Origin: Demequina silvatica
GTDB lineage: Bacteria; Actinomycetota; Actinomycetes; Actinomycetales; Demequinaceae
Reading direction: 5' to 3'
Length of the DNA stretch: 64,000 nt
Assembly (NCBI RefSeq): GCF_000971215.1
Contig: NZ_BBMA01000002.1
Span: 665,111-729,110, forward strand
A program made the position numbers and the translations under genes. Below are positions 1 through 64,000 of this stretch, piece after piece. The notes beneath the pieces are model-generated. The model saw nothing but the letters and a program-made list of their open reading frames with translations, was not told where the DNA came from and did not search any database. Position 1 is the stretch's first letter. The number at the start of each line of letters is the position of its first letter.

Positions 1-1
1 C

Positions 2-3000
2 GCCGCCGTCGCCGCCGTGCTCGCGCCCGGCTTCGACGAGCGCGAGGCCGTCGCGGTGGACCCCACCGTGTGGGCGCTGCAGACGGGCGCAGGCGAGCGC
101 TATGCGCGCGTGAACACCGAGCTCGCGGAGGTCGACACCGTCAAGGACGTCGAGTCGCCCTCCGAGATCCTCCAGCACGAGGACCGCCTGCTGGTGCTGT
201 CCGCCGGCTACACCACCGCGACCGAGCTGGACGCGGGCCGGCCCGTCGACCTCGACGCCGGCGCGTCGGGCTCGGTGGAGACCCCGCCGGGGACCACCGA
301 GGTGGCCGCCGCCGGGGACGTGGTCGCGTACCTCGCCGGCGACGGCGACGTGCTGGTCGGATCCATCTCCGAGGGCACCGCGCTCGACCCCCGCGAGCTG
401 GTGCTCGACGGCGGCGAGGGGGTCCGGGCCGTCGCGGTGGCGGTGACCCGTGACGGCGCCGTCGCCGCCTACTCGCCGGGCCTCGGCGGGGTGGTGCGCG
501 CGGACGTGGCGGGCGGCGTGCTCGGCATCGACCCGGTGCCCGACGTCCCCGCGGATGGCGCCTTCCAGGTGTCGTTCGCCGCAGGGGACTGGGTGCTCCT
601 CGAGACCGAGACGGGCGCCCTGTGGCGCGAGGGCGTCGATGGTGCCATCGCGACGGGCACGGACCCGGACGCGCTGCTGCAGCGGGCCACCTCCGACGCG
701 GCGGTCCGCATCGCAGACGGTCGCGGGCTGGTCATCATGCCGGCGGACGGCTCCGCGGCGATGAGGGTGTTCGGCTCCGAGGCGGACGCGGGCGCCCCCG
801 CGGCGCCCACCGAGCTCGCCGGCGTGGTGTACGCCGCCTGGCTGCCCGACGGCGAGGGCGGCGGCACGCTGTGGAGCTCCGCGGGACCCACCGTCCCGCT
901 CGACTACGGCGGCGTCGCGCTCGGCGAGCGGCGCGAGCCGGTGCTGCGCTCCAACGGCGCGCGCATGGTCCTCAACGAGTCCCGCTCGGGCTGGGTGTGG
1001 GAGGTGCCGTCGGGCACCCTGGCGCGGTCCTCGCAGGACTGGGTGCCGGACGAGCAGACCACCACCGACGCCGAGCAGGAGGACCCCACCGCGGAGATCC
1101 GCGACCCGCGCCCGCCGGTGGCGGAGGACGACGACCTGGGGGTCCGCGCGGGCCGCCAGGTCCGCCTGCCCGTGCTGCTCAACGACCACGACGCGAACGG
1201 CGACCTCCTCACCATCGACGCCGCGAGCCTCACGCAGCCGCGCGGCGGCTTCGCCACGGTCGCGATCGCGGACGACGGCCAGTCCCTGGTCGCCACGGTC
1301 GAGCCGGGGGCGACGGGCACCGCCACCTTCACCTACGCGATCTCGGACGGCAGCGGCGAGCAGGGCCTGTCGGAGCCCGCCACCGTGACCCTCGCCGTCG
1401 CGAGCGGCAACACCGCCCCGGAGTGGTGCGGCGTCGACGGCTGTGTGGCGGAGTGGCCGGCGCCGCAGATCGCCGCGGGCGGCTCGGTCACGGTCGACGT
1501 GCTCGACGGCTGGGTCGACCCCGAGGGCGACCCCGTGTACGTGCTCGACGCCGCGACCGAGGACCCCGAGGTGGCCGTCGCCGCGTCGCCCGAGGGCGAG
1601 GTGGTGGTGCGTCACGGCGGCGACGCGGGCGAGATCGACGTCGCGGTGACGGTCGCGGACGCCGGCGGCGCCACCGCGACCAAGCGCCTCCGCATCGGCG
1701 TCGCCAGCGCCGCGCGCCTCACGGTCGAGCCGCTCGCCGTGACCGCGCTCGAGGGGGTCCGCACGGAGATCGGCTTCGCGGGTCGCGTCGCCGGCGGCTC
1801 CGGCGCCGCCACGGTCACCGAGGCGAGCGTCGACCCCGCGGACGGCGCGCAGGTCGAGGTCTCCCCCGACGCCTCCGGCGTCCTGTTCCGGGCCGATGCG
1901 CCGGGGACCTACGCGGTCGACGTCACCGTGGTCGACGGCTCGCTGCAGGCGCGCGGCACCGCGCGGATCACGGTGCTCGCGCCGGAGGACGAGGCGCTCG
2001 CGACGGTGCCGCTGACCGCGTTCGTGCGCCCGCACGAGGACGTGACGGTCGACGTGCTCGACGCCGTCACCAACCCCGGCGGGCGCGTGCTGCTGCTCTC
2101 GGACGCCTCCGTCGCCGCGAGCGACGGCGCCCGCACCGCGGCCTCCGTGGTGGGCCACGGCGCGCTGCGCCTGTCCGGCACCACCGGGGAGGGCCAGCCG
2201 GGCGAGCTGGGTGTGGTGTCGTACACCGTGTCCGACGGCTCGGGCCGGGCGGCGATGACGGTGCGCGGGGAGATCACGGTGATCCTGCTCGACGCCGCCG
2301 TGCCGGCCCCGCCGCTCGCCGCGGACGACCCGATCACGGTCCGCGCGGGCGGTCAGGTGGACGTGCGGGTGCTCGACAACGACGTCGCCGCGGCGGGCGC
2401 GGTGGTCGCCCTCGACGCCGGCTCGGTCGAGGCGCCCGCGGAGGGCGGGCTCGCGTTCGCCGCCGGCCCGCTGGTGCGCATCCTCGCGCCCGACGCCCCC
2501 GGCACGTACCGCATCCCCTACGCCTCCTACGTCCTGGGCTTCCCGTCGCAGCGCGCGACCGCCGAGGTGGTCCTCACCGTCACCGACGGCGCCGACAACG
2601 CCGCCCCCACGCCGCACGACCTCGCGGGGCGGGCGTCCTCCGGCGAGGAGGTGCGGCTCGAGTTCGACGGCACCGGCCTCGACCCCGACGGGGACGAGGT
2701 GCGCCTCGATGCCGTCACCTCGCAGCCGGCGTCCGGCGCCGCGCGCGTGAGCGTCGACGGCGCGGCGCTGGTCTACTCCTCGACCCCCGGGTTCGCGGGT
2801 CAGGACGCGTTCGAGTTCCGCGTCATCGACGCCCGCGGCCGCACGGCCACCGCGACGGCCCGCGTGGGCGTGGTCGCGGTCGAGGCGGACCCCGCGCCGG
2901 TCACCTACACCGACTTCGTGCAGGCGCAGGCGGCCGCGAACCGCAAGGTGGTGGTCCAGCCGCTCGCCAACGACCTCGACCTCACCGGCGGCACGCTCGA

Positions 3001-5824
3001 GCTGGTCGAGGTGCGCCCCGACGCCGCCGAGGGCACCGCCGAGCACGCCGCCCTCGCCGCGCTCCTGCCCGCCGCCGACAACGACGCCGCGGCCCTCGCC
3101 GAGGGCGTCGTCACCTTCGCCGTGGGCGACGAGGTGGGCACCTCCGCCTTCCTCTACACCGCGCGCAACGCGACCGGGTCGCTCGCTCAGGGGCGCATCG
3201 TCCTCAAGGCGGTCCGCGAACCCGTCGCCGACGTGCCGATCGTCGCGGACACGGTGCTCACGCTCGAGAACCGCGACGCCTTCACCACCGGCGTGGACGT
3301 CCTCGACGGCACCGTCGCGTGGGCGAGCGGCGACGCGGCCGGGCTGTCGCTGTCGCTGTGGGGCGAGCCCGAGGACGTCACGGTGGACGGGTCGCTCCTC
3401 TCCGGCCCGCTGCCCGACCAGACGCGGATCATCCCGTTCCGCGTCGAGGGCGCCGACTTCACGGGGGACGCGACCGCCGGCTACGGCTTCCTCCGCGTCC
3501 TCGGCGGGCAGGACCTGCGGCTCGCCATGCGGGAGGACGCGCGCATCGCCGTCGACGAGGGCGACACCGTCACGGTCGAGGTCGCGTCGCTGCTCGCCGC
3601 ACCGCCGGGCACCGCGATCGAGCTCGACCCGTCCCAGGTGCGCGCCGGCGGCGCGCGCGAGGAGGCCCGCTGCGAGGCGCGCGGCCAGACCGCCGTCCGC
3701 TATGCCGCGGGCAACGGCGCCCCTTACGCGGACACCTGCCTGGTCGCGGTGCGGCTGGCCGGCCAGGACGCGTGGACCACGCTCCCGGTCCCGGTCACGG
3801 TGGTGCCGACGGACCCGGTGCCGACGCTGGTGAGCGCGTCCCTCGAGATCTCCCCCGGCGCGTCCGCCACGTTCGACCTGGGACGCATGGTGCGCTGGCC
3901 CGATGGCGCCGCCGCGCACGACGTCGACGTGGTCGCGAGCTACTCGGGGCAGCTGTTCGACGTGACGCGCGACGGGTCGCGCCTCACGCTGGCGGCGCGG
4001 GACGATGCGGCGCCCGGGCGGGCGGAGTCCGTCACCGTGTCGTTGGCGGACCACCCCGAGGTGCAGCCGCGCGTGCTGTCGCTCGTGGTGGGTCCCGCGC
4101 CGTCCGAGCTGCCCAAGGGCGGCACGGTGGTCGCGCAGTGCTCGCAGGCCGACGGCGACGGCTGCACCCTCACGGTGGTCGGCGCGACGGGTGAGGTGAA
4201 CCCCCTGCCGGGCACGCCGCTCGAGGTGGTGAGCGTGCGCGGCGGCGACTGCCCGGACGTGCGCTTCACCGTGGTCGGCACCGGTCAGGTGCGCGCCACC
4301 TGGTCCGGCGACGCGCCGGGCGGCGTGTGCGACGCCGTGTTCCGCGTCCGCGACGCGCAGGGCCGCGTGAGCGCCGCCGACCGCGCGGGCAGCATCAGCC
4401 TCGACCTGCTCGGCTACCCGCGCGCGCCCGGCGGGCTCGCGCAGGTGGCCTACGGCGACGGCACCGTCACGCTCGCGGTGAGCCCCGGCGGCGCGGCCGG
4501 CGCCTACCCGGCCCTCACCGGCTTCGAGATCACCGCCGGGGGCACCGTGGTCTCGACGTGCACCCCGCGCGGCGTGTGCACCCCGATCGAGGGCCTCACC
4601 AACGGCACCAAGGTGACGTACACGGCGTACGCGGTGAACGCGGTGGGCCGCTCGCGCGCCGCCGCCTCCGCCACCGCGTGGGCGTACGCGCCGCCGGCGA
4701 AGCCGCGCGTGGTCTCGTGGACGCCGTCGGTGACCTCCGGCGAGGGCAAGCGGATCGACCTGGTGCTCGAGGTGACCGATTCCTCGACCAGCGCGATCCG
4801 CGTGGCTGCGGGCGGCACGGAGCAGACGGTGCCCGTGGGCACGGGCACGCAGCGGCTCGACGGCGTCGCGATCGGCTCCAACACCCCCGTCGAGGTGGTG
4901 CTCACGCCGCTCACGGCCCTGGACCTGCCGCCGCTCGACGGCGCGGCCGAGGCCGGCGCGTCCGTGAGCATCACGGCCAACGGGATCGGCCGGCCCGCCA
5001 TCACCTCCGCGACGCACTCCTACTCCAGCGGGGCGGGCGAGGCGACCATCGCCGCCGCCGTGAGCTCCGGCGGCGCCGGCTCGACCACGTGGGTCGGCCG
5101 CGTGGTGGGCGGCCGCTGCGACGCGACCACGCCCGCCTCGGGAGGCACCGCGCAGTTCACCGTGCCCGTCGACGCGAACGCGACCAACACCGTCACGGTC
5201 TGCGCGGAGAGCCGCGTCGACGCGCGGACCTTCGGGCAGGCCGCGACCGTCGACGTGAGCTTCGCGGCGTTCGCGGACCCGGGCGCGCCCGTCCTGCAGC
5301 GCGGCTACCGCGTCGCGAGCGTGTGCGTCGGCACCGGCACCTCCTGCACCACGGCGCTCGAGCGGGAGCCCCAGTGGCAGCCCCGTCAGGGCGTGACGCT
5401 CTGGTACCGCGGCTCCGACGGCACCACCTCACGGACCTTCACCGACGTCATGGTGCCCGGACGCGCCGTCTCCGTGGTGGCGTACTACTGCGTCGACTTC
5501 GGCGGCGGCCAGAGCACGTGCTCGGACCAGATCACCGAGGTGACGGCCGACGGCGGCGCCGCGTACCGGCCCACCGTCGCGTTCCCCGCGTGCGAGGTAG
5601 GCACCGCTCCGTCCGCCACGCTCGGCGGCACCGCCGCGCACTTCGCGACCACCGTCACCATGCTCGACGTCGACGGCGCGCCCACCACCGACGCCTCCGC
5701 GATGCGCTCCGCCCGCGTCACCGTGGGCTTCCAGGGGACGCTCGCCGGCATCTCCGACTGGACCTCCGCCACCGTCACGTGCGGAGGCGCCCCACCCGAC
5801 CCCGATCCCGCGGAGGCGCCATGA
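2..5824 (+). CDS. Giant Ig/cadherin-like and FN3-domain surface protein (5' partial)
   Basis: The reading frame is open to the first base, so the true start, probably with a signal peptide or membrane anchor, lies upstream. At least 1935 residues are visible, counted from the GTG at 17. Residues 1-340 look like a repetitive beta-rich (propeller-like) region. From about 365 onward come cadherin/Big-type Ig repeats, recognisable by acidic NDxDxxGD-like turns (around 385, 490 and 880). A fibronectin type III-like segment lies near 1470-1560. Paired Cys late in the protein suggest an exported fold. It heads an operon with moxR, DUF58, transglutaminase-like, FHA and PP2C genes, an arrangement known in Micrococcales. 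Role inferred: a cell-surface scaffold or adhesin whose assembly is tended by the MoxR module. No catalytic domain seen. Confidence 0.8.
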   Translation, partial: AAVAAVLAPGFDEREAVAVDPTVWALQTGAGERYARVNTELAEVDTVKDVESPSEILQHEDRLLVLSAGYTTATELDAGRPVDLDAGASGSVETPPGTTEVAAAGDVVAYLAGDGDVLVGSISEGTALDPRELVLDGGEGVRAVAVAVTRDGAVAAYSPGLGGVVRADVAGGVLGIDPVPDVPADGAFQVSFAAGDWVLLETETGALWREGVDGAIATGTDPDALLQRATSDAAVRIADGRGLVIMPADGSAAMRVFGSEADAGAPAAPTELAGVVYAAWLPDGEGGGTLWSSAGPTVPLDYGGVALGERREPVLRSNGARMVLNESRSGWVWEVPSGTLARSSQDWVPDEQTTTDAEQEDPTAEIRDPRPPVAEDDDLGVRAGRQVRLPVLLNDHDANGDLLTIDAASLTQPRGGFATVAIADDGQSLVATVEPGATGTATFTYAISDGSGEQGLSEPATVTLAVASGNTAPEWCGVDGCVAEWPAPQIAAGGSVTVDVLDGWVDPEGDPVYVLDAATEDPEVAVAASPEGEVVVRHGGDAGEIDVAVTVADAGGATATKRLRIGVASAARLTVEPLAVTALEGVRTEIGFAGRVAGGSGAATVTEASVDPADGAQVEVSPDASGVLFRADAPGTYAVDVTVVDGSLQARGTARITVLAPEDEALATVPLTAFVRPHEDVTVDVLDAVTNPGGRVLLLSDASVAASDGARTAASVVGHGALRLSGTTGEGQPGELGVVSYTVSDGSGRAAMTVRGEITVILLDAAVPAPPLAADDPITVRAGGQVDVRVLDNDVAAAGAVVALDAGSVEAPAEGGLAFAAGPLVRILAPDAPGTYRIPYASYVLGFPSQRATAEVVLTVTDGADNAAPTPHDLAGRASSGEEVRLEFDGTGLDPDGDEVRLDAVTSQPASGAARVSVDGAALVYSSTPGFAGQDAFEFRVIDARGRTATATARVGVVAVEADPAPVTYTDFVQAQAAANRKVVVQPLANDLDLTGGTLELVEVRPDAAEGTAEHAALAALLPAADNDAAALAEGVVTFAVGDEVGTSAFLYTARNATGSLAQGRIVLKAVREPVADVPIVADTVLTLENRDAFTTGVDVLDGTVAWASGDAAGLSLSLWGEPEDVTVDGSLLSGPLPDQTRIIPFRVEGADFTGDATAGYGFLRVLGGQDLRLAMREDARIAVDEGDTVTVEVASLLAAPPGTAIELDPSQVRAGGAREEARCEARGQTAVRYAAGNGAPYADTCLVAVRLAGQDAWTTLPVPVTVVPTDPVPTLVSASLEISPGASATFDLGRMVRWPDGAAAHDVDVVASYSGQLFDVTRDGSRLTLAARDDAAPGRAESVTVSLADHPEVQPRVLSLVVGPAPSELPKGGTVVAQCSQADGDGCTLTVVGATGEVNPLPGTPLEVVSVRGGDCPDVRFTVVGTGQVRATWSGDAPGGVCDAVFRVRDAQGRVSAADRAGSISLDLLGYPRAPGGLAQVAYGDGTVTLAVSPGGAAGAYPALTGFEITAGGTVVSTCTPRGVCTPIEGLTNGTKVTYTAYAVNAVGRSRAAASATAWAYAPPAKPRVVSWTPSVTSGEGKRIDLVLEVTDSSTSAIRVAAGGTEQTVPVGTGTQRLDGVAIGSNTPVEVVLTPLTALDLPPLDGAAEAGASVSITANGIGRPAITSATHSYSSGAGEATIAAAVSSGGAGSTTWVGRVVGGRCDATTPASGGTAQFTVPVDANATNTVTVCAESRVDARTFGQAATVDVSFAAFADPGAPVLQRGYRVASVCVGTGTSCTTALEREPQWQPRQGVTLWYRGSDGTTSRTFTDVMVPGRAVSVVAYYCVDFGGGQSTCSDQITEVTADGGAAYRPTVAFPACEVGTAPSATLGGTAAHFATTVTMLDVDGAPTTDASAMRSARVTVGFQGTLAGISDWTSATVTCGGAPPDPDPAEAP

Positions 5825-5876
5825 CCGCCCGCGCCCCGCATCGTCCCCCTGCCAGCCCCGACGAAAGGAGGCCGCT

Positions 5877-6836
5877 GTGGCCCTGACCTCCGAGCACACC
5901 CAGTGGTTCGAGACCACCTTCGGCAAGCTCGCCGACAACGTCGAGCGCGCGATCGTGGGCAAGCGGCACGTGGTCGAGCTCGCGTTCACCGCGATGATCG
6001 CGGAGGGGCACCTGCTCCTCGAGGACGTGCCGGGCACCGGCAAGACGTCGCTCGCGCGCGCGATGGCGGAGACGGTGCGCGGCACCAGCACCCGCATCCA
6101 GTTCACCCCCGACCTGCTCCCGGGCGACGTCACCGGCGTCACCGTGTACGACCAGGGCCGCTTCGAGTTCCACCACGGCCCCGTGTTCGCGAACGTGGTG
6201 CTCGCGGACGAGGTCAACCGCGCGTCCCCCAAGACGCAGTCCGCGCTGCTCGAGGTGATGGAGGAGCGTCAGGTCACCGTCGACGGCGTGACGCGCGAGG
6301 TCGGGGCGCCGTTCATGGTGATCGCGACCCAGAACCCGGTCGAGCAGGCCGGCACGTACTCGCTGCCCGAGGCGCAGCTGGACCGCTTCCTCATGCGCAC
6401 GTCGCTGGGCTACCCGGACCACGCGGCGACCCTGCGGATCCTCGAGCCCGGCCGGCCGCCGCGGGTGAGCGTGCCCGCGATCGCGGAGCTCGACGCGATC
6501 ACCGCGATGGCGGCGCTCACGCACGACGTCCAGCAGCACCCCCTGATCTCCGACTACATCGCGCGCCTGGTGGGCGCGACCCGCACCGCCACCCAGGTGC
6601 GGCTCGGCGCGTCGATGCGCGGCGCGATCGCGCTGGCCCGCGCGAGCCGCACGTGGGCCCTCGCGCACGGCCGCCACTACGTGGTGCCGGACGACGTGAA
6701 GGCGCTCGCGGAGGTGGTGCTCGCGCACCGGCTCATCCTCGACCCCGAGGCGGAGTTCGACGGCGTGAGCCAGGGCGCGGTGATCGGCCAGATCCTGCTC
6801 GACACCGCGCCGCCCAGCCAGCGGGACCTGGCGTGA
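5877..6836 (+). CDS. MoxR-family AAA+ ATPase
   Basis: A 319-residue AAA+ ATPase of the MoxR group, whose members act as chaperones for assembly or metal insertion of partner proteins, often together with DUF58 and VWA proteins. Walker A (GTGKTS) is near residues 52-58, Walker B (LADEVNRA) near 107-115, and the sensor region contains ATQNP. Length is normal for the family. The GTG start is set by a strong Shine-Dalgarno (AAAGGAGG) six bases upstream. It follows the surface-protein gene after 52 bases and overlaps the DUF58 gene in a GTGA, so co-translation is likely. The client is not known. The giant Ig-like protein and the DUF58/transglutaminase-like proteins are the obvious candidates by context. 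Confidence 0.93.
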   Translation: MALTSEHTQWFETTFGKLADNVERAIVGKRHVVELAFTAMIAEGHLLLEDVPGTGKTSLARAMAETVRGTSTRIQFTPDLLPGDVTGVTVYDQGRFEFHHGPVFANVVLADEVNRASPKTQSALLEVMEERQVTVDGVTREVGAPFMVIATQNPVEQAGTYSLPEAQLDRFLMRTSLGYPDHAATLRILEPGRPPRVSVPAIAELDAITAMAALTHDVQQHPLISDYIARLVGATRTATQVRLGASMRGAIALARASRTWALAHGRHYVVPDDVKALAEVVLAHRLILDPEAEFDGVSQGAVIGQILLDTAPPSQRDLA

Positions 6837-8200
6837 CCGAATTCCCCGATCGCACCGCGACCCGGACGCGCAGCGGCGCGACCGGGACGTACTCGACGCG
6901 CACGGAGGTCGCCGACGTGCCGCGCGCGAGGGCGGTCGGGGCGCGCCTGCAGGCGCAGCGGGCGGCGCGTGCCGCCGCGGACGTGCTCGGCGCGGGCTGG
7001 GGCGCGGTCCGTGCCGTGGTGACGCCCGCCGGGTGGGCGCTCGCGGCCTGGGCGCTCGCCGGGTTGGCGCTGGGGCTCGGCTGGGGCTGGGAGGAGGCGC
7101 TCGTCGGCGGCGTGGTCGCGGCCGTGCTGCTGCTGGTGGCGGTGCCGTTCCTGCTGGGAGAGGTCCGCTACCGGGTCGACTTCGCGCTCGAGCGCGACGC
7201 CGTGGTCGCGGGCGAGGAGGCCGCCGGCGACATCGTGGTCGAGAACCAGGGCAGGCGCGCCGCGCTGCCCGGGCTGGTCGAGCTGCCCGTGGGCGACGCG
7301 CTCGTCGAGCTGCACGTGCCGCTGCTGCGCGGCGGCGCCCGCTGGGCCGAGCGGATCGTGATCCCCGCGCGCCCCCGCGGGATCGTGCCGGTGGGTCCGG
7401 CCGCGTCCACCCGTACCGACCCGCTACGCCTGCTGCGCCGCCACCTCGCATGGGACCAGGTGCGCACGCTGTACATCCACCCCCGCACCGTCGAGGTGCC
7501 GAGCACGTCGCTGGGCTGGGTGCGCGACCTCGAGGGCCAGGCCGTGCGCATCCTCACCAACGAGGACATCTCCTTCCACGCGATCCGGGAGTACCAGCGC
7601 GGCGACGCCAGGCGCCACATCCACTGGCGGTCCACCGCGAAGACCGGGACGCTGATGGTCCGCCAGTTCGAGGAGACTCGGCGGTCCCTGCTCACGCTGG
7701 TCCTCGACGTCGACGCGGCCTCCTACCGCGACGACGACGAGTTCGAGATGGCCGTGAGCGCCGTCGCGTCGCTCGGCACGCGCGCCATCCGCGACGGCCG
7801 CGAGCTGCGCGCCGTCGCGAGCGGCGAGGTGCCTGCCTTCGCGCGCGCCTCGGTCCGCATGCTGCGGGCGCTGCGCGTCGACTCTCCGCGCGCGCTGCTC
7901 GACGACCTCACGGGCGTCGACGCCACCGACGCGGCGATGGACCTCGCGACCGTCACCCGCATGGTCGCGGAGGACGATCAGGGCACGTCGCTCGCGGTGC
8001 TCGTCACCGGGTCCGCGCTGGGCCACGACCGTCTGCGCACGGCCGCGCTGCGCTTCCCCACGGACGTCGCCGTCGGCGCCGTGGTCTGCGACCCGTCCTC
8101 CGAGCCGCGCACCCACGTCCTGGGGGGCCTGCAGCTGGTGAGCCTGGGCGTGCTCGAGGACCTGCGCCAGCTGCTCGCCCGAGGGGCGGCCCGCGGATGA
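6833..8200 (+). CDS. DUF58 domain-containing membrane protein
   Basis: A 455-residue protein starting at the GTG that overlaps the moxR stop. A hydrophobic stretch near residues 60-105 predicts two membrane helices. The C-terminal half carries the DUF58 signature: REYQRGD, a following RxIHWR, and the downstream KTGTLMVRQFEE segment. DUF58 proteins are the usual partners of MoxR ATPases and have a VWA-like fold, but their biochemical role is unsettled. The gene is translationally coupled on both sides (GTGA with moxR, ATGA with the transglutaminase-like gene), which supports a membrane complex of these three products. A later start would remove the basic N-terminal segment, so the overlap start is preferred. 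Confidence 0.9.
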   Translation: MTEFPDRTATRTRSGATGTYSTRTEVADVPRARAVGARLQAQRAARAAADVLGAGWGAVRAVVTPAGWALAAWALAGLALGLGWGWEEALVGGVVAAVLLLVAVPFLLGEVRYRVDFALERDAVVAGEEAAGDIVVENQGRRAALPGLVELPVGDALVELHVPLLRGGARWAERIVIPARPRGIVPVGPAASTRTDPLRLLRRHLAWDQVRTLYIHPRTVEVPSTSLGWVRDLEGQAVRILTNEDISFHAIREYQRGDARRHIHWRSTAKTGTLMVRQFEETRRSLLTLVLDVDAASYRDDDEFEMAVSAVASLGTRAIRDGRELRAVASGEVPAFARASVRMLRALRVDSPRALLDDLTGVDATDAAMDLATVTRMVAEDDQGTSLAVLVTGSALGHDRLRTAALRFPTDVAVGAVVCDPSSEPRTHVLGGLQLVSLGVLEDLRQLLARGAARG

Positions 8201-10728
8201 GCCCGCGCGACCGCGACGCCCGGCCCGCCGTCCCCGGCGCGGTGCTGGTGGCCGCGTGCCTCTACGCCGTCACCATCGGCGAGGCGATCTGGCTGACCCT
8301 GCGCCACGTGTACCTCCCGGTCGACGCGGTGGTGTCCCGGTACGGCCTGGTGGTGGTCGTGGGCCTCGCGGTCGGGCTGCTCGCTGCGGTGCTCACCATC
8401 GCGATGCGCCGCGGGATCGTGGTGCTGGTCGCGCTCGCGGCCGTGGGCTACCTCGCCGCCGCGGTGCTGGTCGCGATTCCCGGCGCGACGGCCGACGTCG
8501 ACCGGCTGGCCGCCGCGCTGCTCGCGGCGGTCCAGGCACCGGTCACCGGGTGGAAGGACGTGGTGACGCTCCCCACACCGCTCGGGTCCTACGGCGCGAC
8601 GCTCGCCGTGCCGCTGGTGCTCACCGTCGCCACCACGGCCGCGGTGGTGTGGGCGGGGACCCGCGAGAGGCGGTGGGGCGCGGCCGCCGCGTTCGGCGGC
8701 GCCGGGTTCGCCGTCGCGATCGCGATCGGTCCCGCGGCCCGCACGAGCCTCGACGCGCTGCCCGGGCCGCTCGCCGGCGTGAGCCGCGAGATCCTCATCG
8801 GGCTGGGCGCGTTCGCCGCGACGCTCGCGTGGATGCTGTGGCGCATGGCGTTCGACCGCCGCACGGCGCTGCGCGCCGCCGGAGGGGGGATCCGCGGCGA
8901 GCGCGCGCCCGGGCGGGCTGCGGGACGGCTCGCGCTGGGCTCCGGCGTGCTGGTGCTCGCGCTGCTGGTGGGGGTGACCGTCGCGGTACCGGTCGCGCGG
9001 TCGCAGCCGCGTGAGGTCGCGCGCACGGAGATCGAGCCGCGGCTGGTGGTGGACCGCTCCGTGTCGCCCCTGTCGACCTACCGGGCGTACTTCGCGGACG
9101 ACGTCTACGACGCCCCGCTGTTCGAGGTGACCGACGTCACGGGGGAGGTGGACCGGATCCGCATCGCGACCCTGCCGTTCTTCGACGGCAGCTCCTTCAC
9201 CGCGGTCGCGCCCGACGGGTACACGCCGCTGCGCTTCCAGCGCGTGCCGTCCGCGCTCGCCGTCGATGCGGAGGAGACGGTGACCGCGACCGTCACCATC
9301 GACGCGCTCGAGGGGCCGTGGGCGCCCGTGCCGGGGCCGCTGGGCGGCGCCACGTTTGGCGGTCCGCGCGCCGCGGCCCTCGCCGACTCGTTCTACTACG
9401 CGCCCGAGGCCACCGCCGCGGTGATCGCGATCGACGGCGGCGTCGCGTCGGGCGACACGCTCACGGTGACGGCGGGCGCCGCGCCCACCGTCACGCTCGC
9501 GGACGCGGGCGCCTCCCCCGGCGCGTCCGGCATCCCCGCCGAGCTGGTGCCCGAGTCCCTGCGCACCTGGGTCGAGGACCAGGGCGTCTCCCGCGACGGC
9601 GCCGGCCTCGCCACGCTGGTCGAGCGGCTGCGCGCACGCGGCTACCTCAGCCACGCGCTCGATGCGGACGGCTCCCCGCGGTGGATCACGGACCTGGGCG
9701 GCTACTCCTTCGAGCCGTCGCCCGCGGGTCACTCGTTCGACCGGATCGACCGGATGTTCGGTTCCCTGCTCGAGCGCGAGGCGGAGGCCGGCGGCGAGGC
9801 GGGCGACGCGAGCCTGGTGGCCGCCGTGGGCGACGACGAGCAGTTCTCCGTCGCGGTCGCCCTCATGGCCGCGGAGCTGGGCTTCCCCGCGCGCGTGGTC
9901 GTGGGCGTCCGCCTGACCGACACGGACGTCAACGGCTGGGCGCCGCCGGCGTGCGTCGACGTGTGCCGCGGCCGCAACATGAGCGTGTGGACCGAGGTGC
10001 AGTCGGGCGCCGGCGAGTGGATCGCGGTCGACGTCACCCCGCAGCACGAGTCGCCCGTCACGCCGTCCGTCGCCACCGAGCGCGAGCCCGAGCTGCCGAC
10101 CGCGACCGACCCGGACCGCGCCGAGCCGATCGACGCCGTCGCGGCGCTCAAGGGACGCAGCGGCGGCGGTGAGCCCGCCTCGGTGGTCGACGCCGAGGAC
10201 GGCTGGTTCACCGACGGCGTCCGCCTGGCGCTCGGCGTCGGGCTGATCCTGCTGCTGCTCCTGGGCCCCGTGGTCGCGATCCTCGCCGCCAAGGCGGTGC
10301 GCCGCAGGCGCCGCCGCCGCCGGGGCGACCCGCGCGCCTCCGCCGAGGGCGGCTGGGACGAGTACGTGGACGTCGGCATCGACGCGGGCCTGCCGCCCCT
10401 GCCGCTCGCGACGCGCCGCGAGCTGGCCGCCGCGTACGGGACGGCCAACGGCCTCGCGCTGGCGGAGCTCGCGGACCGGGCCACCTTCACCCGCGAGGGC
10501 GTGGGCCGGGACGATGCGGCGCGCGCCTGGCAGATGCTGGCGGAGGACCGCGCGGAGCTCCGGGGACGGCAGGGCCGGTGGCGTAGGCTCGCCTCGCGTC
10601 TGTCGACCCGGTCGCTGCTGGGGGGTCGGGGCGACGAGCCGCCGTCCGGTCGCGACGCCGTGCGCGTCGACGAGCGGTGGCGTCACGTGCCGTCGCCCGC
10701 CTCCTCCACGTCGAGGGGACGGCGATGA
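8197..10728 (+). CDS. Membrane transglutaminase-like protein, apparently catalytically inactive
   Basis: An 843-residue protein with about seven predicted helices in the first 265 residues, a long exported region, a transglutaminase-like domain around residues 530-620 and a C-terminal helix near 675-702 followed by a basic, cytoplasmic tail. The layout is that of the membrane proteins normally found next to moxR-DUF58 genes. Aligning on the conserved GFPAR motif, the position of the catalytic Cys is Asp (in GDDEQFSVA) and the catalytic His is Ser (in MSVWTEV). Only the third residue, Asp in AVDVT, is kept. I therefore infer a non-enzymatic, binding role in this operon. The ATG start overlaps the DUF58 stop. 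Confidence 0.88.
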   Translation: MSPRDRDARPAVPGAVLVAACLYAVTIGEAIWLTLRHVYLPVDAVVSRYGLVVVVGLAVGLLAAVLTIAMRRGIVVLVALAAVGYLAAAVLVAIPGATADVDRLAAALLAAVQAPVTGWKDVVTLPTPLGSYGATLAVPLVLTVATTAAVVWAGTRERRWGAAAAFGGAGFAVAIAIGPAARTSLDALPGPLAGVSREILIGLGAFAATLAWMLWRMAFDRRTALRAAGGGIRGERAPGRAAGRLALGSGVLVLALLVGVTVAVPVARSQPREVARTEIEPRLVVDRSVSPLSTYRAYFADDVYDAPLFEVTDVTGEVDRIRIATLPFFDGSSFTAVAPDGYTPLRFQRVPSALAVDAEETVTATVTIDALEGPWAPVPGPLGGATFGGPRAAALADSFYYAPEATAAVIAIDGGVASGDTLTVTAGAAPTVTLADAGASPGASGIPAELVPESLRTWVEDQGVSRDGAGLATLVERLRARGYLSHALDADGSPRWITDLGGYSFEPSPAGHSFDRIDRMFGSLLEREAEAGGEAGDASLVAAVGDDEQFSVAVALMAAELGFPARVVVGVRLTDTDVNGWAPPACVDVCRGRNMSVWTEVQSGAGEWIAVDVTPQHESPVTPSVATEREPELPTATDPDRAEPIDAVAALKGRSGGGEPASVVDAEDGWFTDGVRLALGVGLILLLLLGPVVAILAAKAVRRRRRRRRGDPRASAEGGWDEYVDVGIDAGLPPLPLATRRELAAAYGTANGLALAELADRATFTREGVGRDDAARAWQMLAEDRAELRGRQGRWRRLASRLSTRSLLGGRGDEPPSGRDAVRVDERWRHVPSPASSTSRGRR

Positions 10729-10753
10729 CGCGCTCGAGGGAAGGAGCAGGACG

Positions 10754-12466
10754 ATGACGGCAGGTGTCCTCACGGAGGTGTCCGGCGAGGTCGCGGTCGG
10801 CGCGCCGGGCGGGTTCGCGCTCGTCGGGGCGGTGGTCGCGGGGTTCGTGCTCGGCCTCGTGTGGATGGGCCTCGCGCTGGGCGCCGTCTACCGCAAGGTG
10901 GGCGCCCGCCCCGTCCTCGGGTGGATCCCGGTGGTCCGCTACGCCGTCCTCGCGCACCTCACGCAGTCGACCGTCGCCGGCACCGTGATCGCCCGCGTCC
11001 TCGCCTTCCTGGGCCTCGCCACCTGGGCGTTCGGCGCGCTGCTGGCCTCCTCGAGCGCGATCGCGCTGGCGGGCCTGGGCGTCGCCGCCGTCGCGGGGCT
11101 CGCCGCCTGGATCATGTGGATCGTCCAGACGCACCGCTTCGGGCTCGATCACTCCCTCCCCGCCGGGCTGCCGGTGCTCGCCGCCGTCGCGCCGGGCATC
11201 TGGGCGGCCGTGGTCGGGTGGGGCGGCATGGTACGCCCCGTGTCCGGCACGGTGCCCGTGCGCGCCCCCGCGCAGGGGGACGATGCGCCGGTCGCCGAGC
11301 CTCCCGCCCCCGCCTCTCCCGTGGTCGCCTCCGCAGACGGCCCTGCCGAGGAGGCGCCGGTGCCCACGCCCGCGTGGGGGTTCGCCGCCCCCGCGGTCGA
11401 GGACATGTACCCCGTCGAGCCCTTCACTGGCAGCGACGGCTACCCCGAGCCCGCGCCGCCGGTCGAGCCCGAGCCCGAGCCGGTGCCGACCACGGAGCGG
11501 ATCGCCGTCCGCGAGTCCCCGTACGCGGGCCTCGCCCGCGTCGATGCCGACGACGATCCCCGCGCCGAGCGCCGCTCCCCGTACGCCGAGCTCGCGCCCC
11601 GCGACCTGCCCGCCGCCGAGGCGATCGAGCCGGAGCCGGTCGCGCCGGCCGCGAGCGCGTCCGCGGCGCCGTCCGCCCCGTCCGCCCCGTCCGAGGAGGC
11701 GGCCTGGGAGGCCGCGGTCGAGGCCGTGCCGCCGGCCTTGCCGGAGGCGGAGGCCGCCGCCCCCGAGCTGGAGTCCACGCCCGAGCCCGAGCCGGAGCCC
11801 GCGCCGGTCGCCGCGCCCGTCTACGTCGAGCCGACCCCGACCCTCCCCATCAGCCCGTACATGCGCGGCGGCGCGGCCGCCCCGCCGCAGGCTCCCACCA
11901 CGGTGCCGACGTTCGAGATGCCGCAGGCACCCGCGCCCGCCCCCGAGCCCGCGCCTGACGTCGCCGAGGACACCGTCGACGAGGAGCGCGCGGTGCCGCC
12001 CGGCTACCACGCCGCCGTCATCCCGCCCCCGCCACCGCCCGCGCCGCCGGTGCCGGCGGAGGCGCCCGCCGCATCGTCCCCCGCGCCCGACGTCGACCAC
12101 GACGACCGCACCCAGGTCTCCACCCGCCAGCGCGAGGCGTGGGAGCTGCTCACCTCCGAGGGCGGCGTGCACCGGTTCGACGCCTCGGCGGTGCTGCTGG
12201 GCCGGCAGGGAGGGCTGCCGCCGGTCGACGGCACGCGCCGGCTGGACCTCGCGGACTCGACCCGCACGGTCTCGAAGGCGCACGCGCGCCTGGTGCTGCA
12301 GGCGGGGACGTGGTGGGTCGAGGATCTCGGCTCCACCAACGGGACCTACCTGGTCGACGGCGACGGCCGCGAGGCGCAGGTGCCGGAGGGCGTCCCGACG
12401 CCCGTCGCGGGACGCCTGATCCTGGGCGACATCGAGGTCGAGATCCGCCGCAGGAGCATGGCATGA
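10754..12466 (+). CDS. FHA-domain protein with N-terminal DUF5684-like membrane region
   Basis: 570 residues. The first 160 hold about four membrane helices and resemble the DUF5684 family (AVYRKVGARPVLGWIP). Residues 170-450 are a Pro/Glu/Ala-rich, probably disordered linker. The last 100 residues form a forkhead-associated domain with the phosphothreonine-binding motifs (LGRQGG, SKAHARL, LGSTNGTYL). It therefore likely tethers phosphothreonine recognition to the membrane. The start is set by a GGAAGGAG Shine-Dalgarno ahead of ATG 10754. A PP2C phosphatase gene overlaps its end (ATGA), a logical partner. No Ser/Thr kinase gene lies in the window, so the kinase that would create the FHA ligand must be encoded elsewhere. 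Confidence 0.9.
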   Translation: MTAGVLTEVSGEVAVGAPGGFALVGAVVAGFVLGLVWMGLALGAVYRKVGARPVLGWIPVVRYAVLAHLTQSTVAGTVIARVLAFLGLATWAFGALLASSSAIALAGLGVAAVAGLAAWIMWIVQTHRFGLDHSLPAGLPVLAAVAPGIWAAVVGWGGMVRPVSGTVPVRAPAQGDDAPVAEPPAPASPVVASADGPAEEAPVPTPAWGFAAPAVEDMYPVEPFTGSDGYPEPAPPVEPEPEPVPTTERIAVRESPYAGLARVDADDDPRAERRSPYAELAPRDLPAAEAIEPEPVAPAASASAAPSAPSAPSEEAAWEAAVEAVPPALPEAEAAAPELESTPEPEPEPAPVAAPVYVEPTPTLPISPYMRGGAAAPPQAPTTVPTFEMPQAPAPAPEPAPDVAEDTVDEERAVPPGYHAAVIPPPPPPAPPVPAEAPAASSPAPDVDHDDRTQVSTRQREAWELLTSEGGVHRFDASAVLLGRQGGLPPVDGTRRLDLADSTRTVSKAHARLVLQAGTWWVEDLGSTNGTYLVDGDGREAQVPEGVPTPVAGRLILGDIEVEIRRRSMA

Positions 12467-13278
12467 GCGGCGCGGCGCCCGAGGTCGCCGGCGCGGGCGT
12501 GACCGCGGTGGGCGGACGCGCGCGCAACGAGGATGCGTTCATCGCCGCGGCGCCCGTGTTCGTGGTCGCGGACGGCATGGGCGGGCACCTCGCGGGCGCG
12601 GAGGCGGCCTGGGCCGCGATGGAGGCGTTCCAGCGCCTGGTCGGCGGCGCCGCCACCCCCGAGGACGTCGAGCGCGCGCACCTCGAGGCGCGCCGCAACG
12701 TGACCAAGGTGCAGATCGAGGTGGGGGCCGCCTCCGGCACCACCCTGACCGGCGCGGTCGCGGTGACCCACGCGGGAAGTCCCTGGTGGATGGTGGTCAA
12801 CGTGGGCGACTCGCGCACGTACGCCCTCGACGGCGGCGAGCTGCGGCAGGTCACGGTCGACCACTCGCACGTGCAGGAGCTCATCGACGCCGGGCACATC
12901 ACGCCCGCGCAGGCCGCCGTGCACCCGGACAGGAACATCCTCACGCGCGCCGTGGGGGACGACATCCCCGAGATGGACGCGTGGCTGGTGCCGCAGGTCC
13001 CCGGACGCCGCCTGGTGGTGGCGAGCGACGGGCTGCTCAAGGAGGTCGAGGACCGGGAGATCGGCGAGGTCGCGGGGCTCATCGGCGATCCGGAGACGGC
13101 CGCCGCGGCGCTGGTCGACCTCGCCGTCGAGCGCGGCGCGACCGACAACGTCACCGTGGTGGTGGCGGACGCCACCTCCGTCACCCCCGACGGCGCCGAG
13201 GCGGCGCCCTGGCCGGTGTGGGGCGAGGTCGCGCACGAGGACACCACCCCGAGCCTGCGGAGGCGAGGCGGCGCGTGA
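12463..13278 (+). CDS. PP2C-family Ser/Thr protein phosphatase
   Basis: 271 residues, all catalytic domain. PPM/PP2C motifs are visible in order: NEDAF near the start, VADGMGGH (metal-binding Asp and Gly), [24 protein letters not shown] and TDNVTVVV, so the metal-coordinating aspartates are intact. It should dephosphorylate Ser/Thr-phosphorylated proteins in the cytoplasm. The gene overlaps the FHA gene upstream and the tail-anchored gene downstream, so all three are probably co-translated and serve one signalling complex. There is no regulatory or membrane domain in the phosphatase itself. Membrane recruitment through its neighbours is inferred. Confidence 0.95.
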
Positions 13279-13814
13279 GCGGCGAGGACGAGACCCGCGT
13301 CTCGGGGCGCCGCCGCGCCGCGAGCGAGGCGACCGGGACGGACGAGGCGACCGCCGCATCGTCCCGGCGCGACGCCGACGTCACCCGCCTGTCCCGCCGG
13401 CGCATCGCGGACGGCGCCACCCAGCCGGCCGAGCCGCCGGGCGCGACCACCCGGCCCGCGGCGCCGCTCGGGACGCCCGCCGACGGCATCCTGCGGCCCC
13501 CCGCGGGCCTCGCCGCGCGCGACGACGACGGCGACGATCACGTCCCCGTCGTTCCCGGGCGCGCGGGCGACTTCGGCGGGTCGCCGCAGCACTACTACCC
13601 CCGCATCCGGCACACCCAGGACGCGACCGGCGCGGGCGTGTGGCCCGAGCCGCCGCGCGACACGGGGCCGCTCGCGCAGGTGATGGACCAGCCCGCGCGC
13701 GAGGCGCGGCGGGTCGCGGACGCGCGCGGTCGGCGGCGTCGCCGGGTGCTCGCCGTCGCGGGCGGTGCCGCCGCGCTGGCGGCCGCCGCGGGCGTCGCGC
13801 TCGCGCTGCTGTAG
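13275..13814 (+). CDS. Hypothetical tail-anchored membrane protein
   Basis: 179 residues starting with the GTG that overlaps the PP2C stop. The first 150 residues are polar, rich in Arg, Asp, Thr and Pro, with several basic SRR/RRR clusters and threonines that could be phosphorylation sites. The very C-terminus is an Arg cluster followed by one hydrophobic helix of about 20 residues ([20 protein letters not shown]), so the protein should sit in the membrane with its bulk in the cytoplasm. No known domain recognised. As last gene of the FHA/PP2C operon it may be a phosphorylated anchor read by the FHA domain. That is inference. Confidence 0.75.
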
Positions 13815-13841
13815 CGCCGCTGCGGCCCCCGGTGCCGCCGC

Positions 13842-13847
13842 TAGGCT
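13842..13847 (+). promoter_or_regulatory. -10 box (TAGGCT) for leaderless gcvT
   Basis: TAGGCT lies six bases before the gcvT ATG, the spacing expected when transcription starts at the A of the start codon. No Shine-Dalgarno is present between them. Confidence 0.6.
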
Positions 13848-13853
13848 GGCCGC

Positions 13854-14984
13854 ATGTCCGACGCCACCCTGCGCTCCCCCCTCCACGACCAGCACGTCGC
13901 GCTCGGCGCGACGCTGGTCCCGTTCGCGGGCTGGGAGATGCCGGTCCGCTACACGGGCGACATCGCCGAGCACACCGCTGTCCGCACCGCGGCCGGGCTG
14001 TTCGACCTGTCGCACATGGGCGAGATCTCCGTGCGGGGCGACGGTGCGGAGGCGTTCCTCGACCACGCGCTCGCGGGCCGCATGTCCGCGGTCGCGCTGT
14101 GGGGCGCGAAGTACACGATGCTCTGCACGCCCGCGGGTGGCGTGATCGACGACCTGATCGTGTACCGCCGCGACTGGGACCACTTCATCATCGTCGCCAA
14201 CGCCGCCAACAAGGACGTGGTGGTCGCCGAGCTCAGCGCCCGCCTCGAGGGCTTCGACGCGACGCTCGAGGACATCTCCGCCGAGGTCGCGCTCATCGCC
14301 GTGCAGGGGCCGCTGGCCGAGGGGATCGTGGCGCGCATGTGCACCCGCGGCGACGACGACATCCGTGCGATGCGCTACTACTCGGCCGCGAACGTCCTGC
14401 TCAGCGGCGACATCCACGCCTTCGTCGCGCGCACCGGGTACACCGGCGAGGACGGCTTCGAGCTGTTCGTCGACGCGGACGAGGCCGCGGCCGTGTGGGC
14501 GCTGGCGCTCGAGACCGGGGCCGCCGACGGGATCGTCCCGTGCGGGCTGTCCTCGCGCGACACGCTGCGCCTCGAGGCGGGCATGCCGCTGTACGGCCAG
14601 GAGCTCACGCGCGACACCACGCCGTTCGACGCGGGCCTCGGGCGGATCGTCGCGTTCGGCACCGCCGCCAAGCCGCGCGGCGACTTCGTGGGCCGCGAGG
14701 CGCTGCTGCGCGCGAAGGTCGAGGGTCCGTCGCGGGTCCTGGTCGGCCTGGTGGGCGACGGCCGCCGCGCGGCCCGCGCCGGCTACCCGGTTCTCGATGC
14801 GGACGGCGCGGCCGTGGGCGTGGTGACGTCCGGAGCGCCGTCGCCCACGCTGGGCCGGCCCATCGCGATGGCGTACGTCCCGGCGTCGCTCGCGGAGCCG
14901 GGGACGGTGGTCGGGATCGACGTGCGCGGCAGGCGCGAGGACATGACCGTGACGGCGCTACCGTTCTACTCGCGGGCCTCGTAG
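13854..14984 (+). CDS. gcvT: Glycine cleavage system T protein (aminomethyltransferase)
   Basis: 376 residues, normal length. GcvT moves the methylene group from the aminomethyl-lipoyl arm of GcvH to tetrahydrofolate, releasing ammonia. The N-terminal signature ([10 protein letters not shown], then FDLSHMGEI) and the later YTGEDGFEL and [13 protein letters not shown] segments identify the folate-binding T protein, with the catalytic Asp in the family position. gcvH follows after 62 bases. The gcvP and lpd genes are not in the window. The gene appears leaderless, with TAGGCT six bases ahead of ATG. Its stop codon TAG is itself part of a second TAGGCT that probably serves gcvH. Confidence 0.95.
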
Positions 14985-14987
14985 GCT
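14982..14987 (+). promoter_or_regulatory. -10 box (TAGGCT) for gcvH overlapping the gcvT stop
   Basis: The TAGGCT hexamer contains the gcvT stop codon. It is followed by about 55 bases of leader with a GAGAGGGG Shine-Dalgarno before the gcvH ATG. It could allow gcvH transcription independent of gcvT. Confidence 0.45.
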
Positions 14988-15046
14988 CGTCCCAGGGCCG
15001 GCCCGCCGGCGCTCCACCGCAGAACCGTCCCCAGAGAGGGGTAGCC

Positions 15047-15430
15047 ATGTCGAACGTTCCCGAGGAGCTCGCGTACTCCGCCGAGCACGAGTGGGTCTCC
15101 GGCGAGCCCGACGCGGGTGCGGAGGTGACCATCGGGATCACCGAGCACGCCGCGCAGGCGCTCGGCGACATCGTGTACGTCGAGGCGCCCCGGGTGGGCG
15201 ACACCGTGATCGCGGGCGAGGTCTGCGGCGAGCTCGAGTCGACAAAGGCCGTGAGCGAGCTGTACTCGCCGGTCTCCGGCACCGTCACGGCGGTCAACGA
15301 GGGCCTCGAGTCCTCGCCCGAGACCATCAACTCCGACGCCTACGGCGACGGCTGGATCTTCAAGGTCGAGGTCTCCGAGACCGCGACCGACCTGCTCGAC
15401 GCCGAGGCCTACGCGGCGACGGTCGAGTAG
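15047..15430 (+). CDS. gcvH: Glycine cleavage system H protein
   Basis: 127 residues, the usual size of the lipoyl carrier of the glycine cleavage system. The lipoylated lysine is in [17 protein letters not shown], and the N-terminal YSAEHEWV motif is typical. It shuttles the aminomethyl group between GcvP, GcvT and Lpd. The ATG at 15047 has a good Shine-Dalgarno (GAGAGGGG). It lies directly behind gcvT and in front of a Nudix gene that starts 16 bases after its stop, so the three may form one transcript. Confidence 0.96.
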
Positions 15431-15446
15431 CGGACGGGCCGTCCCC

Positions 15447-15959
15447 GTGCCTGTCAACACGCGTCTGGTGGTGGCCGCCGCCATCACCGACTCCCTCGAG
15501 GCCCCCCGCCGGCTCCTCGCCGCCCGCCGCAGCGCCCCCTCGGCGCTCGCGGGCCTGTGGGAGTTCGCCGGCGGCAAGGTCGAGCGCGGCGAGAGCCCCG
15601 AGCACGCGCTGCGCCGCGAGCTGCGCGAGGAGCTCGGCGTCGAGGTCGAGATCGGCGACGAGGTGGTGGGCCCCGACGACGGCCACGGCATCGAGGACGC
15701 GTGCGGCGACGCCCCCGTGTGGATGCTCCGCCCCGGCGACGCCGACCTCGAGCGCCTGGTCATGCGCGTGTGGTGGGCGCGGATCCTGCCCGGCGCGGAC
15801 GGCGCGGCCGTGGAGCCGCGCCCCCTCGAGGACCACGACGAGCTGCGCTGGCTCGAGCCCGGCGGCTGGCGCGACGTGCCGTGGCTGCCCGCGGACAAGA
15901 GGATCGTCGAGGCGCTCCTCGACGACGCGATCGAGCGCCACCGCAGCGCCTACTGCTGA
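15447..15959 (+). CDS. Nudix hydrolase (MutT-like)
   Basis: 170 residues. The Nudix box is complete: GKVERGESPEHALRRELREE followed by LG, matching GX5EX7REUXEEXGU with all catalytic glutamates. The WEFAGGKVE context is typical of MutT-type (deoxy)nucleotide pyrophosphohydrolases such as those that remove 8-oxo-dGTP, though the substrate cannot be fixed from sequence. GTG start 16 bases after gcvH. It converges with the Tag glycosylase gene. Both plausibly deal with damaged bases, but their opposite orientation gives no evidence of co-regulation. Confidence 0.9.
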   Translation: MPVNTRLVVAAAITDSLEAPRRLLAARRSAPSALAGLWEFAGGKVERGESPEHALRRELREELGVEVEIGDEVVGPDDGHGIEDACGDAPVWMLRPGDADLERLVMRVWWARILPGADGAAVEPRPLEDHDELRWLEPGGWRDVPWLPADKRIVEALLDDAIERHRSAYC

Positions 15960-16004
15960 CACCCCCGCGCACGATTCACGCGCACCGGACCGTCAATCCG
16001 GACA

Positions 16005-16023
16005 TATCCACATCAAGTGGATA
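16005..16023. terminator. Inverted repeat between convergent genes
   Basis: TATCCAC and GTGGATA form a perfect 7-bp stem around a 5-base loop in a locally AT-richer stretch between the Nudix gene and tag. A second inverted pair (CAGACC 16044-16049, GGTCTG 16066-16071) lies just beyond. Without a U tract, either could be a bidirectional terminator or an operator. Terminator is favoured because both flanking genes end here. Confidence 0.45.
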
Positions 16024-16087
16024 CAAATGTGGACAACTCGCGACAGACCTTGGTCCCGCATGCCTGGTCTGACCCAGGTCGCACCCT

Positions 16088-16654
16088 CTACCGCGCCGCG
16101 ACGCACCCCGCGATGTGGTCGTCGACCAGCCCGCAGGCCTGCATCGCCGCGTACATGGTGGTGGGCCCCACGAACACGAATCCGGCCTGCTTGAGCGCCT
16201 TCGCCAGCGCGACGGACTCCGGCGTCGAGGCCGGCACGTCCTGCCAGGAGGCGGGCGCGGCCGGCCGTGGCTCGGGCGCGAAGCTCCAGAAGAGCTCGTC
16301 CAGGCTGGTGCCTTGTTCGCGCAGGCCCACCGTCGCGCGCGCGTTCACGATCGCGGACTCGATCTTGCGCCGGTTCCGCACGATCCCGGCGTCCTCGAGC
16401 AGCCGCTCCACGTCCGCGTCCCCGAACGCGGCGACCGCCTCCGGCTCGAAGCCGGCGAACGCCTCGCGGTAGCCGTCCCGCTTGCGCAGGATGGTGATCC
16501 ACGCGAGCCCCGACTGCGCCCCCTCGAGCACGATCCTCTCCAGGAGCGCCGCGTCGCCGTGCACCGGCAGGCCCCACTCCTCGTCGTGGTACCGCTCGTA
16601 CAGCGGGTCGCCGGCGCCGAAGCAGCGGATGAGGTCGTTCGTCTCGGTGATCAT
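16088..16654 (-). CDS. tag: DNA-3-methyladenine glycosylase I
   Basis: 188 residues, the size of E. coli Tag. This enzyme excises 3-methyladenine from alkylated DNA. Family segments are clear: RCFGAGDPLYERYHDEEWG, SGLAWITILRKRDGYREAF, AGIVRNRRKIESAIVNAR, and ACGLVDDHIAGC near the end. The zinc-binding Cys/His at the N-terminus (RC, YHD) and the C-terminal His and Cys (DDHIAGC) are present. A weak CAGACT -10 box lies six bases upstream of ATG, so it may be leaderless. A copy of the GGACGATGCG repeat sits just upstream of that box. Confidence 0.95.
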   Translation of the reverse strand: MITETNDLIRCFGAGDPLYERYHDEEWGLPVHGDAALLERIVLEGAQSGLAWITILRKRDGYREAFAGFEPEAVAAFGDADVERLLEDAGIVRNRRKIESAIVNARATVGLREQGTSLDELFWSFAPEPRPAAPASWQDVPASTPESVALAKALKQAGFVFVGPTTMYAAMQACGLVDDHIAGCVAAR

Positions 16655-16771
16655 GGGACCAGTCTGACGGGACGATGCGACAGTCGCCCGGGCGCCCCGC
16701 CCGCCTGGGGACGGGGCCGGGTTCGCGAGGTGCTGGGGACATCGGGTCTGGCCGCACGCCGGAGCGGCGGG

Positions 16772-16777
16772 TATCGT
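16772..16777 (+). promoter_or_regulatory. -10 box (TATCGT) for metF
   Basis: TATCGT ends nine bases before the metF ATG, with no Shine-Dalgarno between. A leaderless or very short-leader transcript is likely. Confidence 0.45.
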
Positions 16778-16786
16778 GAGCGCGCC

Positions 16787-17674
16787 ATGACCATCCGTGA
16801 TCTCCTCGCCGCCGCGCGCCCGACGCTCTCCTACGAGCTGTTCCCGCCCCGCACCCCCGCGGCGCAGTCGACCCTCGAGCAGACCATGGACGTGCTCGCG
16901 GCGACGCGACCGGACTTCATGTCGATCACGTACGGCGCCGCCGGCACCACGCAGGGGGCGTCGCGCGACGTGGTCCGCCGCCTCGCCGCGGACCACACGG
17001 TGCCGCCGCTCGCCCACCTCACGTGCGTCGGCCAGTCGCGCGCGGAGCTCGTCGCGGTGGTGGAGGCCTACCTCGAGGAGGGTGTCCAGGACTTCCTCGC
17101 GCTGCGCGGCGACCCGCCGCGCGGCCAGGCGGACTGGCGTCCGCACCCCGACGGCCTGCTCTACGCGCACGAGCTGGTCGCGCTGGTCCGCGAGGTCGCG
17201 CACGCGCACGGCGTGACCAACCTCAGCGTCGGCGTGGCCGCGTTCCCCGCGCAGCATGCGCTCGAGCGGTTCCGCCAGCTGGGCCTCGACGTGCTCCGCG
17301 CGAAGCAGGACGCCGGCGCCGACTTCGCCATCACACAGGTGTTCTACCAGGTGGATCAGTACACGGCGCTGGTCGAGGACGCGGCCGCGGCGGGCATCCG
17401 CATCCCGGTCATCCCCGAGGTCATGCCCATCGTCAACACCCGCCGCGCCGTGCGCGCCGCCGAGCTCACCGGGGTCGACACCCCCGCCGAACTGTGCGCC
17501 GCGCTCGAGGCCGCGGAGGACGACGCCGCGGCACGCGCCGCGGGCGTCGACCACGCCGCCCGCCTCGCGCGCGGCCTCCTCGACGCGGGCGCGCCCGGCA
17601 TCCACATCATCACGTTCAACCAGAGCGCCGCGGCGCTGGAGCTGGTCGACGCGATGGGGCTCGTGCGCGGCTGA
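16787..17674 (+). CDS. metF: 5,10-methylenetetrahydrofolate reductase
   Basis: 295 residues, a normal MetF length. It reduces methylene-THF to 5-methyl-THF, the methyl donor used by the methionine synthase encoded about 1.1 kb downstream (metE). Typical features: SYELFPPRTP at the N-terminus, the catalytic Glu in that motif, FMSITYGAAGTT, HLTCVGQS, LALRGDPP, FAITQVFY and PVIPEVMPI. ATG at 16787 follows a TATCGT -10 box closely. The MetF supply of methyl-THF together with the glycine cleavage genes upstream makes this region a one-carbon cluster, although the genes are not a single operon. Confidence 0.95.
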   Translation: MTIRDLLAAARPTLSYELFPPRTPAAQSTLEQTMDVLAATRPDFMSITYGAAGTTQGASRDVVRRLAADHTVPPLAHLTCVGQSRAELVAVVEAYLEEGVQDFLALRGDPPRGQADWRPHPDGLLYAHELVALVREVAHAHGVTNLSVGVAAFPAQHALERFRQLGLDVLRAKQDAGADFAITQVFYQVDQYTALVEDAAAAGIRIPVIPEVMPIVNTRRAVRAAELTGVDTPAELCAALEAAEDDAAARAAGVDHAARLARGLLDAGAPGIHIITFNQSAAALELVDAMGLVRG

Positions 17675-17726
17675 CCCGCGCCGGGGCCGGAACCCGGCAC
17701 CCCCCGGGGCATGCGACCATCGACGC

Positions 17727-18167
17727 ATGACCCGTTCCGTCACCCCCCGCTCCGTCACCCTCACCCGCGAGTCCGAGGGCGTCTACGTCGCCACCGGCGC
17801 GGACGGCTCCCAGCTGCGCTTCGGGCGCGGCGAGGGCCTGCTGAGCCCGGTCGAGCTCATGCTCGCCGCCATCGCGGGCTGCTCCTCGATCGACGTCGAC
17901 GCCATGACCACCCGGCGCGCCGAGCCCGACACCTTCGAGGTGACCGCCTCCGCCGACAAGGTCAGCGAGGACGGCGCGAACATCCTCGAGAACATCCGCG
18001 TGGTGTTCGACCTGGCGTTCCCCGAGGGCGAGCAGGGCGACGCCGCCCGCAAGCGCATCGGCGCCGCGCTGCGCGCGTCGCACGAGAAGCACTGCACCGT
18101 GTCGCGCACCGTCGAGGCCGGCGTCCCCGTCGCGCTCGTCGAGAAGGGCGCGGACCCGGAGGCGTGA
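17727..18167 (+). CDS. OsmC/Ohr-family protein
   Basis: 146 residues. Fold and residues of the OsmC family are visible: LSPVELMLAAIAGCSSIDV carries the first conserved Cys, and KHCTVSRT the second. Such Cys pairs reduce organic hydroperoxides using lipoyl or thiol partners, so a thiol-peroxidase role is likely, although many YhfA/OsmC-like members are uncharacterised. ATG at 17727 is 52 bases after metF. Its stop overlaps the start of the GNAT gene (GTGA), so these two are co-translated. Confidence 0.88.
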   Translation: MTRSVTPRSVTLTRESEGVYVATGADGSQLRFGRGEGLLSPVELMLAAIAGCSSIDVDAMTTRRAEPDTFEVTASADKVSEDGANILENIRVVFDLAFPEGEQGDAARKRIGAALRASHEKHCTVSRTVEAGVPVALVEKGADPEA

Positions 18168-18661
18168 CCGTCCCGCTCGAGATCGAGATCGACGCGGGGC
18201 CCGAGGCCGCCGCCGAGGCGATCGCCGTCATGCACGCCGCGTTCGCCGAGTACGCCGCGACGGGCCTCGCGTCGGGCGCGATGACGGAGACGCGCGACAC
18301 CCTGCTCGAGGAGATGGCCGCCGGCACCGCCGTCGCGATCGCCCGCGTCGACGGCCGCGCGGTGGCGTCCGCGAAGCATCATCCGGCGGAGGACGGCTCG
18401 CTGTACTTCGGAAGGCTCGGCGTGGCCTCCGAGGCCCGCGGCCGGGGGATCGCCGCCGCGATGGTCCGCGCCCTGCGCGCCCACGCGCACGCCCAGGGCC
18501 GCCCGGGCCTGAGCTGCCTGGTGCGCGCCTCCGAGTCCGGCAACATCGCGATCTACCAGGGGCTGGGCATGGAGATCACGGGTAGTGGCGAGCGCGTCAG
18601 CCGCACCGGCGCGCTCATCTCGGTGGTCGAGATGGCCGACGCCGCGACGCCTCAGGGCTGA
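18164..18661 (+). CDS. GNAT-family N-acetyltransferase
   Basis: 165 residues starting at the GTG that overlaps the osmC-like stop. The acetyl-CoA binding motif A is clear (LGVASEARGRGIAAAMVRAL, RGRGIAAAM as the R/QxxGxG/A loop), followed by ESGNIAIYQGLGME, the usual beta5-alpha4 region. Substrate unknown. Small-molecule or protein amino groups are both possible. It is coupled to the OsmC-like gene, but no functional link is established. Confidence 0.88.
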   Translation: MTVPLEIEIDAGPEAAAEAIAVMHAAFAEYAATGLASGAMTETRDTLLEEMAAGTAVAIARVDGRAVASAKHHPAEDGSLYFGRLGVASEARGRGIAAAMVRALRAHAHAQGRPGLSCLVRASESGNIAIYQGLGMEITGSGERVSRTGALISVVEMADAATPQG

Positions 18662-18669
18662 TCGACAAG

Positions 18670-18707
18670 CGTCCACCAAGTGGGACGCCGCGTCCACTTG
18701 CCGGACA
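18670..18707 (+). repeat. GCGTCCAC direct repeat upstream of metE
   Basis: GCGTCCAC occurs twice, starting at 18670 and 18689-18690. The first copy continues into an imperfect palindrome (GTCCACCAAGTGGGAC). The region is 60-110 bases upstream of metE and upstream of a TAGTCT -10 box at 18738-18743, so an operator for metE is possible. The 158-base leader is too short for a cobalamin riboswitch and shows no B12-box. Confidence 0.35.
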
Positions 18708-18737
18708 TCCCCCCTGGCGGAAGCCGCCGCGACGCGT

Positions 18738-18743
18738 TAGTCT
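18738..18743 (+). promoter_or_regulatory. Candidate -10 box (TAGTCT) for metE
   Basis: TAGTCT in the context GCGTTAGTCTGAC lies about 77 bases before the metE ATG. No convincing -35 element is seen. The promoter call rests on the -10 match and position. Confidence 0.35.
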
Positions 18744-18819
18744 GACCGCGCAACTCGGCGCGCGTCGCGTCGACCAAGCGCAATGGCGAGCCCGCCGCGC
18801 ACCACCCCCATGAGGAATC

Positions 18820-21144
18820 ATGTCTGAGCAGAACAACGTCTCTGTCCCTGCGCACACCTTCCCGGGCGGCACCATCCTGGGCTACCCCCGCATCGGCCGG
18901 ATGCGCGAGCTGAAGAAGGCCCTCGAGTCCTTCTGGAAGGGCGCGACCACCGCGTCCGAGCTCGAGGCCTCCGCCAAGGAGCTCCGCCTCGCGAACCTCG
19001 CGACCCTCGCGCAGCTGGGCCTCGACAAGGACGCCGCGGCGATCCCGAGCAACTTCTCGTTCTACGACCACATGCTCGACGCCGCCGTCACCCTCGGTGC
19101 CGTGCCCACCCGCTTCGCGGACCTCCGCGCCGCCGACGGCTCGGTGGACCTGGCCGGCTACTCGACCATCGCGCGCGGCGTGGGCGACAAGGCCCCGCTC
19201 GAGATGACCAAGTGGTTCGACTCGAACTACCACTACCTGGTCCCCGAGATCGGCCCCGAGACGCACTTCGCGCTCTCGAGCACCCGCTGGGTCGACCAGT
19301 TCGTCGAGGCGAAGGACGCGGGCTACGTCACGCGCCCCGTGATCACCGGCCCGCTCACGTTCCTGTACCTGTCGAAGGCCAGCGACGAGGCGCCCGAGGG
19401 CTTCCGCCCCATCCAGCGCCTCGAGGACGTCCTCGAGGTCTACGGCAACCTGCTCGAGGCCTTCAAGGCCGCGGGCGCCCCGTGGGTCCAGATCGACGAG
19501 CCCATCCTGGTCGCCGACATCGACGCCGACCGCGACGAGGTCCTCGCCAACGCCGCCAAGGTCTACGGCTCGCTCGCCGCGCTCGCGAACCGCCCCGCGC
19601 TGTTCGTGGCCGCGCCGTACAACTCGCTCGACGAGGCGCTGCCGGTCCTCAAGGACTCCGGCGTCGAGGCGATCGGCATCGACCTGGTGCGCGGCGCCGT
19701 CCCCTCGGGCACGGACCTGTCCGGCGTGACCGTGGTCGCCGGCGTGGTCGACGGCCACAACATCTGGCGCACCGACCTCGACGCCGCGCTGCGCAAGGCT
19801 GCGGAGATCGAGGCCCTCGGCGCGACCGTCGCCGTCTCGAGCTCCACCTCGCTGTTCCACGTGCCCCACACCCTCGAGGGCGAGGAGCACCTGGGTGCCG
19901 AGCTGCTCAGCTGGCTCGCCTTCGCGGACCAGAAGGTCGCGGAGATCGTCACGCTCGCGACGGCCCGCGCACAGGGCGAGGCGGCGGTGGACGATGCGCT
20001 GGCGGCGGCCCGCGCGGCCCTCGCCTCGCGCAAGGCTCACCCGGGCACCAACAAGGCCGACGTGCGCGCCGCCCTCGCGGCCGTCACGCCCGCGGACCTC
20101 GACCGTCCCGCGTACGCCGTGCGCGCGGCCGCTCAGGACGCCCGCTTCGGCCTGCCGGAGCTCGCGACCACCACGATCGGCTCGTTCCCGCAGACGCAGG
20201 ACATCCGCAAGGCGCGCGCCGCGTGGGCCAAGGGCCAGATCGACGACGCTGCCTACGAGGAGGCCATGAAGGCGGAGATCGCCCGCGTGGTCGCCCTCCA
20301 GGAGGAGCTGGGTCTCGACGTCCTGGTGCACGGCGAGGCCGAGCGCAACGACATGGTCCAGTACTTCGCGGAGCTGCTCGACGGTTTCGACGTGACGGTC
20401 AACGGCTGGGTGCAGTCGTACGGCTCGCGCTGCACGCGCCCGTCGATCCTGTGGGGCGACGTGACCCGGCCCGCGCCGATGACCGTCGCGTGGACCGCGT
20501 ACGCGCAGTCGCTCACCGAGCGTCCGATGAAGGGCATGCTCACGGGCCCGGTGACCATCCTCGCGTGGTCGTTCGTGCGCGACGACCAGCCGCTCGGCGT
20601 GACCGCCAACCAGGTGGGCCTCGCGCTGCGCGACGAGGTCCGCGACCTCGAGGCGGCCGGCATCGGCATCATCCAGGTCGACGAGCCCGCGCTGCGCGAG
20701 CTGCTGCCGCTGAAGAAGAAGGACCAGGCGGCGTACCTCGAGTGGTCGGTGAACTCGTTCCGCCTCGCGACCTCGGGCGCTCACGACGACACCCAGGTGC
20801 ACACGCACCTGTGCTACTCGGAGTTCGGCGAGATCATCGACGCGATCGACGGCCTCAACGCGGACGTGACCTCCATCGAGGCGGCGCGCTCGCGCATGGA
20901 GGTGCTGCCGGCGATCAAGGGCCACGGCTACGAGCGCCAGATCGGCCCGGGCGTGTGGGACATCCACTCGCCGCGCGTGCCGTCGACGCAGGAGATCACC
21001 GAGCTCCTGACGCTGGCGAAGGAGTCGATCCCCGGCAAGCAGCTGTGGGTCAACCCCGACTGCGGCCTCAAGACCCGTGCGTACGCGGAGACCACCGCGA
21101 CGCTCGAGCACATGATGGAGGCGACCCGCGCCGTCCGCGCGTAG
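18820..21144 (+). CDS. metE: Cobalamin-independent methionine synthase
   Basis: 774 residues, full length for MetE (5-methyltetrahydropteroyltriglutamate-homocysteine methyltransferase). Both barrels are present. The C-terminal barrel carries the zinc ligands in HTHLCYSEF and NPDCGLKTR, and the substrate-binding segments TTTIGSFPQT, VHGEAERNDMVQYF and IQVDEPALRE. It methylates homocysteine using methyl-THF made by MetF. A 158-base upstream region with a TAGTCT box and repeated GCGTCCAC suggests independent regulation. A strong stem-loop follows the stop. Codon use is extremely biased to C/G-ending codons, suggesting high expression. Confidence 0.97.
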   Translation: MSEQNNVSVPAHTFPGGTILGYPRIGRMRELKKALESFWKGATTASELEASAKELRLANLATLAQLGLDKDAAAIPSNFSFYDHMLDAAVTLGAVPTRFADLRAADGSVDLAGYSTIARGVGDKAPLEMTKWFDSNYHYLVPEIGPETHFALSSTRWVDQFVEAKDAGYVTRPVITGPLTFLYLSKASDEAPEGFRPIQRLEDVLEVYGNLLEAFKAAGAPWVQIDEPILVADIDADRDEVLANAAKVYGSLAALANRPALFVAAPYNSLDEALPVLKDSGVEAIGIDLVRGAVPSGTDLSGVTVVAGVVDGHNIWRTDLDAALRKAAEIEALGATVAVSSSTSLFHVPHTLEGEEHLGAELLSWLAFADQKVAEIVTLATARAQGEAAVDDALAAARAALASRKAHPGTNKADVRAALAAVTPADLDRPAYAVRAAAQDARFGLPELATTTIGSFPQTQDIRKARAAWAKGQIDDAAYEEAMKAEIARVVALQEELGLDVLVHGEAERNDMVQYFAELLDGFDVTVNGWVQSYGSRCTRPSILWGDVTRPAPMTVAWTAYAQSLTERPMKGMLTGPVTILAWSFVRDDQPLGVTANQVGLALRDEVRDLEAAGIGIIQVDEPALRELLPLKKKDQAAYLEWSVNSFRLATSGAHDDTQVHTHLCYSEFGEIIDAIDGLNADVTSIEAARSRMEVLPAIKGHGYERQIGPGVWDIHSPRVPSTQEITELLTLAKESIPGKQLWVNPDCGLKTRAYAETTATLEHMMEATRAVRA

Positions 21145-21158
21145 CGTCCTCCCTGGTC

Positions 21159-21195
21159 CACGGCCCGGCTTCCCGCTCGCGGGGGCCGGGCCGTG
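21159..21195 (+). terminator. metE terminator (bidirectional hairpin)
   Basis: CACGGCCCGGC (21159-21169) and GCCGGGCCGTG (21185-21195) form a perfect 11-bp stem with a 15-base loop between the converging metE and pilin genes. There is no long U tract, which is common for actinobacterial terminators. Confidence 0.7.
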
Positions 21196-21203
21196 GCGCT
21201 ATG

Positions 21204-21617
21204 TCAGGAGCACTCGGCGTTCTCGACGTACCCGTTCTGGGCGTCGAAGCGCACCCCCGGGTCGTCGGACACGTCGCCGTTCGGGTGCATGAGCTGCACG
21301 CACCAGCTGTCGATGTCGCCCGGCGTCCACGCGACGAACTCGACGCCCGGCGACGCGGCGAGCACCGGGTCGCCGTCGATGACGTACTCGCCGTCCACCA
21401 GGTCGACGTCGACCACGGTGGTGTTCTCGTCGTAGGCGGCGCGGATGAGCGTGCCCAGGTTCATGGCGTCCGACTGCGCGGCGGCGTCGTTGGCCTTGTT
21501 CTGATGGTTCAGGTACAGCGGTATCGCGACCGCCGCCAGGACGCCGATGATGACGATCACCACCACCAGCTCGACCATCGAGTACCCGCCATCACGGCGC
21601 GTGAATCTCCCCCACAT
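21204..21617 (-). CDS. Type IV pilin-like protein (prepilin N-terminal methylation motif)
   Basis: 137 residues. The N-terminus RRDGGYSMVELVVVIVIIG is a class III signal peptide: prepilin peptidase would cut after GG, leaving a methylated Tyr and the conserved Glu at position 5. A 20-residue hydrophobic helix and a soluble domain with two Cys (one near the C-terminus, as in a disulfide loop) follow. ATG 21617 is preceded by GAGGGG. No assembly ATPase, platform protein or prepilin peptidase gene is nearby, so this is an orphan pilin or pseudopilin relying on machinery elsewhere. Such pilins can serve DNA uptake, adhesion or secretion. Confidence 0.88.
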   Translation of the reverse strand: MWGRFTRRDGGYSMVELVVVIVIIGVLAAVAIPLYLNHQNKANDAAAQSDAMNLGTLIRAAYDENTTVVDVDLVDGEYVIDGDPVLAASPGVEFVAWTPGDIDSWCVQLMHPNGDVSDDPGVRFDAQNGYVENAECS

Positions 21618-21690
21618 GCGAACCCCCCTCAAGGCTCCGTGCTCAGTGTGACCCGCGATCACCGCCGCGCGCAACAGGCATGATGCGCGG

Positions 21691-22065
21691 TCAGTGCGGC
21701 GACAGGACCCCGATGATGTTGCCCTCGGTGTCCGTGAAGCGCGCCCACCATCCCGACGTCGCATCGACGGTCTGCTTGGGCTCGACTATCGCGCCGCCCG
21801 CCGCAACCACGCGGTCGAGCAGCCCCTGCAGGTCGTCGCCGCCGTCAAGGTACACGATCACGCCGTGGTCGGAAGGCACCCAGTCACCGCCATGGGAGAG
21901 GGCGCCCGCCATGCGGCCCCCGTCGGGGATGAGCGACTTGGGCCTGCCGTCCCCGATGTCCTCCGGCACGAGCGCACGCTCCAGCACCGCCTCGTAGAAC
22001 GCGGTCGCGCGCGCCAGGTCGCTCGCGGGGATCTCGAACCACGTCAGCACGCCCATGCGCACCAT
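21691..22065 (-). CDS. VOC (glyoxalase-like) family protein
   Basis: 124 residues if the first ATG (22065) is used, or 121 from the ATG at 22056. Neither has a clear Shine-Dalgarno. The vicinal-oxygen-chelate fold shows as two beta-alpha-beta-beta-beta halves: VLTWFEIPASDLARATAFYEAVL, then GVIVYLDGGDDLQGLLDRV, ending WWARFTDTEGNIIGVLSP, the typical last strand. Close relatives are annotated as lactoylglutathione-lyase-like or glyoxalase/bleomycin resistance proteins, most of unknown substrate. Stands alone between the pilin and a 410-base divergent intergenic region. Confidence 0.85.
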   Translation of the reverse strand: MVRMGVLTWFEIPASDLARATAFYEAVLERALVPEDIGDGRPKSLIPDGGRMAGALSHGGDWVPSDHGVIVYLDGGDDLQGLLDRVVAAGGAIVEPKQTVDATSGWWARFTDTEGNIIGVLSPH

Positions 22066-22121
22066 CGTGCAACGCGGCCGGCGTGCGCGCCCGCCGAACG
22101 CCCGAGGCTCCATGCCGAGGG

Positions 22122-22165
22122 TCGTGCACCCCCACTTGCCGTTTTCATGCACTTTCGCGGGCGTC
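22122..22165 (-). repeat. Left copy of a ~42-bp imperfect inverted repeat
   Basis: This copy contains TTGCCGTTTTCATGCA flanked by TCGTGCACC on the left and TTTCGCGG on the right. It pairs with the copy at 22397-22440 in the opposite orientation. The TTTTCAT core is conspicuously AT-rich for this chromosome. Confidence 0.7.
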
Positions 22166-22396
22166 GTGCGCGGTCGCGCCTCCCGCGCCGCCGCCGGCCG
22201 CGTCGGCGCACCTCCGCGCGTTCCCGGCGCCTGCACGTGGCACCGGAGCTCACCAGGGCTCGCATCAGTCATCTACGAGGGGTGACGCGTGCGTCCGGCC
22301 GTTGGTCTCCCGCCGGCCCCACGGATGTCCCCAACCCCTCGGCGCCGCCGACCTGTCCCCGGATCCGCCTCGGCCGGCCGCGCCACGCGGCGTGCC

Positions 22397-22440
22397 GCCG
22401 CGAGACTGCATGAAAACGGCGAGTGGTGCGACACGAGGTG
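22397..22440 (+). repeat. Right copy of the ~42-bp imperfect inverted repeat
   Basis: TGCATGAAAACGGCGAGTGG, the reverse complement of the left copy with one mismatch in 20 bases and further similarity on both sides (CGCGAGAC before, GGTGCGACACG after). It ends about 36 bases upstream of the AbiEi-like gene start, a position suited to an autoregulatory operator. Confidence 0.7.
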
Positions 22441-22475
22441 GGGCGGGCGCTCTCGCGGGGAGGGGAGGACGGACG

Positions 22476-23198
22476 ATGCGCGTCGCCAGGCTGCCGTTGC
22501 GGGACTCGCCCCGGGCGCGGTGGACGAGGCTGGCCGGGTGGGCATCGCAGGCTCCGCTGAGCTTCCCGCTCTTCGCCACCGCGGACCTGTCACGCGCCAC
22601 GCGCACCCCGCAGGGGTGGCTGGCCGAGAGGCGGCGCGAGGGCGCGATCGCGACGGTCGCCCCGGGGCTCCACGTGGTGGTCCCGCGCGACGCCGATCCC
22701 GAGTGGCAGCCGGATCCCGTGCAGGTCGCGTGGCTGCTCGCGGCGCGCACCTTCGGCGCGGTGTGGCCCTACGTGTCGGGGATCTCGGCGGCCGCGCTCC
22801 ACGGCGTCTGCGAACCCTGGGGACGCGAGGTCCACGTCACCGTGCCGCGCCAGATGCGCGACCGCGACCTCCCGGGGATCTCCGCGGTGGTGCGGTTCCA
22901 CCAGCGCCACGAATCGCGGATCGGCTGGCCGCCGAACAACCGGATCCCCGCCCGTCCGGCGCCCGCGGGTCCCGTGCTCGACACCAAGCCTGGCGACCTC
23001 TGCACGGTCCGGTACACGTCGCGCATCCAGACTGCGCTCGACCTCATGCACAGTCCGGAGCGCTCCGGCGTGGGCGAGAGCGCCCTCGCCGTCGCCCAGG
23101 CGCTCATCCTGGACGTGCCGACCCGCGATGTCATGACCACCGCGTCGGGGCAGCGGCGCAAGCGCGCCTACGAGCGGCTCAGGGGCGTCAGAGCATGA
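22476..23198 (+). CDS. AbiEi-family antitoxin-like protein (orphan)
   Basis: 240 residues from the ATG at 22476, which has a strong GGGGAGG Shine-Dalgarno. The N-terminal half matches the AbiEi antitoxin winged-helix pattern (PLFATADLSRATRTPQGWLA, then a basic strand ending in GLHVVVP) and the WPYVSGISAAALHG segment that follows in this family. AbiEi proteins are type IV antitoxins and autorepressors paired with an AbiEii nucleotidyltransferase toxin. No AbiEii is next to it: the adjacent gene is a convergent GNAT overlapping by 11 bases. It may be a stand-alone regulator, as many actinobacterial members are. The GGACGATGCG repeat overlaps the start codon. Confidence 0.75.
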   Translation: MRVARLPLRDSPRARWTRLAGWASQAPLSFPLFATADLSRATRTPQGWLAERRREGAIATVAPGLHVVVPRDADPEWQPDPVQVAWLLAARTFGAVWPYVSGISAAALHGVCEPWGREVHVTVPRQMRDRDLPGISAVVRFHQRHESRIGWPPNNRIPARPAPAGPVLDTKPGDLCTVRYTSRIQTALDLMHSPERSGVGESALAVAQALILDVPTRDVMTTASGQRRKRAYERLRGVRA

Positions 23199-23694
23199 GC
23201 TGCCAGTAGCCCACGTCGATCCAGCGGTCGAACTTGTAGCCCGCGTCCGCGATGGTGCCCACGTGCGCGAAGCCGAGCCGCTCGTGCAGCGCGACCGAGC
23301 CCTCGTGCGGCAGCGCGATCACGCCCATCACCGAGTGCACGGGAGCGTGTTCGGAGCCCGACAGCCCGCGCAGCCGCTCCAGCAGCGCCGTATAGAGCTC
23401 CGTCCCGACGCCCGCCCGTCGCGCGGACGCGTCGAGGTAGATGGTCGACTCCAGCGTGTGCCGGTAGGCCGCGCGGTCACGGAAGGGGCCGGCGTACGCG
23501 TATCCGACCACCGCATCGTCCCTCTCGGAGACGATCCACGGCAGCCCGCGCTCCTGGATGCGCGCGATGCGCGCCCACATCTCATCGACCGAGACCGGCT
23601 CGGTCTCGAACGTCGCCGTCGCCTCCGCGACGTAGTGGTCGTAGATCTCGGCGATGCGGGCCGCATCGCGGGCGGGGCCGGCGTCTCGGATCAC
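23188..23694 (-). CDS. GNAT N-acetyltransferase, phosphinothricin/methionine-sulfoximine type
   Basis: 168 residues. The sequence follows the Pat/MddA group: IRDAGPARDAARIAEIYDHY, ATFETEPVS, YAYAGPFRDRAAYRHTLEST, the CoA loop ARRAGVGTELYTALL, and SVALHERLGFAHVGT. Enzymes of this group acetylate phosphinothricin, methionine sulfoximine or sulfone. The native substrate here is unproven. It converges on the AbiEi-like gene with an 11-base overlap and is followed by the MFS gene on the same strand upstream. It contains a GGACGATGCG copy read as Asp-Asp-Ala. Confidence 0.9.
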   Translation of the reverse strand: MIRDAGPARDAARIAEIYDHYVAEATATFETEPVSVDEMWARIARIQERGLPWIVSERDDAVVGYAYAGPFRDRAAYRHTLESTIYLDASARRAGVGTELYTALLERLRGLSGSEHAPVHSVMGVIALPHEGSVALHERLGFAHVGTIADAGYKFDRWIDVGYWQLML

Positions 23695-23709
23695 CAGCCC
23701 ATTATCGGG

Positions 23710-25050
23710 TCAGGCGGGGACCACCAGGTCCTCGTCGCGGGTGATCTGCTCCTCGTAGGCGCGGCGCGCCCGCAGGTACCGCCACGACGCCGCGGCGATC
23801 GCCACGCCCGCGACGCCCGCGCACGCCGTCACCAGGAAGCCGCCCTGAGAGCCGTGCCGGTCGATGATCGCGCCCGCCAGCCATGCGCCCGCGGCGATGC
23901 CCACGTCCATGCCGGTGCGGGTCCACGTCATGCCCTCGGTCAGGCGCGAACGCGGCACCAGCGCGTGCGTGACACCGTCGCCCACCGCCATGGTCGGCGC
24001 GATCGCCAGGCCCGTGAGGAACATCAGCGCCCCGAGCGCGAGCAGGCCCGGCGCGAACATGAAGGACACCGCGCCGATCCCCGTCACCGACACCCCCCAC
24101 AGCAGGCGCGACGCGAGCGTCCGCGCCCACACGCGCGAGCCGTACGCGAGACCGCCGACCAGCGAGCCGATCGCCCACACCGCCAGCACCAGCCCGGCCA
24201 TGTCCTTGTGACCCAGCTCCTCCGCGAAGGCGACCGTCGCCGCGTCGACCGAGGCGAACATCGCCCCCTGCGTCGCGAAGATCACGGTGGTGACGATCAG
24301 CGCGGGGGTGGTGACCAGCAGGTGGCCGCGCAGGGCGCCCCGGTAGCGGCGCAGGCCGCGCGGCCGCGGCGGCAGGCCCACGCGCTCGAGGGTGCCGTCG
24401 ATGACGAGGGCGGTGCTGTGGTCGTGCTCGGCCTGGAAGCGGCGGGCGTCCGCGCGCCGCGCCGGGGGCTCCGTCGCCTTGAGGGAGAGGAAGCCGTAGC
24501 CGCCGATCGCCAGCGACACCACCGCGATCGCGGACGGCAGCCACGACGTCACCTGCGTCGCGAGCACCGTCGCGAGCGCCGGGCCCGCGACGAACAGCAC
24601 CTCCTCGAGCGAGGACTCGAGGGAGAACGCGGTGTTGAGCGCGTCCTTGTCGGGCACGATGTGCGTCCAGCGTGCGCGGGTGTGCGTCGACTGCGTCCCG
24701 CCCGCCGCGAACAGCGGCGTGAGCGCGATGAGCACCCAGATGGGCTGGTGCGTGAGCGCCGCCGCGATCATCGCGATGCGGCCCACGATCGCGATCGCGT
24801 AGCCGATGCGCAGCACGCGTGACTGCCCGTACGCGTCGACCAGCCGTCCCACCTGCGGCGACACGATGGCGTAGGAGATCGCGATGGCGGCGACCACCAT
24901 GCCGCCGAACTCGTAGCGGCCGTACTCGATCTGCACCAGCAGGAAGGTCGCCAGCCCGGTGAGCCCCATCTGGATGCGCGCGAGCAGGCCCCAGGCCGTG
25001 AACGCGCGTGCGCCGGGCAGGGCGAGGATGCCCCGATAGGGGGAGAGCAT
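23710..25050 (-). CDS. MFS transporter
   Basis: 446 residues with about twelve hydrophobic helices and a cytoplasmic central loop (ERVGLPPRPRGLRRYRG). The inter-helix motif GRLVDAYGQSRVLRIGY matches MFS motif A. Likely a small-molecule/proton antiporter. The substrate cannot be told. A paralogue at 43399-44670 shares the N-terminal pattern YRxILAxPGAxAFxxxGLLAR and overall layout. The ATG has GGGGGAGAG-like context in the plus strand but no strong Shine-Dalgarno on its own strand. The hairpin at 25126-25160 separates it from the antiporter genes upstream. Confidence 0.88.
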   Translation of the reverse strand: MLSPYRGILALPGARAFTAWGLLARIQMGLTGLATFLLVQIEYGRYEFGGMVVAAIAISYAIVSPQVGRLVDAYGQSRVLRIGYAIAIVGRIAMIAAALTHQPIWVLIALTPLFAAGGTQSTHTRARWTHIVPDKDALNTAFSLESSLEEVLFVAGPALATVLATQVTSWLPSAIAVVSLAIGGYGFLSLKATEPPARRADARRFQAEHDHSTALVIDGTLERVGLPPRPRGLRRYRGALRGHLLVTTPALIVTTVIFATQGAMFASVDAATVAFAEELGHKDMAGLVLAVWAIGSLVGGLAYGSRVWARTLASRLLWGVSVTGIGAVSFMFAPGLLALGALMFLTGLAIAPTMAVGDGVTHALVPRSRLTEGMTWTRTGMDVGIAAGAWLAGAIIDRHGSQGGFLVTACAGVAGVAIAAASWRYLRARRAYEEQITRDEDLVVPA

Positions 25051-25125
25051 GACGGAACCTCACAGGGAAGAAGACATCTCGCGCGTCCTCGCGCGGAAGC
25101 CACGCCAACTGCGCGACGTGGCCGG

Positions 25126-25160
25126 CGCATCGTCCCCGGGTGAGGCCCGCCGGGACGATG
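25126..25160 (-). terminator. Terminator-like hairpin made of two inverted GGACGATG repeats
   Basis: CATCGTCCC (25128-25136) and GGGACGATG (25152-25160) are perfect 9-bp arms, with an inner CGGG/CCCG that extends the stem. It lies just after the stop of the antiporter gene (minus strand) and before the MFS gene, so it can terminate khtTU transcription. One arm is a full CGCATCGTCC repeat. Confidence 0.7.
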
Positions 25161-25170
25161 GCCCATGGTC

Positions 25171-26415
25171 TCACACGGGCGTGCGGGACCGTGACCGTGG
25201 CGTGGGGGGCTTGAGGGGCGACGGGATGTGGTCCGCGTAGCGCATGAGGATCGACCCGGCGACGGCGAGCATGAGCACGTAGGCGGCCGCGAACGGTCCC
25301 AGCAGGGGCTGCGCTCCGGCGGCGACGCCCAGCCCCGCGATGACGATCGAGAACTCGCCGCGCGGGATGAGCGACAGGCCCGTGCGCCATTGGCCCTTGG
25401 GGCCGATCCCGACGCGCCGCGCGGCCCACACGCCCGTGACGATCTTGGTGAGCGCGGTCACCACCGCGAGCCCGAGCGCGGGCAGCAGCACCGGCCACAG
25501 GTCGCGCGGGTCGATGCTGATGCCGAAGAACACGAAGAAGATCCCGCCGAACACGTCGCGCAGCGGCGGCATGAGGCTGCGCAGCTGGTCGGCGACGTTG
25601 CCCGACAGCGTCAGCCCCAGGAGGAACGCTCCGACCGCGGCGGACACCTGCACCGCCTCCGCGAGTCCCGCGACCAGGAACGCGAGGCCCAGCACGCTCA
25701 GCAGCAGCAGCTCGCGCGAGTGCGAGTGCACCGCGGTCGACAGCTGGCGCGAGAAGCGCATCGCGAACAGGAACGCCGCGGCGACGATGGCGATGGCGAT
25801 CGCGGCGGCGATCGCCCCCTGCAGCAGTGTCGCGCCCACCAGCATGACCGCGAGGATGGGCAGGAACAGCGCCATCGCGATGTCCTCCATCACCAGCAGG
25901 CTGAGGATGACGGGCGTCTCGCGGTTGGCGACCCGGTCGAAGTCGTCGAGCAGGCGCGCGATGATGCCCGAGCTGGAGATGTAGGTGACGCCCGCGAGCA
26001 GCACCGAGGCGGTGACGGACCAGCCCATCATCAGCCCGACCAGGAGGCCCGGCGTGGCGTTGAGCGCGAGGTCGAGCAGCCCCGCCTGCCACGTGGTGCG
26101 CATGCCCACGCGCAGGTCGTCGGGCGAGTACTCGAGCCCGAGCAGGAGCAGCAGCAGCACGATCCCGATCTGCGCGCCGATCGACAGGAACTCCTCGCCC
26201 GCGCTGATGGGGATGAAGCCGCCCTCGCCCATGAGCAGGCCCGCGAGGAGGTACAGCGGGATCGAGGGGATCCCGATGCGTCCCGCGAGGCGGCCCAGCA
26301 GTGCGAGGACCAGGAACACGACGCCGAGCTCGATGAACACGAGCGCCGTGTCGCCCCCGTGGGCGCCCTCGACTGCGACACGCAGTCCCGTGAAGGGTGC
26401 GGTCGCGGCGTCCAT
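25171..26415 (-). CDS. Monovalent cation:proton antiporter, CPA2 (KhtU/KefB-like)
   Basis: 414 residues, about twelve membrane helices. CPA2 features are clear: the N-terminal GRLAGRIGIPSIPLYLLAGLLMGEGG, the helix with LLLLLLGLEYSP, SSSGIIARLL, and the conserved VQVSAAVGAFLLG and FFVFFGISID segments. There is no C-terminal RCK domain. Instead the gene three bases upstream encodes a separate TrkA-C protein, exactly the KhtT-KhtU arrangement of Bacillus K+/H+ antiporters. Likely function: K+ (or other cation) efflux and pH/osmotic homeostasis at the plasma membrane. Confidence 0.92.
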   Translation of the reverse strand: MDAATAPFTGLRVAVEGAHGGDTALVFIELGVVFLVLALLGRLAGRIGIPSIPLYLLAGLLMGEGGFIPISAGEEFLSIGAQIGIVLLLLLLGLEYSPDDLRVGMRTTWQAGLLDLALNATPGLLVGLMMGWSVTASVLLAGVTYISSSGIIARLLDDFDRVANRETPVILSLLVMEDIAMALFLPILAVMLVGATLLQGAIAAAIAIAIVAAAFLFAMRFSRQLSTAVHSHSRELLLLSVLGLAFLVAGLAEAVQVSAAVGAFLLGLTLSGNVADQLRSLMPPLRDVFGGIFFVFFGISIDPRDLWPVLLPALGLAVVTALTKIVTGVWAARRVGIGPKGQWRTGLSLIPRGEFSIVIAGLGVAAGAQPLLGPFAAAYVLMLAVAGSILMRYADHIPSPLKPPTPRSRSRTPV

Positions 26416-26418
26416 CCG

Positions 26419-26898
26419 TCAGCCCGTCAGGATCGCGGCCGCGCGGTCGACGGCCTCGTCGGAGCCCATGACGAGGACCACGTCCCCCGGCTCGAAGATG
26501 AAGGACGGCTCGATCCCGGGGATGCCCTGGTCGCCGCGGATCACCGCGACCACGGACGCGGACGTGACGGTGCGGATCCGGCCCTCCGCGAGGGAGCGGC
26601 CCACCAGGCCGCCGGACTTGGGCATGGTCACCCACTCGATCGCGAGCCCCACGATGGTGTGGCGGAGGTCCTCGAGCCTGGCGATGATGTTGGTCCCGCC
26701 CAGCAGGTCGGCGAGCTTGCCCGAGTCGCCCTCCGTGAGCTCCACGGTGCCGCGGCAGGCGTCGGGGTCCTCGCGGTCGTACAGCGCGAGGTCGCGCTTG
26801 CCGTCGCGCCGGACCACCACGCCGATGTGGTCGCCGCCCTCCGCGGTGAACTCGTAGCGGACGCCGACTCCGGGGAGCGGGGTCTCGAAGATGTCCAT
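26419..26898 (-). CDS. TrkA-C (RCK_C) regulator of the antiporter, KhtT-like
   Basis: 159 residues. The N-terminal half is a KhtT-type domain (ETPLPGVGVRYEF, IGVVVRRDGKRDLALY). The C-terminal half is a TrkA-C domain ending in EPSFIFEPGDVVLVMGS. KhtT binds KhtU and gates it in response to nucleotide (c-di-AMP in B. subtilis) and pH. It lies three bases upstream of the antiporter gene and must be co-expressed with it. A perfect 14-bp palindrome occupies the 13-26 bases before its ATG. Confidence 0.9.
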   Translation of the reverse strand: MDIFETPLPGVGVRYEFTAEGGDHIGVVVRRDGKRDLALYDREDPDACRGTVELTEGDSGKLADLLGGTNIIARLEDLRHTIVGLAIEWVTMPKSGGLVGRSLAEGRIRTVTSASVVAVIRGDQGIPGIEPSFIFEPGDVVLVMGSDEAVDRAAAILTG

Positions 26899-26910
26899 GC
26901 GGCCTACTGT

Positions 26911-26924
26911 CCCACGTACGTGGG
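26911..26924. promoter_or_regulatory. Perfect palindrome CCCACGTACGTGGG before the antiporter operon
   Basis: A fully symmetric 14-bp site (CCCACGT/ACGTGGG) directly upstream of the KhtT-like start codon. Its place over the presumed promoter suggests a repressor operator. A short terminator stem for the preceding lipoprotein gene is unlikely, since that gene lies upstream in transcription only from the other side. Confidence 0.5.
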
Positions 26925-26947
26925 CCGACGGCTACGACCGGCCCGCA

Positions 26948-27394
26948 TCAGGGGACGGCGACCTCGGACACCTCGATGAGGTACTCGTCGTCGCTCGTGC
27001 TCTCGTCGGGGTCCAGCTCGACGCGCACCGGTGCGCCGTCCTCGTCCTCCTCGAGCACCGCCACATGAGGGTCGCCCATGACGACGAGGTTGTACGTCTC
27101 GACGACCTCCACGAGCGTGGGGAACAGCTCTGCGCCGGTCCAGGTCTCCCGTGAGGCCTCGTACTCGGCGGTCGCGTCGAGCGGTTCGACGTCGACGACG
27201 TCCCGATCGCGTACGGTCACCCGCCACGTGCCTGCGGTCGGCCCGAACACCGTGATGGTCGCCTCGTACGTGTAGTCGTCGGGCTCGTCCCACGGCTCGG
27301 AGGGCTCCTGCGCCGGCGCGGCGCACCCGGCCAGGGTCGCCGCGCCCGCCACCGCGACCGCGCACGCCATCACGCCATACCCGGCCTCGCGCAT
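26948..27394 (-). CDS. Small lipoprotein, DUF6174-like
   Basis: 148 residues from ATG 27394, chosen because AGGTGG sits eight bases upstream. An ATG at 27409 in the same frame is possible. The N-terminus is a lipoprotein signal (hydrophobic run, then LAGC lipobox). The mature part resembles DUF6174 proteins: YTYEATITVFGP, then TVRDRDVVDVEPL, and a late segment with VLEEDEDGAPVRVELDPD. Function unknown, anchored on the outer face of the membrane. The start codon ATG is the ATG inside a GGGACGATGCG repeat. Confidence 0.78.
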   Translation of the reverse strand: MREAGYGVMACAVAVAGAATLAGCAAPAQEPSEPWDEPDDYTYEATITVFGPTAGTWRVTVRDRDVVDVEPLDATAEYEASRETWTGAELFPTLVEVVETYNLVVMGDPHVAVLEEDEDGAPVRVELDPDESTSDDEYLIEVSEVAVP

Positions 27395-27471
27395 CGTCCC
27401 CCACCTCATATCCCCCAGCATCGCGCCTGGCAGCCGGCCGGTCGAGGGGTGTGGCCGAATCGTGACCGGGC

Positions 27472-28371
27472 TCAGGCCTCGTGCGCGAGGCCCAGCTCGA
27501 TGAGCCGCTCCCACGCCATGCGCGCCAGGAACGGGTCGTCGAGCTCGATGTGCCGCATCGAGGCGAGCAGCTGGTAGGACTGCGCCCGCCAGGCGGTGGC
27601 GGCGGAGACCTCGCCGTAGCCGGCGTAGAGCTCGTCGCGCATCTCGAGCGGCACCACCGTCGCCGCGCCGCCCAGGTCCGCCGCCGGGTCCCCGGCGCCG
27701 AAGTTGTGCCAGATGAGCACGCCCGCGAAGCGGCCGCGATCGGACTGGATGGAGCGCGGCTCGAGCCGCCCGTGCGTCCAGGCCGGCGGCACGTCGACGC
27801 GGGTGTCGACGCCGGTGCGGAAGAGCGCGTCGGTCGCCTCGACGTCGAGCACGCGGTTCTCGGGGGCGCCGCGCAGCGACGCGAACACCAGCAGCCGCTC
27901 CCAGTCGTCGACCAGCGAGGCGAGGCCCGCGGCCGTCCGCGGGTTGGCGGGCGCGTCGGCAGGGGCCGGCTCGTGGATCGCCCGCAGCGCCGCGCCCAGG
28001 TCCCGCGCGGACGCGGCGTGCAGCGGCACGAACGCCGCGGTCGACGCCGAGACCCAGTCGACCAGCGACCAGTGGAACGGGAAGCCGCGGCCGGGCAGCC
28101 CGGTCTCGATCGGGGCGCTCACGGGGAAGCCCCACCGGTCGATGTGCGGCGCGATCACGTCGGCCGCCCGCCGGAACAGCGCGTCGTCGTGCGCGAAGCG
28201 CGGGAACAGCGCGCCGTGATGGTCGCCGATCCGGATCGCGAAGTGATCCTCGAGCGTGTACCGCCGCCCGAGCTCGAGGTCCGCGAGGTGCGGGAACTGG
28301 TCGTCGATGAGGGCGCGGACGGTCGCGTCCTCCACCACCAGGGGGTCAGCCGTGCGCGCACCCGGGAACAT
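27472..28371 (-). CDS. Aminoglycoside phosphotransferase-fold protein with degenerate active site
   Basis: 299 residues. It aligns without gaps to the intact APH-family kinase at 30027-30926 around the catalytic loop, but the HxDxHxxN motif reads HGRLEPRS (catalytic Asp to Arg, His to Glu, Asn to Ser), and the metal-binding DWGD reads IWHN. Phosphotransfer is therefore very unlikely, and a pseudokinase or binding role is inferred. The frame is intact with normal codon bias, so it is not a decaying pseudogene. A TAGGGT -10 box lies seven bases before ATG 28371, indicating a leaderless transcript, with a GGGACGATGCG repeat immediately upstream. Confidence 0.85.
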   Translation of the reverse strand: MFPGARTADPLVVEDATVRALIDDQFPHLADLELGRRYTLEDHFAIRIGDHHGALFPRFAHDDALFRRAADVIAPHIDRWGFPVSAPIETGLPGRGFPFHWSLVDWVSASTAAFVPLHAASARDLGAALRAIHEPAPADAPANPRTAAGLASLVDDWERLLVFASLRGAPENRVLDVEATDALFRTGVDTRVDVPPAWTHGRLEPRSIQSDRGRFAGVLIWHNFGAGDPAADLGGAATVVPLEMRDELYAGYGEVSAATAWRAQSYQLLASMRHIELDDPFLARMAWERLIELGLAHEA

Positions 28372-28378
28372 GCTGGTC

Positions 28379-28384
28379 ACCCTA
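28379..28384 (-). promoter_or_regulatory. -10 box (TAGGGT) for the leaderless APH-like gene
   Basis: TAGGGT on the minus strand ends seven bases before ATG 28371. A GGGACGATGCG repeat at 28390-28400 abuts its upstream side. Confidence 0.5.
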
Positions 28385-28464
28385 GCGGGGGGACGATGCG
28401 CGATCACGCAGGCACGACGCTCACCTGGGCGGTGGGCCGGGCGGGCGGCCCGACGGGGGCCGGG

Positions 28465-29052
28465 TCAGAGCCCCAGCGCCGCCCGGTTCGCGGTCCAGTC
28501 GCGGGCGAGGAGGCCGAAGATCGCGTCGTCGGAGACCTCGTCCTCGACCCAGAACGCCTCGCGCTTGACCCCCTCGGCGACGAACCCGAGGCGCTCGAGC
28601 ACCTGGATCGACCGCCTGTTGTCGGGATGCGTCGCGGCCTCGATGCGGTGGACGCCCGTGACGTCGACCAGGTGGTCGATGAGCGCCGCGGCGGCCTCCG
28701 TCGCGTAGCCCTTGCGACGCGCCCACGTGTGCAGCGTGTAGCCGATCTCCGCGGTGTGGCCGTGGTCGTGGAGGTAGACGGCGACGTCGCCCACGGTGCG
28801 GTCGTCCGCGAGGCGCTGCACGTCGAGCTGGTACCAGTGGCCCGGCATCGGGCCCTCGTGGCGGGCGCTCTCCCGGATGAGCTCGAGCGCCTTCTCGACC
28901 GAGTACGGGACGCGCCACGCCTGATACATCGCTGTCTCGGGGTCGGAGCGCCGCGCGGCGAAGTCCTCGGCGTCCGCCTCGGTGAAGGGGCGGAGCACGA
29001 GCCGCGCGGTGTGCAAGGGAGCGAATGCCACGCGCACACGATAGCGAGACAT
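28465..29052 (-). CDS. GNAT N-acetyltransferase (RimJ/RimL type)
   Basis: 195 residues. The RimJ/RimL pattern is visible: TARLVLRPFTEADAEDFAA, GDVAVYLHDHGHTAEIGYTL, the CoA-binding ARRKGYATEAAAALI, and HPDNRRSIQVLERLGFVAEG. These enzymes acetylate ribosomal proteins or small molecules. The substrate here is unknown. Start taken at the ATG 29052. An internal GTG before AFAPLHTARL would give a protein seven residues shorter. It is divergent from the siderophore-interacting protein gene and shares the intergenic region containing the iron box. Confidence 0.87.
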   Translation of the reverse strand: MSRYRVRVAFAPLHTARLVLRPFTEADAEDFAARRSDPETAMYQAWRVPYSVEKALELIRESARHEGPMPGHWYQLDVQRLADDRTVGDVAVYLHDHGHTAEIGYTLHTWARRKGYATEAAAALIDHLVDVTGVHRIEAATHPDNRRSIQVLERLGFVAEGVKREAFWVEDEVSDDAIFGLLARDWTANRAALGL

Positions 29053-29127
29053 AACGGTGTCACCCCGGCATTTCGCACGTTTGAATTAGGCAACGTCGCC
29101 GTTTCGAATGTGGTCTACACTCGACCG

Positions 29128-29143
29128 GTGAGGCACGCCTCAC
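29128..29143 (+). promoter_or_regulatory. DtxR/IdeR-like iron box
   Basis: GTGAGGCACGCCTCAC, a perfect 7+2+7 palindrome followed by CTA, resembles the actinobacterial DtxR/IdeR consensus (TTAGGTTAGGCTCACCTAA) in its AGGC and GCCTCACCTA parts. It sits just downstream of a TACACT -10 box (29116-29121), a classic repressor position, in front of a siderophore-interacting protein gene. Confidence 0.65.
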
Positions 29144-29183
29144 CTACGTTCCGGCACTCGACCGCCCCACGATCGGAGTCCCC

Positions 29184-30017
29184 TTGGAGACCACGCACGG
29201 CGCCACCGTCACCTCTGCCGAGCAGGTCACGCCTCACATGATGAGGCTGCGCCTGCGGCTCGACGATCCCGCCGCGTGGGTGTCGACCGGCCGCCCCGAC
29301 GAGTTCGTGCACGTCGAGGTGGGCGCGGAGACCCAGGACGCCGACGGCCACAGCGCGCGCCACTACACGGTGAGCGCGCTGGCCGAGGACGGCTTCGAGA
29401 TGGAGATCTTCATCCACGGCGACGGTACCGGCGCCACCTGGGCCCGCACCGTCCTTCCCGGCGACCGCACGGACGTGTCCGAGCCCAAGGCGTACTACCA
29501 GGTGCCCGAGGGCGCCGGCGTCCGCCTGCTGGTGGGCGACGCCACCGCGCTGCCCGCGATCGCCCGCGCGCTCGCGGAGGCCCGCGCCGACGAGCGCTTC
29601 CACGTGGTCATCGAGCTCGCCGACATGGCCGACGCGCGCGACCTGCCCTCCGCGGCGACCGTGACCGTCGACTGGCGGCTCGGGGGCAACGGCATCCGCC
29701 GCTCGATCCTCAAGGAGGCGCTGGTCGAGCTGTCGGAGACGCTGCTCGACCCGGCCGCGCAGGCCTACATCTGGGTCGCGTGCGAGTCCAAGGACTCCCG
29801 CGCGATCCGTCAGCTGCTGCGCCGCGAGTACGGCCTGCCGCTCACCCACTTCCGGATCGTGGGCTACTGGCACCGGGACCTCGAGCACGCCGTGCGCGTG
29901 TGGGAGGAGGCCTCCGAGGAGACCAAGGCGCAGTACATGGCGCTGTGGCGCGAGGACCGCACCGACGAGGAGAACTGGGTCGAGCTCGAGCCGTTCCTGC
30001 AGAAGATGGGCGCGTAG
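29184..30017 (+). CDS. Siderophore-interacting protein (FAD-binding ferric-siderophore reductase)
   Basis: 277 residues of the SIP family (FAD_binding_9 plus SIP domain; ViuB/YqjH-like). Such enzymes reduce ferric siderophores in the cytoplasm using NAD(P)H to free the iron. The FAD-binding motif ARHYTVSAL is near residue 55, and the C-terminal ending YWHRDLEHAVRVWEE is typical. The start is taken as TTG 29184 after a CGGAG Shine-Dalgarno. No in-frame ATG is close. A palindromic DtxR-like box 40 bases upstream indicates repression by iron. No siderophore transporter genes are adjacent. Confidence 0.92.
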   Translation: METTHGATVTSAEQVTPHMMRLRLRLDDPAAWVSTGRPDEFVHVEVGAETQDADGHSARHYTVSALAEDGFEMEIFIHGDGTGATWARTVLPGDRTDVSEPKAYYQVPEGAGVRLLVGDATALPAIARALAEARADERFHVVIELADMADARDLPSAATVTVDWRLGGNGIRRSILKEALVELSETLLDPAAQAYIWVACESKDSRAIRQLLRREYGLPLTHFRIVGYWHRDLEHAVRVWEEASEETKAQYMALWREDRTDEENWVELEPFLQKMGA

Positions 30018-30026
30018 GACCGGCGC

Positions 30027-30926
30027 TCAGCCGGCCACGATCTCCAGGTCCACCAGCGCGCGCCTGCCGGCGTCGCGGTACGGCTGCTCCTCGAGCGACG
30101 CCAGCGTCACGGCGTAGGCGACGGCTTCCGCGCGCATGCGCTGCAGGGCGGACTCGTCCAGCGGCGTGATCGCGTCGTCGTAGCCCTTGAGCAGGTCCCG
30201 CAGGTGCGCGCTGCCCACCAGGCACCACGCCTGCCCCAGGTCCGTCGCGGGGTCCGCGACGCCCATGTCGCCCCAGTCGAGGATCCCCGCGAGCCTGCCG
30301 CGGTCGGTGAGCACGTTGGCGCCGTGCAGGTCCAGGTGCGCCCACGTCTCGAGCGGGCGCCGCAGCACCGCGCCGGCGTGGAAGTGCTCGCGCGCGAGGT
30401 CGGCATCGATCTCGACGCCGAGATCCACCAGCCGCTCCACGCGGTCGTCGAAGCGCTCGGCGCGCTCCGCGAGCGGCGGCGAGCGGAACGGGTTGCGCGG
30501 CGCGTCCGGGGGCGCGGGCGCGTGGAGCCGCGCGAGCGCCCGGCCCAGGTCCGCGGCGCCCCGTCCGTTCAGCGGCGCGTCATAGGCACGGACGCCGTCG
30601 AGCCACGGCACCACGGCCCACGGCCACGGCACCTCGTCGGAGGGCCCGCCGAGCCGCACCGGCACGGGCGCCGGGAAGTCCCAGCCCGGGGCGAGCCGCG
30701 GCAGCCACACGTGCTCCCGTTCGACCACGCCGCCCGCGAGCACGCGCCGCGGCACCCGCACCGCGAGATCGTCCCCGAGGCGCACGGTGACGTTGTCCCA
30801 GCCCTCGTACGCCTCGCCGAGCGGCAGCGACGCGAGGTCGGGATGGTCACGCTCGAGGAGCGTGCGGATCAGCGCGGGACCGACGGCGATGTCGGCGGCA
30901 GGAGTCGACCACCCCGTTGTGCTCAT
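30027..30926 (-). CDS. Aminoglycoside phosphotransferase-family kinase
   Basis: 299 residues with a complete APH active site: HLDLHGANVL (HxDxHxxN) and ILDWGDMGVADPATDL (metal-binding DWGD). Members phosphorylate aminoglycosides, macrolides, choline, homoserine or other small alcohols. This sequence does not identify which, and resistance should not be assumed. Its ATG overlaps the stop of the RBBP9-like hydrolase gene (ATGA), so the two are co-translated with the hydrolase first. A degenerate paralogue lies 1.7 kb away at 27472-28371. Confidence 0.88.
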   Translation of the reverse strand: MSTTGWSTPAADIAVGPALIRTLLERDHPDLASLPLGEAYEGWDNVTVRLGDDLAVRVPRRVLAGGVVEREHVWLPRLAPGWDFPAPVPVRLGGPSDEVPWPWAVVPWLDGVRAYDAPLNGRGAADLGRALARLHAPAPPDAPRNPFRSPPLAERAERFDDRVERLVDLGVEIDADLAREHFHAGAVLRRPLETWAHLDLHGANVLTDRGRLAGILDWGDMGVADPATDLGQAWCLVGSAHLRDLLKGYDDAITPLDESALQRMRAEAVAYAVTLASLEEQPYRDAGRRALVDLEIVAG

Positions 30927-31531
30927 GCGTCGAGGCTACGGGCGCCCTCCCCGAGCCGCCACCGGGCGTCGCCGTCGAGCACCCAGTCGAGCACCGACGC
31001 CCAGGGGCCGTGGCCGTCGTCCGGGTTGAGGTGACCCGTGCCGGGCAGCTCGACCGCGCCCGCGCCCCACGCGTGCGCGAGCGCGTCGACGGGGACGTCG
31101 CGGTAGGGATCGCTTGCGCGCGCCACCACCAGGGTGGCCGGGCCGCCCGACCCGGCCGGCGCATCGTTCCCCTGCGTGGGCGCGAAGCCCGCGAGCGGGC
31201 CCACCAGGCGCGACGCCGACGGCGGCGCGACCAGCAGCACCCGATCGGGCATGAGGGCGGGCTCCAGCGCGGGGGCGATCCGGCGCCACAGGATCCCGCC
31301 GAGCGAATGCGTCACCAGTACGCGCTCGCCGCGGGACTCGGCGAGCATCTCGAGCTCCGTGCGCGCGACCGCCGCCCACGCGTCGAGGTCGGGCGCGCCC
31401 GGCGCGGGCAGCTGCGGGTACTGGACGGGGACGCGCGCCTCCCGCAGCGACGCCGCGAGCCACCGCAGCCAGTGCGAGGCGGGGCGGGTGTGCTCGTAGC
31501 CGTGGAGCAGCAGGACGCGGGTGTCGGTCAC
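30923..31531 (-). CDS. RBBP9/YdeN-family serine hydrolase
   Basis: 202 residues. The fold is a small alpha/beta hydrolase of the RBBP9/YdeN group: VLLLHGYEHTRPASHWLRWL at the start, the nucleophile elbow VTHSLGG, the Asp region ARASDPYRDVP and the His in GTGHLNPDDGHGPW. The Ser-Asp-His triad is intact. Substrate unknown. Start is GTG 31531 (no in-frame ATG fits). Its stop overlaps the start of the APH-family kinase gene. It contains a one-mismatch copy of the dispersed 10-mer, read as Asn-Asp-Ala. Confidence 0.88.
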   Translation of the reverse strand: MTDTRVLLLHGYEHTRPASHWLRWLAASLREARVPVQYPQLPAPGAPDLDAWAAVARTELEMLAESRGERVLVTHSLGGILWRRIAPALEPALMPDRVLLVAPPSASRLVGPLAGFAPTQGNDAPAGSGGPATLVVARASDPYRDVPVDALAHAWGAGAVELPGTGHLNPDDGHGPWASVLDWVLDGDARWRLGEGARSLDA

Positions 31532-31556
31532 GCGCCCATCCTGGCACCGCGCCCGG

Positions 31557-32795
31557 TCACGCGAACAACCCCTCCCCGACGAATCCGCCCTCCTCGCAGC
31601 CGGGCGGGATCGCCCACACTCCCGACCCGATGGGCGTGGTCCAGGTGTTGAGCAGGTCCGCCCGGGCGAGCCGCCGCTGCATCGGCACGAACTGCGCGTC
31701 CACGTCCCGCTGCCAGGACCCGAACAGCAGCCCCACGTTGGACACCGCGGGGCGTCCCTGGGAGTCGGTGGCGCCCGGTTCGACCGGGTCGTCGTAGGAG
31801 AACCCCATGCGGACGATGCCACGGGCCGGGTCCGCGACGTGCGCGCGGGCCGCGTGCGCGGCCGGGTTGATGACGGTGAACCCCGAGGCGTCGCGCGCCT
31901 CGAGGTCGATCGGGTCGGTCTCCGCGCCCCCGGTGAGCGGGGCGCCGTCGGACAGCCGGCGCCCCACTGACGCCTCGCGGCCGTCGACGCCCACCTCGTC
32001 CCATCCCTCCAGGTCCATCGCGATGCGTCGCAGCACCAGGGACGTGCCGCCGCGCAGCCACGCGGGCGCCTCGGAGCCCGCCCAGACGGCGGCGTCGAAG
32101 GCGGCGTCGCCCGGCTTCGGGGTGGTCGAGCCGTCCACCTGGCCGAAGAGGTTGCGCATGGTGGTGCCCGACGGGTCGGAGCCGTACGCCCGCCGGAAGC
32201 CGGCCTGACGCCAGCGCAGCGTCGCGAAGGACCGGGAGTCGCGCACGATCATCCGCGCGAGGTGCGCGATCGACGTCGGGTCGTCGCCGTGGAGCAGCAC
32301 CACGGCGTCGCCGCCGGACCAGCGGTCCTCGAGAGCGTCGATCTCGGGGAACGCGGGCAGCGGGCCGAGCCACGCGGGCGCCTTCGCGCCCGCGCGGCGC
32401 ACGGCCTCGGGCCCCAGGCCGAACGTCGCGGTGAGGCCCGCGGGGCGCACCGCGAGCTCGGGCTCGAGGTCGGCGAGCGCGCCCCGGCCCTGGGTGAGCC
32501 GCGCCGCGTCGTCCGTGAGCAGCCGCAGCCACGCCGCGAGCCGGTCGCGGTCGGTCGCGGGCAGCAGGTCGAGGGCCAGGTAGACGGCATGCGCGCCCGG
32601 CGCGGACGTGACGCCGGCCTGGTGGGGGCCGTGGAACGGGACGGTGCGCTCGCCGTTGACGCCCGCGGCGTCCGCGGACGGCTCGGCGGAGGCGACGGGG
32701 AGGATCCCGGCGCGCGCGGCGCCGAGCGTGGCGGCGGCGCCCGCGCCGGCGGCGGCCCCTCCGAGGAGGAGCCGCCGCCGGCTGAGGCCGGTCAC
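31557..32795 (-). CDS. Tat-exported DyP-type haem peroxidase (EfeB/DtpA-like)
   Basis: 412 residues. The N-terminus has a twin-arginine signal (LSRRRLLLGG). The DyP signature GxxDG is present in FGQVDGST, giving the catalytic distal Asp. A His in the NPAAHAARAHV segment is the likely proximal haem ligand, followed by RMGFSYDDP. In Streptomyces, the Tat-exported DyP peroxidase DtpA is encoded with a PCuAC-type copper chaperone and takes part in copper trafficking. The same pairing is seen here, with the GTG start overlapping the PCuAC stop. Iron extraction (EfeB) is the alternative, but no efeO or efeU gene is adjacent. Confidence 0.92.
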   Translation of the reverse strand: MTGLSRRRLLLGGAAAGAGAAATLGAARAGILPVASAEPSADAAGVNGERTVPFHGPHQAGVTSAPGAHAVYLALDLLPATDRDRLAAWLRLLTDDAARLTQGRGALADLEPELAVRPAGLTATFGLGPEAVRRAGAKAPAWLGPLPAFPEIDALEDRWSGGDAVVLLHGDDPTSIAHLARMIVRDSRSFATLRWRQAGFRRAYGSDPSGTTMRNLFGQVDGSTTPKPGDAAFDAAVWAGSEAPAWLRGGTSLVLRRIAMDLEGWDEVGVDGREASVGRRLSDGAPLTGGAETDPIDLEARDASGFTVINPAAHAARAHVADPARGIVRMGFSYDDPVEPGATDSQGRPAVSNVGLLFGSWQRDVDAQFVPMQRRLARADLLNTWTTPIGSGVWAIPPGCEEGGFVGEGLFA

Positions 32796-33286
32796 TCGGA
32801 GGACCCCATGTCCATGTCGGACCCGTGGTACTCCTCGTTCCCGCCGTCGAAGTCCTTGGCGGTGGCGGTGAAGTCCACCGTCTCGCCGCTCGACAGCTCG
32901 AGGGTGAAGTCGACCTCGTCGCCCGCCTCGATCGCCTCGGGCAGCTCCATGATCATGAGGTGGAGGCCGCCGGGCTCGAGGGTGAGGCTCTCGCCCGCGG
33001 GGATGGCGAAGCCGCCGTCGATGGCCTGCATGGAGCCGTCGACCACCTCGTGCAGCTCGAGGGTCGGGAACGCGTCGGAGGTGGCGGCCACCACCGTGAT
33101 GTCCTCGTCTGTGGTGTTGGTGAGCGTGCCGAACGCGGCGGACATCATGTCCTCCGGGACGGCCGTCTTGACCCACGGGTCGGTGACGGTGAGGGCGGCG
33201 TCCTCGGACGCGGCGTCGGTGGCGCAGCCGGCGAGCAGCAGGGCGGCGGCCGCGGAGGCGGCGAGGGCGAGGGGACGGACGTGCAT
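32792..33286 (-). CDS. PCuAC-family copper chaperone lipoprotein
   Basis: 164 residues. The N-terminus is a lipoprotein signal (LLLAGC lipobox). The mature domain follows the PCuAC pattern: DPWVKTAVPEDMMSAAFGTL, LELHEVV, then GLHLMIM, giving the His/Met copper-binding set. The family delivers Cu(I) to the CuA site of cytochrome oxidase from the outer face of the membrane. The ATG has AGGAGA upstream. The stop overlaps the start of the DyP peroxidase gene (GTGA). An acidic, Met/His-containing tail (HGSDMDMGSS) may also bind metal. Confidence 0.92.
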   Translation of the reverse strand: MHVRPLALAASAAAALLLAGCATDAASEDAALTVTDPWVKTAVPEDMMSAAFGTLTNTTDEDITVVAATSDAFPTLELHEVVDGSMQAIDGGFAIPAGESLTLEPGGLHLMIMELPEAIEAGDEVDFTLELSSGETVDFTATAKDFDGGNEEYHGSDMDMGSSE

Positions 33287-33369
33287 GAGCTCTCCTGAGA
33301 GGTGGGGGCGCGCGTGGGCGCGCGGGGATGCCTGAGGGTGCGCGAGGCCTCGCGCGGGGGATGCGGTGC

Positions 33370-33942
33370 TCAGGCGGCCGCGGGAGGCGCGCGGCTCGGG
33401 AGGGAGGCGAGAAGGATCGCGGCGACCGCGCGGGGGGCGCGCGGCGCGGGGACGATGCGGGGGCCGGGGGCGGGCGCGACGGCCGGCGCCGGCGCGTGGC
33501 CGGGAAGGAGCGCCCGGGCGACCAGCGCGGCCAGGGCGGAGAGCGCGGCGATCAGCGCGCTCGCGCGACGGATGCCGAGGTAGGTGACGGCGCCGGCGAC
33601 CGCGTGCGCGGCGGGCATGGCCGCGTGGACGGTCGCCGCGCCGTCGAGGACCGGCGCGCCGTGGTGCGCGTGGTCCGTCGCGGCCGCGGACGAGTGCGCG
33701 CCCATCGAGAACGTGGTGTGGAGCGCGAGCTGGCTCGCGGCGACGATCGCGGCGAGCCGCCACCGCCCGAGCGGGCGGCCGGCGAGCTGGAACGCGACCG
33801 CGAAGGCCGCGAGCAGCGGCGCCGCGACGGCGAGCGGCGCGGGGGTCGCGCCCCCGGCGAGCACGTGCAGCGCGAGCGCGGAGAACGTCGACAGCAGCGA
33901 GGCGCCGAGCGCGCGCCCGAGCCGTGTCACGTTCGCCTCCAC
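33370..33942 (-). CDS. Hypothetical polytopic membrane protein with His-rich loop
   Basis: 190 residues with four to five predicted helices. Between helices three and four lies a loop with a His cluster (ATDHAHHGAP) beside HTTFSMGAHSS, chemistry suited to copper. It ends with a Pro/Ala-rich, hydrophobic segment. The start is GTG 33942. No family recognised. It is the first gene of the operon with the PCuAC chaperone and the Tat-DyP peroxidase, so a part in extracytoplasmic copper handling is inferred from context. It carries one GGACGATGCG repeat, read as Arg-Ile-Val-Pro. Confidence 0.75.
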   Translation of the reverse strand: MEANVTRLGRALGASLLSTFSALALHVLAGGATPAPLAVAAPLLAAFAVAFQLAGRPLGRWRLAAIVAASQLALHTTFSMGAHSSAAATDHAHHGAPVLDGAATVHAAMPAAHAVAGAVTYLGIRRASALIAALSALAALVARALLPGHAPAPAVAPAPGPRIVPAPRAPRAVAAILLASLPSRAPPAAA

Positions 33943-34004
33943 GGGCGCGATTCTCCCACGGGGCGGACCGAGGTCCCGCTCCGTGTGAGGGATGATGGTG
34001 CGTC

Positions 34005-34676
34005 ATGAGCGAGCAGACCGCCGAGGCCCCGAAGGAGCGGCCCGACCACCAGCGCTGGAACTACAACATCCACTCGATGTCGCCCCTGCTGGGCACCATC
34101 CCCGACACGGCCAGGACCGCGCTCGACGTGGGCTGCGGCGAGGGCTACCTCGCGCGGCAGCTCGCGGCGCGCGGCCTCGAGGTGACGGGCATCGACACGG
34201 ACCCCGCGGCGATCGCGCGTGCGCGCACCCAGGGCCACACGGTCGAGCTGCTCACCTCCACCGAGGAGGAGCCCGCCGAGTCCCCGTCGATCACCTACAA
34301 GGTCGGCGACGCGATGGCGTCGGACCTGGGCACGTACGACGTGGTGACCGCCTCGGCCGTGCTGCACCACCTCGACCTCGAGCAGGGTCTCGCGCGGCTG
34401 CGCGACCTGGTCGCCCCCGGCGGCCGCCTGCTCGTGGTGGGGATGGCCAAATCGAACTGGCCCCAGGACCTGCCCCGCGACGTGTGGGCGACGTTCGTCG
34501 ACAAGTTCCACCGCCTGTTCCGCGGCTACTGGGACCACGGCTGCGACTGCACCTGGCCCGCCCCGCACTCGTTCGCGGACGTGCGCGAGGCCGCCCCGCG
34601 CATCGTCCCCGGCTCGGTCTACACGCGCGACCTGCTGTGGCGCTACACGCTCACCTGGGACAGGCCCGCGTCCTGA
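34005..34676 (+). CDS. Class I SAM-dependent methyltransferase
   Basis: 223 residues. SAM-binding motif I is LDVGCGEGYLA, with the acidic motif II residue in VTGIDTDP, and motif post-I/IV TYDVVTASAVLHHLD. The C-terminal half (KFHRLFRGYWDHGCDCTWP) is family-specific and of unknown purpose. Small-molecule methylation is likely. The last 34 bases overlap the converging MalY/PatB gene. Start ATG 34005 has no Shine-Dalgarno and could be leaderless behind a GATGGT box. Confidence 0.88.
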   Translation: MSEQTAEAPKERPDHQRWNYNIHSMSPLLGTIPDTARTALDVGCGEGYLARQLAARGLEVTGIDTDPAAIARARTQGHTVELLTSTEEEPAESPSITYKVGDAMASDLGTYDVVTASAVLHHLDLEQGLARLRDLVAPGGRLLVVGMAKSNWPQDLPRDVWATFVDKFHRLFRGYWDHGCDCTWPAPHSFADVREAAPRIVPGSVYTRDLLWRYTLTWDRPAS

Positions 34677-35812
34677 GCCCGCGCGATGCCCGTCGCGATG
34701 CGGCGGACGGCCTCCTCGAGGATCGCCGGTGACGTCGCGATGTTGAGCCGCGCGTGGCCCGCCCCGCCGGTGCCGAAGTAAGGGCCGTTGTTGAGCGCGA
34801 CGCGGCCGTGGTCGATCAGCGCGTACGCGGGCTCGTCGCCCAGCAGCTGCCCGAAGTCGAGCCACGTCAGGTACGTGCCCTCGGGGACCGTGTAGCGCAC
34901 CTGGGGAGCGTGCTCCGCGAGCAGGTCGCGCACCAGGAACCGGTTGCGGTCGAGCCCCGCGAGCATCGCCTCGAGCCACTCCCCGCCGTGCTGGTACGCC
35001 GCGGTCTGCGCGATGACGCCCAGGTGCGTGGGGCCGTGGTGCTTGCCCGCGCGGTGGGACTCGAAGCCCTCGGAGTCGGGGCCGCCGATCAGCAGCGCCG
35101 CCGGGATCGCGGCGAGGTTCCACGCCTTCGACGCGGCGTGCAGCGCCATGCCCGTCGGGTCCACCTCGAGGTAGGGCACGAACGTCGCGTCGGGGAACAC
35201 GATGGGCGCGTGGATCTCGTCCGAGACCACCCGCACGCCGTACCGCTGCGACAGCGCCGCCAGGCCCTCGAGCTCCTCGCGCGTGTGGACCGTGCCGCCC
35301 GGGTTGTGCGGGTTGCACAGCAGGTAGGCGGCGCGGCGCCCGCCCGTGGTCGCCTCGACCATCGCGCGCTCGATCGCCGCGAGGTCGAGCCGCAGGTCCT
35401 TGCCCAGCGGCGCCTCGCGGATCTCCCGCCCGGCCTGGCGCAGGTACAGGAAGAACGGCGGGTAGACCGGCGGGTTGACGATCACCTCGCCGCCGAGGTC
35501 GGTGAGCTCGACCAGGGCGTCCACGTAGCCCTCGATCACGCTGGAGACCGGGGTGACCCGCGCATCGTCCACCTCCCAGCCCCACGTCCGGCGCGCGAAG
35601 TCGACGAAGGCCGGCACGTACGGGGTGGAGCCCGGGTAGCCGAGGTCGCCGTCGCGGACGGCGGCCTCGAGCGCCTCCCTGATCGGGTCGGCGAGGTCGA
35701 CGTCCATCTCCGCGACCCAGAGCGGGAGCACGTCGGGCTCGTAGTGGCGCCACTTCGCGGAGGTGCGCGTGCGCAGGCGGTCGAGGGGGACGGAGAACGG
35801 GTCCGCGATCAT
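34643..35812 (-). CDS. PLP-dependent aminotransferase/C-S lyase (MalY/PatB family)
   Basis: 389 residues, fold type I PLP enzyme. Markers of the MalY/PatB group are LPLWVAEMDVDLADPIREAL, GYPGSTPYVPAF, NPHNPGGTVHTREEL, VVSDEIHAPIVF and the PLP lysine in ASKAWNLAAIP. PatB/MalY enzymes cleave cystathionine to homocysteine, pyruvate and ammonia, which would fit the methionine genes elsewhere in the window. Start ATG 35812. It converges on the methyltransferase gene and overlaps it by 34 bases. Confidence 0.92.
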   Translation of the reverse strand: MIADPFSVPLDRLRTRTSAKWRHYEPDVLPLWVAEMDVDLADPIREALEAAVRDGDLGYPGSTPYVPAFVDFARRTWGWEVDDARVTPVSSVIEGYVDALVELTDLGGEVIVNPPVYPPFFLYLRQAGREIREAPLGKDLRLDLAAIERAMVEATTGGRRAAYLLCNPHNPGGTVHTREELEGLAALSQRYGVRVVSDEIHAPIVFPDATFVPYLEVDPTGMALHAASKAWNLAAIPAALLIGGPDSEGFESHRAGKHHGPTHLGVIAQTAAYQHGGEWLEAMLAGLDRNRFLVRDLLAEHAPQVRYTVPEGTYLTWLDFGQLLGDEPAYALIDHGRVALNNGPYFGTGGAGHARLNIATSPAILEEAVRRIATGIARAQDAGLSQVSV

Positions 35813-35840
35813 GTGCCCGACACTAGCCGAGCCGTGCGTC

Positions 35841-36311
35841 TCACGACATCGAGCGCAGGAGCGACTCCAGGCGCTCCGCGGACTCGCGCATGCGCGCCAC
35901 GCCGCCCAGGTTGAGGTAGCCCGTGCGGTGGTAGTCGTCGGGGAACAGGTGGCTGGTGGCGAGCATGGTGCCGGCCGGCGTCGCACCCATGTCGATTCGC
36001 ATCCACGTGAGCACGTCGGGGAACAGCTCCGAGATGAACGTGTAGGTGAGCTGCGACTGCGGCTCGACCTTGTCGTAGCGGCCGTAGAAGGAGAACGTGT
36101 TGCCCTCCGGGTCGGACTGCACCACGCGCCACGTGCCGCCCGGCTCGACGTCCATGTCCACGGACCGGTTGACGTAGCCGTGGGGCGCCCACCACTGCTG
36201 CACGTACAGGGGCTCGGTCACGGCCGTCCACACGCGGCTCAGCGGAAACGCGAGCCGCGCCGTCGCCACCAGGACAGGAGGCTCGGCGGGCGCCTCGAAC
36301 GAGATGTCCAT
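35841..36311 (-). CDS. SRPBCC/AHSA1-like protein
   Basis: 156 residues. It follows the START/SRPBCC (Aha1 C-terminal-like) pattern: LVATARLAFPLSRVWTAVTE, YVQQWWAPHGY, MDVEPGGTWRVVQSDPEGN and a late helix with LESLLRSM. These proteins have a hydrophobic ligand cavity. Ligand and role are unknown. The ATG 36311 has only a weak GGGAGCG Shine-Dalgarno. Single gene between malY/patB and a small membrane-protein gene, same strand. Confidence 0.85.
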   Translation of the reverse strand: MDISFEAPAEPPVLVATARLAFPLSRVWTAVTEPLYVQQWWAPHGYVNRSVDMDVEPGGTWRVVQSDPEGNTFSFYGRYDKVEPQSQLTYTFISELFPDVLTWMRIDMGATPAGTMLATSHLFPDDYHRTGYLNLGGVARMRESAERLESLLRSMS

Positions 36312-36406
36312 CCCACGCTCCCTGGGTCGGTCGGGCGGATGGCCCGTCCTGCCCTCAGCCTGGTAGCAGGCGCGTCGTGCGTCAACCGGAGCGCCGCGGG
36401 AGCCGT

Positions 36407-36571
36407 TCAGGATCCCGGGCGGAGCACCTGCTTGCCCACCCTCAGGCCCTTGGCGGCCTTGGAGTCGGGACCGTTGCGCTCCTCCACCTTGTCGGCGACC
36501 TTGCCCAGCGCCCATGCGGCGACGGGGATGGCGATCGCCATGAACATCCAGCGTCCGAACCTGCGTCTCAT
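36407..36571 (-). CDS. Small single-helix membrane protein (54 aa)
   Basis: 54 residues: a basic start (MRRRFGRW), one hydrophobic helix (MFMAIAIPVAAWALG) and a Lys/Arg-rich tail with KVADKVEER and VGKQVLRPG. A clear GGAGG Shine-Dalgarno precedes ATG 36571, which supports expression. Similar short proteins are widespread in actinobacteria without known function. Flanked by terminators of neighbouring genes, so probably its own transcript. Confidence 0.68.
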   Translation of the reverse strand: MRRRFGRWMFMAIAIPVAAWALGKVADKVEERNGPDSKAAKGLRVGKQVLRPGS

Positions 36572-36602
36572 GAATGCGCCTCCGTGGGTGTCCAACGCAG
36601 AA

Positions 36603-36628
36603 GCCCCGCCGGGACTTCCCGACGGGGC
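36603..36628 (-). terminator. terC terminator
   Basis: GCCCCGTCGGG and CCCGGCGGGGC arms form an 11-bp stem with one mismatch and a four-base loop, followed on the minus strand by TTCT. It lies 14 bases after the terC stop. Confidence 0.75.
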
Positions 36629-36641
36629 CTCCGCGGCGACG

Positions 36642-37721
36642 TCAGTCGCGCGGGTGGTCGGACGCCGGCTCGGGCGTGGGGTCGACGAAGCCGTGGTGGG
36701 CGGCCGCCGCGGCGATCGCCTCCTCGCGCTCCATCCGCTTCGAGGCGCGCAGGCTGGTGGCGGTGGTGATCGCGAGCACGCCGATGATCACGAGCAGCGA
36801 CCACGTGGTGGGCACGGTCGGGACGCCGGGCCACACGCCGTGGGCCCAGTGGAGCACCAGCTTGACGCCGATGAAGCCCAGGATGATCGACAGTCCGTAG
36901 CCCAGGTGCACCAGCTTCGACAGCGCGCCCTCGAGCACGAAGTACAGGGCGCGCAGGCCCAGCAGCGCGAACGCGTTGGTCGCGAACACCAGGTACGGGT
37001 CCGCGGTGATGCCGTACACGGCGGGGACGGAGTCCACGGCGAACACCACGTCGGTCACGATGATCGCGGCCATCACCAGCGCGAGCGGGGTGAGGGCGCG
37101 GCGGCCGTTGCGGATCACGGTGGCCTTGGTGCCCTCGTACTCGCCGCTGACGGGGAAGAACCGGCTGAGGACCTTGACGATCCGCATCTGCGACGGGTCG
37201 ATCTCCTCGTCGTGGTCGCTGCGCGCGTCGCGGTAGACCTTGATCGCGGTGGCGAGCAGGATCGCGCCGAACAGCAGGAACGTCCAGTCGAACGTCGCGA
37301 TGAGGCCCGCGCCCAGCGCGATGAAGATGCCGCGCAGCACGATCGCGCCGGCGACGCCGATGAGCAGCACGCGCTGCTGCAGCACTCGCGGCACGGCGAA
37401 CGCGCTGAGGATGAGGATGAAAACGAAGAGGTTGTCGACGGACAGCGACTTCTCGACGATGTAGCCCGTGTAGTACTTCACGCCGATGTCGGAGCCGTGC
37501 GCGGCCCACACCCACGCGCCGAACGCGAGGGGGATGGCGATGTAGAAGATCGACCAGCCGACGGCCTCCTTGAAGGAGACCTCGTGCGGCTTGCGGGTGA
37601 CGATGAAGTCGAAGATCAGCAGGCCGATGACGGCGGCGATGGTGCCGATCCACAGGCCCGGGGTGGCGATGGAGTGCAGCGCGGTGTCCGTCGCTGCGGC
37701 CTCGAGGACGAGGGGGGACAT
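36642..37721 (-). CDS. TerC-family integral membrane protein
   Basis: 359 residues with about nine membrane helices. TerC signatures are clear: VEKSLSVDNLFVFILILS near residue 75 and VTDVVFAVDSVPAVYGIT in the second half, each with the paired acidic residues thought to bind metal. TerC proteins export manganese, among other roles in metal resistance and loading of secreted enzymes. A yybP-ykoY (Mn2+) riboswitch directly precedes it, which supports manganese homeostasis as the function. ATG 37721 is preceded by GAGGAG. A terminator follows the gene. The last 30 residues are a polar cytoplasmic tail. Confidence 0.94.
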   Translation of the reverse strand: MSPLVLEAAATDTALHSIATPGLWIGTIAAVIGLLIFDFIVTRKPHEVSFKEAVGWSIFYIAIPLAFGAWVWAAHGSDIGVKYYTGYIVEKSLSVDNLFVFILILSAFAVPRVLQQRVLLIGVAGAIVLRGIFIALGAGLIATFDWTFLLFGAILLATAIKVYRDARSDHDEEIDPSQMRIVKVLSRFFPVSGEYEGTKATVIRNGRRALTPLALVMAAIIVTDVVFAVDSVPAVYGITADPYLVFATNAFALLGLRALYFVLEGALSKLVHLGYGLSIILGFIGVKLVLHWAHGVWPGVPTVPTTWSLLVIIGVLAITTATSLRASKRMEREEAIAAAAAHHGFVDPTPEPASDHPRD

Positions 37722-37727
37722 GGGGCT

Positions 37728-37848
37728 CCTCAGGTACGCGAAAGTGCCTGAGGTCTCCTTCGCCGCTGATGCGGCGCCCGCCCGGGAGGATCCACGGAGA
37801 TCTCGTACTGACCGGAACGGGGCTTGAGAAGTACTCCCCTCGGTGGAC
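37728..37848 (-). ncRNA. yybP-ykoY (Mn2+-sensing) riboswitch upstream of terC
   Basis: Read on the minus strand, the leader starts CCGAGGGGAGUACUUC (AGGGGAGTAC at 37840-37831), has a second GUACG-containing arm, and ends GGCGAAGGAGACCUC (37764-37750), the two conserved loop motifs of yybP-ykoY RNAs. The 3' strand CCTCAGG (37753-37747) can pair either with the 5' CCGAGG (P1) or with CCTGAGG (37734-37728), which contains the terC Shine-Dalgarno. Ligand binding should therefore free the SD and switch terC on. A TACTCT -10 box just upstream places the transcript start near 37846. Confidence 0.85.
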
Positions 37849-37872
37849 AAGAGTAAGGGATGCGCGGCGCTT

Positions 37873-37886
37873 GTGCACCTCTCCAC
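37873..37886 (-). repeat. GTGGAGAGGTGCAC repeat, copy 1 (covers terC promoter -35)
   Basis: On the minus strand GTGGAGAGGTGCAC ends 17 bases before the TACTCT -10 box of terC, so its GTGCAC end occupies the -35 position. Two further exact copies lie upstream in the other orientation. Confidence 0.75.
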
Positions 37887-37946
37887 ACGCGTTCGCGGGT
37901 GAATCGCTTCATTGACGCGTCTCGCGCCGCAGAACACGGGTTCTCG

Positions 37947-37960
37947 GTGGAGAGGTGCAC
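37947..37960 (+). repeat. GTGGAGAGGTGCAC repeat, copy 2
   Basis: Exact 14-bp copy in direct orientation, 21 bases before copy 3, that is, on the same DNA face two helical turns apart. Confidence 0.75.
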
Positions 37961-37967
37961 ATCTGGT

Positions 37968-37981
37968 GTGGAGAGGTGCAC
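37968..37981 (+). repeat. GTGGAGAGGTGCAC repeat, copy 3
   Basis: Exact 14-bp copy in direct orientation. Ends 11 bases before the stop of the ATP-grasp gene. Together the three copies look like a multi-site operator for terC. Confidence 0.75.
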
Positions 37982-37991
37982 GCGGGCGGGG

Positions 37992-38852
37992 TCAGAGCAG
38001 CGCGCGGAACGCCTCCGCCGCCCGCTGCGGCGCGCCCTCGCCGAGCGCGAGGAACAGGCTCGGCTCGGTCAGCTCGAGCTCGAGCACCACGGGCCCGTCC
38101 GCGGTGGGCAGCAGGTCCACGCGCACGAACGCGAGGCCGGGGTGGCCCAAGCCGGGCAGCGCCGCGATGATGCGGTCCGCGAGGTTCCGCTCGGCCTCCG
38201 TCGCGGTGGTCGCCACCACCTTCTCGTCGGCGTACAGGCCCGTCTCCCACGACATGTCGCGCGACAGGATCGCGGCCTTGCGTGCGGCGTGCGAGAAGCG
38301 TCCTCCCAGGTAGACCAGCGCGGTCTCGCCCGCGGTGTCGACCTCGGCGAGGTACGGCTGGATCATCGCGACCTTGCCCTGCGCGTGCAGCGCGTCCACG
38401 TGAGCGAGGGCCGCGTCGGGCTCCCCGTCGAACAGCCGCGCCCCGTTGGAACCCGCGCCCACCGACGGCTTCACCACCAGGTGCCCGTCCAGGGCGACCA
38501 CCGCATCGTCCACCCGCTCGCCCGGCGCCACGAACGTGGTGGGCACCGTCGGGAAGCCGGCCGCCGCCAGGTCGCCCAGGTAGCGCTTGTCGGTGTTCCA
38601 CTCGACCGTCGCGACCGGGTTGAGCAGGCGCGTGAGGGACGATGCGGCGCGCGCCCACGCGAGGAAGTCGCCCAGGCGGTCGTGGTAGTTCCAGGTGCTG
38701 CGCAGGATCGCGACGTCGTACGCCGACCAGTCGACGGACGGGTCGTCCCACGCGACCAGCGCCGCCTCGGGCAGGTGCGGGAGCAGCAGGTCCTCGTCGG
38801 CGTCGGGGACGGACAGCTCGAGCGTGGTGACGATGGCGATGCGGGCGGTCAT
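37992..38852 (-). CDS. ATP-grasp domain protein (RimK/DcsG-like)
   Basis: 286 residues. The ATP-grasp fold is visible: ILRSTWNYHDRLGDFLAW and WNTDKRYLGDLAAAGFPTVPT before the ATP-binding LVVKPSVGAGSNGARLF, then MIQPYLAEVDTAGETALVYLGG and the metal-binding end FVRVDLLPTADGPVVLELELTEPSL. The STWNYxxR pattern is shared with DcsG-type cyclo-ligases and glutathione-synthetase-like ligases, so a peptide-bond or amide ligase of small molecules is likely. Substrate unknown. It contains two GGACGATGCG repeats (read as Asp-Asp-Ala and Ala-Ser-Ser). Confidence 0.88.
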   Translation of the reverse strand: MTARIAIVTTLELSVPDADEDLLLPHLPEAALVAWDDPSVDWSAYDVAILRSTWNYHDRLGDFLAWARAASSLTRLLNPVATVEWNTDKRYLGDLAAAGFPTVPTTFVAPGERVDDAVVALDGHLVVKPSVGAGSNGARLFDGEPDAALAHVDALHAQGKVAMIQPYLAEVDTAGETALVYLGGRFSHAARKAAILSRDMSWETGLYADEKVVATTATEAERNLADRIIAALPGLGHPGLAFVRVDLLPTADGPVVLELELTEPSLFLALGEGAPQRAAEAFRALL

Positions 38853-38929
38853 GCGGACAACCTAGCGCCCGGCGTGGACGGCCCCGCGCGGCGCCGAGGC
38901 GCGGCTACCCTCACGGTCAGGAGGTGGCG

Positions 38930-40024
38930 ATGCCGCGCTGGGGTTCTGTGCTCGCCGCGACCGCTGGCGCGGTCGTGGGCGCCGTCCTGCTGTACGGCTC
39001 GTACCTCACTGTCGCCCCGCTGGTGTCGCAGGAGAGCGCGGCCGCCGAGCCCGCCGCATCGTCCACCCCCACGCCCAGCGCGTCGCCCACCGCGACCGCC
39101 GCCACCGAGCCCGCCGGCTGCGACTGGGAGGCGCTCGCGAACCGCGACAGGCCGCCGTACGTCAAGGGCGACGCCGACGGCATGCCGCGCGCCCGCGAGA
39201 TGACCGACGCGACGTGGGAGTGCGTGGGCGACGGATGGACCGTGGAGGTCCGCTCCGCGGGGGACGATGCGTGGGTCCCGGGGGTCGCGCAGGCCCTGTA
39301 CCTCGTGGCGCCGGGAGGCGACCTCCTCAAGCTGTACGACCTCCGCACCGACGTCGCGGTCGAGGTGCTCGAGGCCGACCTCGACGCGCGCCTCGCGTGG
39401 ACGGCGCGGCACTCCGCGGGCGACGGCTTCCAGGTGGTGCAGGTGGGCCTCGACACCGGGGACTCGACGGTCGAGTGGGGCGGGAGCGCCATCCCGGATC
39501 CCCAGGTGGGCCGCGATGGCACCGTGTGGAACGTGCGGCCGATCGGGGACTTCGCGTCGGGCGGCACCCTCTGGGGCGGGTACTCGCCGTACGGGGACCT
39601 GCAGTCGCTGTTCGTGCGCGAGGCGGGCGCGGACTTCACGGGGTTCGCGGCGCAGAAGCCGTTGGACAACCTCATCGAGGACGGCGCGGTCAACCACCGC
39701 GGCGACCCGGGCGTCGAGGCCTGGCTGAACCAGGAGGGCACGCTCGCGGTGTTCCTGGCGCAGCGGCTCGACCGCTCGGTGAAGAACCCCGGCTCCAAGG
39801 GGACAGGCACGTGGGTGGTCGCGGACCTCGAGAGCGACGAATGGCGCGTCGAGACCGCGACCCTGCCCCGGCTGCTGTGCCGGCCCGCCCCAGGCACGTA
39901 CGCGCCCGGCGCCTACGAGGACCCGGGCGCGCTGCAGGCCGTCTGCACCAAGGGCGACCGCGAATCCGTGTACCGGCTGAGCGTGGGCGGCGACCCCGAG
40001 GAGGTCGAGAGCTTCGGCCCGTGA
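38930..40024 (+). CDS. Hypothetical exported/membrane-anchored protein
   Basis: 364 residues from ATG 38930, selected because AGGAGG ends five bases upstream. A GTG two codons earlier is less likely. An N-terminal hydrophobic helix (VLAATAGAVVGAVLLYGSYL) is a signal anchor, followed by a Ser/Thr/Pro/Ala spacer and a soluble domain of about 290 residues with four scattered Cys. No family recognised. A TACCCT -10 box is at 38906-38911. It lies 114 bases before the two-component system and could supply an extracytoplasmic partner, which is only positional inference. Two GGACGATGCG repeats lie within it. Confidence 0.72.
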   Translation: MPRWGSVLAATAGAVVGAVLLYGSYLTVAPLVSQESAAAEPAASSTPTPSASPTATAATEPAGCDWEALANRDRPPYVKGDADGMPRAREMTDATWECVGDGWTVEVRSAGDDAWVPGVAQALYLVAPGGDLLKLYDLRTDVAVEVLEADLDARLAWTARHSAGDGFQVVQVGLDTGDSTVEWGGSAIPDPQVGRDGTVWNVRPIGDFASGGTLWGGYSPYGDLQSLFVREAGADFTGFAAQKPLDNLIEDGAVNHRGDPGVEAWLNQEGTLAVFLAQRLDRSVKNPGSKGTGTWVVADLESDEWRVETATLPRLLCRPAPGTYAPGAYEDPGALQAVCTKGDRESVYRLSVGGDPEEVESFGP

Positions 40025-40070
40025 GGACCGCGCCGTGAGCCCCCTTACGTTCGCCGAACCCGCGCTCGCC

Positions 40071-40076
40071 TAGGCT
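40071..40076 (+). promoter_or_regulatory. -10 box (TAGGCT) for the two-component operon
   Basis: TAGGCT about 63 bases upstream of the response-regulator GTG, with TTCGCC 15 bases further upstream as a weak -35. The leader carries a strong GAGAGGAGG Shine-Dalgarno. Confidence 0.45.
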
Positions 40077-40138
40077 GGTCCGGCCGACCGCGACGCGCAT
40101 GGCGCGCGCGGCCACGGCCCGCTCGAGAGGAGGCCCGC

Positions 40139-40810
40139 GTGAGGGTGCTGGTGGTCGAGGACCACGCTGTCCTCGCGCGCGAGGTCGCGACGGGGCTGCG
40201 CCGCGTGGGCCTGGCGGTGGACATCGCGCGGGACGGCGCGGAGGCGCTCGAGAAGGCCGCCTCCAGCGCGTACGACGTGGTGGTGCTCGACCGCGACCTG
40301 CCGCGCGTGTCCGGCGACGACGTGTGCCGCACCCTGACCGCCGCCCCGGAGCCGCCGCGCATCCTCATGCTCACCGCCGCGGGGCGCCTCGAGGACATCG
40401 TCGAGGGCCTCGGGCTCGGCGCCGACGACTACCTGGCGAAGCCGTTCGCGATGGCGGAGCTCGCGGCGCGGGTGCGGACGCTCGGCAGGCGTGCGGGCGC
40501 GGCGCCGCGCCCCTACGTGCGCATCGGGGACCTGGAGATCCGGCCCGACGAGCACGTGGTCACCCGGGGCGAGCGGGCGATCACGCTGTCGCCCAAGGAG
40601 TTCGGGGTCCTCGAGGTCCTCGCCGCGCAGCCCGGCCGCGTGGTGTCCTCGGAGACGCTGCTGGAGAAGGTGTGGGACGAGTACGCGGACCCGCTCACCA
40701 ACGCCGTGCGGGTCACCATGGTCACCCTGCGGCGCAAGCTGGGCGAGCCCGCGATCATCGAGACCGTCAAGGGCGTGGGCTACGTGCTGCGCGGGGAGGG
40801 CGGCTCATGA
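40139..40810 (+). CDS. OmpR-family response regulator
   Basis: 223 residues. Receiver domain with acidic pocket (VVED), phosphoacceptor Asp in VVVLDRDLP near residue 51, Thr in MLTAAG and Lys in YLAKPF. C-terminal winged-helix DNA-binding domain with ITLSPKEFGVLEVLAAQPG and the RRKLGEPAIIETVKGVGYVL end. GTG start with GAGAGGAGG Shine-Dalgarno. The stop overlaps the start of the sensor kinase gene (ATGA), giving a coupled pair. Target genes are unknown. The adjacent secreted protein and the VanZ-RDD gene are nearby candidates. Confidence 0.95.
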   Translation: MRVLVVEDHAVLAREVATGLRRVGLAVDIARDGAEALEKAASSAYDVVVLDRDLPRVSGDDVCRTLTAAPEPPRILMLTAAGRLEDIVEGLGLGADDYLAKPFAMAELAARVRTLGRRAGAAPRPYVRIGDLEIRPDEHVVTRGERAITLSPKEFGVLEVLAAQPGRVVSSETLLEKVWDEYADPLTNAVRVTMVTLRRKLGEPAIIETVKGVGYVLRGEGGS

Positions 40811-41997
40811 CCATCCGCGTGAAGCTGACCGCGCTGTTCGCGCTGCTGTTCGTGGTGCTCGCGGGCGTGCTGGTCACCACCGCCTACCTCTTCGTGGCGA
40901 GCGCCACCACCCCCGAGGCGCAGCAGGCCGAGCGCCAGCAGCTGCTCGAGGAGGCGCTCGAGGAGCAGGGCCTCACCGCCCCCGGCGCCCCGGACGGCGG
41001 CCCGATGCCGTCCGCGCGGCCGGACGACGCGGTGGCGCTGGCGCTCGAGCAGATCGCGCAGCAGGCGCGCCAGAACGTGCTCGACGACCTGCTGACGCGC
41101 TCGCTGGTGGCCTTCGCGCTGTCCGCGCTCATCGCGGTCGGGCTCGCGTGGTGGCTCGCGGGGCGCGTGCTGCGTCCCATCGACGAGATCTCGCACGCCG
41201 CGAGCACCCTGTCCGAGCGCACGCTGGACCGGCGGCTGCCCGAGGCCGGCGCCGACGACGAGTTCATGCGGCTGCGCCGCGCCTTCAACGGGATGCTCGC
41301 GCGCCTCGAGTCGGCGTTCGACTCGCGCCAGCGCTTCGCCGCGGACGCCTCTCACGAGCTCCGCACGCCGCTGGCCGTGCTGCGCGCCTCCGCCGACAAC
41401 GTGCTCACCTCCGCGCGCCCGTCCCGCCAGGCGCGCGAGCTCGCGGAGAAGGTCGAGCAGCAGGTGGGCCGCGCCGACTCGCTCATGACCAGCCTCCTCA
41501 CGCTCGCCCGCGCCGACGACGTGATCCACACCCGCCAGCCGGTGGACCTGGCCGATGTCGCCGCCGAGGTGGTGTCCGGCGCCTCCCCGCGCGCGACCGA
41601 GGCGGGGCTGGTGATCGACCTCGACCTCGCCGACGCGCCCGTGCTGGGCGACCCGGTGCTCCTCGAGCGCCTGGTGGCGAACCTGGTGGACAACGCGCTG
41701 CGCTACAACGCCGGGGCGGGCGGCTGGGTCCGGTGCCGCGTGTGGAGCGCGAACGGGCGGGCCTTCCTCGAGGTGTCCAACTCGGGCCCCCGGCTCGCGT
41801 CCGCCGAGATCCCCGCGCTGTTCGAGCGCTTCTCGCGGGGCGACCAGCGCTCCGAGGTCGCAGGTCACGGGCTGGGCCTGCCGATCGTGGCGCGGGTCAC
41901 CCAGGTGCACGCGGGCGTCATCGACGCGTGGCCGGGCGAGGAGGGCGGCCTGAGCATCCGCGTGTCCCTGCCGGCCCGCGCGGACGGCGACGGCTAG
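40807..41997 (+). CDS. Sensor histidine kinase
   Basis: 396 residues. Two helices (about 8-32 and 98-122) bracket a small, Gln/Glu-rich extracytoplasmic loop. A HAMP segment (GRVLRPIDEISHAASTL), the HisKA box with DASHELRTPLAVLRA, and the HATPase motifs N (NLVDNALRYN), a diverged G1 region and G2 (GHGLGLPIVARV) follow. The phosphoacceptor His is the one in SHELRTP. Partner of the overlapping OmpR-type regulator. Its stop codon shares the tetranucleotide CTAG with the stop of the converging VanZ-RDD gene. Confidence 0.95.
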   Translation: MTIRVKLTALFALLFVVLAGVLVTTAYLFVASATTPEAQQAERQQLLEEALEEQGLTAPGAPDGGPMPSARPDDAVALALEQIAQQARQNVLDDLLTRSLVAFALSALIAVGLAWWLAGRVLRPIDEISHAASTLSERTLDRRLPEAGADDEFMRLRRAFNGMLARLESAFDSRQRFAADASHELRTPLAVLRASADNVLTSARPSRQARELAEKVEQQVGRADSLMTSLLTLARADDVIHTRQPVDLADVAAEVVSGASPRATEAGLVIDLDLADAPVLGDPVLLERLVANLVDNALRYNAGAGGWVRCRVWSANGRAFLEVSNSGPRLASAEIPALFERFSRGDQRSEVAGHGLGLPIVARVTQVHAGVIDAWPGEEGGLSIRVSLPARADGDG

Positions 41998-43145
41998 GAC
42001 CCGCCCGGCCCGCGCATCGTCCCCGCGCCCGCGGCGGTGGACGCGTCCGTCGCGTCCGCCTGGACGGAACGCAACGCCGTCCGCGTCACCATCGTGGTGC
42101 CGGACACCAGGTCGCTGAGGGAGCGGCGGTCGCGCCGCGCGATCACCGTGAGCAGCTCCGCGACGAGCACCACCGGCAGCAGCGACGGCACGATCCCCCA
42201 GGTCGCCCACCGCACCGCCCAACGCAGCACCACCCGCGCGAGCGGCGGTCGCGCGGCCCCGTCCGCGACCGCCGGGGCGACGTCGAGCAGCAGCTGGCCC
42301 GGGGTGGTGCGGTCGCGGGTGAGCAGCGAGGGCATGAGCACCACGGCGGCGCCCGCGGCGAGGCCCAGCAGGACGGTCACCACGGGCTCCGCGAGCACCC
42401 GCTCGGCGTGCGCGAGCGTGGTCCGCGCAGCGAGCACCTCGAGCAGCGCCGCGGACGCCACGAAGGTCGCGGTGCCCACCAGCAGGAGGTCGACCATGAG
42501 CGCGGCCGCGCGGCGCGTCACGCCCGGAGGCGCCAGGTCGGGCGTCGCGACCGGGTTCGCGAACGCCGCGCGTGCGACCACCCGCGACAGCGCGAGGCCC
42601 ACGGCGCCGCCGGCGGTGTTGAGGAGGAGGTCGTCGACGTCGAACAGCCGGTACGGGCACGGGTAGATCCCGAACAGCGCGGTGCCCTGCGTCAGCTCGA
42701 TGAGCAGCGACGTCGCGCCGCTCACCAGGATCACCGCCGCCCCGCGCCATCGCGTCACCTGGTGGAGGAAGAAGCCGTACGGCACGAACAGCAGCACGTT
42801 GAGCGCCACCTGCAGGAACGCGAAGCCCGCCAGCGCGCCCAGGAACCCTCCGGACTCCACGGCGTCCCCGATGGGCAGGATCGAGCCCAGCGGCGTCAGC
42901 TGCCACGTGGACGTGAACGGCTCGCCGGTGCAGGCGACCTGTCCCGGCTGCGGCAGCGGGAACACGGTGAACGCGGCGAGCGCGCAGCCGGCGCCGAGCA
43001 GCCCGACCGCGCTCAGCAGCGGCCACGCGGGGAGACGGCCGTATCTGCGCACCACCACGCCGAGCGCGGGCAGCATCGCGAGGGGCAGGAGCGCGACCAT
43101 GAGGACGGCCGTGATGAGCGTGTCGACGTGGAGGTCGGGGCCCAT
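41994..43145 (-). CDS. VanZ-RDD fusion membrane protein
   Basis: 383 residues. The N-terminal half is a VanZ-like domain: five helices with ALNVLLFVPYGFFLHQVTRW, TSLLIELTQ and the FDVDDLLLNTAGGAVG end. The C-terminal half is an RDD domain (VTRRAAALMVDLLLVG ... RTTPGQLLLD ... RSLSDLVSGT). VanZ domains are linked to teicoplanin resistance and to envelope lipid-linked processes. RDD roles are unclear. ATG 43145 is leaderless behind TACGCT (43152-43157). A GGACGATGCG repeat lies just upstream of that box, and another encodes the final residues. Confidence 0.87.
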   Translation of the reverse strand: MGPDLHVDTLITAVLMVALLPLAMLPALGVVVRRYGRLPAWPLLSAVGLLGAGCALAAFTVFPLPQPGQVACTGEPFTSTWQLTPLGSILPIGDAVESGGFLGALAGFAFLQVALNVLLFVPYGFFLHQVTRWRGAAVILVSGATSLLIELTQGTALFGIYPCPYRLFDVDDLLLNTAGGAVGLALSRVVARAAFANPVATPDLAPPGVTRRAAALMVDLLLVGTATFVASAALLEVLAARTTLAHAERVLAEPVVTVLLGLAAGAAVVLMPSLLTRDRTTPGQLLLDVAPAVADGAARPPLARVVLRWAVRWATWGIVPSLLPVVLVAELLTVIARRDRRSLSDLVSGTTMVTRTALRSVQADATDASTAAGAGTMRGPGGS

Positions 43146-43151
43146 ACGGCC

Positions 43152-43157
43152 AGCGTA
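43152..43157 (-). promoter_or_regulatory. -10 box (TACGCT) for the leaderless VanZ-RDD gene
   Basis: TACGCT on the minus strand ends six bases before ATG 43145. The dispersed 10-mer (43161-43170) abuts it upstream. Confidence 0.5.
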
Positions 43158-43359
43158 GGGGGACGATGCGCGGGCCGGGCGGGATATCCGGCGTCGGCGT
43201 CCCAGGGGGAGGGAGCGGGACGCCGACGCTCGGAAGGGGGTGCGGCTCGGGCGGCCAAGTCCCCGGATGGTCGCCCGAGCCACGATCTGCCGGCCGGCTG
43301 CGATGCCGTGCCGTAAACCCTGTGTCTACGACGGTAGTGGCGGTCGGGGCCGGTTCCAG

Positions 43360-43373
43360 GGGACCTAGGTCCC
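43360..43373. promoter_or_regulatory. DosR/DevR-box-like palindrome GGGACCTAGGTCCC
   Basis: Perfect 14-bp palindrome. The half-sites GGGAC and GTCCC and their four-base spacing equal the DosR (DevR) dormancy box core, with CTAG in place of TWWA, and both flanks are G/C as in that consensus. It is 215 bases upstream of the VanZ-RDD start and 26 bases past the MFS stop. Confidence 0.45.
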
Positions 43374-43398
43374 GTCGTTTCCGAAGGGTCGCGCGCGG

Positions 43399-44670
43399 CT
43401 ACATGTGGGGAGGCGTCGGGGGCTGCTCGACGGCCTCCTCGCGCTCCGACGGCGGCGGTGCGTCCGCGAGCCGGGCGGCGTCGCCGCGCTCGGTGCTGCG
43501 CTTGAGGATCCCGGCGCTCGCGAGCACCAGCACCAGCGCGAGGCCGGCGCCCGCGGCGGACATCCCCAGGCCGGCGCGCGAGCCGTTCGACTCGATCAGG
43601 CCGCCCGCGAACCACGCGCCGAACGCGACCCCGACGCCCATGCCGATGCGCAGCCACGCCATGCCCTCGGTGATCTGGTCGCGACGCACCACGCGCTGCA
43701 CCACGGTGTCCGCGTTGGTGAGCGTGGGCGCGATGGTGAGGCCCGCGATGAGGCCCAGGCCGGCGAGCCACCACACGTTGGGCGCGAGGGCCAGCGCGCC
43801 GAAGCTCACGGTCATGAGCATCGCCATCACCACGGTGCGCTTCCACAGGGGCGCGCGCCAGTGGCGGGCGCCGTAGAGGAGGCCGCCGATGAGCGAGCCG
43901 GCGGACACGATCGCGATGATGATCCCGGACAGGGTCTGGCGCCCGGCCTCGTCCGCGAACGCGACCACGGAGATGTCGAACGCGCCGAACATCGCGCCGA
44001 TGCCGAGCGACACGAACGCGACCGCGATGACCGCGCCGGGCAGGCGCAGGCCCAGCGAGCCCGCGGAGCCGCCCTCGCGGGGGGCGGGCTCGGTGCCCGT
44101 CTGCGCGAGCAGGATGGTCATGCCGATCACGAGGCCCGCGAGGCACACCACCACGCCGAGCGGCGGCCACACCAGCGTGGCGAGGATGGTGGCGAGCGCC
44201 GGGCCGGACACGAACAGCACCTCGTCGAGGGCGCCCTCGAGCGCGAACGCGGTGTGGATGTCGCGGTCGGAGTGGAGCAGGTGGGACCAGCGGGCGCGCG
44301 TGAGCGAGCCCAGCGGGCCCTGGATCGACGCGATCGCGACCGCGAGCCACAGCGCCCACTCGGGGCCCTGGTTCATCGCGATGAGGATCGCCGCGGTGGC
44401 GCCGAGCACGAAGATGAGCGTGAGGGGGATCATCGCCCTGCGCTGCCCGATCCGGTCGACGAGCCGTGCCGTCGGGACGGTCTGCGCGGCCCACACGAGG
44501 GTGCCGACCGCAGCGACACGGCCGGCCATGGCGTAGCTGTCGTACTGCAGCTGGACCATGAGGATGACCGAGATGTTGAACATCGAGATGGGCAGGCGCG
44601 CCAGCAGGCCCGCGGCGGCGAAGGCCTTCGCGCCGGGGTGGGCCAGGATCACGCGGTAGTTGTCGAGCAC
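43399..44670 (-). CDS. MFS transporter (paralogue of 23710-25050)
   Basis: 423 residues, about twelve helices. MFS motif A-like loop TARLVDRIGQRRAMIPLTL follows helix two. The central loop (EPAPREGGSAGSLGLR) is polar. N-terminus YRVILAHPGAKAFAAAGLLARL parallels that of the other MFS protein of this window, as do GALDEVLFVSGPALATILAT and AWLRIGMGVGVAFGAWFAGG, so they are paralogues. Substrate unknown, efflux likely. It precedes the DosR-like palindrome and VanZ-RDD gene on the same strand. Confidence 0.88.
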   Translation of the reverse strand: MLDNYRVILAHPGAKAFAAAGLLARLPISMFNISVILMVQLQYDSYAMAGRVAAVGTLVWAAQTVPTARLVDRIGQRRAMIPLTLIFVLGATAAILIAMNQGPEWALWLAVAIASIQGPLGSLTRARWSHLLHSDRDIHTAFALEGALDEVLFVSGPALATILATLVWPPLGVVVCLAGLVIGMTILLAQTGTEPAPREGGSAGSLGLRLPGAVIAVAFVSLGIGAMFGAFDISVVAFADEAGRQTLSGIIIAIVSAGSLIGGLLYGARHWRAPLWKRTVVMAMLMTVSFGALALAPNVWWLAGLGLIAGLTIAPTLTNADTVVQRVVRRDQITEGMAWLRIGMGVGVAFGAWFAGGLIESNGSRAGLGMSAAGAGLALVLVLASAGILKRSTERGDAARLADAPPPSEREEAVEQPPTPPHM

Positions 44671-44722
44671 CAGGGAATGCTCTCACCACGGCGGGCCGGT
44701 TGCGATCCGACGAGCGGCCGTC

Positions 44723-45610
44723 CTAACGCGCGCCGGGCTCCTCATCGCCCTCGGCGGCGTCCTGCTGCTGATCCGTCGCCGGGGCTGAGCCGTCGAGCGT
44801 TCCCGGGCCGCCCTCGCCGGCGGCGCGGGGCGGCGGGAGCGTGCTGCGGTGGCGGCGTCGGCGATCCTGGAGCACCAGCGCCGTCGCGCCGCCGATGAGC
44901 ACGACCGCGGCGAGCGCGACCAGGCCCCAGCGCAGCAGCGGACCCCAGTCGCGCTCGACCGTCGCGCCGCCGACGATCCGGATGGAGTCGGACGCGAGCA
45001 GATCCGTCAGCCCCAAGGTCACCGTGTTGCCGGCGACCTCGCCCGCGGTCGCCTCGCGCACCAGGCCGGGGAAGGTGAAGGAGACGCCCACGTCGACGGT
45101 GCCCTCGACCAGCGCGAGCTGGTCCACCGGCACTCCGGCGTCGGCGAGCCCGCTCGCCGCGCCGGTCGCGATCTCGACCACGTACGCGTCGCCCTCCCGG
45201 GTCACCGCGGTGCCGCCGGTGAGCGGCGAGGCGCCCGCCGCATCGTCCACTCCCTCGAGCGGGACGTCGGTGACCGTGATCTCCACGCCTTCGCGGCCGT
45301 CCTCGTCGGCGTAGGCGGCGACCTCGACCGCGCCCGGGAACTCCTCCTCGAGCGGCTGGAGCCGCTCGCGCACCGCGTCGGGGTCGAGCAGCGCCTCGAC
45401 GTCGAGGGCGTCGGGGTCCACGCCCTCGGGGAGGTCCTCGCCCAGGCCCGCCAGCTGCTGCTCGAGCGCGGTGCGCGCCTGGTCCGTCATCGCGATGACG
45501 GCGTGCTGGGTCACGGTGTCGTGCTCGCCGAGGGTCGTCTCGGTCGTGACCCTCACGCATCCGGTGAGGGCGACCGCCCCGACCGCGAGAACGGCCCCCA
45601 GCCCGCGCAT
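44723..45610 (-). CDS. LppM-family lipoprotein with C-terminal helix
   Basis: 295 residues. Signal peptide with lipobox LTGC, followed by an LppM-like domain (CVRVTTETTLGEHDTVTQHAVIAM ... DVGVSFTFPGLVREA), a C-terminal transmembrane helix (LRWGLVALAAVVLIGGATALVL) and a basic, disordered tail. In mycobacteria LppM lies at the envelope and affects lipoglycans. The role here is unproven. The start ATG 45610 is the ATG within a GGGACGATGCG repeat and lies five bases after the phosphoglucomutase stop, so the two are probably one transcript. Confidence 0.85.
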   Translation of the reverse strand: MRGLGAVLAVGAVALTGCVRVTTETTLGEHDTVTQHAVIAMTDQARTALEQQLAGLGEDLPEGVDPDALDVEALLDPDAVRERLQPLEEEFPGAVEVAAYADEDGREGVEITVTDVPLEGVDDAAGASPLTGGTAVTREGDAYVVEIATGAASGLADAGVPVDQLALVEGTVDVGVSFTFPGLVREATAGEVAGNTVTLGLTDLLASDSIRIVGGATVERDWGPLLRWGLVALAAVVLIGGATALVLQDRRRRHRSTLPPPRAAGEGGPGTLDGSAPATDQQQDAAEGDEEPGAR

Positions 45611-45615
45611 CGTCC

Positions 45616-47292
<1,677 letters not shown>

Positions 47293-47398
47293 GGGGCCTA
47301 CTCTTCCATGCCCCTCCGACGGTCGCCAGGCCTCCCGTCCCGGTCAGGATCGGGTAAAGGCTTGGCAAGGGGTGGTACCAGGGCGGGTCACGTGTCGC

Positions 47399-47404
47399 TA
47401 GGCT
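47399..47404 (+). promoter_or_regulatory. -10 box (TAGGCT) for leaderless GT2 gene
   Basis: TAGGCT ends seven bases before GTG 47412, the spacing seen at other leaderless genes here. This is why 47412 is preferred over the GTG at 47406. Confidence 0.5.
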
Positions 47405-47411
47405 GGTGAGC

Positions 47412-48284
47412 GTGTCACGAGCTGAGGGCGGCGAGCCGAGGAAGGTGCCTGCTGACGCGCTCGCGCGCGCCCGGGCCCGCCGCGCCCGCGGACGCGGGAA
47501 CGCCCCCGTGCCAGGGCCGTCGGTCGCGGCGCTGATCGTCGCCCACGATCAGGCGCGGCGGATCGCGGCCACCGTCCGCGCCGCGCTCGCGATCCCCGGC
47601 GTGGACCTGGTGCTGGTGGTCGACGACGGCTCGACCGACAACACCCAGGAGCTCGCGCGCCGCGCCGGCGCCGTGGTGGTCCGCCACTCCCACGTGCGCG
47701 GCCGCTCCGCCGCGGTGGAGACCGGCGCCTCCGTCATCGCGATGCGCGACGAGCCCGACCGCGTCCCCCGCGCGATCCTCCTGCTCGACCCGAACCTGGG
47801 CCACTACGCGATCGGGGCGGCGCCGCTGGTGCCCGCCGTGCTCGAGGGCGTGTGCGACCTCGCGGTCGCGCTCACCGACGCGCAGGCCATCGCCCCCGGC
47901 GTGCCCTCGCGCATCGCCCGCACCGCCGTCGAGCACGCCACCGGCTGGTCGCCCCGGCAGCCGCTCGGCCGCATCCGCTGCCTCACCCGCGAGGCGCTCG
48001 AGGCGTCCATGCCGCTCGCGCGCGGCAACGGCCTGGAGCCGGCGATGACGCTCGACGTGCTCCACGCCGGGCTCACCATCACCGAGGTCGAGTGCGACAT
48101 CCGGCACAAGGGTCCGTCGATCGAGGACCGCACGCCCGTGGGACGGGCGAACCGGTACCGTGAGGTGCTGCTCGCGACCAGCGCGAGGCGCATCAAGGGC
48201 CGGGTCGCCACCGCCCGCACCGCCATGGGCAACCGCCTGCGGCCGGAGCGCGACGAGGCCCCGGAGATCGGGGAGGACGCGTGA
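47412..48284 (+). CDS. Family 2 glycosyltransferase
   Basis: 290 residues from GTG 47412 (a GTG two codons earlier is possible). The GT-A fold is visible: VAALIVAHDQARRIAATVRA, LVLVVDDGSTDNTQELARRAG, and HVRGRSAAVETGA. The DxD-like motif is LLLDPN, and the rest is shorter than in well-known GT2 enzymes, with a C-terminal EVECDIRHKGPSIED. No membrane helix. Donor and acceptor unknown. Its stop overlaps the start of the prephenate dehydratase gene (GTGA), an unexplained but conserved-looking coupling. Confidence 0.82.
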   Translation: MSRAEGGEPRKVPADALARARARRARGRGNAPVPGPSVAALIVAHDQARRIAATVRAALAIPGVDLVLVVDDGSTDNTQELARRAGAVVVRHSHVRGRSAAVETGASVIAMRDEPDRVPRAILLLDPNLGHYAIGAAPLVPAVLEGVCDLAVALTDAQAIAPGVPSRIARTAVEHATGWSPRQPLGRIRCLTREALEASMPLARGNGLEPAMTLDVLHAGLTITEVECDIRHKGPSIEDRTPVGRANRYREVLLATSARRIKGRVATARTAMGNRLRPERDEAPEIGEDA

Positions 48285-49213
48285 CGCTGCCGCGGTACGC
48301 CTACCTGGGACCCTCCGGCACCTTCACCGAGGCCGCCCTGCTCGCGATGGTCGACCCTGCCGAGGTCGAGGCCGTCCCCGCCGTGGACGTCCTCTCCGCG
48401 CTCGCGGCGGTGCGCGCCGGCGACGTGGACTTCGCCGTGGTGGCCATCGAGAACACGGTCGAGGGCGGCGTCACCGCCACGCTCGACACCCTCGCGACCG
48501 GCGACCCGCTGGTGATCCTGGGCGAGGTGGTGCTCCCCGTGTCCTTCGAGCTGGTCGCCCGCCCCGGCACCGCGATCGAGGACGTCCGCGCGGTGTCCGC
48601 CCACTCGCACGGCCTCAACCAGTGCCGCCGCTGGCTCGCCGCGAACCTGCCGGGCGCCGCGCAGATCGCCGCGTCCTCCAACGCCGCCGCCGCCGGGGAG
48701 CTCGCCGCCGGCGACGCCGCCTTCGAGGCCGCTCTCGCCCCTCCGGGACTGGGCGCCCGCCTGGGGCTCGAGGTGCTCGCGGCCGGCGTCGCGGACAACG
48801 TCCACGCGGCCACGCGCTTTGTCAAGGTGGGCCGCCCCGCCGCGGTCCCGCCGCCCACGGGCGCGGACAAGACCACGCTCGTGGTGCACCTGCCCGACGA
48901 CCGCGCCGGCGCGCTCCTCGCGATGCTCGAGCAGTTCGCGGCGCGCGGGGTCAACCTGTCGCGCATCGAGAGCCGTCCCCTGGCGGACCGCCCGGGCGAG
49001 TACTCCTTCTCCATCGACGCGCTCGGCCACATCGCGGAGCCGCGCGTGTCCGAGGCCCTGCTGGGCCTCAAGCGCACCAACCCCGTGGTGGTGTTCCTCG
49101 GCTCCTACCCCGCGGCCTCGGGCTACCCGACGCCCGTCACGCCCGGCACCTCCGAGGAGGACTTCGCCGAGGCGCGCGCGTGGGTCCAGGCCCTGCGCTC
49201 CGGGCGGCACTAG
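48281..49213 (+). CDS. pheA: Prephenate dehydratase
   Basis: 310 residues. Converts prephenate to phenylpyruvate in phenylalanine synthesis. PDT domain: YLGPSGTFTEAAL, VVAIENTVEGGVTATLDTL, HSHGLNQCRRWL and the catalytic ATRFVKVG. C-terminal ACT domain for Phe feedback: TTLVVHLPDDRAGALLAMLE and NLSRIESRP (the ESRP motif). No chorismate mutase domain, as usual in actinobacteria. GTG start overlapping the GT2 stop. An extra 25-residue tail (TPVTPGTSEEDFAEARAWVQ) follows the ACT domain. Confidence 0.95.
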   Translation: MTLPRYAYLGPSGTFTEAALLAMVDPAEVEAVPAVDVLSALAAVRAGDVDFAVVAIENTVEGGVTATLDTLATGDPLVILGEVVLPVSFELVARPGTAIEDVRAVSAHSHGLNQCRRWLAANLPGAAQIAASSNAAAAGELAAGDAAFEAALAPPGLGARLGLEVLAAGVADNVHAATRFVKVGRPAAVPPPTGADKTTLVVHLPDDRAGALLAMLEQFAARGVNLSRIESRPLADRPGEYSFSIDALGHIAEPRVSEALLGLKRTNPVVVFLGSYPAASGYPTPVTPGTSEEDFAEARAWVQALRSGRH

Positions 49214-49260
49214 ACGGGGTGCCTGCGGGGACGGTTGCGGGGTGGCGTGTGCCGTCGCCC

Positions 49261-49308
49261 GGGCCGCCGCTCGGGCCGCCGCCCGGGCCGCCGCGCGGGC
49301 CGTCCGCC
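49261..49308 (+). repeat. 12-bp tandem repeat (GGGCCGCCGCNC, about four units)
   Basis: Three near-exact and one diverged 12-base units directly downstream of pheA. In translated frames it would give Gly/Pro-rich nonsense. No gene spans it convincingly. May be slippage-prone intergenic sequence. Confidence 0.7.
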
Positions 49309-49410
49309 GTCGCACTGATAGGGGAGTGCAGACCGCGGGCCTGACCTCTGGTGCCGCGTATCAACGGAGCGCGGGCGCGACATGCCGCGTTCCGGTGACA
49401 CCCTGGAGCT

Positions 49411-49428
49411 CGCACACCAGCGTGTGCG
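49411..49428. terminator. Hairpin between convergent pheA and lipid kinase genes
   Basis: CGCACAC and GTGTGCG arms (7 bp) with a four-base loop CAGC. Position between converging genes suggests a bidirectional terminator. The rest of the 291-base gap (49214-49504) holds the tandem repeat and one dispersed 10-mer. Confidence 0.45.
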
Positions 49429-49504
49429 CACCTCGATGTGTCACGCTCGCACGTGTACCCCCGTGTGTCAGCGGAGGGCACCGCGGGACGATGCGCGGGC
49501 CGGG

Positions 49505-50698
49505 TCAGCCCGCCTGCGTCGCCTCCGCGTCGGCGACGGCCTCCTTGCCGGACGTCCCCGTGGCAGGAACGCGCAGCACGAGCGCGCCGGGCTGGACCTC
49601 CGCGAGGATCCGGGTCGCACGCCCGAGCGCCTCGCCGTCGACCTGCACCTTCTGCGGCTCGGCCACCTTGATCTCCACGGTGCTGCCGCGCACGTGGTCG
49701 ATCCGCGACGTGCGCCACACCCGCTGATGCCACGGCTCGCGGATCCCCGCGCCCTGCGCGACCACGGTGCCGAACAGCTCCGTCCAGCCTACGATCCCGC
49801 CGCGCGCGTCGAGGGTCGCGATGTCGATGCGGCCGTCGTCGAAGCTCGCGTCCGGGATCAGCTGGATACCCGCCGGCAGGCGCCCCACGTTCGCGATGAG
49901 CACGGTGCGCATGCGGCTGGTCTGCGGCTCGCCGTCGTCCACGGTGATCCGCGCCTCCATGCGCTTGCCCAGGTGGCGCACGGCGGCGAAGAAGTAGGCG
50001 ACCCACCCGAGCCTGCGCTTGAGGTTGTCGTCCGCGCCGGCCACCATCTCCGCGTCGAGGCCCGCGCCCGCGATCACCAGGAAGATGTGGCGCTCGCCCT
50101 CCCCGTCGCCGTCGGGAGTGCGCACCAGCTGGAGCCAACCGACGTCCGCCGTGCGCTCGGCGCCGTCGAGCGCAGTCCGCAGCAGCGCCGCCGTGTCGCC
50201 CAGCGGCAGGTCGAGGTTGCGCGCGAACAGGTTGCCGGTGCCCATGGGCATGATCGCCATGGGCACGCCGGTGCCGGCCACCGCCTCCGCGACCGCGCGT
50301 ACGGTGCCGTCGCCGCCCACGGCGACCACCAGGTCCGCGCCCGCGTCGATCGCCTCCTTGGCGATGTCCCGGCCCGGATCGTCCGGCGTGGTGTACAGCC
50401 ACATCGGCTGGGGCAGGTAGCGGATCGCGCACGCGCGCAGGGCCTGCTCGCGCAGCTCCGCGACGCCGTCCTTGGTGGGATTCGCGATGAACGCGACGCG
50501 CTCGCGGGCGTCCGAGCGCGCCGTCGCCGCGCCGAGCTCCATGGTGGGCATGGGCTTGATGAGCAGCAGGCGGCGCCACCGTCGCGGCACCGCGACCGGA
50601 TCGCGCTTGCCGATGTGGCGCGTGACGCTCACCACCAGCGCGAGACCCGCGACCGCGACCAGCAGGGCTATCAGGGAGATCACGAGCGCGGGGGTCAT
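49505..50698 (-). CDS. Diacylglycerol/sphingosine kinase-like lipid kinase
   Basis: 397 residues. An N-terminal membrane helix (ALVISLIALLVAVAGLALVVS) is followed by a DAGK catalytic domain: VAFIANPTKDG, the nucleotide loop VVAVGGDGTVRAVAEAV, and IMPMGTGNLFARNL. The C-terminal beta-domain ends VQVDGEAL. Likely phosphorylates diacylglycerol or a related lipid at the membrane. A TACGCT -10 box six bases before ATG 50698 makes it leaderless. It is back-to-back with serS, whose own -10 is only 14 bases away. Confidence 0.92.
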   Translation of the reverse strand: MTPALVISLIALLVAVAGLALVVSVTRHIGKRDPVAVPRRWRRLLLIKPMPTMELGAATARSDARERVAFIANPTKDGVAELREQALRACAIRYLPQPMWLYTTPDDPGRDIAKEAIDAGADLVVAVGGDGTVRAVAEAVAGTGVPMAIMPMGTGNLFARNLDLPLGDTAALLRTALDGAERTADVGWLQLVRTPDGDGEGERHIFLVIAGAGLDAEMVAGADDNLKRRLGWVAYFFAAVRHLGKRMEARITVDDGEPQTSRMRTVLIANVGRLPAGIQLIPDASFDDGRIDIATLDARGGIVGWTELFGTVVAQGAGIREPWHQRVWRTSRIDHVRGSTVEIKVAEPQKVQVDGEALGRATRILAEVQPGALVLRVPATGTSGKEAVADAEATQAG

Positions 50699-50704
50699 GA
50701 GGAG

Positions 50705-50710
50705 AGCGTA
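50705..50710 (-). promoter_or_regulatory. -10 box (TACGCT) for the leaderless lipid kinase gene
   Basis: TACGCT on the minus strand, six bases upstream of ATG 50698. It shares a 38-base intergenic region with the divergent serS promoter. Confidence 0.5.
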
Positions 50711-50723
50711 CGTCCGCCGTCGA

Positions 50724-50729
50724 TAGACT
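50724..50729 (+). promoter_or_regulatory. -10 box (TAGACT) for leaderless serS
   Basis: TAGACT ends seven bases before the serS ATG. There is no room for a T-box leader. Confidence 0.55.
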
Positions 50730-50736
50730 GACCCGC

Positions 50737-52008
50737 ATGATCGACCTCAAGCTCCTGCGTGCCGAACCCGACGTCGTGAGGGAGAGCCAGCGATCCCGCG
50801 GCGACGACCCGGCCGTGGTGGACCAGGTCCTCGAGGCGGACGCCGCGAACCGCGCCGCCCTCAAGGAGTTCGAGGTCGCCCGCGCCGAGCAGAAGGCGAT
50901 CGGCAAGGACGTGGCCCGCGCCCAGGGCGAGGAGAAGCAGGCCCTGCTGGCCCGCACCAAGGACCTCGCGGCGCGCGTCAAGGAGCTGCAGGCGACGGCC
51001 GATGCGGCGTCCGCCCGCGCGGTCGAGCTCGCCCGGTCCCTGGGGAACATCCCCGAGCCGGGCGTCCCGGCGGGCGGCGAGGACGACTTCACCGTGCTGC
51101 GCCACGTCGGATCGCCGCGCGACTTCGCGGCGGAGGGCATCGAGGTGCAGGACCACCTCGCGCTCGGCGAGGGGCTCAAGGCCATCGACATGGAGCGCGG
51201 CGCGAAGGTCTCCGGCGCGCGCTTCTACTTCCTCACCGGCATCGGCGCTCGCCTGGAGCTCGCCGTCCTCAACGCCGCGATGGACCTCGCGTACCGTCGC
51301 GGCTTCAGCCCGATGATCACCCCGACGCTCGTGCGGCCCGAGACCATGGCGGGCACCGGCTTCCTGGGCAAGCACGCCGAGGAGATCTACTTCCTCGAGC
51401 GCGACGACCTCTACCTGGTCGGCACCTCGGAGGTCGCGCTCGCGGGCTACCACGCGGACGAGATCCTCGACCTCGACGCCGGCCCGCTCCGCTACGCGGG
51501 CTGGAGCGCCTGCTACCGACGCGAGGCCGGGTCCGCCGGCCGCGACACCCGCGGCATCATCCGCGTCCACCAGTTCCACAAGGTCGAGATGTTCGCGTAC
51601 GCGCACGCCGAGGACGCCGCCGCCGAGCACGAGCGGTTCCTCTCGATCGAGGAGGAGATGCTCCAGGCCCTCGAGCTTCCCTACCGCGTGATCGACACCG
51701 CGGCGGGCGACCTCGGCTCGAGCGCCGCCCGCAAGTTCGACTGCGAGGCCTGGCTGCCGTCCCAGCAGCGCTGGATGGAGGTCACCTCCACCTCGAACTG
51801 CACCACCTACCAGGCTCGTCGCCTCAACACGCGGGAGCGCGTCGAGAACGGCACCGCGCCGGTCGCCACCATCAACGGCACCATCGGCACCACGCGCTGG
51901 CTGGTCGCCCTGCTGGAGAACCACCAGCAGGCGGACGGTTCGGTGCGCGTGCCGGAGGTGCTGCGCCCGTACCTCGGCGGCCTCGAGGTCCTCGAGCCGG
52001 TGCGCTGA
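50737..52008 (+). CDS. serS: Seryl-tRNA synthetase
   Basis: 423 residues, normal for bacterial SerRS. The N-terminal 110 residues form the coiled-coil tRNA-binding arm (start [22 protein letters not shown]). The class II core has motif 2 ([15 protein letters not shown] then [11 protein letters not shown]) and motif 3 ([15 protein letters not shown]), with [15 protein letters not shown] between. It charges tRNA-Ser, two of which lie 9 kb downstream. Leaderless, with TAGACT seven bases ahead of ATG. Start is fixed by the conserved MIDLKLLR. Confidence 0.98.
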
Positions 52009-52072
52009 GACCCGCCGTGCCCGTTCACCCGACCGTCACCCGTGCGTGGCCGGCCGTGCCGTCGCACCGTCG

Positions 52073-52078
52073 TAGGGT
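52073..52078 (+). promoter_or_regulatory. -10 box (TAGGGT) for leaderless HAD gene
   Basis: TAGGGT six bases before ATG 52085, no Shine-Dalgarno between. Confidence 0.5.
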
Positions 52079-52084
52079 CGAGCC

Positions 52085-52939
52085 ATGAACGATCGCGAGC
52101 TCCGCCCGCCGCTGTCCCCGGACCTGTGGCGGCTCGTGGGCCTCGACATCGACGGCACGCTCATGCACTGGGGCGGGGAGATCTCGCCCGCCGTCGCGGA
52201 CGCGGTCGAGCGCGCGCGCATGTGCCGCAACCACGTCATCCTCGCGACCGGCCGCAACATCCTCGGGATGATGCCCGTCGCGCAGCGCCTGGGCATCCGC
52301 CGCGGCTGGGCCGTGTGCTCCAACGGTGCCGTCACCGTCCGGCTCAACCCGGCCTCGCCCGGCGGCTACGACATCGTCGAGAAGGTCACCTTCAACCCGC
52401 GCGCCGCCCTCGAGCTGGTGCGCGACGAGCTCCCCGACGCCTTCTACGCGGTCGAGGACCTCGGGGTCGGCTTCCTGGTCAACCGCGAGTTCCCCGAGGG
52501 GGAGCTGGTGGGCCGCCAGCGCGTGGTCACCGACTTCGACGAGCTCTGCCACGACGAGGCGACCCGCGTGGTCATCCGCGCCCCCGGCGTCGACGTGAGC
52601 CACTTCGACGGCCTGGTCCACCGCATCGGCCTCAACGACGTCACGTACGCCGTGGGCTGGTCGGCGTGGCTCGACCTGACCCCGCCCGGCGTGTCCAAGG
52701 CCTCCGCGCTCGAGACGCTGCGCCGCCAGCTGGGCGTCTACCCCGACCACACGGTCGCGGTGGGCGACGGCAACAACGACATCGACATGCTCGAGTGGGC
52801 CGGGCACTCCGCCGCGATGGGCACCGCGCCCGCCCGCGTCAAGGAGGCGGCGGACGAGGTGGTCGGCTCCGTCGAGGAGGACGGCATCCTCACCGTGCTC
52901 GACCGGCTGATCGACCCCGACCGGCTCGCCGTCCTCTAG
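52085..52939 (+). CDS. HAD-superfamily Cof-type phosphatase
   Basis: 284 residues. HAD motif I is GLDIDGTLM (nucleophile Asp). Motif II is the Thr in LATGRN, and motif IV is VAVGDGNNDIDMLEWAG, with a Cof-type C2 cap between. SKASALETLRRQLG provides the conserved Lys. Such enzymes dephosphorylate sugar phosphates or cofactors such as FMN. The substrate is unknown. Leaderless. Its stop shares CTAG with the stop of the convergent quinone reductase gene. Confidence 0.92.
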   Translation: MNDRELRPPLSPDLWRLVGLDIDGTLMHWGGEISPAVADAVERARMCRNHVILATGRNILGMMPVAQRLGIRRGWAVCSNGAVTVRLNPASPGGYDIVEKVTFNPRAALELVRDELPDAFYAVEDLGVGFLVNREFPEGELVGRQRVVTDFDELCHDEATRVVIRAPGVDVSHFDGLVHRIGLNDVTYAVGWSAWLDLTPPGVSKASALETLRRQLGVYPDHTVAVGDGNNDIDMLEWAGHSAAMGTAPARVKEAADEVVGSVEEDGILTVLDRLIDPDRLAVL

Positions 52940-53892
52940 ACGGTCAGGACCACCTTCCCGAACACCTCGCCCGACTCGAGGGCGCGGTGCGCGTCGGCGG
53001 CGCGCTCGAGCGGGAACGTCGCGTGGACCACGGGTCGCACGCGCGCGGGCACCAGCGGCCACACCTCCTCGCGCACCCGCGCCACGATGGCCGCGCGCTC
53101 GGCGAGCGGCCGCGCCCGCAGCGTGGTGCCCATGACGGTGGCGCGCCTGGCGAGCAGCGCCCCCAGGTCCAGCTCCGCGCGGGCACCCTTCTGCAGGCCG
53201 ATCACCACCAGGCGTCCGCCCGTGCGCAGCGCGCGCACGTTCGCGCCCAGGTAGGCGGCGCCCACCACGTCGAGGATGACGTCCGCGCCGCCCTGCTCCG
53301 CGACACCCGCGGCCCAGTCCTCGCGGTGGTCCAGCGCGACGTCCGCGCCGAGCTCGAGGCAGCGGCGCGCCCGCTCGGCCCCGCCCGCGGTGGCGATCAC
53401 GCGCATCCCGCGCGCCTTCGCGATCTGGATCGCCGCGGTTCCCACGCCGCCCGATCCGCCGTGTACCAGGAGGGTCTCGCCCGCGCGCGCGTCCGCGGCG
53501 TCCAGGTTCGACACCACCGTGCAGCACGCCTCGACCAGCGAGGCGGCCTCGACGTCGCTCACGCCGTCGGGCACGGGCAGCAGCAGCGACGCGTCGACCA
53601 CCGCGCGCTCGGCGTAGCCGCCGCCGGGAAGCAGCGCGCAGGCGCGGTCGCCCGCGCGCCAGGGGGACGATGCGGGGGCCGAGTCGAGCGTGCCCGCCGC
53701 CTCGAGCCCCGGCCAGGACGGCGCCCCCGGAGGGGCCGGATAACGCCCCTGACGCTGCAGGATGTCCGCCCTGTTCACCCCCGCCGCTGTGATCCGCATC
53801 ACAGCGTCATGCGGCCCAGGAGCAGGCATTTCGACATCTGCCAGGGACAATGCCCCCGGATCACCGGGGGAGGTGACAAGAGTGGCTTTCAT
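52936..53892 (-). CDS. NAD(P)H quinone oxidoreductase (zinc-free MDR family)
   Basis: 318 residues from ATG 53892, favoured over the adjoining GTG because CGGAGAAA lies at good spacing. Medium-chain dehydrogenase/reductase of the quinone oxidoreductase/PIG3 type: GVNRADILQRQGRYPAPPG, then the nucleotide-binding LVHGGSGGVGTAAIQIAKA, and VYLGAN-type strand ILDVVGAAYLGAN. No catalytic or structural zinc ligands. Likely reduces quinones with NADPH. One GGACGATGCG repeat is embedded, read as Ala-Ser-Ser. Divergent from the conservon with 173 bases between. Confidence 0.92.
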   Translation of the reverse strand: MKATLVTSPGDPGALSLADVEMPAPGPHDAVMRITAAGVNRADILQRQGRYPAPPGAPSWPGLEAAGTLDSAPASSPWRAGDRACALLPGGGYAERAVVDASLLLPVPDGVSDVEAASLVEACCTVVSNLDAADARAGETLLVHGGSGGVGTAAIQIAKARGMRVIATAGGAERARRCLELGADVALDHREDWAAGVAEQGGADVILDVVGAAYLGANVRALRTGGRLVVIGLQKGARAELDLGALLARRATVMGTTLRARPLAERAAIVARVREEVWPLVPARVRPVVHATFPLERAADAHRALESGEVFGKVVLTV

Positions 53893-54065
53893 CACTTTCT
53901 CCGATTTTCTCCGTCATAGTGCGCCGCCCCTATCCTCTCAACACACATCGCGCACGGATGATGGCTCATGTTCCCCCAGGTGCAGCCGATAACCCAGGGG
54001 AGCAGCCGCTTGAATCCACGCATAGAGGCGTCACGCCTGTGCGGCGGCTCGGGAGGGGAAGGTCC

Positions 54066-57000
54066 ATGCTTCAGAGGCTCGGCATTCGAGGAAAGCTCCT
54101 CGCCGTCGTCATGGTGCCCGTTCTCGTGCTGGTCGCGGCGGTGGCGTACATCTCCGTCACCGCGTCGCGGTCCTACAGCAGCAGCTCCAACGCCGAGCGG
54201 CTGGTGGACACGCTGGGGCAGGCGCGCGAGACGGAGGGCGACCTCCAGACCGAGCGCACGGCCGCCCTCACCTACGTCCACGTGATCCAGGACACGAACT
54301 CGAAGCTCGTGGACGCCCAGGACGAGGTCACCCGGCGGTGGGACACGCTCGCAAGCGAGGTCGACAAGCTCGACTCGCCCGCCGCGGACTCGCTGCTCGC
54401 CTTCGCCGCCGACCAGCTCGGCGGCGCCGGGGCCGACATGCTTCCCGAGGCGCGCGCCGTGAAGATGTCCGCGCCCGAGACCGAGGGCGACTGGGTGGTC
54501 ATGCCGACCGCCGAGGAGGTCGCCGCCATGGACAAGGAGTACAGCGACGCGTCCCGCTCGCTGGACACCATGTCGAACCAGGCGCCCGAGGAGCTCGACC
54601 TCGCCCTCGAGTTCGCCGCGCTCTCCTTCGCCATCGAGCAGGAGGCCGCGTACGCCCACACGCTCTTCTCCGACACCGCCGATCTCCGCGCGACCCTCGA
54701 GGCCACTTTCCCCAAGGTCGACAGCGGCCTGGACGACATCGCCGCCGAGGCCGCGACGGTCGAGGCCAACGAGGACAACGCCGCGGCGCTCGCCTCGGTC
54801 GCCGCCGGCAGCGCGCTGCGCGACTCGCTTCCCGGGGTCCGCGCCGGCGTCCGCTCCGCGACCCTCTCGCCGTCCGCGATCCTCAAGTACTACACCGAGG
54901 TCGTCGACACGTTCGTCGACGCCACCGACGCCGTCGCGCTCGCGGTGCCCGACCGCAACGTCGTCGCGACGCTGCAGGCGTACGGCTCGCTCGACCGCCT
55001 GATCGAGCGCGTCAAGTACGAGGGCGACGCGTTCGACCGCCTCATCCGTCAGGGCGCGTTCGTGACCGCCGAGATCGCGAACACCCGGACCATCGTCGAG
55101 CGGACCCGCCTCGCGCTCGAGGACGCGCAGGCGCGCGGCATCGGCCTGAGCCCCGCGATCGAGGTGCCGGACTTCGGCGCCTCGGCCAGCTCGACCGGAT
55201 CGTCGTTCACCACCATCCAGGGTTCCGTGCTCACCGGCCTCGACTCCGCGCTCGCGACGTCGAGCAACGCCGACTGGCCCGCGAAGGTCCAGCTCGAGCT
55301 CGACCAGTACATCCCGCTCCGCGAGGAGGCGTGGGACCGCACCACGAGCGCCATCTCGGCGAACTCGCGCAACGCGCTCTCCGCGACGTACCTCACCCTT
55401 GCCATCGGTGTCGGCGCCGTCGTCGGCTCGCTGCTCATCGCGTTCGCCATCTCCCGCCGGATCGTCAACCCGCTCCGCCGCCTCACCACGACCGCCTCCG
55501 CGGTCCGTGAGGAGCTGCCCCGCCTGGTGGAGCGCGTCGCGCAGCCCGGTGAGGACGTCGACGTCTCGGAGGTCCAGATCACCGTCGAGTCGCAGGACGA
55601 GGTGGGACGCCTCGCGGAGGCGTTCAACGGCGTCAACGCGGCCACCATCGAGATCGCGCGTGAGCAGGCCGCCCTGCGTGGCTCGATCTCCGAGATGTTC
55701 GTCAACGTCGCCCGTCGCGACCAGGTGCTCCTCAACCGCCAGCTCTCCAGCATCGACGAGATGGAGCGCAGCGAGGACGACCCGGACCGCCTCACGCGTC
55801 TGTTCGCGCTCGACCACCTCGCGACCCGGATGCGCCGCAACTCGGAGTCGCTGCTCGTGCTCGCCGGCATCGACACCGGACGTCGCCTGCGCCGCCCTAT
55901 GCCGCTGTCGGACGTGGTGCGCACCGCATCGTCCGAGATCGAGCTGTACGAGCGCGTCGACCTCGACCTCGTGGTCGACCCCGCGATGCTCGGCCACCAG
56001 GCCCTCACCGCCGCGCACCTGTTCGCGGAGCTGCTCGAGAACGCCACCGTGTTCTCGGACCCCGGCTCTCGCGTGGTGGTCCGCACCGGCCGCACCGAGG
56101 AGGGCTTCACCGTCGAGGTGATCGACACCGGCATCGGCATGACCGAGGCCGAGCTGGTCGAGGCCAACAGTCGCGTGCAGTCCAGCGCCGCCTCCGAGAT
56201 CCTGGGTGCGCAGCGCCTGGGCCTGTTCGTGGTCGGCCGCATCGCCCGCCGCCTGGGCGCGCAGGTCGCGCTGTCCTCGCTCGAGGGCCGCGGCACCGTC
56301 GCGACCGTGTTCCTGCCGTCCGCGCTGTTCGAGGCGCCCGAGGCGACCGCGCCCGCCGCGACGGCCCCGGCCGCCGGGGCGTACGCCCCCACGGCCGTGG
56401 TCGAGGGCGCGAGCCTGTCCGGCCGCGGCGCCGAGGAGCCTGCCGTCACCCCCGCGCCCGTGGCGGTGGCGGAGCCCGAGGTCGCGGCCCCTGCGGTGGA
56501 GGACGACGACTCGATCCCCATGCCTGTGGGGCTCGAGGCGCTCATCGCCGCCGACGCCGCGGCCGCCCCGGTGGTCGAGGAGGTGTCCGGTCCCGAGCTG
56601 ACGTCCGGCACCACCACGGCGGGCCTGCCCACGCGCCGCCGCCGCGACGCCGAGGCACCCGTCGAGGCGCCGGCCGAGCCCGAGCAGACCGGCGTCGGAC
56701 TGCCCGTGCGTGCGACCGCCGACCAGCTCGACGCGCTCGACGCGGAGGCCTCCGCGTTCACGCCCGCCGTCTCGCCCGCCGAGGTGGCGCCGCAGACGCC
56801 GGAGGAGCGCGCGTCCGTGTTCCGCGGGTTCCGTGCCCGCCGCGACGCCGAGCAGCCCGGCGCGGCCGAGCCGCTGCCCGCGGTCGAGCCCCCGGTGATG
56901 GCCGAGGCCATCGCGGACGAGGCGCCGACCGAGCCCGCGGCTCCGGTGCTGCCCACCCGTGCGGCCGGCGGTGCGTTCGCCGCGTACGACGCGTTCCGTC

Positions 57001-58775
57001 GCGCCAGCGAGGCGGCCGCCGAGCAGCCCGCGGCCGCGCCCGAGCCGGCGCCGATGGTCGAGCCCGTGCTCGAGCCGCTGGCCGAGGACGCACCGGTGTT
57101 CGAGCCGGAGCCCGCCTTCGCGCCGGCCTTCGAGCCCGTTGCCGAGGAGCCCGAGGTCGTGGAGCCCGAGGTTGCGGAGCCCGTCGAGGAGCCCGCCCCG
57201 GCGGTCCCCACGTTCTCCATGCCGAAGCTGGCGACCGCCGAGATCCCCGCTGTCACCGCCGAGCAGATCGCCCCGGCCTCGCCGTTCGCGCGGTCGCCGT
57301 ACGGCGCGGCCTTCGCGGGTGCCGAGCAGCCCGCGATCACGCCCGCCCCGCTGACACGCCGCGAGCGTGCGGCCCAGGCGATCGAGCCGCAGCCCGAGCC
57401 GCAGCCCGAGCCGGAGCCCGCGCCGCAGCCCGAGCGGCAGCTGGAGACCCCGGCGGAGTTCGACGCGCTGTCGATCCCGCTGCTCGAGCCCGAGGACGAG
57501 ACGCCCGCTGACGAGGCGATCGTGACCGACGCGCCCGAGGCTGCCGAGGCGCCCGCCCCGGTGATGCCGTGGGCGAGCGTGGCCGAGCCCCGCATCGAGG
57601 CGCCCGCCGCCTGGCCCGTGCCCGGCGCGCAGCCGATCGAGCCCGTCGAGAACGTCTCGCTGGCCGAGACCGACGAGCCCGCGGCGCCCGCGTTCGCGCC
57701 CATCGCCCTGGTCGAGGACCCCGCGCCCGAGGTCGCCGACGCCGTTGCGGCGCCGGAGCCCGAGCCCGCTGCGGAGACCGTGCCCGAGGCGCCTGCCGCG
57801 CCGTGGCTCGACGCCGCCGCGTTCGCCGCGGCCGCCGCCGAGCACGAGCACGCCCGCGAGGCCGCCCGTGTCCACGAGGAGACCATCCCCGAGGCACCCG
57901 CGGTCGAGGACGCGACCCACGGCGGTCCGAGCATCGACGACATCATCGCGGAGGCCTCCGGACACGAGGCGGGCCGCGAGGGCTTCTTCGGCCGCCTGTT
58001 CGGCCGCGGTCGCCGCGACGCCGAGCCGGCAGGCAAGCCGTTCGCCCAGGAGCCCTCCCCGGCGTTCGCTCCCGCGTCCGTCGAGCCCGCGACCCAGCCC
58101 GAGGCGTTCCAGCCCGGCGCCTTCGAGCCCGCGGCGCTGCCCGAGCCCGTGGCGCCGGTCGCCGAGACCGTCGCGACGCCCGAGCCGGTCGCGGCCGAGC
58201 CCGAACGCGCGTGGGCCACGTCCTTCGAGCCCGAGGCGCCCGCCGCGGACGCGACCCAGGACGCCCCGGCGGAGCCGTACACGCCCTGGACCGCCGCATC
58301 GTTCCAGCCCGAGTGGCCGGCCGCAGCGCCGGCTCCTGAGCCCGCCGCCGCCCTCACGCCCGAGCAGCTGGCGGAGGCGCACGGGTGGGAGAGCGCCGGA
58401 GCCTCGGCGCTCGCCGCCGCCGGCGAGGAGTCCGTCGCGCAGTCGTACCAGCCCGTGATCGACACCGAGCACTCCTCGGGTCGGGGCTGGGAGGACGAGG
58501 TCGACCTGACCCGCGCCGCGTTCTCGGAGCTCAGCTCGCTGTCGGAGTCCCGCCCCCGCGTCGAGAAGACCAAGGCCGGGCTCCAGAAGCGTCGCCGCCC
58601 CGAGGCGGCGCCGGTCGAGACGACGCCCCTCGAGGACGAGGTCACCCTCGCCCCCAAGGAGCGCGACGCGGAGGCGGTCCGCAGCCGCTTCAGCAGCTTC
58701 TACTCGGGCACCCAGCGCGCCCGCAGCGACGCTGCCGAGCTCGACCTCCACTCGCCCCAGCCGGCGAACGAGTGA
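54066..58775 (+). CDS. Conservon sensor histidine kinase (CvnA-like) with very long disordered tail
   Basis: 1569 residues from ATG 54066 (GGGAAGG upstream). Helix one at about 10-35, an extracytoplasmic NIT-like domain to about 435 (LQTERTAALTYV near its start), helix two about 438-462, HAMP to about 510. The kinase core follows: N/H-box region RRDQVLLNRQLSSID ... LDHLATRMRRNSESLLVLAG, HATPase motifs ELLENATVFS, DTGIGMTEAE and RLGLFVVGRIARRLG. From about 755 onward the chain is Ala/Pro/Glu-rich and disordered, ending in a conserved-looking VRSRFSSFYSGTQ segment. First gene of a roadblock/DUF742/GTPase set, as in Streptomyces cvn loci. Confidence 0.92.
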   Translation: MLQRLGIRGKLLAVVMVPVLVLVAAVAYISVTASRSYSSSSNAERLVDTLGQARETEGDLQTERTAALTYVHVIQDTNSKLVDAQDEVTRRWDTLASEVDKLDSPAADSLLAFAADQLGGAGADMLPEARAVKMSAPETEGDWVVMPTAEEVAAMDKEYSDASRSLDTMSNQAPEELDLALEFAALSFAIEQEAAYAHTLFSDTADLRATLEATFPKVDSGLDDIAAEAATVEANEDNAAALASVAAGSALRDSLPGVRAGVRSATLSPSAILKYYTEVVDTFVDATDAVALAVPDRNVVATLQAYGSLDRLIERVKYEGDAFDRLIRQGAFVTAEIANTRTIVERTRLALEDAQARGIGLSPAIEVPDFGASASSTGSSFTTIQGSVLTGLDSALATSSNADWPAKVQLELDQYIPLREEAWDRTTSAISANSRNALSATYLTLAIGVGAVVGSLLIAFAISRRIVNPLRRLTTTASAVREELPRLVERVAQPGEDVDVSEVQITVESQDEVGRLAEAFNGVNAATIEIAREQAALRGSISEMFVNVARRDQVLLNRQLSSIDEMERSEDDPDRLTRLFALDHLATRMRRNSESLLVLAGIDTGRRLRRPMPLSDVVRTASSEIELYERVDLDLVVDPAMLGHQALTAAHLFAELLENATVFSDPGSRVVVRTGRTEEGFTVEVIDTGIGMTEAELVEANSRVQSSAASEILGAQRLGLFVVGRIARRLGAQVALSSLEGRGTVATVFLPSALFEAPEATAPAATAPAAGAYAPTAVVEGASLSGRGAEEPAVTPAPVAVAEPEVAAPAVEDDDSIPMPVGLEALIAADAAAAPVVEEVSGPELTSGTTTAGLPTRRRRDAEAPVEAPAEPEQTGVGLPVRATADQLDALDAEASAFTPAVSPAEVAPQTPEERASVFRGFRARRDAEQPGAAEPLPAVEPPVMAEAIADEAPTEPAAPVLPTRAAGGAFAAYDAFRRASEAAAEQPAAAPEPAPMVEPVLEPLAEDAPVFEPEPAFAPAFEPVAEEPEVVEPEVAEPVEEPAPAVPTFSMPKLATAEIPAVTAEQIAPASPFARSPYGAAFAGAEQPAITPAPLTRRERAAQAIEPQPEPQPEPEPAPQPERQLETPAEFDALSIPLLEPEDETPADEAIVTDAPEAAEAPAPVMPWASVAEPRIEAPAAWPVPGAQPIEPVENVSLAETDEPAAPAFAPIALVEDPAPEVADAVAAPEPEPAAETVPEAPAAPWLDAAAFAAAAAEHEHAREAARVHEETIPEAPAVEDATHGGPSIDDIIAEASGHEAGREGFFGRLFGRGRRDAEPAGKPFAQEPSPAFAPASVEPATQPEAFQPGAFEPAALPEPVAPVAETVATPEPVAAEPERAWATSFEPEAPAADATQDAPAEPYTPWTAASFQPEWPAAAPAPEPAAALTPEQLAEAHGWESAGASALAAAGEESVAQSYQPVIDTEHSSGRGWEDEVDLTRAAFSELSSLSESRPRVEKTKAGLQKRRRPEAAPVETTPLEDEVTLAPKERDAEAVRSRFSSFYSGTQRARSDAAELDLHSPQPANE

Positions 58776-58838
58776 CCCCATGACCGCCCCCCGCAACCCC
58801 CAGGCCTTCCGGCCCCGCACCACCCTCAAGGAGCACAA

Positions 58839-59279
58839 GTGACCGCCCTCAGCACCGAGGCCACCAATTTCGGGTGGCTCCTGGACAACTTCGTCGAGTC
58901 TGTGCCCGGCACGCGCCACACCCTCGTGGTGAGCGCGGACGGCCTGCTCATGGCCATGTCGAAGAACCTCGACCGCACGGAGGGCGACACCCTGGCCGCG
59001 ATCGTCGCGGGCATGTCGAGCCTCACGCGTGGCGCCGCGCGCCAGCTGCAGGCGGGCGAGGTGCGCCAGTCGATCGTCGAGATGGACGAGCTGTTCCTGT
59101 TCCTCATGAGCGTCTCGAACGGCTCGGTGCTCGCGGTCGCCGCGGACTCGACCTGCGACGTCGGCCTCGTGGGCTACGAGATGACGCTGCTCGTCTCGCG
59201 CTTCGAGAACGCCCTGACGCCGCAGCTCATCACCGAGATGCGTCAGAACCTCCCGACGGACGGCCAGACGCGGGTCTGA
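58839..59279 (+). CDS. Roadblock/LC7-domain protein (CvnB-like)
   Basis: 146 residues, all roadblock/LC7 domain: NFGWLLDNFVESVPGTRHTLVVSADGLLMAMS, later GMSSLTRGAARQLQAGEV and VLAVAADSTCDVGLVGYEM. In conservons this protein is thought to act with the small GTPase in the manner of MglB/MglA-type regulators. GTG start with AAGGAG ahead, 63 bases after the kinase gene and one base before the DUF742 gene. High-expression style codon usage. Confidence 0.95.
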   Translation: MTALSTEATNFGWLLDNFVESVPGTRHTLVVSADGLLMAMSKNLDRTEGDTLAAIVAGMSSLTRGAARQLQAGEVRQSIVEMDELFLFLMSVSNGSVLAVAADSTCDVGLVGYEMTLLVSRFENALTPQLITEMRQNLPTDGQTRV

Positions 59280-59280
59280 C

Positions 59281-59679
59281 ATGTCCGACGACACGATGCC
59301 GCACGACGGCGAGGAGGAGGCGTACACCGTCAGGCCCTATGCGCTGACCGGTGGACGCGTGAGCGCCGCGAGCTCCGACCTGCCCATGGAGGCACTGGTC
59401 GAGTCGACGGTCGACCCCCAGGCTTCCTCGGGCCTCACGCCCGAGAAGAAGAAGATCCTGCAGCTTGCTCAGGGTCAGTTCCAGTCCGTGGCCGAGCTCT
59501 CGGCCCACACCCGGCTTCCGCTGGGTGTGGTCCGGGTGCTGGTGACGGACCTTGCCGAAGTCAACTATCTGAAGATCCACGTAGGCGGCACGGCCGACGA
59601 CGCGACCACGCACGATGCGTCCGGCGGCCTGTCCCTCAGTCTCCTGGAGAGTGTCCTCGATGGCATCGCAGCCCTCTAA
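59281..59679 (+). CDS. DUF742 protein (CvnC-like)
   Basis: 132 residues. DUF742 features: an N-terminal VRPYALTGGR, then a winged-helix-like part KKKILQLAQGQFQSVAELSAH and LPLGVVRVLVTDLAEVNYLKIH. Third member of the conservon. Function unknown, possibly an adaptor between kinase, roadblock and GTPase. It starts one base after the roadblock stop, and the GTPase start lies inside its last 20 bases. It contains a one-mismatch copy of the dispersed 10-mer. Confidence 0.94.
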   Translation: MSDDTMPHDGEEEAYTVRPYALTGGRVSAASSDLPMEALVESTVDPQASSGLTPEKKKILQLAQGQFQSVAELSAHTRLPLGVVRVLVTDLAEVNYLKIHVGGTADDATTHDASGGLSLSLLESVLDGIAAL

Positions 59680-60262
59680 CGCGGCCGTCGCCGCGCCGGC
59701 GGCCACCACCGCGCCCACCGTCGTGAAGATCGTCATCGCGGGCGGCTTCGCCGTCGGCAAGACCACCTTCATCGGCTCCATCTCCGACATCGACCCGCTC
59801 AACACCGAGGCCGCCATGACCGAGCACTCGGTCGGCGTCGACGACGCGGGCGGCGTCACGGACCGCAAGACCACCACCACCGTCGCCATGGACTTCGGCC
59901 GCATCGCGCTGCCGGGCTCCCTGTGGCTCTACCTGTTCGGCACCCCTGGCCAGGACCGCTTCCTGTTCATGTGGGACGACCTGGTGCGCGGCGCGATCGG
60001 CGCCGTGGTCCTGGTCGACACCGAGCGTCTCGACCAGTGCTTCCCCGCGGTCGACTACTTCGAGGGCCGGGGCATCCCGTTCGTCGTGTGCGTCAACTGC
60101 TTCGACGGCGTGGCCCGCCACACCCTCGAGGACGTCCGCGAGGCCCTCGGCCTGTCCGAGGACACCCCGATCATGTACACCGACGCCCGCGAGAAGGCCG
60201 CCACCAAGCAGGCCCTGATCTCGGTCGTCCAGCTTGCGATGCGCCGCATCCGCAGCCGCTGA
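59660..60262 (+). CDS. Conservon small GTPase (CvnD-like ATP/GTP-binding protein)
   Basis: 200 residues from ATG 59660 (GGAGAG upstream). G1 P-loop GGFAVGKTTFIGS, G3-like LFGTPGQDRF, and NCFD at the G4 position where NKxD is usual. These deviations are shared by the conservon GTPase family. Switches a membrane-associated signalling complex with the kinase, roadblock and DUF742 proteins. Overlaps the DUF742 gene by 20 bases, so the four genes form one operon closed by the strong terminator at 60277-60306. Confidence 0.95.
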   Translation: MASQPSNAAVAAPAATTAPTVVKIVIAGGFAVGKTTFIGSISDIDPLNTEAAMTEHSVGVDDAGGVTDRKTTTTVAMDFGRIALPGSLWLYLFGTPGQDRFLFMWDDLVRGAIGAVVLVDTERLDQCFPAVDYFEGRGIPFVVCVNCFDGVARHTLEDVREALGLSEDTPIMYTDAREKAATKQALISVVQLAMRRIRSR

Positions 60263-60276
60263 ACCCAGCTGAGGCA

Positions 60277-60306
60277 GGCGGAGCCCCCGTTCGCGGGGGC
60301 TCTGCC
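60277..60306 (+). terminator. Conservon terminator
   Basis: GGCGGAGCCCCCG and CGGGGGCTCTGCC arms form a 13-bp stem (one G-T pair) with a TTCG tetraloop, 15 bases after the GTPase stop. Confidence 0.85.
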
Positions 60307-60372
60307 ATGTCCGGGGCGACCCGCGCATCGTCCCCTGCCGAGCCGGTGCGGGGCGGCCGTCCGCGCGCGGGC

Positions 60373-60378
60373 TACCCT
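60373..60378 (+). promoter_or_regulatory. -10 box (TACCCT) for the leaderless gene at 60385
   Basis: TACCCT ends six bases before GTG 60385, no Shine-Dalgarno. Confidence 0.45.
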
Positions 60379-60384
60379 TCTACC

Positions 60385-60813
60385 GTGATCTACGTCGACG
60401 GCACCGGTCTGTGCCGGTTCCTGCCCGGCGTGCGGTTCTTCGACGAGTTCAACGACTTCGCGGTGCCACGGATCCACGAGCTCGCGACCACCCAGCTCGG
60501 GTTCACCGAGCTGCGCCAGGCCGCGGAGCTGTACCCGCGCGAGCAGAAGGCCAAGGCCTTCGACGTGGTGGAGATGGTGCGCGGCTCCATCCCGGTGATC
60601 CGCTTCTCCGAGCACAACATGTCCGTGTCGACCCACGCGGTCGCGGTGCTCAAGCCCTTCGCGGCGCTGCACCTGGGCGCGGCGGTCGCGCACCCGCAGA
60701 TCCACGCGATCCTCACCTACGACGTCGAGCTCGCCCGCGCCGCCGAGCTCTACGAGCTCCAGGTGCTGAGCCCGGGCCTCGCTCCGGGCTGGCACAATAC
60801 AACCGGCGCGTGA
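60385..60813 (+). CDS. Hypothetical protein, unknown family
   Basis: 142 residues from GTG 60385, which sits six bases after TACCCT (leaderless). The sequence is globular and soluble with mixed alpha/beta character, no Cys-rich or membrane part: VIYVDGTGLCRFLPGVRFFD at the start, HNMSVSTHAVAVLKPFAALH in the middle, ILTYDVELARAAELYELQVL near the end. I do not recognise the family. It stands between the conservon terminator and two tRNA-Ser genes. Coding bias is normal for the region, which supports a real gene. Confidence 0.65.
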   Translation: MIYVDGTGLCRFLPGVRFFDEFNDFAVPRIHELATTQLGFTELRQAAELYPREQKAKAFDVVEMVRGSIPVIRFSEHNMSVSTHAVAVLKPFAALHLGAAVAHPQIHAILTYDVELARAAELYELQVLSPGLAPGWHNTTGA

Positions 60814-60837
60814 CCGTTCCCGGCTCGCACGCGTCGA

Positions 60838-60925
60838 GGAGAGTTGACCGAGCGGCCGAAGGTGACGGTCTTGAAAACCGTTGAGGCGTAACCCGTCTCC
60901 GTGGGTTCGAATCCCACACTCTCCG
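60838..60925 (+). tRNA. tRNA-Ser (anticodon TGA)
   Basis: Acceptor arms GGAGAGT/ACTCTCC, anticodon loop CTTGAAA (TGA), a long class II variable arm and the T-loop GTTCGAATC. Discriminator G. CCA is not encoded. Confidence 0.95.
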
Positions 60926-60963
60926 CCGCGTGGCGGATTTTGCTCCCGTCGCCGTGCGCCCGC

Positions 60964-60969
60964 TATCCT
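60964..60969 (+). promoter_or_regulatory. -10 box (TATCCT) for the second tRNA-Ser
   Basis: TATCCT ends ten bases before the tRNA 5' end. Indicates that the two tRNA-Ser genes can be transcribed separately. Confidence 0.5.
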
Positions 60970-60979
60970 GGGCACCCTT

Positions 60980-61071
60980 GGAGACGTCGCATAGTCAGGT
61001 CTAGTGCGCGGTCCTGCTAAGACCGTGAGGGGCTTATACCCCCTCCGTGGGTTCAAATCCCACCGTCTCCG
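60980..61071 (+). tRNA. tRNA-Ser (anticodon GCT)
   Basis: Acceptor arms GGAGACG/CGTCTCC, anticodon loop CTGCTAA (GCT), long variable arm, T-loop GTTCAAATC. Discriminator G, CCA not encoded. Confidence 0.95.
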
Positions 61072-61079
61072 CTCTCGGG

Positions 61080-61109
61080 AAGGCCCCGGCGCTCACGCGT
61101 CGGGGCCTT
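61080..61109 (+). terminator. tRNA-Ser terminator
   Basis: AAGGCCCCG and CGGGGCCTT arms (9 bp) followed by TCT, directly after the tRNA. A full-length dispersed repeat (61117-61127) follows. Confidence 0.8.
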
Positions 61110-61131
61110 TCTGCTGGGGACGATGCGCGGG

Positions 61132-61791
61132 TCACGCGGGCGCCGCGGCCTGCGGGACCCGGATGGGCCGGGCGGGTTCGAGCGGCTCGTGGAGGTAGCG
61201 GTCGAGGAAGCCGCGCAGCAGGCCCTCGACGTCGATCGCGTCGCGCTCCAGGAGCCACTGGATCTGGAGACCGTCGAGCAGCGCGATCGCCTGCGCGGCG
61301 ACGTCCATGGGGTCGCAGCGGCGCTTGAGCTCGCCCTCCTCCTCGAGCTCGCGCAGCGCGTCGACCAGGAGTCCGCGCAGCCAGGCGTAGCGGGCGCGGA
61401 AGTACTCGTGGCCCGGGTGGTCCGGAGCGGTCGAGGCGGTCGCGAGGGTGGAGAAGAGCTCCAGCGTGCCGGGCGTCTCGGTGCCGAAGCGGGCGATGTC
61501 GATGAAGGCCTGGAGCAGCCCGCGGCCGTCTCGCGGCGTATCGGGGAGCAGGTCGATGCCCAGGTCGTCGCGCAGGCGCAGGGCGTCGACCAGGAGCTCG
61601 CGTTCGTCAGGGTAGGTGCGCCGCAGGTCGTCGAGCGTGAGGCCGGCCGCGGCGGCGACCCGCTCGGCGGAGCCGTCGCGCCAGCCGCTGACGCGGATCT
61701 CGTCGAGCGCCGCGGCCGCGAGCGCGCGCTCGTCGAGCTCGAGCCGGAGGCGTCCCCCGGCGGGTCCCTGGATGCCGGTCTCGTGCGTCAT
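61132..61791 (-). CDS. TetR-family transcriptional regulator
   Basis: 219 residues from ATG 61791 (GAGGCGG upstream). N-terminal helix-turn-helix: ALAAAALDEIRVSGWRDGSAERVAAAAGLTLDDLRRTYPDERELLVDAL, looser than usual for TetR but with the right spacing. The C-terminal part (FGTETPGTLELFSTLATA ... ARYAWLRGLLVDALRELEEEGEL ... AIALLDGLQIQWLLE) resembles the BetI/TetR_C_6 ligand-binding domain. Target and inducer unknown. The adjacent epimerase gene is transcribed the same way, 99 bases upstream of it. Confidence 0.85.
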   Translation of the reverse strand: MTHETGIQGPAGGRLRLELDERALAAAALDEIRVSGWRDGSAERVAAAAGLTLDDLRRTYPDERELLVDALRLRDDLGIDLLPDTPRDGRGLLQAFIDIARFGTETPGTLELFSTLATASTAPDHPGHEYFRARYAWLRGLLVDALRELEEEGELKRRCDPMDVAAQAIALLDGLQIQWLLERDAIDVEGLLRGFLDRYLHEPLEPARPIRVPQAAAPA

Positions 61792-61890
61792 CGCCGCCTC
61801 CCGAACGTCGTCGTCCCGGTCCTTCGACTGTAGACCCGCGTCAAGGCGCGCGCCGCGCGGCGGCACGCTGGGTGCGTCAGGCTGCGGGCG

Positions 61891-62877
61891 TCAGGTCGCG
61901 GGGACGGCGGCGCGGTGCCAGGCGACGGTGGCGGCCAGGCCCTCGTCGAGCGACGTCGATGCGGTCCACCCGAGCACGGACTCCGCGCGCGACACCTCGA
62001 GGCGCTTCTGGCGCACCGGGCCGGTGCGGACGCCGCGGAACTGCGGCTCGCGCGCGGTGCCGTCGAAGGCGAGGCTCAGGCGCTCGGCGACGTCGCGCAC
62101 CGAGGTGAGCGTCGCGGTGCCGAAGTTGAAGGCGGTCGACTCTCCGCCGCGGGCGAGGTGCTCGGCGGCGCTCATGTAGGCGCGCGCCATGTCGCCCACG
62201 TAGAGGAAGTCCAGGCGGGTCGAGCCGTCGTCGCGGTCGCCGAAGTCGTACTCCGCGCCCGAGGCGAGCTGCGACAGCGCCCGGGGCACCAGCCGCGACT
62301 CGTGACGGTCCCCGGGGCCGTAGGTGTTCATGAAGCGACACGAGGCGTGCGGGATCCCGAAGGCCTTGCCGTAGCCCCGCAGGATCATCTCGGCGGCCAC
62401 CTTCGACGGGCCGTAGAGGTTCGACGCGGGACCGGGCTCCTGAGTCTCCGGGATGGGCGCCGGATCGAAGTTGTCGCCGTAGTACGCGCCGCTCGAGGCG
62501 TTCACGAACAGCGGCGTGTTGGGCGCGATCCGCACCGCCTCGAGCAGGGTCGCGGTGCCGCGCACGTTGGTGTCCACCACCGCCTCGGGATCGCGGATGC
62601 TGTTGATCACGATCGGGTCGGCGGCGAGGTGGAACACCACGTCGAAGCCGCCGGCGCCCACCAGCTCCTTGGTGAGCGCGCCGTCGCGCAGGTCGCCCAG
62701 CACGAAGGTGATGGCGTCCTCGACGCCCATGTCCTCGAGGGGCTTGCCCTCGATCGGTTCGCGATCGATCACGGTCACCCGTGCGCCGCGTTCGACCAGC
62801 TCGGCGACCAGATGGCTGCCTCCGAAACCTGCGCCGCCCGTCACCAGGCACGTACGCCCCTGCCACATGTCGGTCAT
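61891..62877 (-). CDS. NAD-dependent epimerase/dehydratase (extended SDR)
   Basis: 328 residues from ATG 62877. Another ATG at 62868 is possible. Extended SDR features: nucleotide-binding LVTGGAGFGGSHLV, VFHLAADPIV, NASSGAYYGD, the catalytic YxxxK in NLYGPSKVAAE and the family RFMNTYGPGDR. It would act on a nucleotide-sugar (UDP- or GDP-hexose), for example as epimerase or dehydratase. The exact reaction is not set by sequence. Isolated from other polysaccharide genes here. Confidence 0.92.
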   Translation of the reverse strand: MTDMWQGRTCLVTGGAGFGGSHLVAELVERGARVTVIDREPIEGKPLEDMGVEDAITFVLGDLRDGALTKELVGAGGFDVVFHLAADPIVINSIRDPEAVVDTNVRGTATLLEAVRIAPNTPLFVNASSGAYYGDNFDPAPIPETQEPGPASNLYGPSKVAAEMILRGYGKAFGIPHASCRFMNTYGPGDRHESRLVPRALSQLASGAEYDFGDRDDGSTRLDFLYVGDMARAYMSAAEHLARGGESTAFNFGTATLTSVRDVAERLSLAFDGTAREPQFRGVRTGPVRQKRLEVSRAESVLGWTASTSLDEGLAATVAWHRAAVPAT

Positions 62878-63071
62878 CTCCAGCCCCCCTCGAGATCCCC
62901 CGCGACCAGACATCGGGAACCTGCCATGCGGCCCTCCCCGACCCCCCGATCATGCCGCGCGGGGGTGTACCTTGTGAAGTGGTTTGAGGGTATTTGTGCC
63001 GTTGAACAGGGAATTCGCGTGGCGCCACGGGCCTGCCAGGGGGCATGGTCAGCGGTGCTCCGCGAAGCCTG

Positions 63072-63077
63072 TATAGT
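63072..63077 (+). promoter_or_regulatory. -10 box (TATAGT) for tRNA-Arg
   Basis: TATAGT 24 bases upstream of the mature tRNA-Arg 5' end, close to the general consensus TATAAT and so a strong promoter element. No clear -35. Confidence 0.6.
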
Positions 63078-63101
63078 TGTGTCTCGGCCCGCGAGGGTCA
63101 C

Positions 63102-63177
63102 GCGCCCGTAGCTCAACGGATAGAGCATCTGACTACGGATCAGAAGGTTGGGGGTTCGAATCCCTCCGGGCGCGCCA
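63102..63177 (+). tRNA. tRNA-Arg (anticodon ACG)
   Basis: Acceptor arms GCGCCCG/CGGGCGC, D-loop AGCTCAACGGATAGAGC, anticodon loop CTACGGA (ACG), T-loop GTTCGAATC, discriminator G with an encoded CCA. A deaminated A34 would read CGU/CGC/CGA. Confidence 0.97.
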
Positions 63178-63244
63178 GACATCGAGGCCGGACCGCATGG
63201 TCCGGCCTTCGTCGTATCCGGAGTGCGCGTGCCACCATGGTCGG

Positions 63245-63793
63245 ATGCGCGACCCGCAGCCTTCCGACCCGCAGCTGGCGGCGGCGCGCTACGCCGCCGA
63301 GCATGACGGCGACGCGGATCCCGCCGAGCCCGTCGACATCGCGAGCCGTGCCGCGGACCACGAGCGTCGCGCACGCGAGGAACGCCTCGCCGAGCGGCGG
63401 AGACGGGACAAGGCCGAGACTCAGCACCTCTGGGTCGAGCGCCAGATCCTCGACGCCCAGCGGCGCGGCGACTTCGACGACCTGCCCCTCGCGGGCAAGC
63501 CCATCCCGGGCCTGACCAGCAACGATCCCGACTGGTGGACCAAGGCGCTGGTGGAGCGCGAGCAGCTGTCCGGGCTCGCGCCCGAGTCCGTGCTGCTGCG
63601 CCGCGAGGACGGGGCCCTGGACGCGCGCCTCGACGCCATGTGGGACGAGGCGGAGGTCCGCGACGCCCTCGCCGAGTTCAACGCGCGCGTCATCACCGCC
63701 CGCGCCCGACCGGTCGACGGGCCGCCGCTCGTCACCCCCACGCGGGACGTCGAGGCGGAGGTGCGTCGTTGGCGCGCACGGCGCCGGGGCTGA
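63245..63793 (+). CDS. DUF1992 (DnaJC28-like) protein
   Basis: 182 residues. The DUF1992 core is visible: VERQILDAQRRGDFDDLPLAGKPIPGL followed by DWWTKALVEREQLSGLAPESVLLRRE. The first 60 residues are polar and charged, with a Glu/Arg-rich coiled coil (DHERRAREERLAERRRRDK). This domain is shared with the human DNAJC28 C-terminus, function unknown. Start ATG 63245. A longer frame upstream would run through the tRNA-Arg gene and is rejected. Confidence 0.88.
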   Translation: MRDPQPSDPQLAAARYAAEHDGDADPAEPVDIASRAADHERRAREERLAERRRRDKAETQHLWVERQILDAQRRGDFDDLPLAGKPIPGLTSNDPDWWTKALVEREQLSGLAPESVLLRREDGALDARLDAMWDEAEVRDALAEFNARVITARARPVDGPPLVTPTRDVEAEVRRWRARRRG

Positions 63794-63821
63794 GCGCGCG
63801 TGGCGGAGGCTCCATCACCCC

Positions 63822-63847
63822 CGCTAACGCCGCAAATTGCGCTAGCG
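63822..63847. promoter_or_regulatory. Compound inverted repeat overlapping a promoter -10
   Basis: CGCTAACGC and GCGCTAGCG form near-perfect 9-base arms around CGCAAATT, and the centre GCAAATTGC is itself palindromic. A TAGCGT hexamer (63843-63848) at its right arm may be the -10 of the gene starting at 63897. Suggests an operator. Confidence 0.45.
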
Positions 63848-63896
63848 TCTGAGGTGTCAGCCCGGACATGGGGTCCGGCTGCAGAAAGGCCCCGCG

Positions 63897-64000
63897 ATGG
63901 ACTTCTTCGCCAACTTCTTCAACATCCTGCTGTGGTCCCTGTGGTTCTTCATCTGGATCTCGTTCATCTTCCTCGTCATCCGGTTCGTCATCGACGTGTT
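63897..64000 (+). CDS. Small membrane protein (3' partial), SHOCT/PLDN-type N-terminus
   Basis: Only the first 34 residues are inside the window: a short polar start (MDFFANFFN) and a long Phe/Trp/Leu-rich helix (ILLWSLWFFIWISFIFLVIR). Such starts are typical of SHOCT-domain or phospholipase-D-nuclease-N-terminal-like small proteins of actinobacteria. The assignment cannot be confirmed without the rest. GAAAGG Shine-Dalgarno 10 bases before ATG 63897. Confidence 0.6.
   Translation, partial: MDFFANFFNILLWSLWFFIWISFIFLVIRFVIDV

Follow-up and report, generated by a model that had tools for sequence, protein, structure and literature searches.

Introduction

To our knowledge, uptake sequences are known only from two Gram-negative families. 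The uptake sequence of the Neisseriaceae (DUS) has dialects, as set out by Frye (2013; PMC3630211). For Haemophilus influenzae, Kingsford (2007; PMC1852404) reports both inverted arrangements, with 50 and 25 cases within 10 nt, and for Neisseria meningitidis it gives 10 hairpins in head-to-head gaps and 94 in tail-to-tail gaps. The repeat of the genus Demequina described here resembles the DUS in that both have more than 1000 copies, dialects with a common core and inverted pairs. It is unlike the DUS in having a different, GC-rich sequence in an actinobacterial host, and its receptor and uptake role are putative.

Leader RNAs that regulate bacterial transporter genes in cis form a general class, and the site studied here is similar to them in that covarying stems lie between a promoter-like box and a start codon. 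The window, by which we mean the whole 64,000-nucleotide stretch of Demequina silvatica DNA that was analysed, is 74% GC and comes from a host genome of 2.92 Mb. Here, we examine one inverted pair of the repeat, located between an antiporter gene and a gene of the MFS type. Our overall reading, which we hold to be probable though well short of certain, is that the repeat is a genome-wide self-tag and that the inverted pair at this site forms the P1 stem in a 5' leader RNA that belongs to the MFS gene. The analysis demonstrates the motif statistics, the dialects, a conserved structure with covariation, the association with the MFS gene and the constant spacing to its start; from these we infer the uptake function, the promoter and the regulation of the MFS gene.

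Results

The inverted pair and its gene neighbourhood

The hairpin site is the gap between two co-directional minus-strand genes, the antiporter gene and then the MFS gene. On the plus strand of the window, CATCGTCCC at 25128-25136 stands opposite GGGACGATG at 25152-25160 as an inverted pair; in its longer form, CGCATCGTCCC at 25126-25136 is followed by the 15-base spacer CGGGTGAGGCCCGCC and then by GGGACGATG. The minus-strand hairpin starts 10 nt past the antiporter stop codon (25171-25173), and the two facing repeat copies that the earlier note placed after the antiporter are thus present. In one detail the sequence departs from that note: the extended motif (GGGACGATGCGCCGGCC) is found only in the minus-strand copy, the plus-strand copy continuing with GC rather than CG. 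As in an intrinsic terminator, a GC-rich hairpin lies shortly 3' of a stop codon. The features of the site are as follows, with gene boundaries taken from a codon-usage gene caller that used no annotation.

25126-25136, minus strand: full motif copy, GGGACGATGCG on this strand (motif match)
Within 25126-25136, minus strand: 3' arm of stem P1 (25129-25135) and the first part of the conserved GCGCCGG linker (structure alignment)
25152-25160, plus strand: second motif copy, 9-mer core only, GGGACGATG and then GC (motif match)
Within the complement of 25152-25160, in the minus-strand RNA: 5' arm of stem P1 (structure alignment)
25093-25159, minus strand: conserved leader RNA, model R1, consisting of P1, linker GCGCCG and P2 (covariation, cmsearch)
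25117-25122 with 25099-25104, minus strand: stem P2 of the leader (covariation)
25080-25095, minus strand: third leader hairpin, CGCGCG-AGGA-CGCGCG (folding)
25164-25175, minus strand: promoter-like box TGTGAGACCATG that overlaps the stop codon of the antiporter gene; putative promoter (loose pattern)
23710-25050, minus strand: MFS gene downstream of the leader, PF07690 (gene call and domain match)
25171-26415, minus strand: CPA2-type cation/proton antiporter gene upstream of the leader, PF00999 (domain match)
26419-26898, minus strand: TrkA-C domain gene upstream of the antiporter on the same strand, PF02080 (domain match)

Named close relatives of the window belong to Demequina: D. phytophila has an antiporter 98% identical to the window's, and the sequence of locus L194 is identical to that of G019, which places the host in this genus. 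A type IV pilin-like gene lies near the antiporter on the minus strand (21204-21617), and at 11 of 17 loci from Demequina or Demequinaceae its relatives lie no more than 10 kb from the antiporter; the product of this gene is a possible candidate receptor for the repeat.

A genome-wide repeat with dialects

The window contains 23 copies of the core 9-mer GGGACGATG, where 1.32 are expected. Genome-wide, it reaches 986 copies (513 forward, 473 reverse) compared with 11 for the reversed pattern, and GGACGATGCG reaches 1369 copies compared with 4. There are therefore about a thousand copies on both strands, far above chance, as with DUS and USS. Single-site gene and spacing statistics were taken from 464 kb of the 2.92 Mb, where 206 sites, around which the consensus lengthens to ~GGGACGATGCGSBGGYCG, are split 102/104 between the strands at a mean spacing of 2.0 kb. 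Genes hold 132 of the 206 sites, compared with 91% of random positions, so that gaps are enriched about fourfold. Among the papers listed for the literal motif, the top ones dealt with aptamers, primers or unrelated work. Separate literature searches for an actinobacterial or Demequina uptake sequence, in a collection with no preprints and few subscription papers, showed none among the papers listed.

The repeat differs between species of the genus. GGACGATGCG has at least 700 copies in 15 of 44 genus genomes, 235 in one and at most 123 in the other 28; GGCCGATGC has at least 900 copies in 12 of the 44, none of which belongs to the 15 rich in GGACGATGCG. The genome of the window carries 134 copies of GGCCGATGC, against 125 for a control, and some species have neither word at high copy. 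A k-mer survey of ten congeners, 80 kb each, found GGCCGATGCG in G016, GGCCGATGCTG in G005, GGACGATGCC in G023, the window's own motif form in G018, G009 and G028 and a weak GGCCGATGC-like signal in G012; nothing clear was seen in the samples of G034, G004 and G026. Species dialects with a common core, a feature of DUS and USS, are thus observed. Outside the family, none of 273 genomes from the rest of the order has more than 399 copies of GGACGATGC, the maximum seen there, compared with 1494 in the genome of the window. Two minor observations concern these counts: in G023 (D. sediminis; loci L097-L100) a second over-represented word, ~CGGCTCCGCCACAC, has 8-9 copies in the 80 kb sample, and GGACGATGC is raised to 281-399 in four genomes of one other family, f20 (G098, G238, G268 and G216), perhaps as a related dialect.

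The machinery expected of an uptake system, namely a type IV pilus ATPase, ComEA and ComEC, is also present in the genome. A PilT-family ATPase scored above the cut-off in 44/44 genus genomes compared with 5/14 control genomes. ComEA was matched in 43 of the 44, with 13 above the curated cut-off; G000 is not among these 13, its match scoring 46.0 bits against a cut-off of 53.1 and lying less than 1 kb from ComEC. Many control genomes, too, have sub-threshold matches to PilT and ComEA. ComEC was found in 46/47 family genomes, but alone it is weak evidence because 10/14 controls, E. coli included, match as well. The uptake-sequence likeness proposed in the earlier note agrees with copy number, dialects, inverted-pair excess and competence genes alike, and as an analogy it holds well.

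Inverted pairs and gene ends

Close pairs, with at most 30 bases between copies, number 52 inverted and 8 direct across the genome (p = 5e-9 against an even split). The inverted pairs comprise 36 tail-in (GGACGATG..CATCGTCC) and at least 16 tail-out, the kind found at this site; the latter figure is a lower bound, since tail-out pairs were counted with a 9-mer and tail-in and direct pairs with an 8-mer. In the 464 kb sample, all 19 pairs of neighbouring copies at most 100 bases apart are inverted, a set that does not include the site's own pair because the CG is missing from its plus copy. A similar picture emerges in the second dialect: 400 kb of G031 gave 17 inverted pairs and 1 direct pair within 50 bases, 3 of the 17 being overlapping 14-base palindromes, and 6 inverted and 5 direct pairs at 51-100 bases. 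Close inverted pairs thus exceed direct ones, as among USS pairs of Neisseria and the Pasteurellaceae, where close pairs are inverted and direct pairs rare. Both arrangements occur in Demequina too (36 tail-in and at least 16 tail-out pairs within 30 nt), as in H. influenzae. As a separate observation, tail-in pairs (n = 36) favour total lengths of 36 (12 pairs), 28 (8) and 34 (6) bases, the loop frequently being ACCC/GGGT (L016, L017, L027, L108 and others); the extended motifs therefore pair along most of their length.

Nearly all pairs lie between genes: 47 of the 52 are intergenic, 3 cross a gene edge and 2 are within genes. Enrichment of inverted pairs at gene ends, which the earlier note had named as a test of its terminator proposal, was found: of the 37 pairs located in co-directional or convergent gaps, 29 have a stop codon no more than 35 nt away, where random placement in the same gaps predicts 18.7. 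Single copies share this tendency (20/29 near a stop against 13.1 expected). Convergent and divergent gaps hold 10 pairs each, which is unlike N. meningitidis. Relative to gap-type shares taken from the 464 kb sample, pairs lean per base to convergent gaps (p = 0.046) and singles do not shift (p = 1.0), with no difference between pairs and singles in gap-type preference (p = 0.19). In 47 flanks of 37 pairs, the sequence 3' of the stems shows no U-tract, with 1.06 T per 8 nt (maximum 3) against 1.10 by composition; the T-tail of the Neisseria and Pasteurellaceae terminator pairs is missing. A terminator scan of 25000-25300 with a T-run required likewise returned 0 sites.

There is therefore a preference for hairpins and some link to gene ends, yet the classic marks of a terminator are missing. 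Terminators without a U-tract have been discussed for actinobacteria, and the absence of the U-tract is therefore compatible with a terminator role. What stands of the earlier proposal that inverted pairs are terminators is their excess over direct pairs and their nearness to stops; what does not is the U-tract, a bias particular to pairs and a preference for convergent over divergent gaps. As a claim about motif pairs in general, it holds weakly.

Structure and covariation of the proposed leader RNA

Among congeners, the block 3' of the antiporter stop consists of a stem, GCGCCGG and YYACRUCGCGCAGGUGGYGURGC or near variants. In the 30-row alignment A1, pairing reaches 94.8% in stem P1, where 4 of the 7 pairs show double changes, and 97.8% in stem P2, where 4 of the 6 do. 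The P1 share is inflated because its arms were picked by complementarity; those of P2 were not so picked. Three of 33 leaders (G009, G031 and G011) were dropped from A1 for a poorly placed P1 arm, and three starts (G041, G001 and G005) were reset by eye to a compact stem. A GTCGGC/GCCGAT stem is readable by eye in G031 and G011 and enters no count, and MAFFT set the D. pelophila 5' arm three columns off, which counts against P1. RNAalifold predicts both stems from the 30 rows.

Four of five structure measures exceeded all 500 shuffles, controls which overstate the contrast as the congener rows are related; for the fifth, pair types, 129 of the 500 attained the observed value. The structure also beats every slid version. 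Taken singly, the 5' arms of P1 lie above the 95th percentile of shuffled upstream sequence in 16/33 rows, and the leader folds modestly better than shuffles (z = -2.08; 7/200). The cmsearch hit of R1 to the window (E = 1.6e-11) is a match by construction, the window sequence being part of the model. R1 matches the window and 16 of 19 searched loci, all 16 named Demequina, with 98.3% and 97.1% paired, in a second alignment (A2) that was fitted to R1, shares sequences with A1 and so is not independent; one Demequinaceae and two Streptomyces loci of the 19 were unmatched. The letters of the third hairpin are present in 11 of 14 loci (L121-L134).

Stem and repeat can be told apart in several species. 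D. pelophila (G018), whose genome has 927 motif copies, carries ATCCTCCC/GGGGAGGAT as P1, a double change that keeps the stem and loses the motif, and NBRC 110052 (G026) carries ATCGCTC/GAGCGAT. Conversely, G039 and G033 have GGGACGATGCG and AGGACGATGCG at the leader despite only 67 and 61 motif copies. At this site, the RNA stem therefore accounts for the sequence better than the repeat does.

Distribution and position of the proposed leader RNA

The leader occurs at 33 of 43 antiporter loci of the genus; G032, one of the 44 genus genomes, lacks a close antiporter and is outside the 43. Where an MFS gene comes next, judged within ~1-1.5 kb past the antiporter, it is present at 31/31 loci, and where none does at 2/12 (Fisher p = 3e-8). 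These two loci, where another gene follows, speak against the leader-MFS link; in both (G031 and G011) inspection by eye shows the leader followed by a short reading frame and, beyond it, one resembling an acetyltransferase. Linker GCGCCGG and MFS start could both be located at 30 loci; they are 74-79 nt apart at 23 of these and 127-135 nt apart at 7, compared with 3-178 nt from the antiporter stop to P1 across congener loci. A loose TGTGAGA-like box stands ahead of the stem in 28/33 leaders against 5.2 (maximum 13) in shuffles, a count in which rows are related and a few matches off-place; a scan found no sigma-70 consensus promoter at the site. From the MFS linkage, the fixed start spacing and the preceding box, we conclude that the block is probably a 5' leader of the downstream gene. 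A conserved upstream ORF starting from an ATG in the motif was rejected, the triplet not being ATG in several leaders (G030, G041, G001 and G007).

In contrast to described leader RNAs, this one has no Rfam match (none in window 24950-25300 at E up to 1) and appears confined to the genus. With strict filters, R1 was found in 17 of 297 order genomes, once in each and always in this genus, of which 23 genomes had been drawn.

Discussion

The pair at this site is best read as part of the MFS gene's 5' leader; it may act as a terminator too, though nothing requires this. A chance palindrome in a GC-rich gap is conceivable at 74% GC, but its probability is negligible in view of 23 copies where 1.32 are expected, the preference for inverted over direct pairs and the covariation. 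If the motif were Chi/KOPS-like or another orientation-dependent chromosome signal, its high copy number and asymmetric sequence would be accounted for, but the near equality of forward and reverse copies (513 and 473), the variation of the motif between species of one genus and the lack of a consistent skew in 21 sampled stretches (scored by stretch, on unordered contigs) make this very improbable; a polar motif of that type was rejected on strand balance.

A terminator is a closer competitor for the site itself. The pair would fold in the antiporter mRNA and end transcription, as uptake-sequence pairs do in Neisseria, and the ratios of 52 to 8 genome-wide and 17 to 1 in the second dialect, the 47 of 52 intergenic pairs, the 29 of 37 near a stop (18.7 expected) and the start of this pair 10 nt past one all accord with it. 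Yet single copies show the same near-stop bias (20/29 against 13.1), divergent gaps hold as many pairs as convergent ones (10 each, with a weak per-base shift at p = 0.046 and pairs equal to singles at p = 0.19), and the T content of the 47 flanks is at composition level. At the site, moreover, the stem tracks the MFS gene and its start codon and not the antiporter stop. We therefore consider the terminator reading unlikely, and the earlier assignment of this pair to the antiporter operon as its terminator gives way to a leader RNA tied to the downstream MFS start codon. The hairpin might also do both, ending antiporter transcripts and forming the 5' stem of an MFS leader started in the gap. 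Its place between the two genes and its sequence are compatible with either use, but there is no U-tract, and P1 can be as far as 178 nt past the antiporter stop in distant congeners; this dual role is possible, though we find it doubtful.

On the preferred reading, that of a leader RNA built on a self-tag, the repeat would mark Demequina DNA as uptake sequences mark that of Neisseriaceae and Pasteurellaceae, at about one per 2 kb in both orientations, and its species-specific dialects would be read by the type IV pilus/ComEA machine. Inverted pairs would arise and persist as they fold into hairpins. At this site, transcription would start just past the promoter-like box overlapping the antiporter stop, the minus-strand RNA would fold into P1, P2 and the third hairpin, and this fold would set the amount of MFS protein, either as an attenuator or as a ligand-sensing leader. 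For the complete proposal, in which Demequina has a DUS system of several dialects and the tag doubles as a genus-specific leader stem controlling the MFS gene, we judge the chances to be even.

If real, such a DUS system would, within the reach of the literature searches, be the first from a Gram-positive genus. A dialect-bearing actinobacterial counterpart would then represent an independent origin of uptake sequences, and a new genus would be at hand in which to test directly why uptake tags evolve. The site offers a clean case for separating selection on RNA structure from selection on the repeat, and the leader is a new candidate regulatory RNA. In distant congeners, a second conserved leader block is visible, ~CCCCACCCAGG..GCAG..CTGCCCCTYGCTCAAGGAC; it lies before the downstream gene in L147, L152, L153 and L155 and also, without P1-P2, in L154 and L157.
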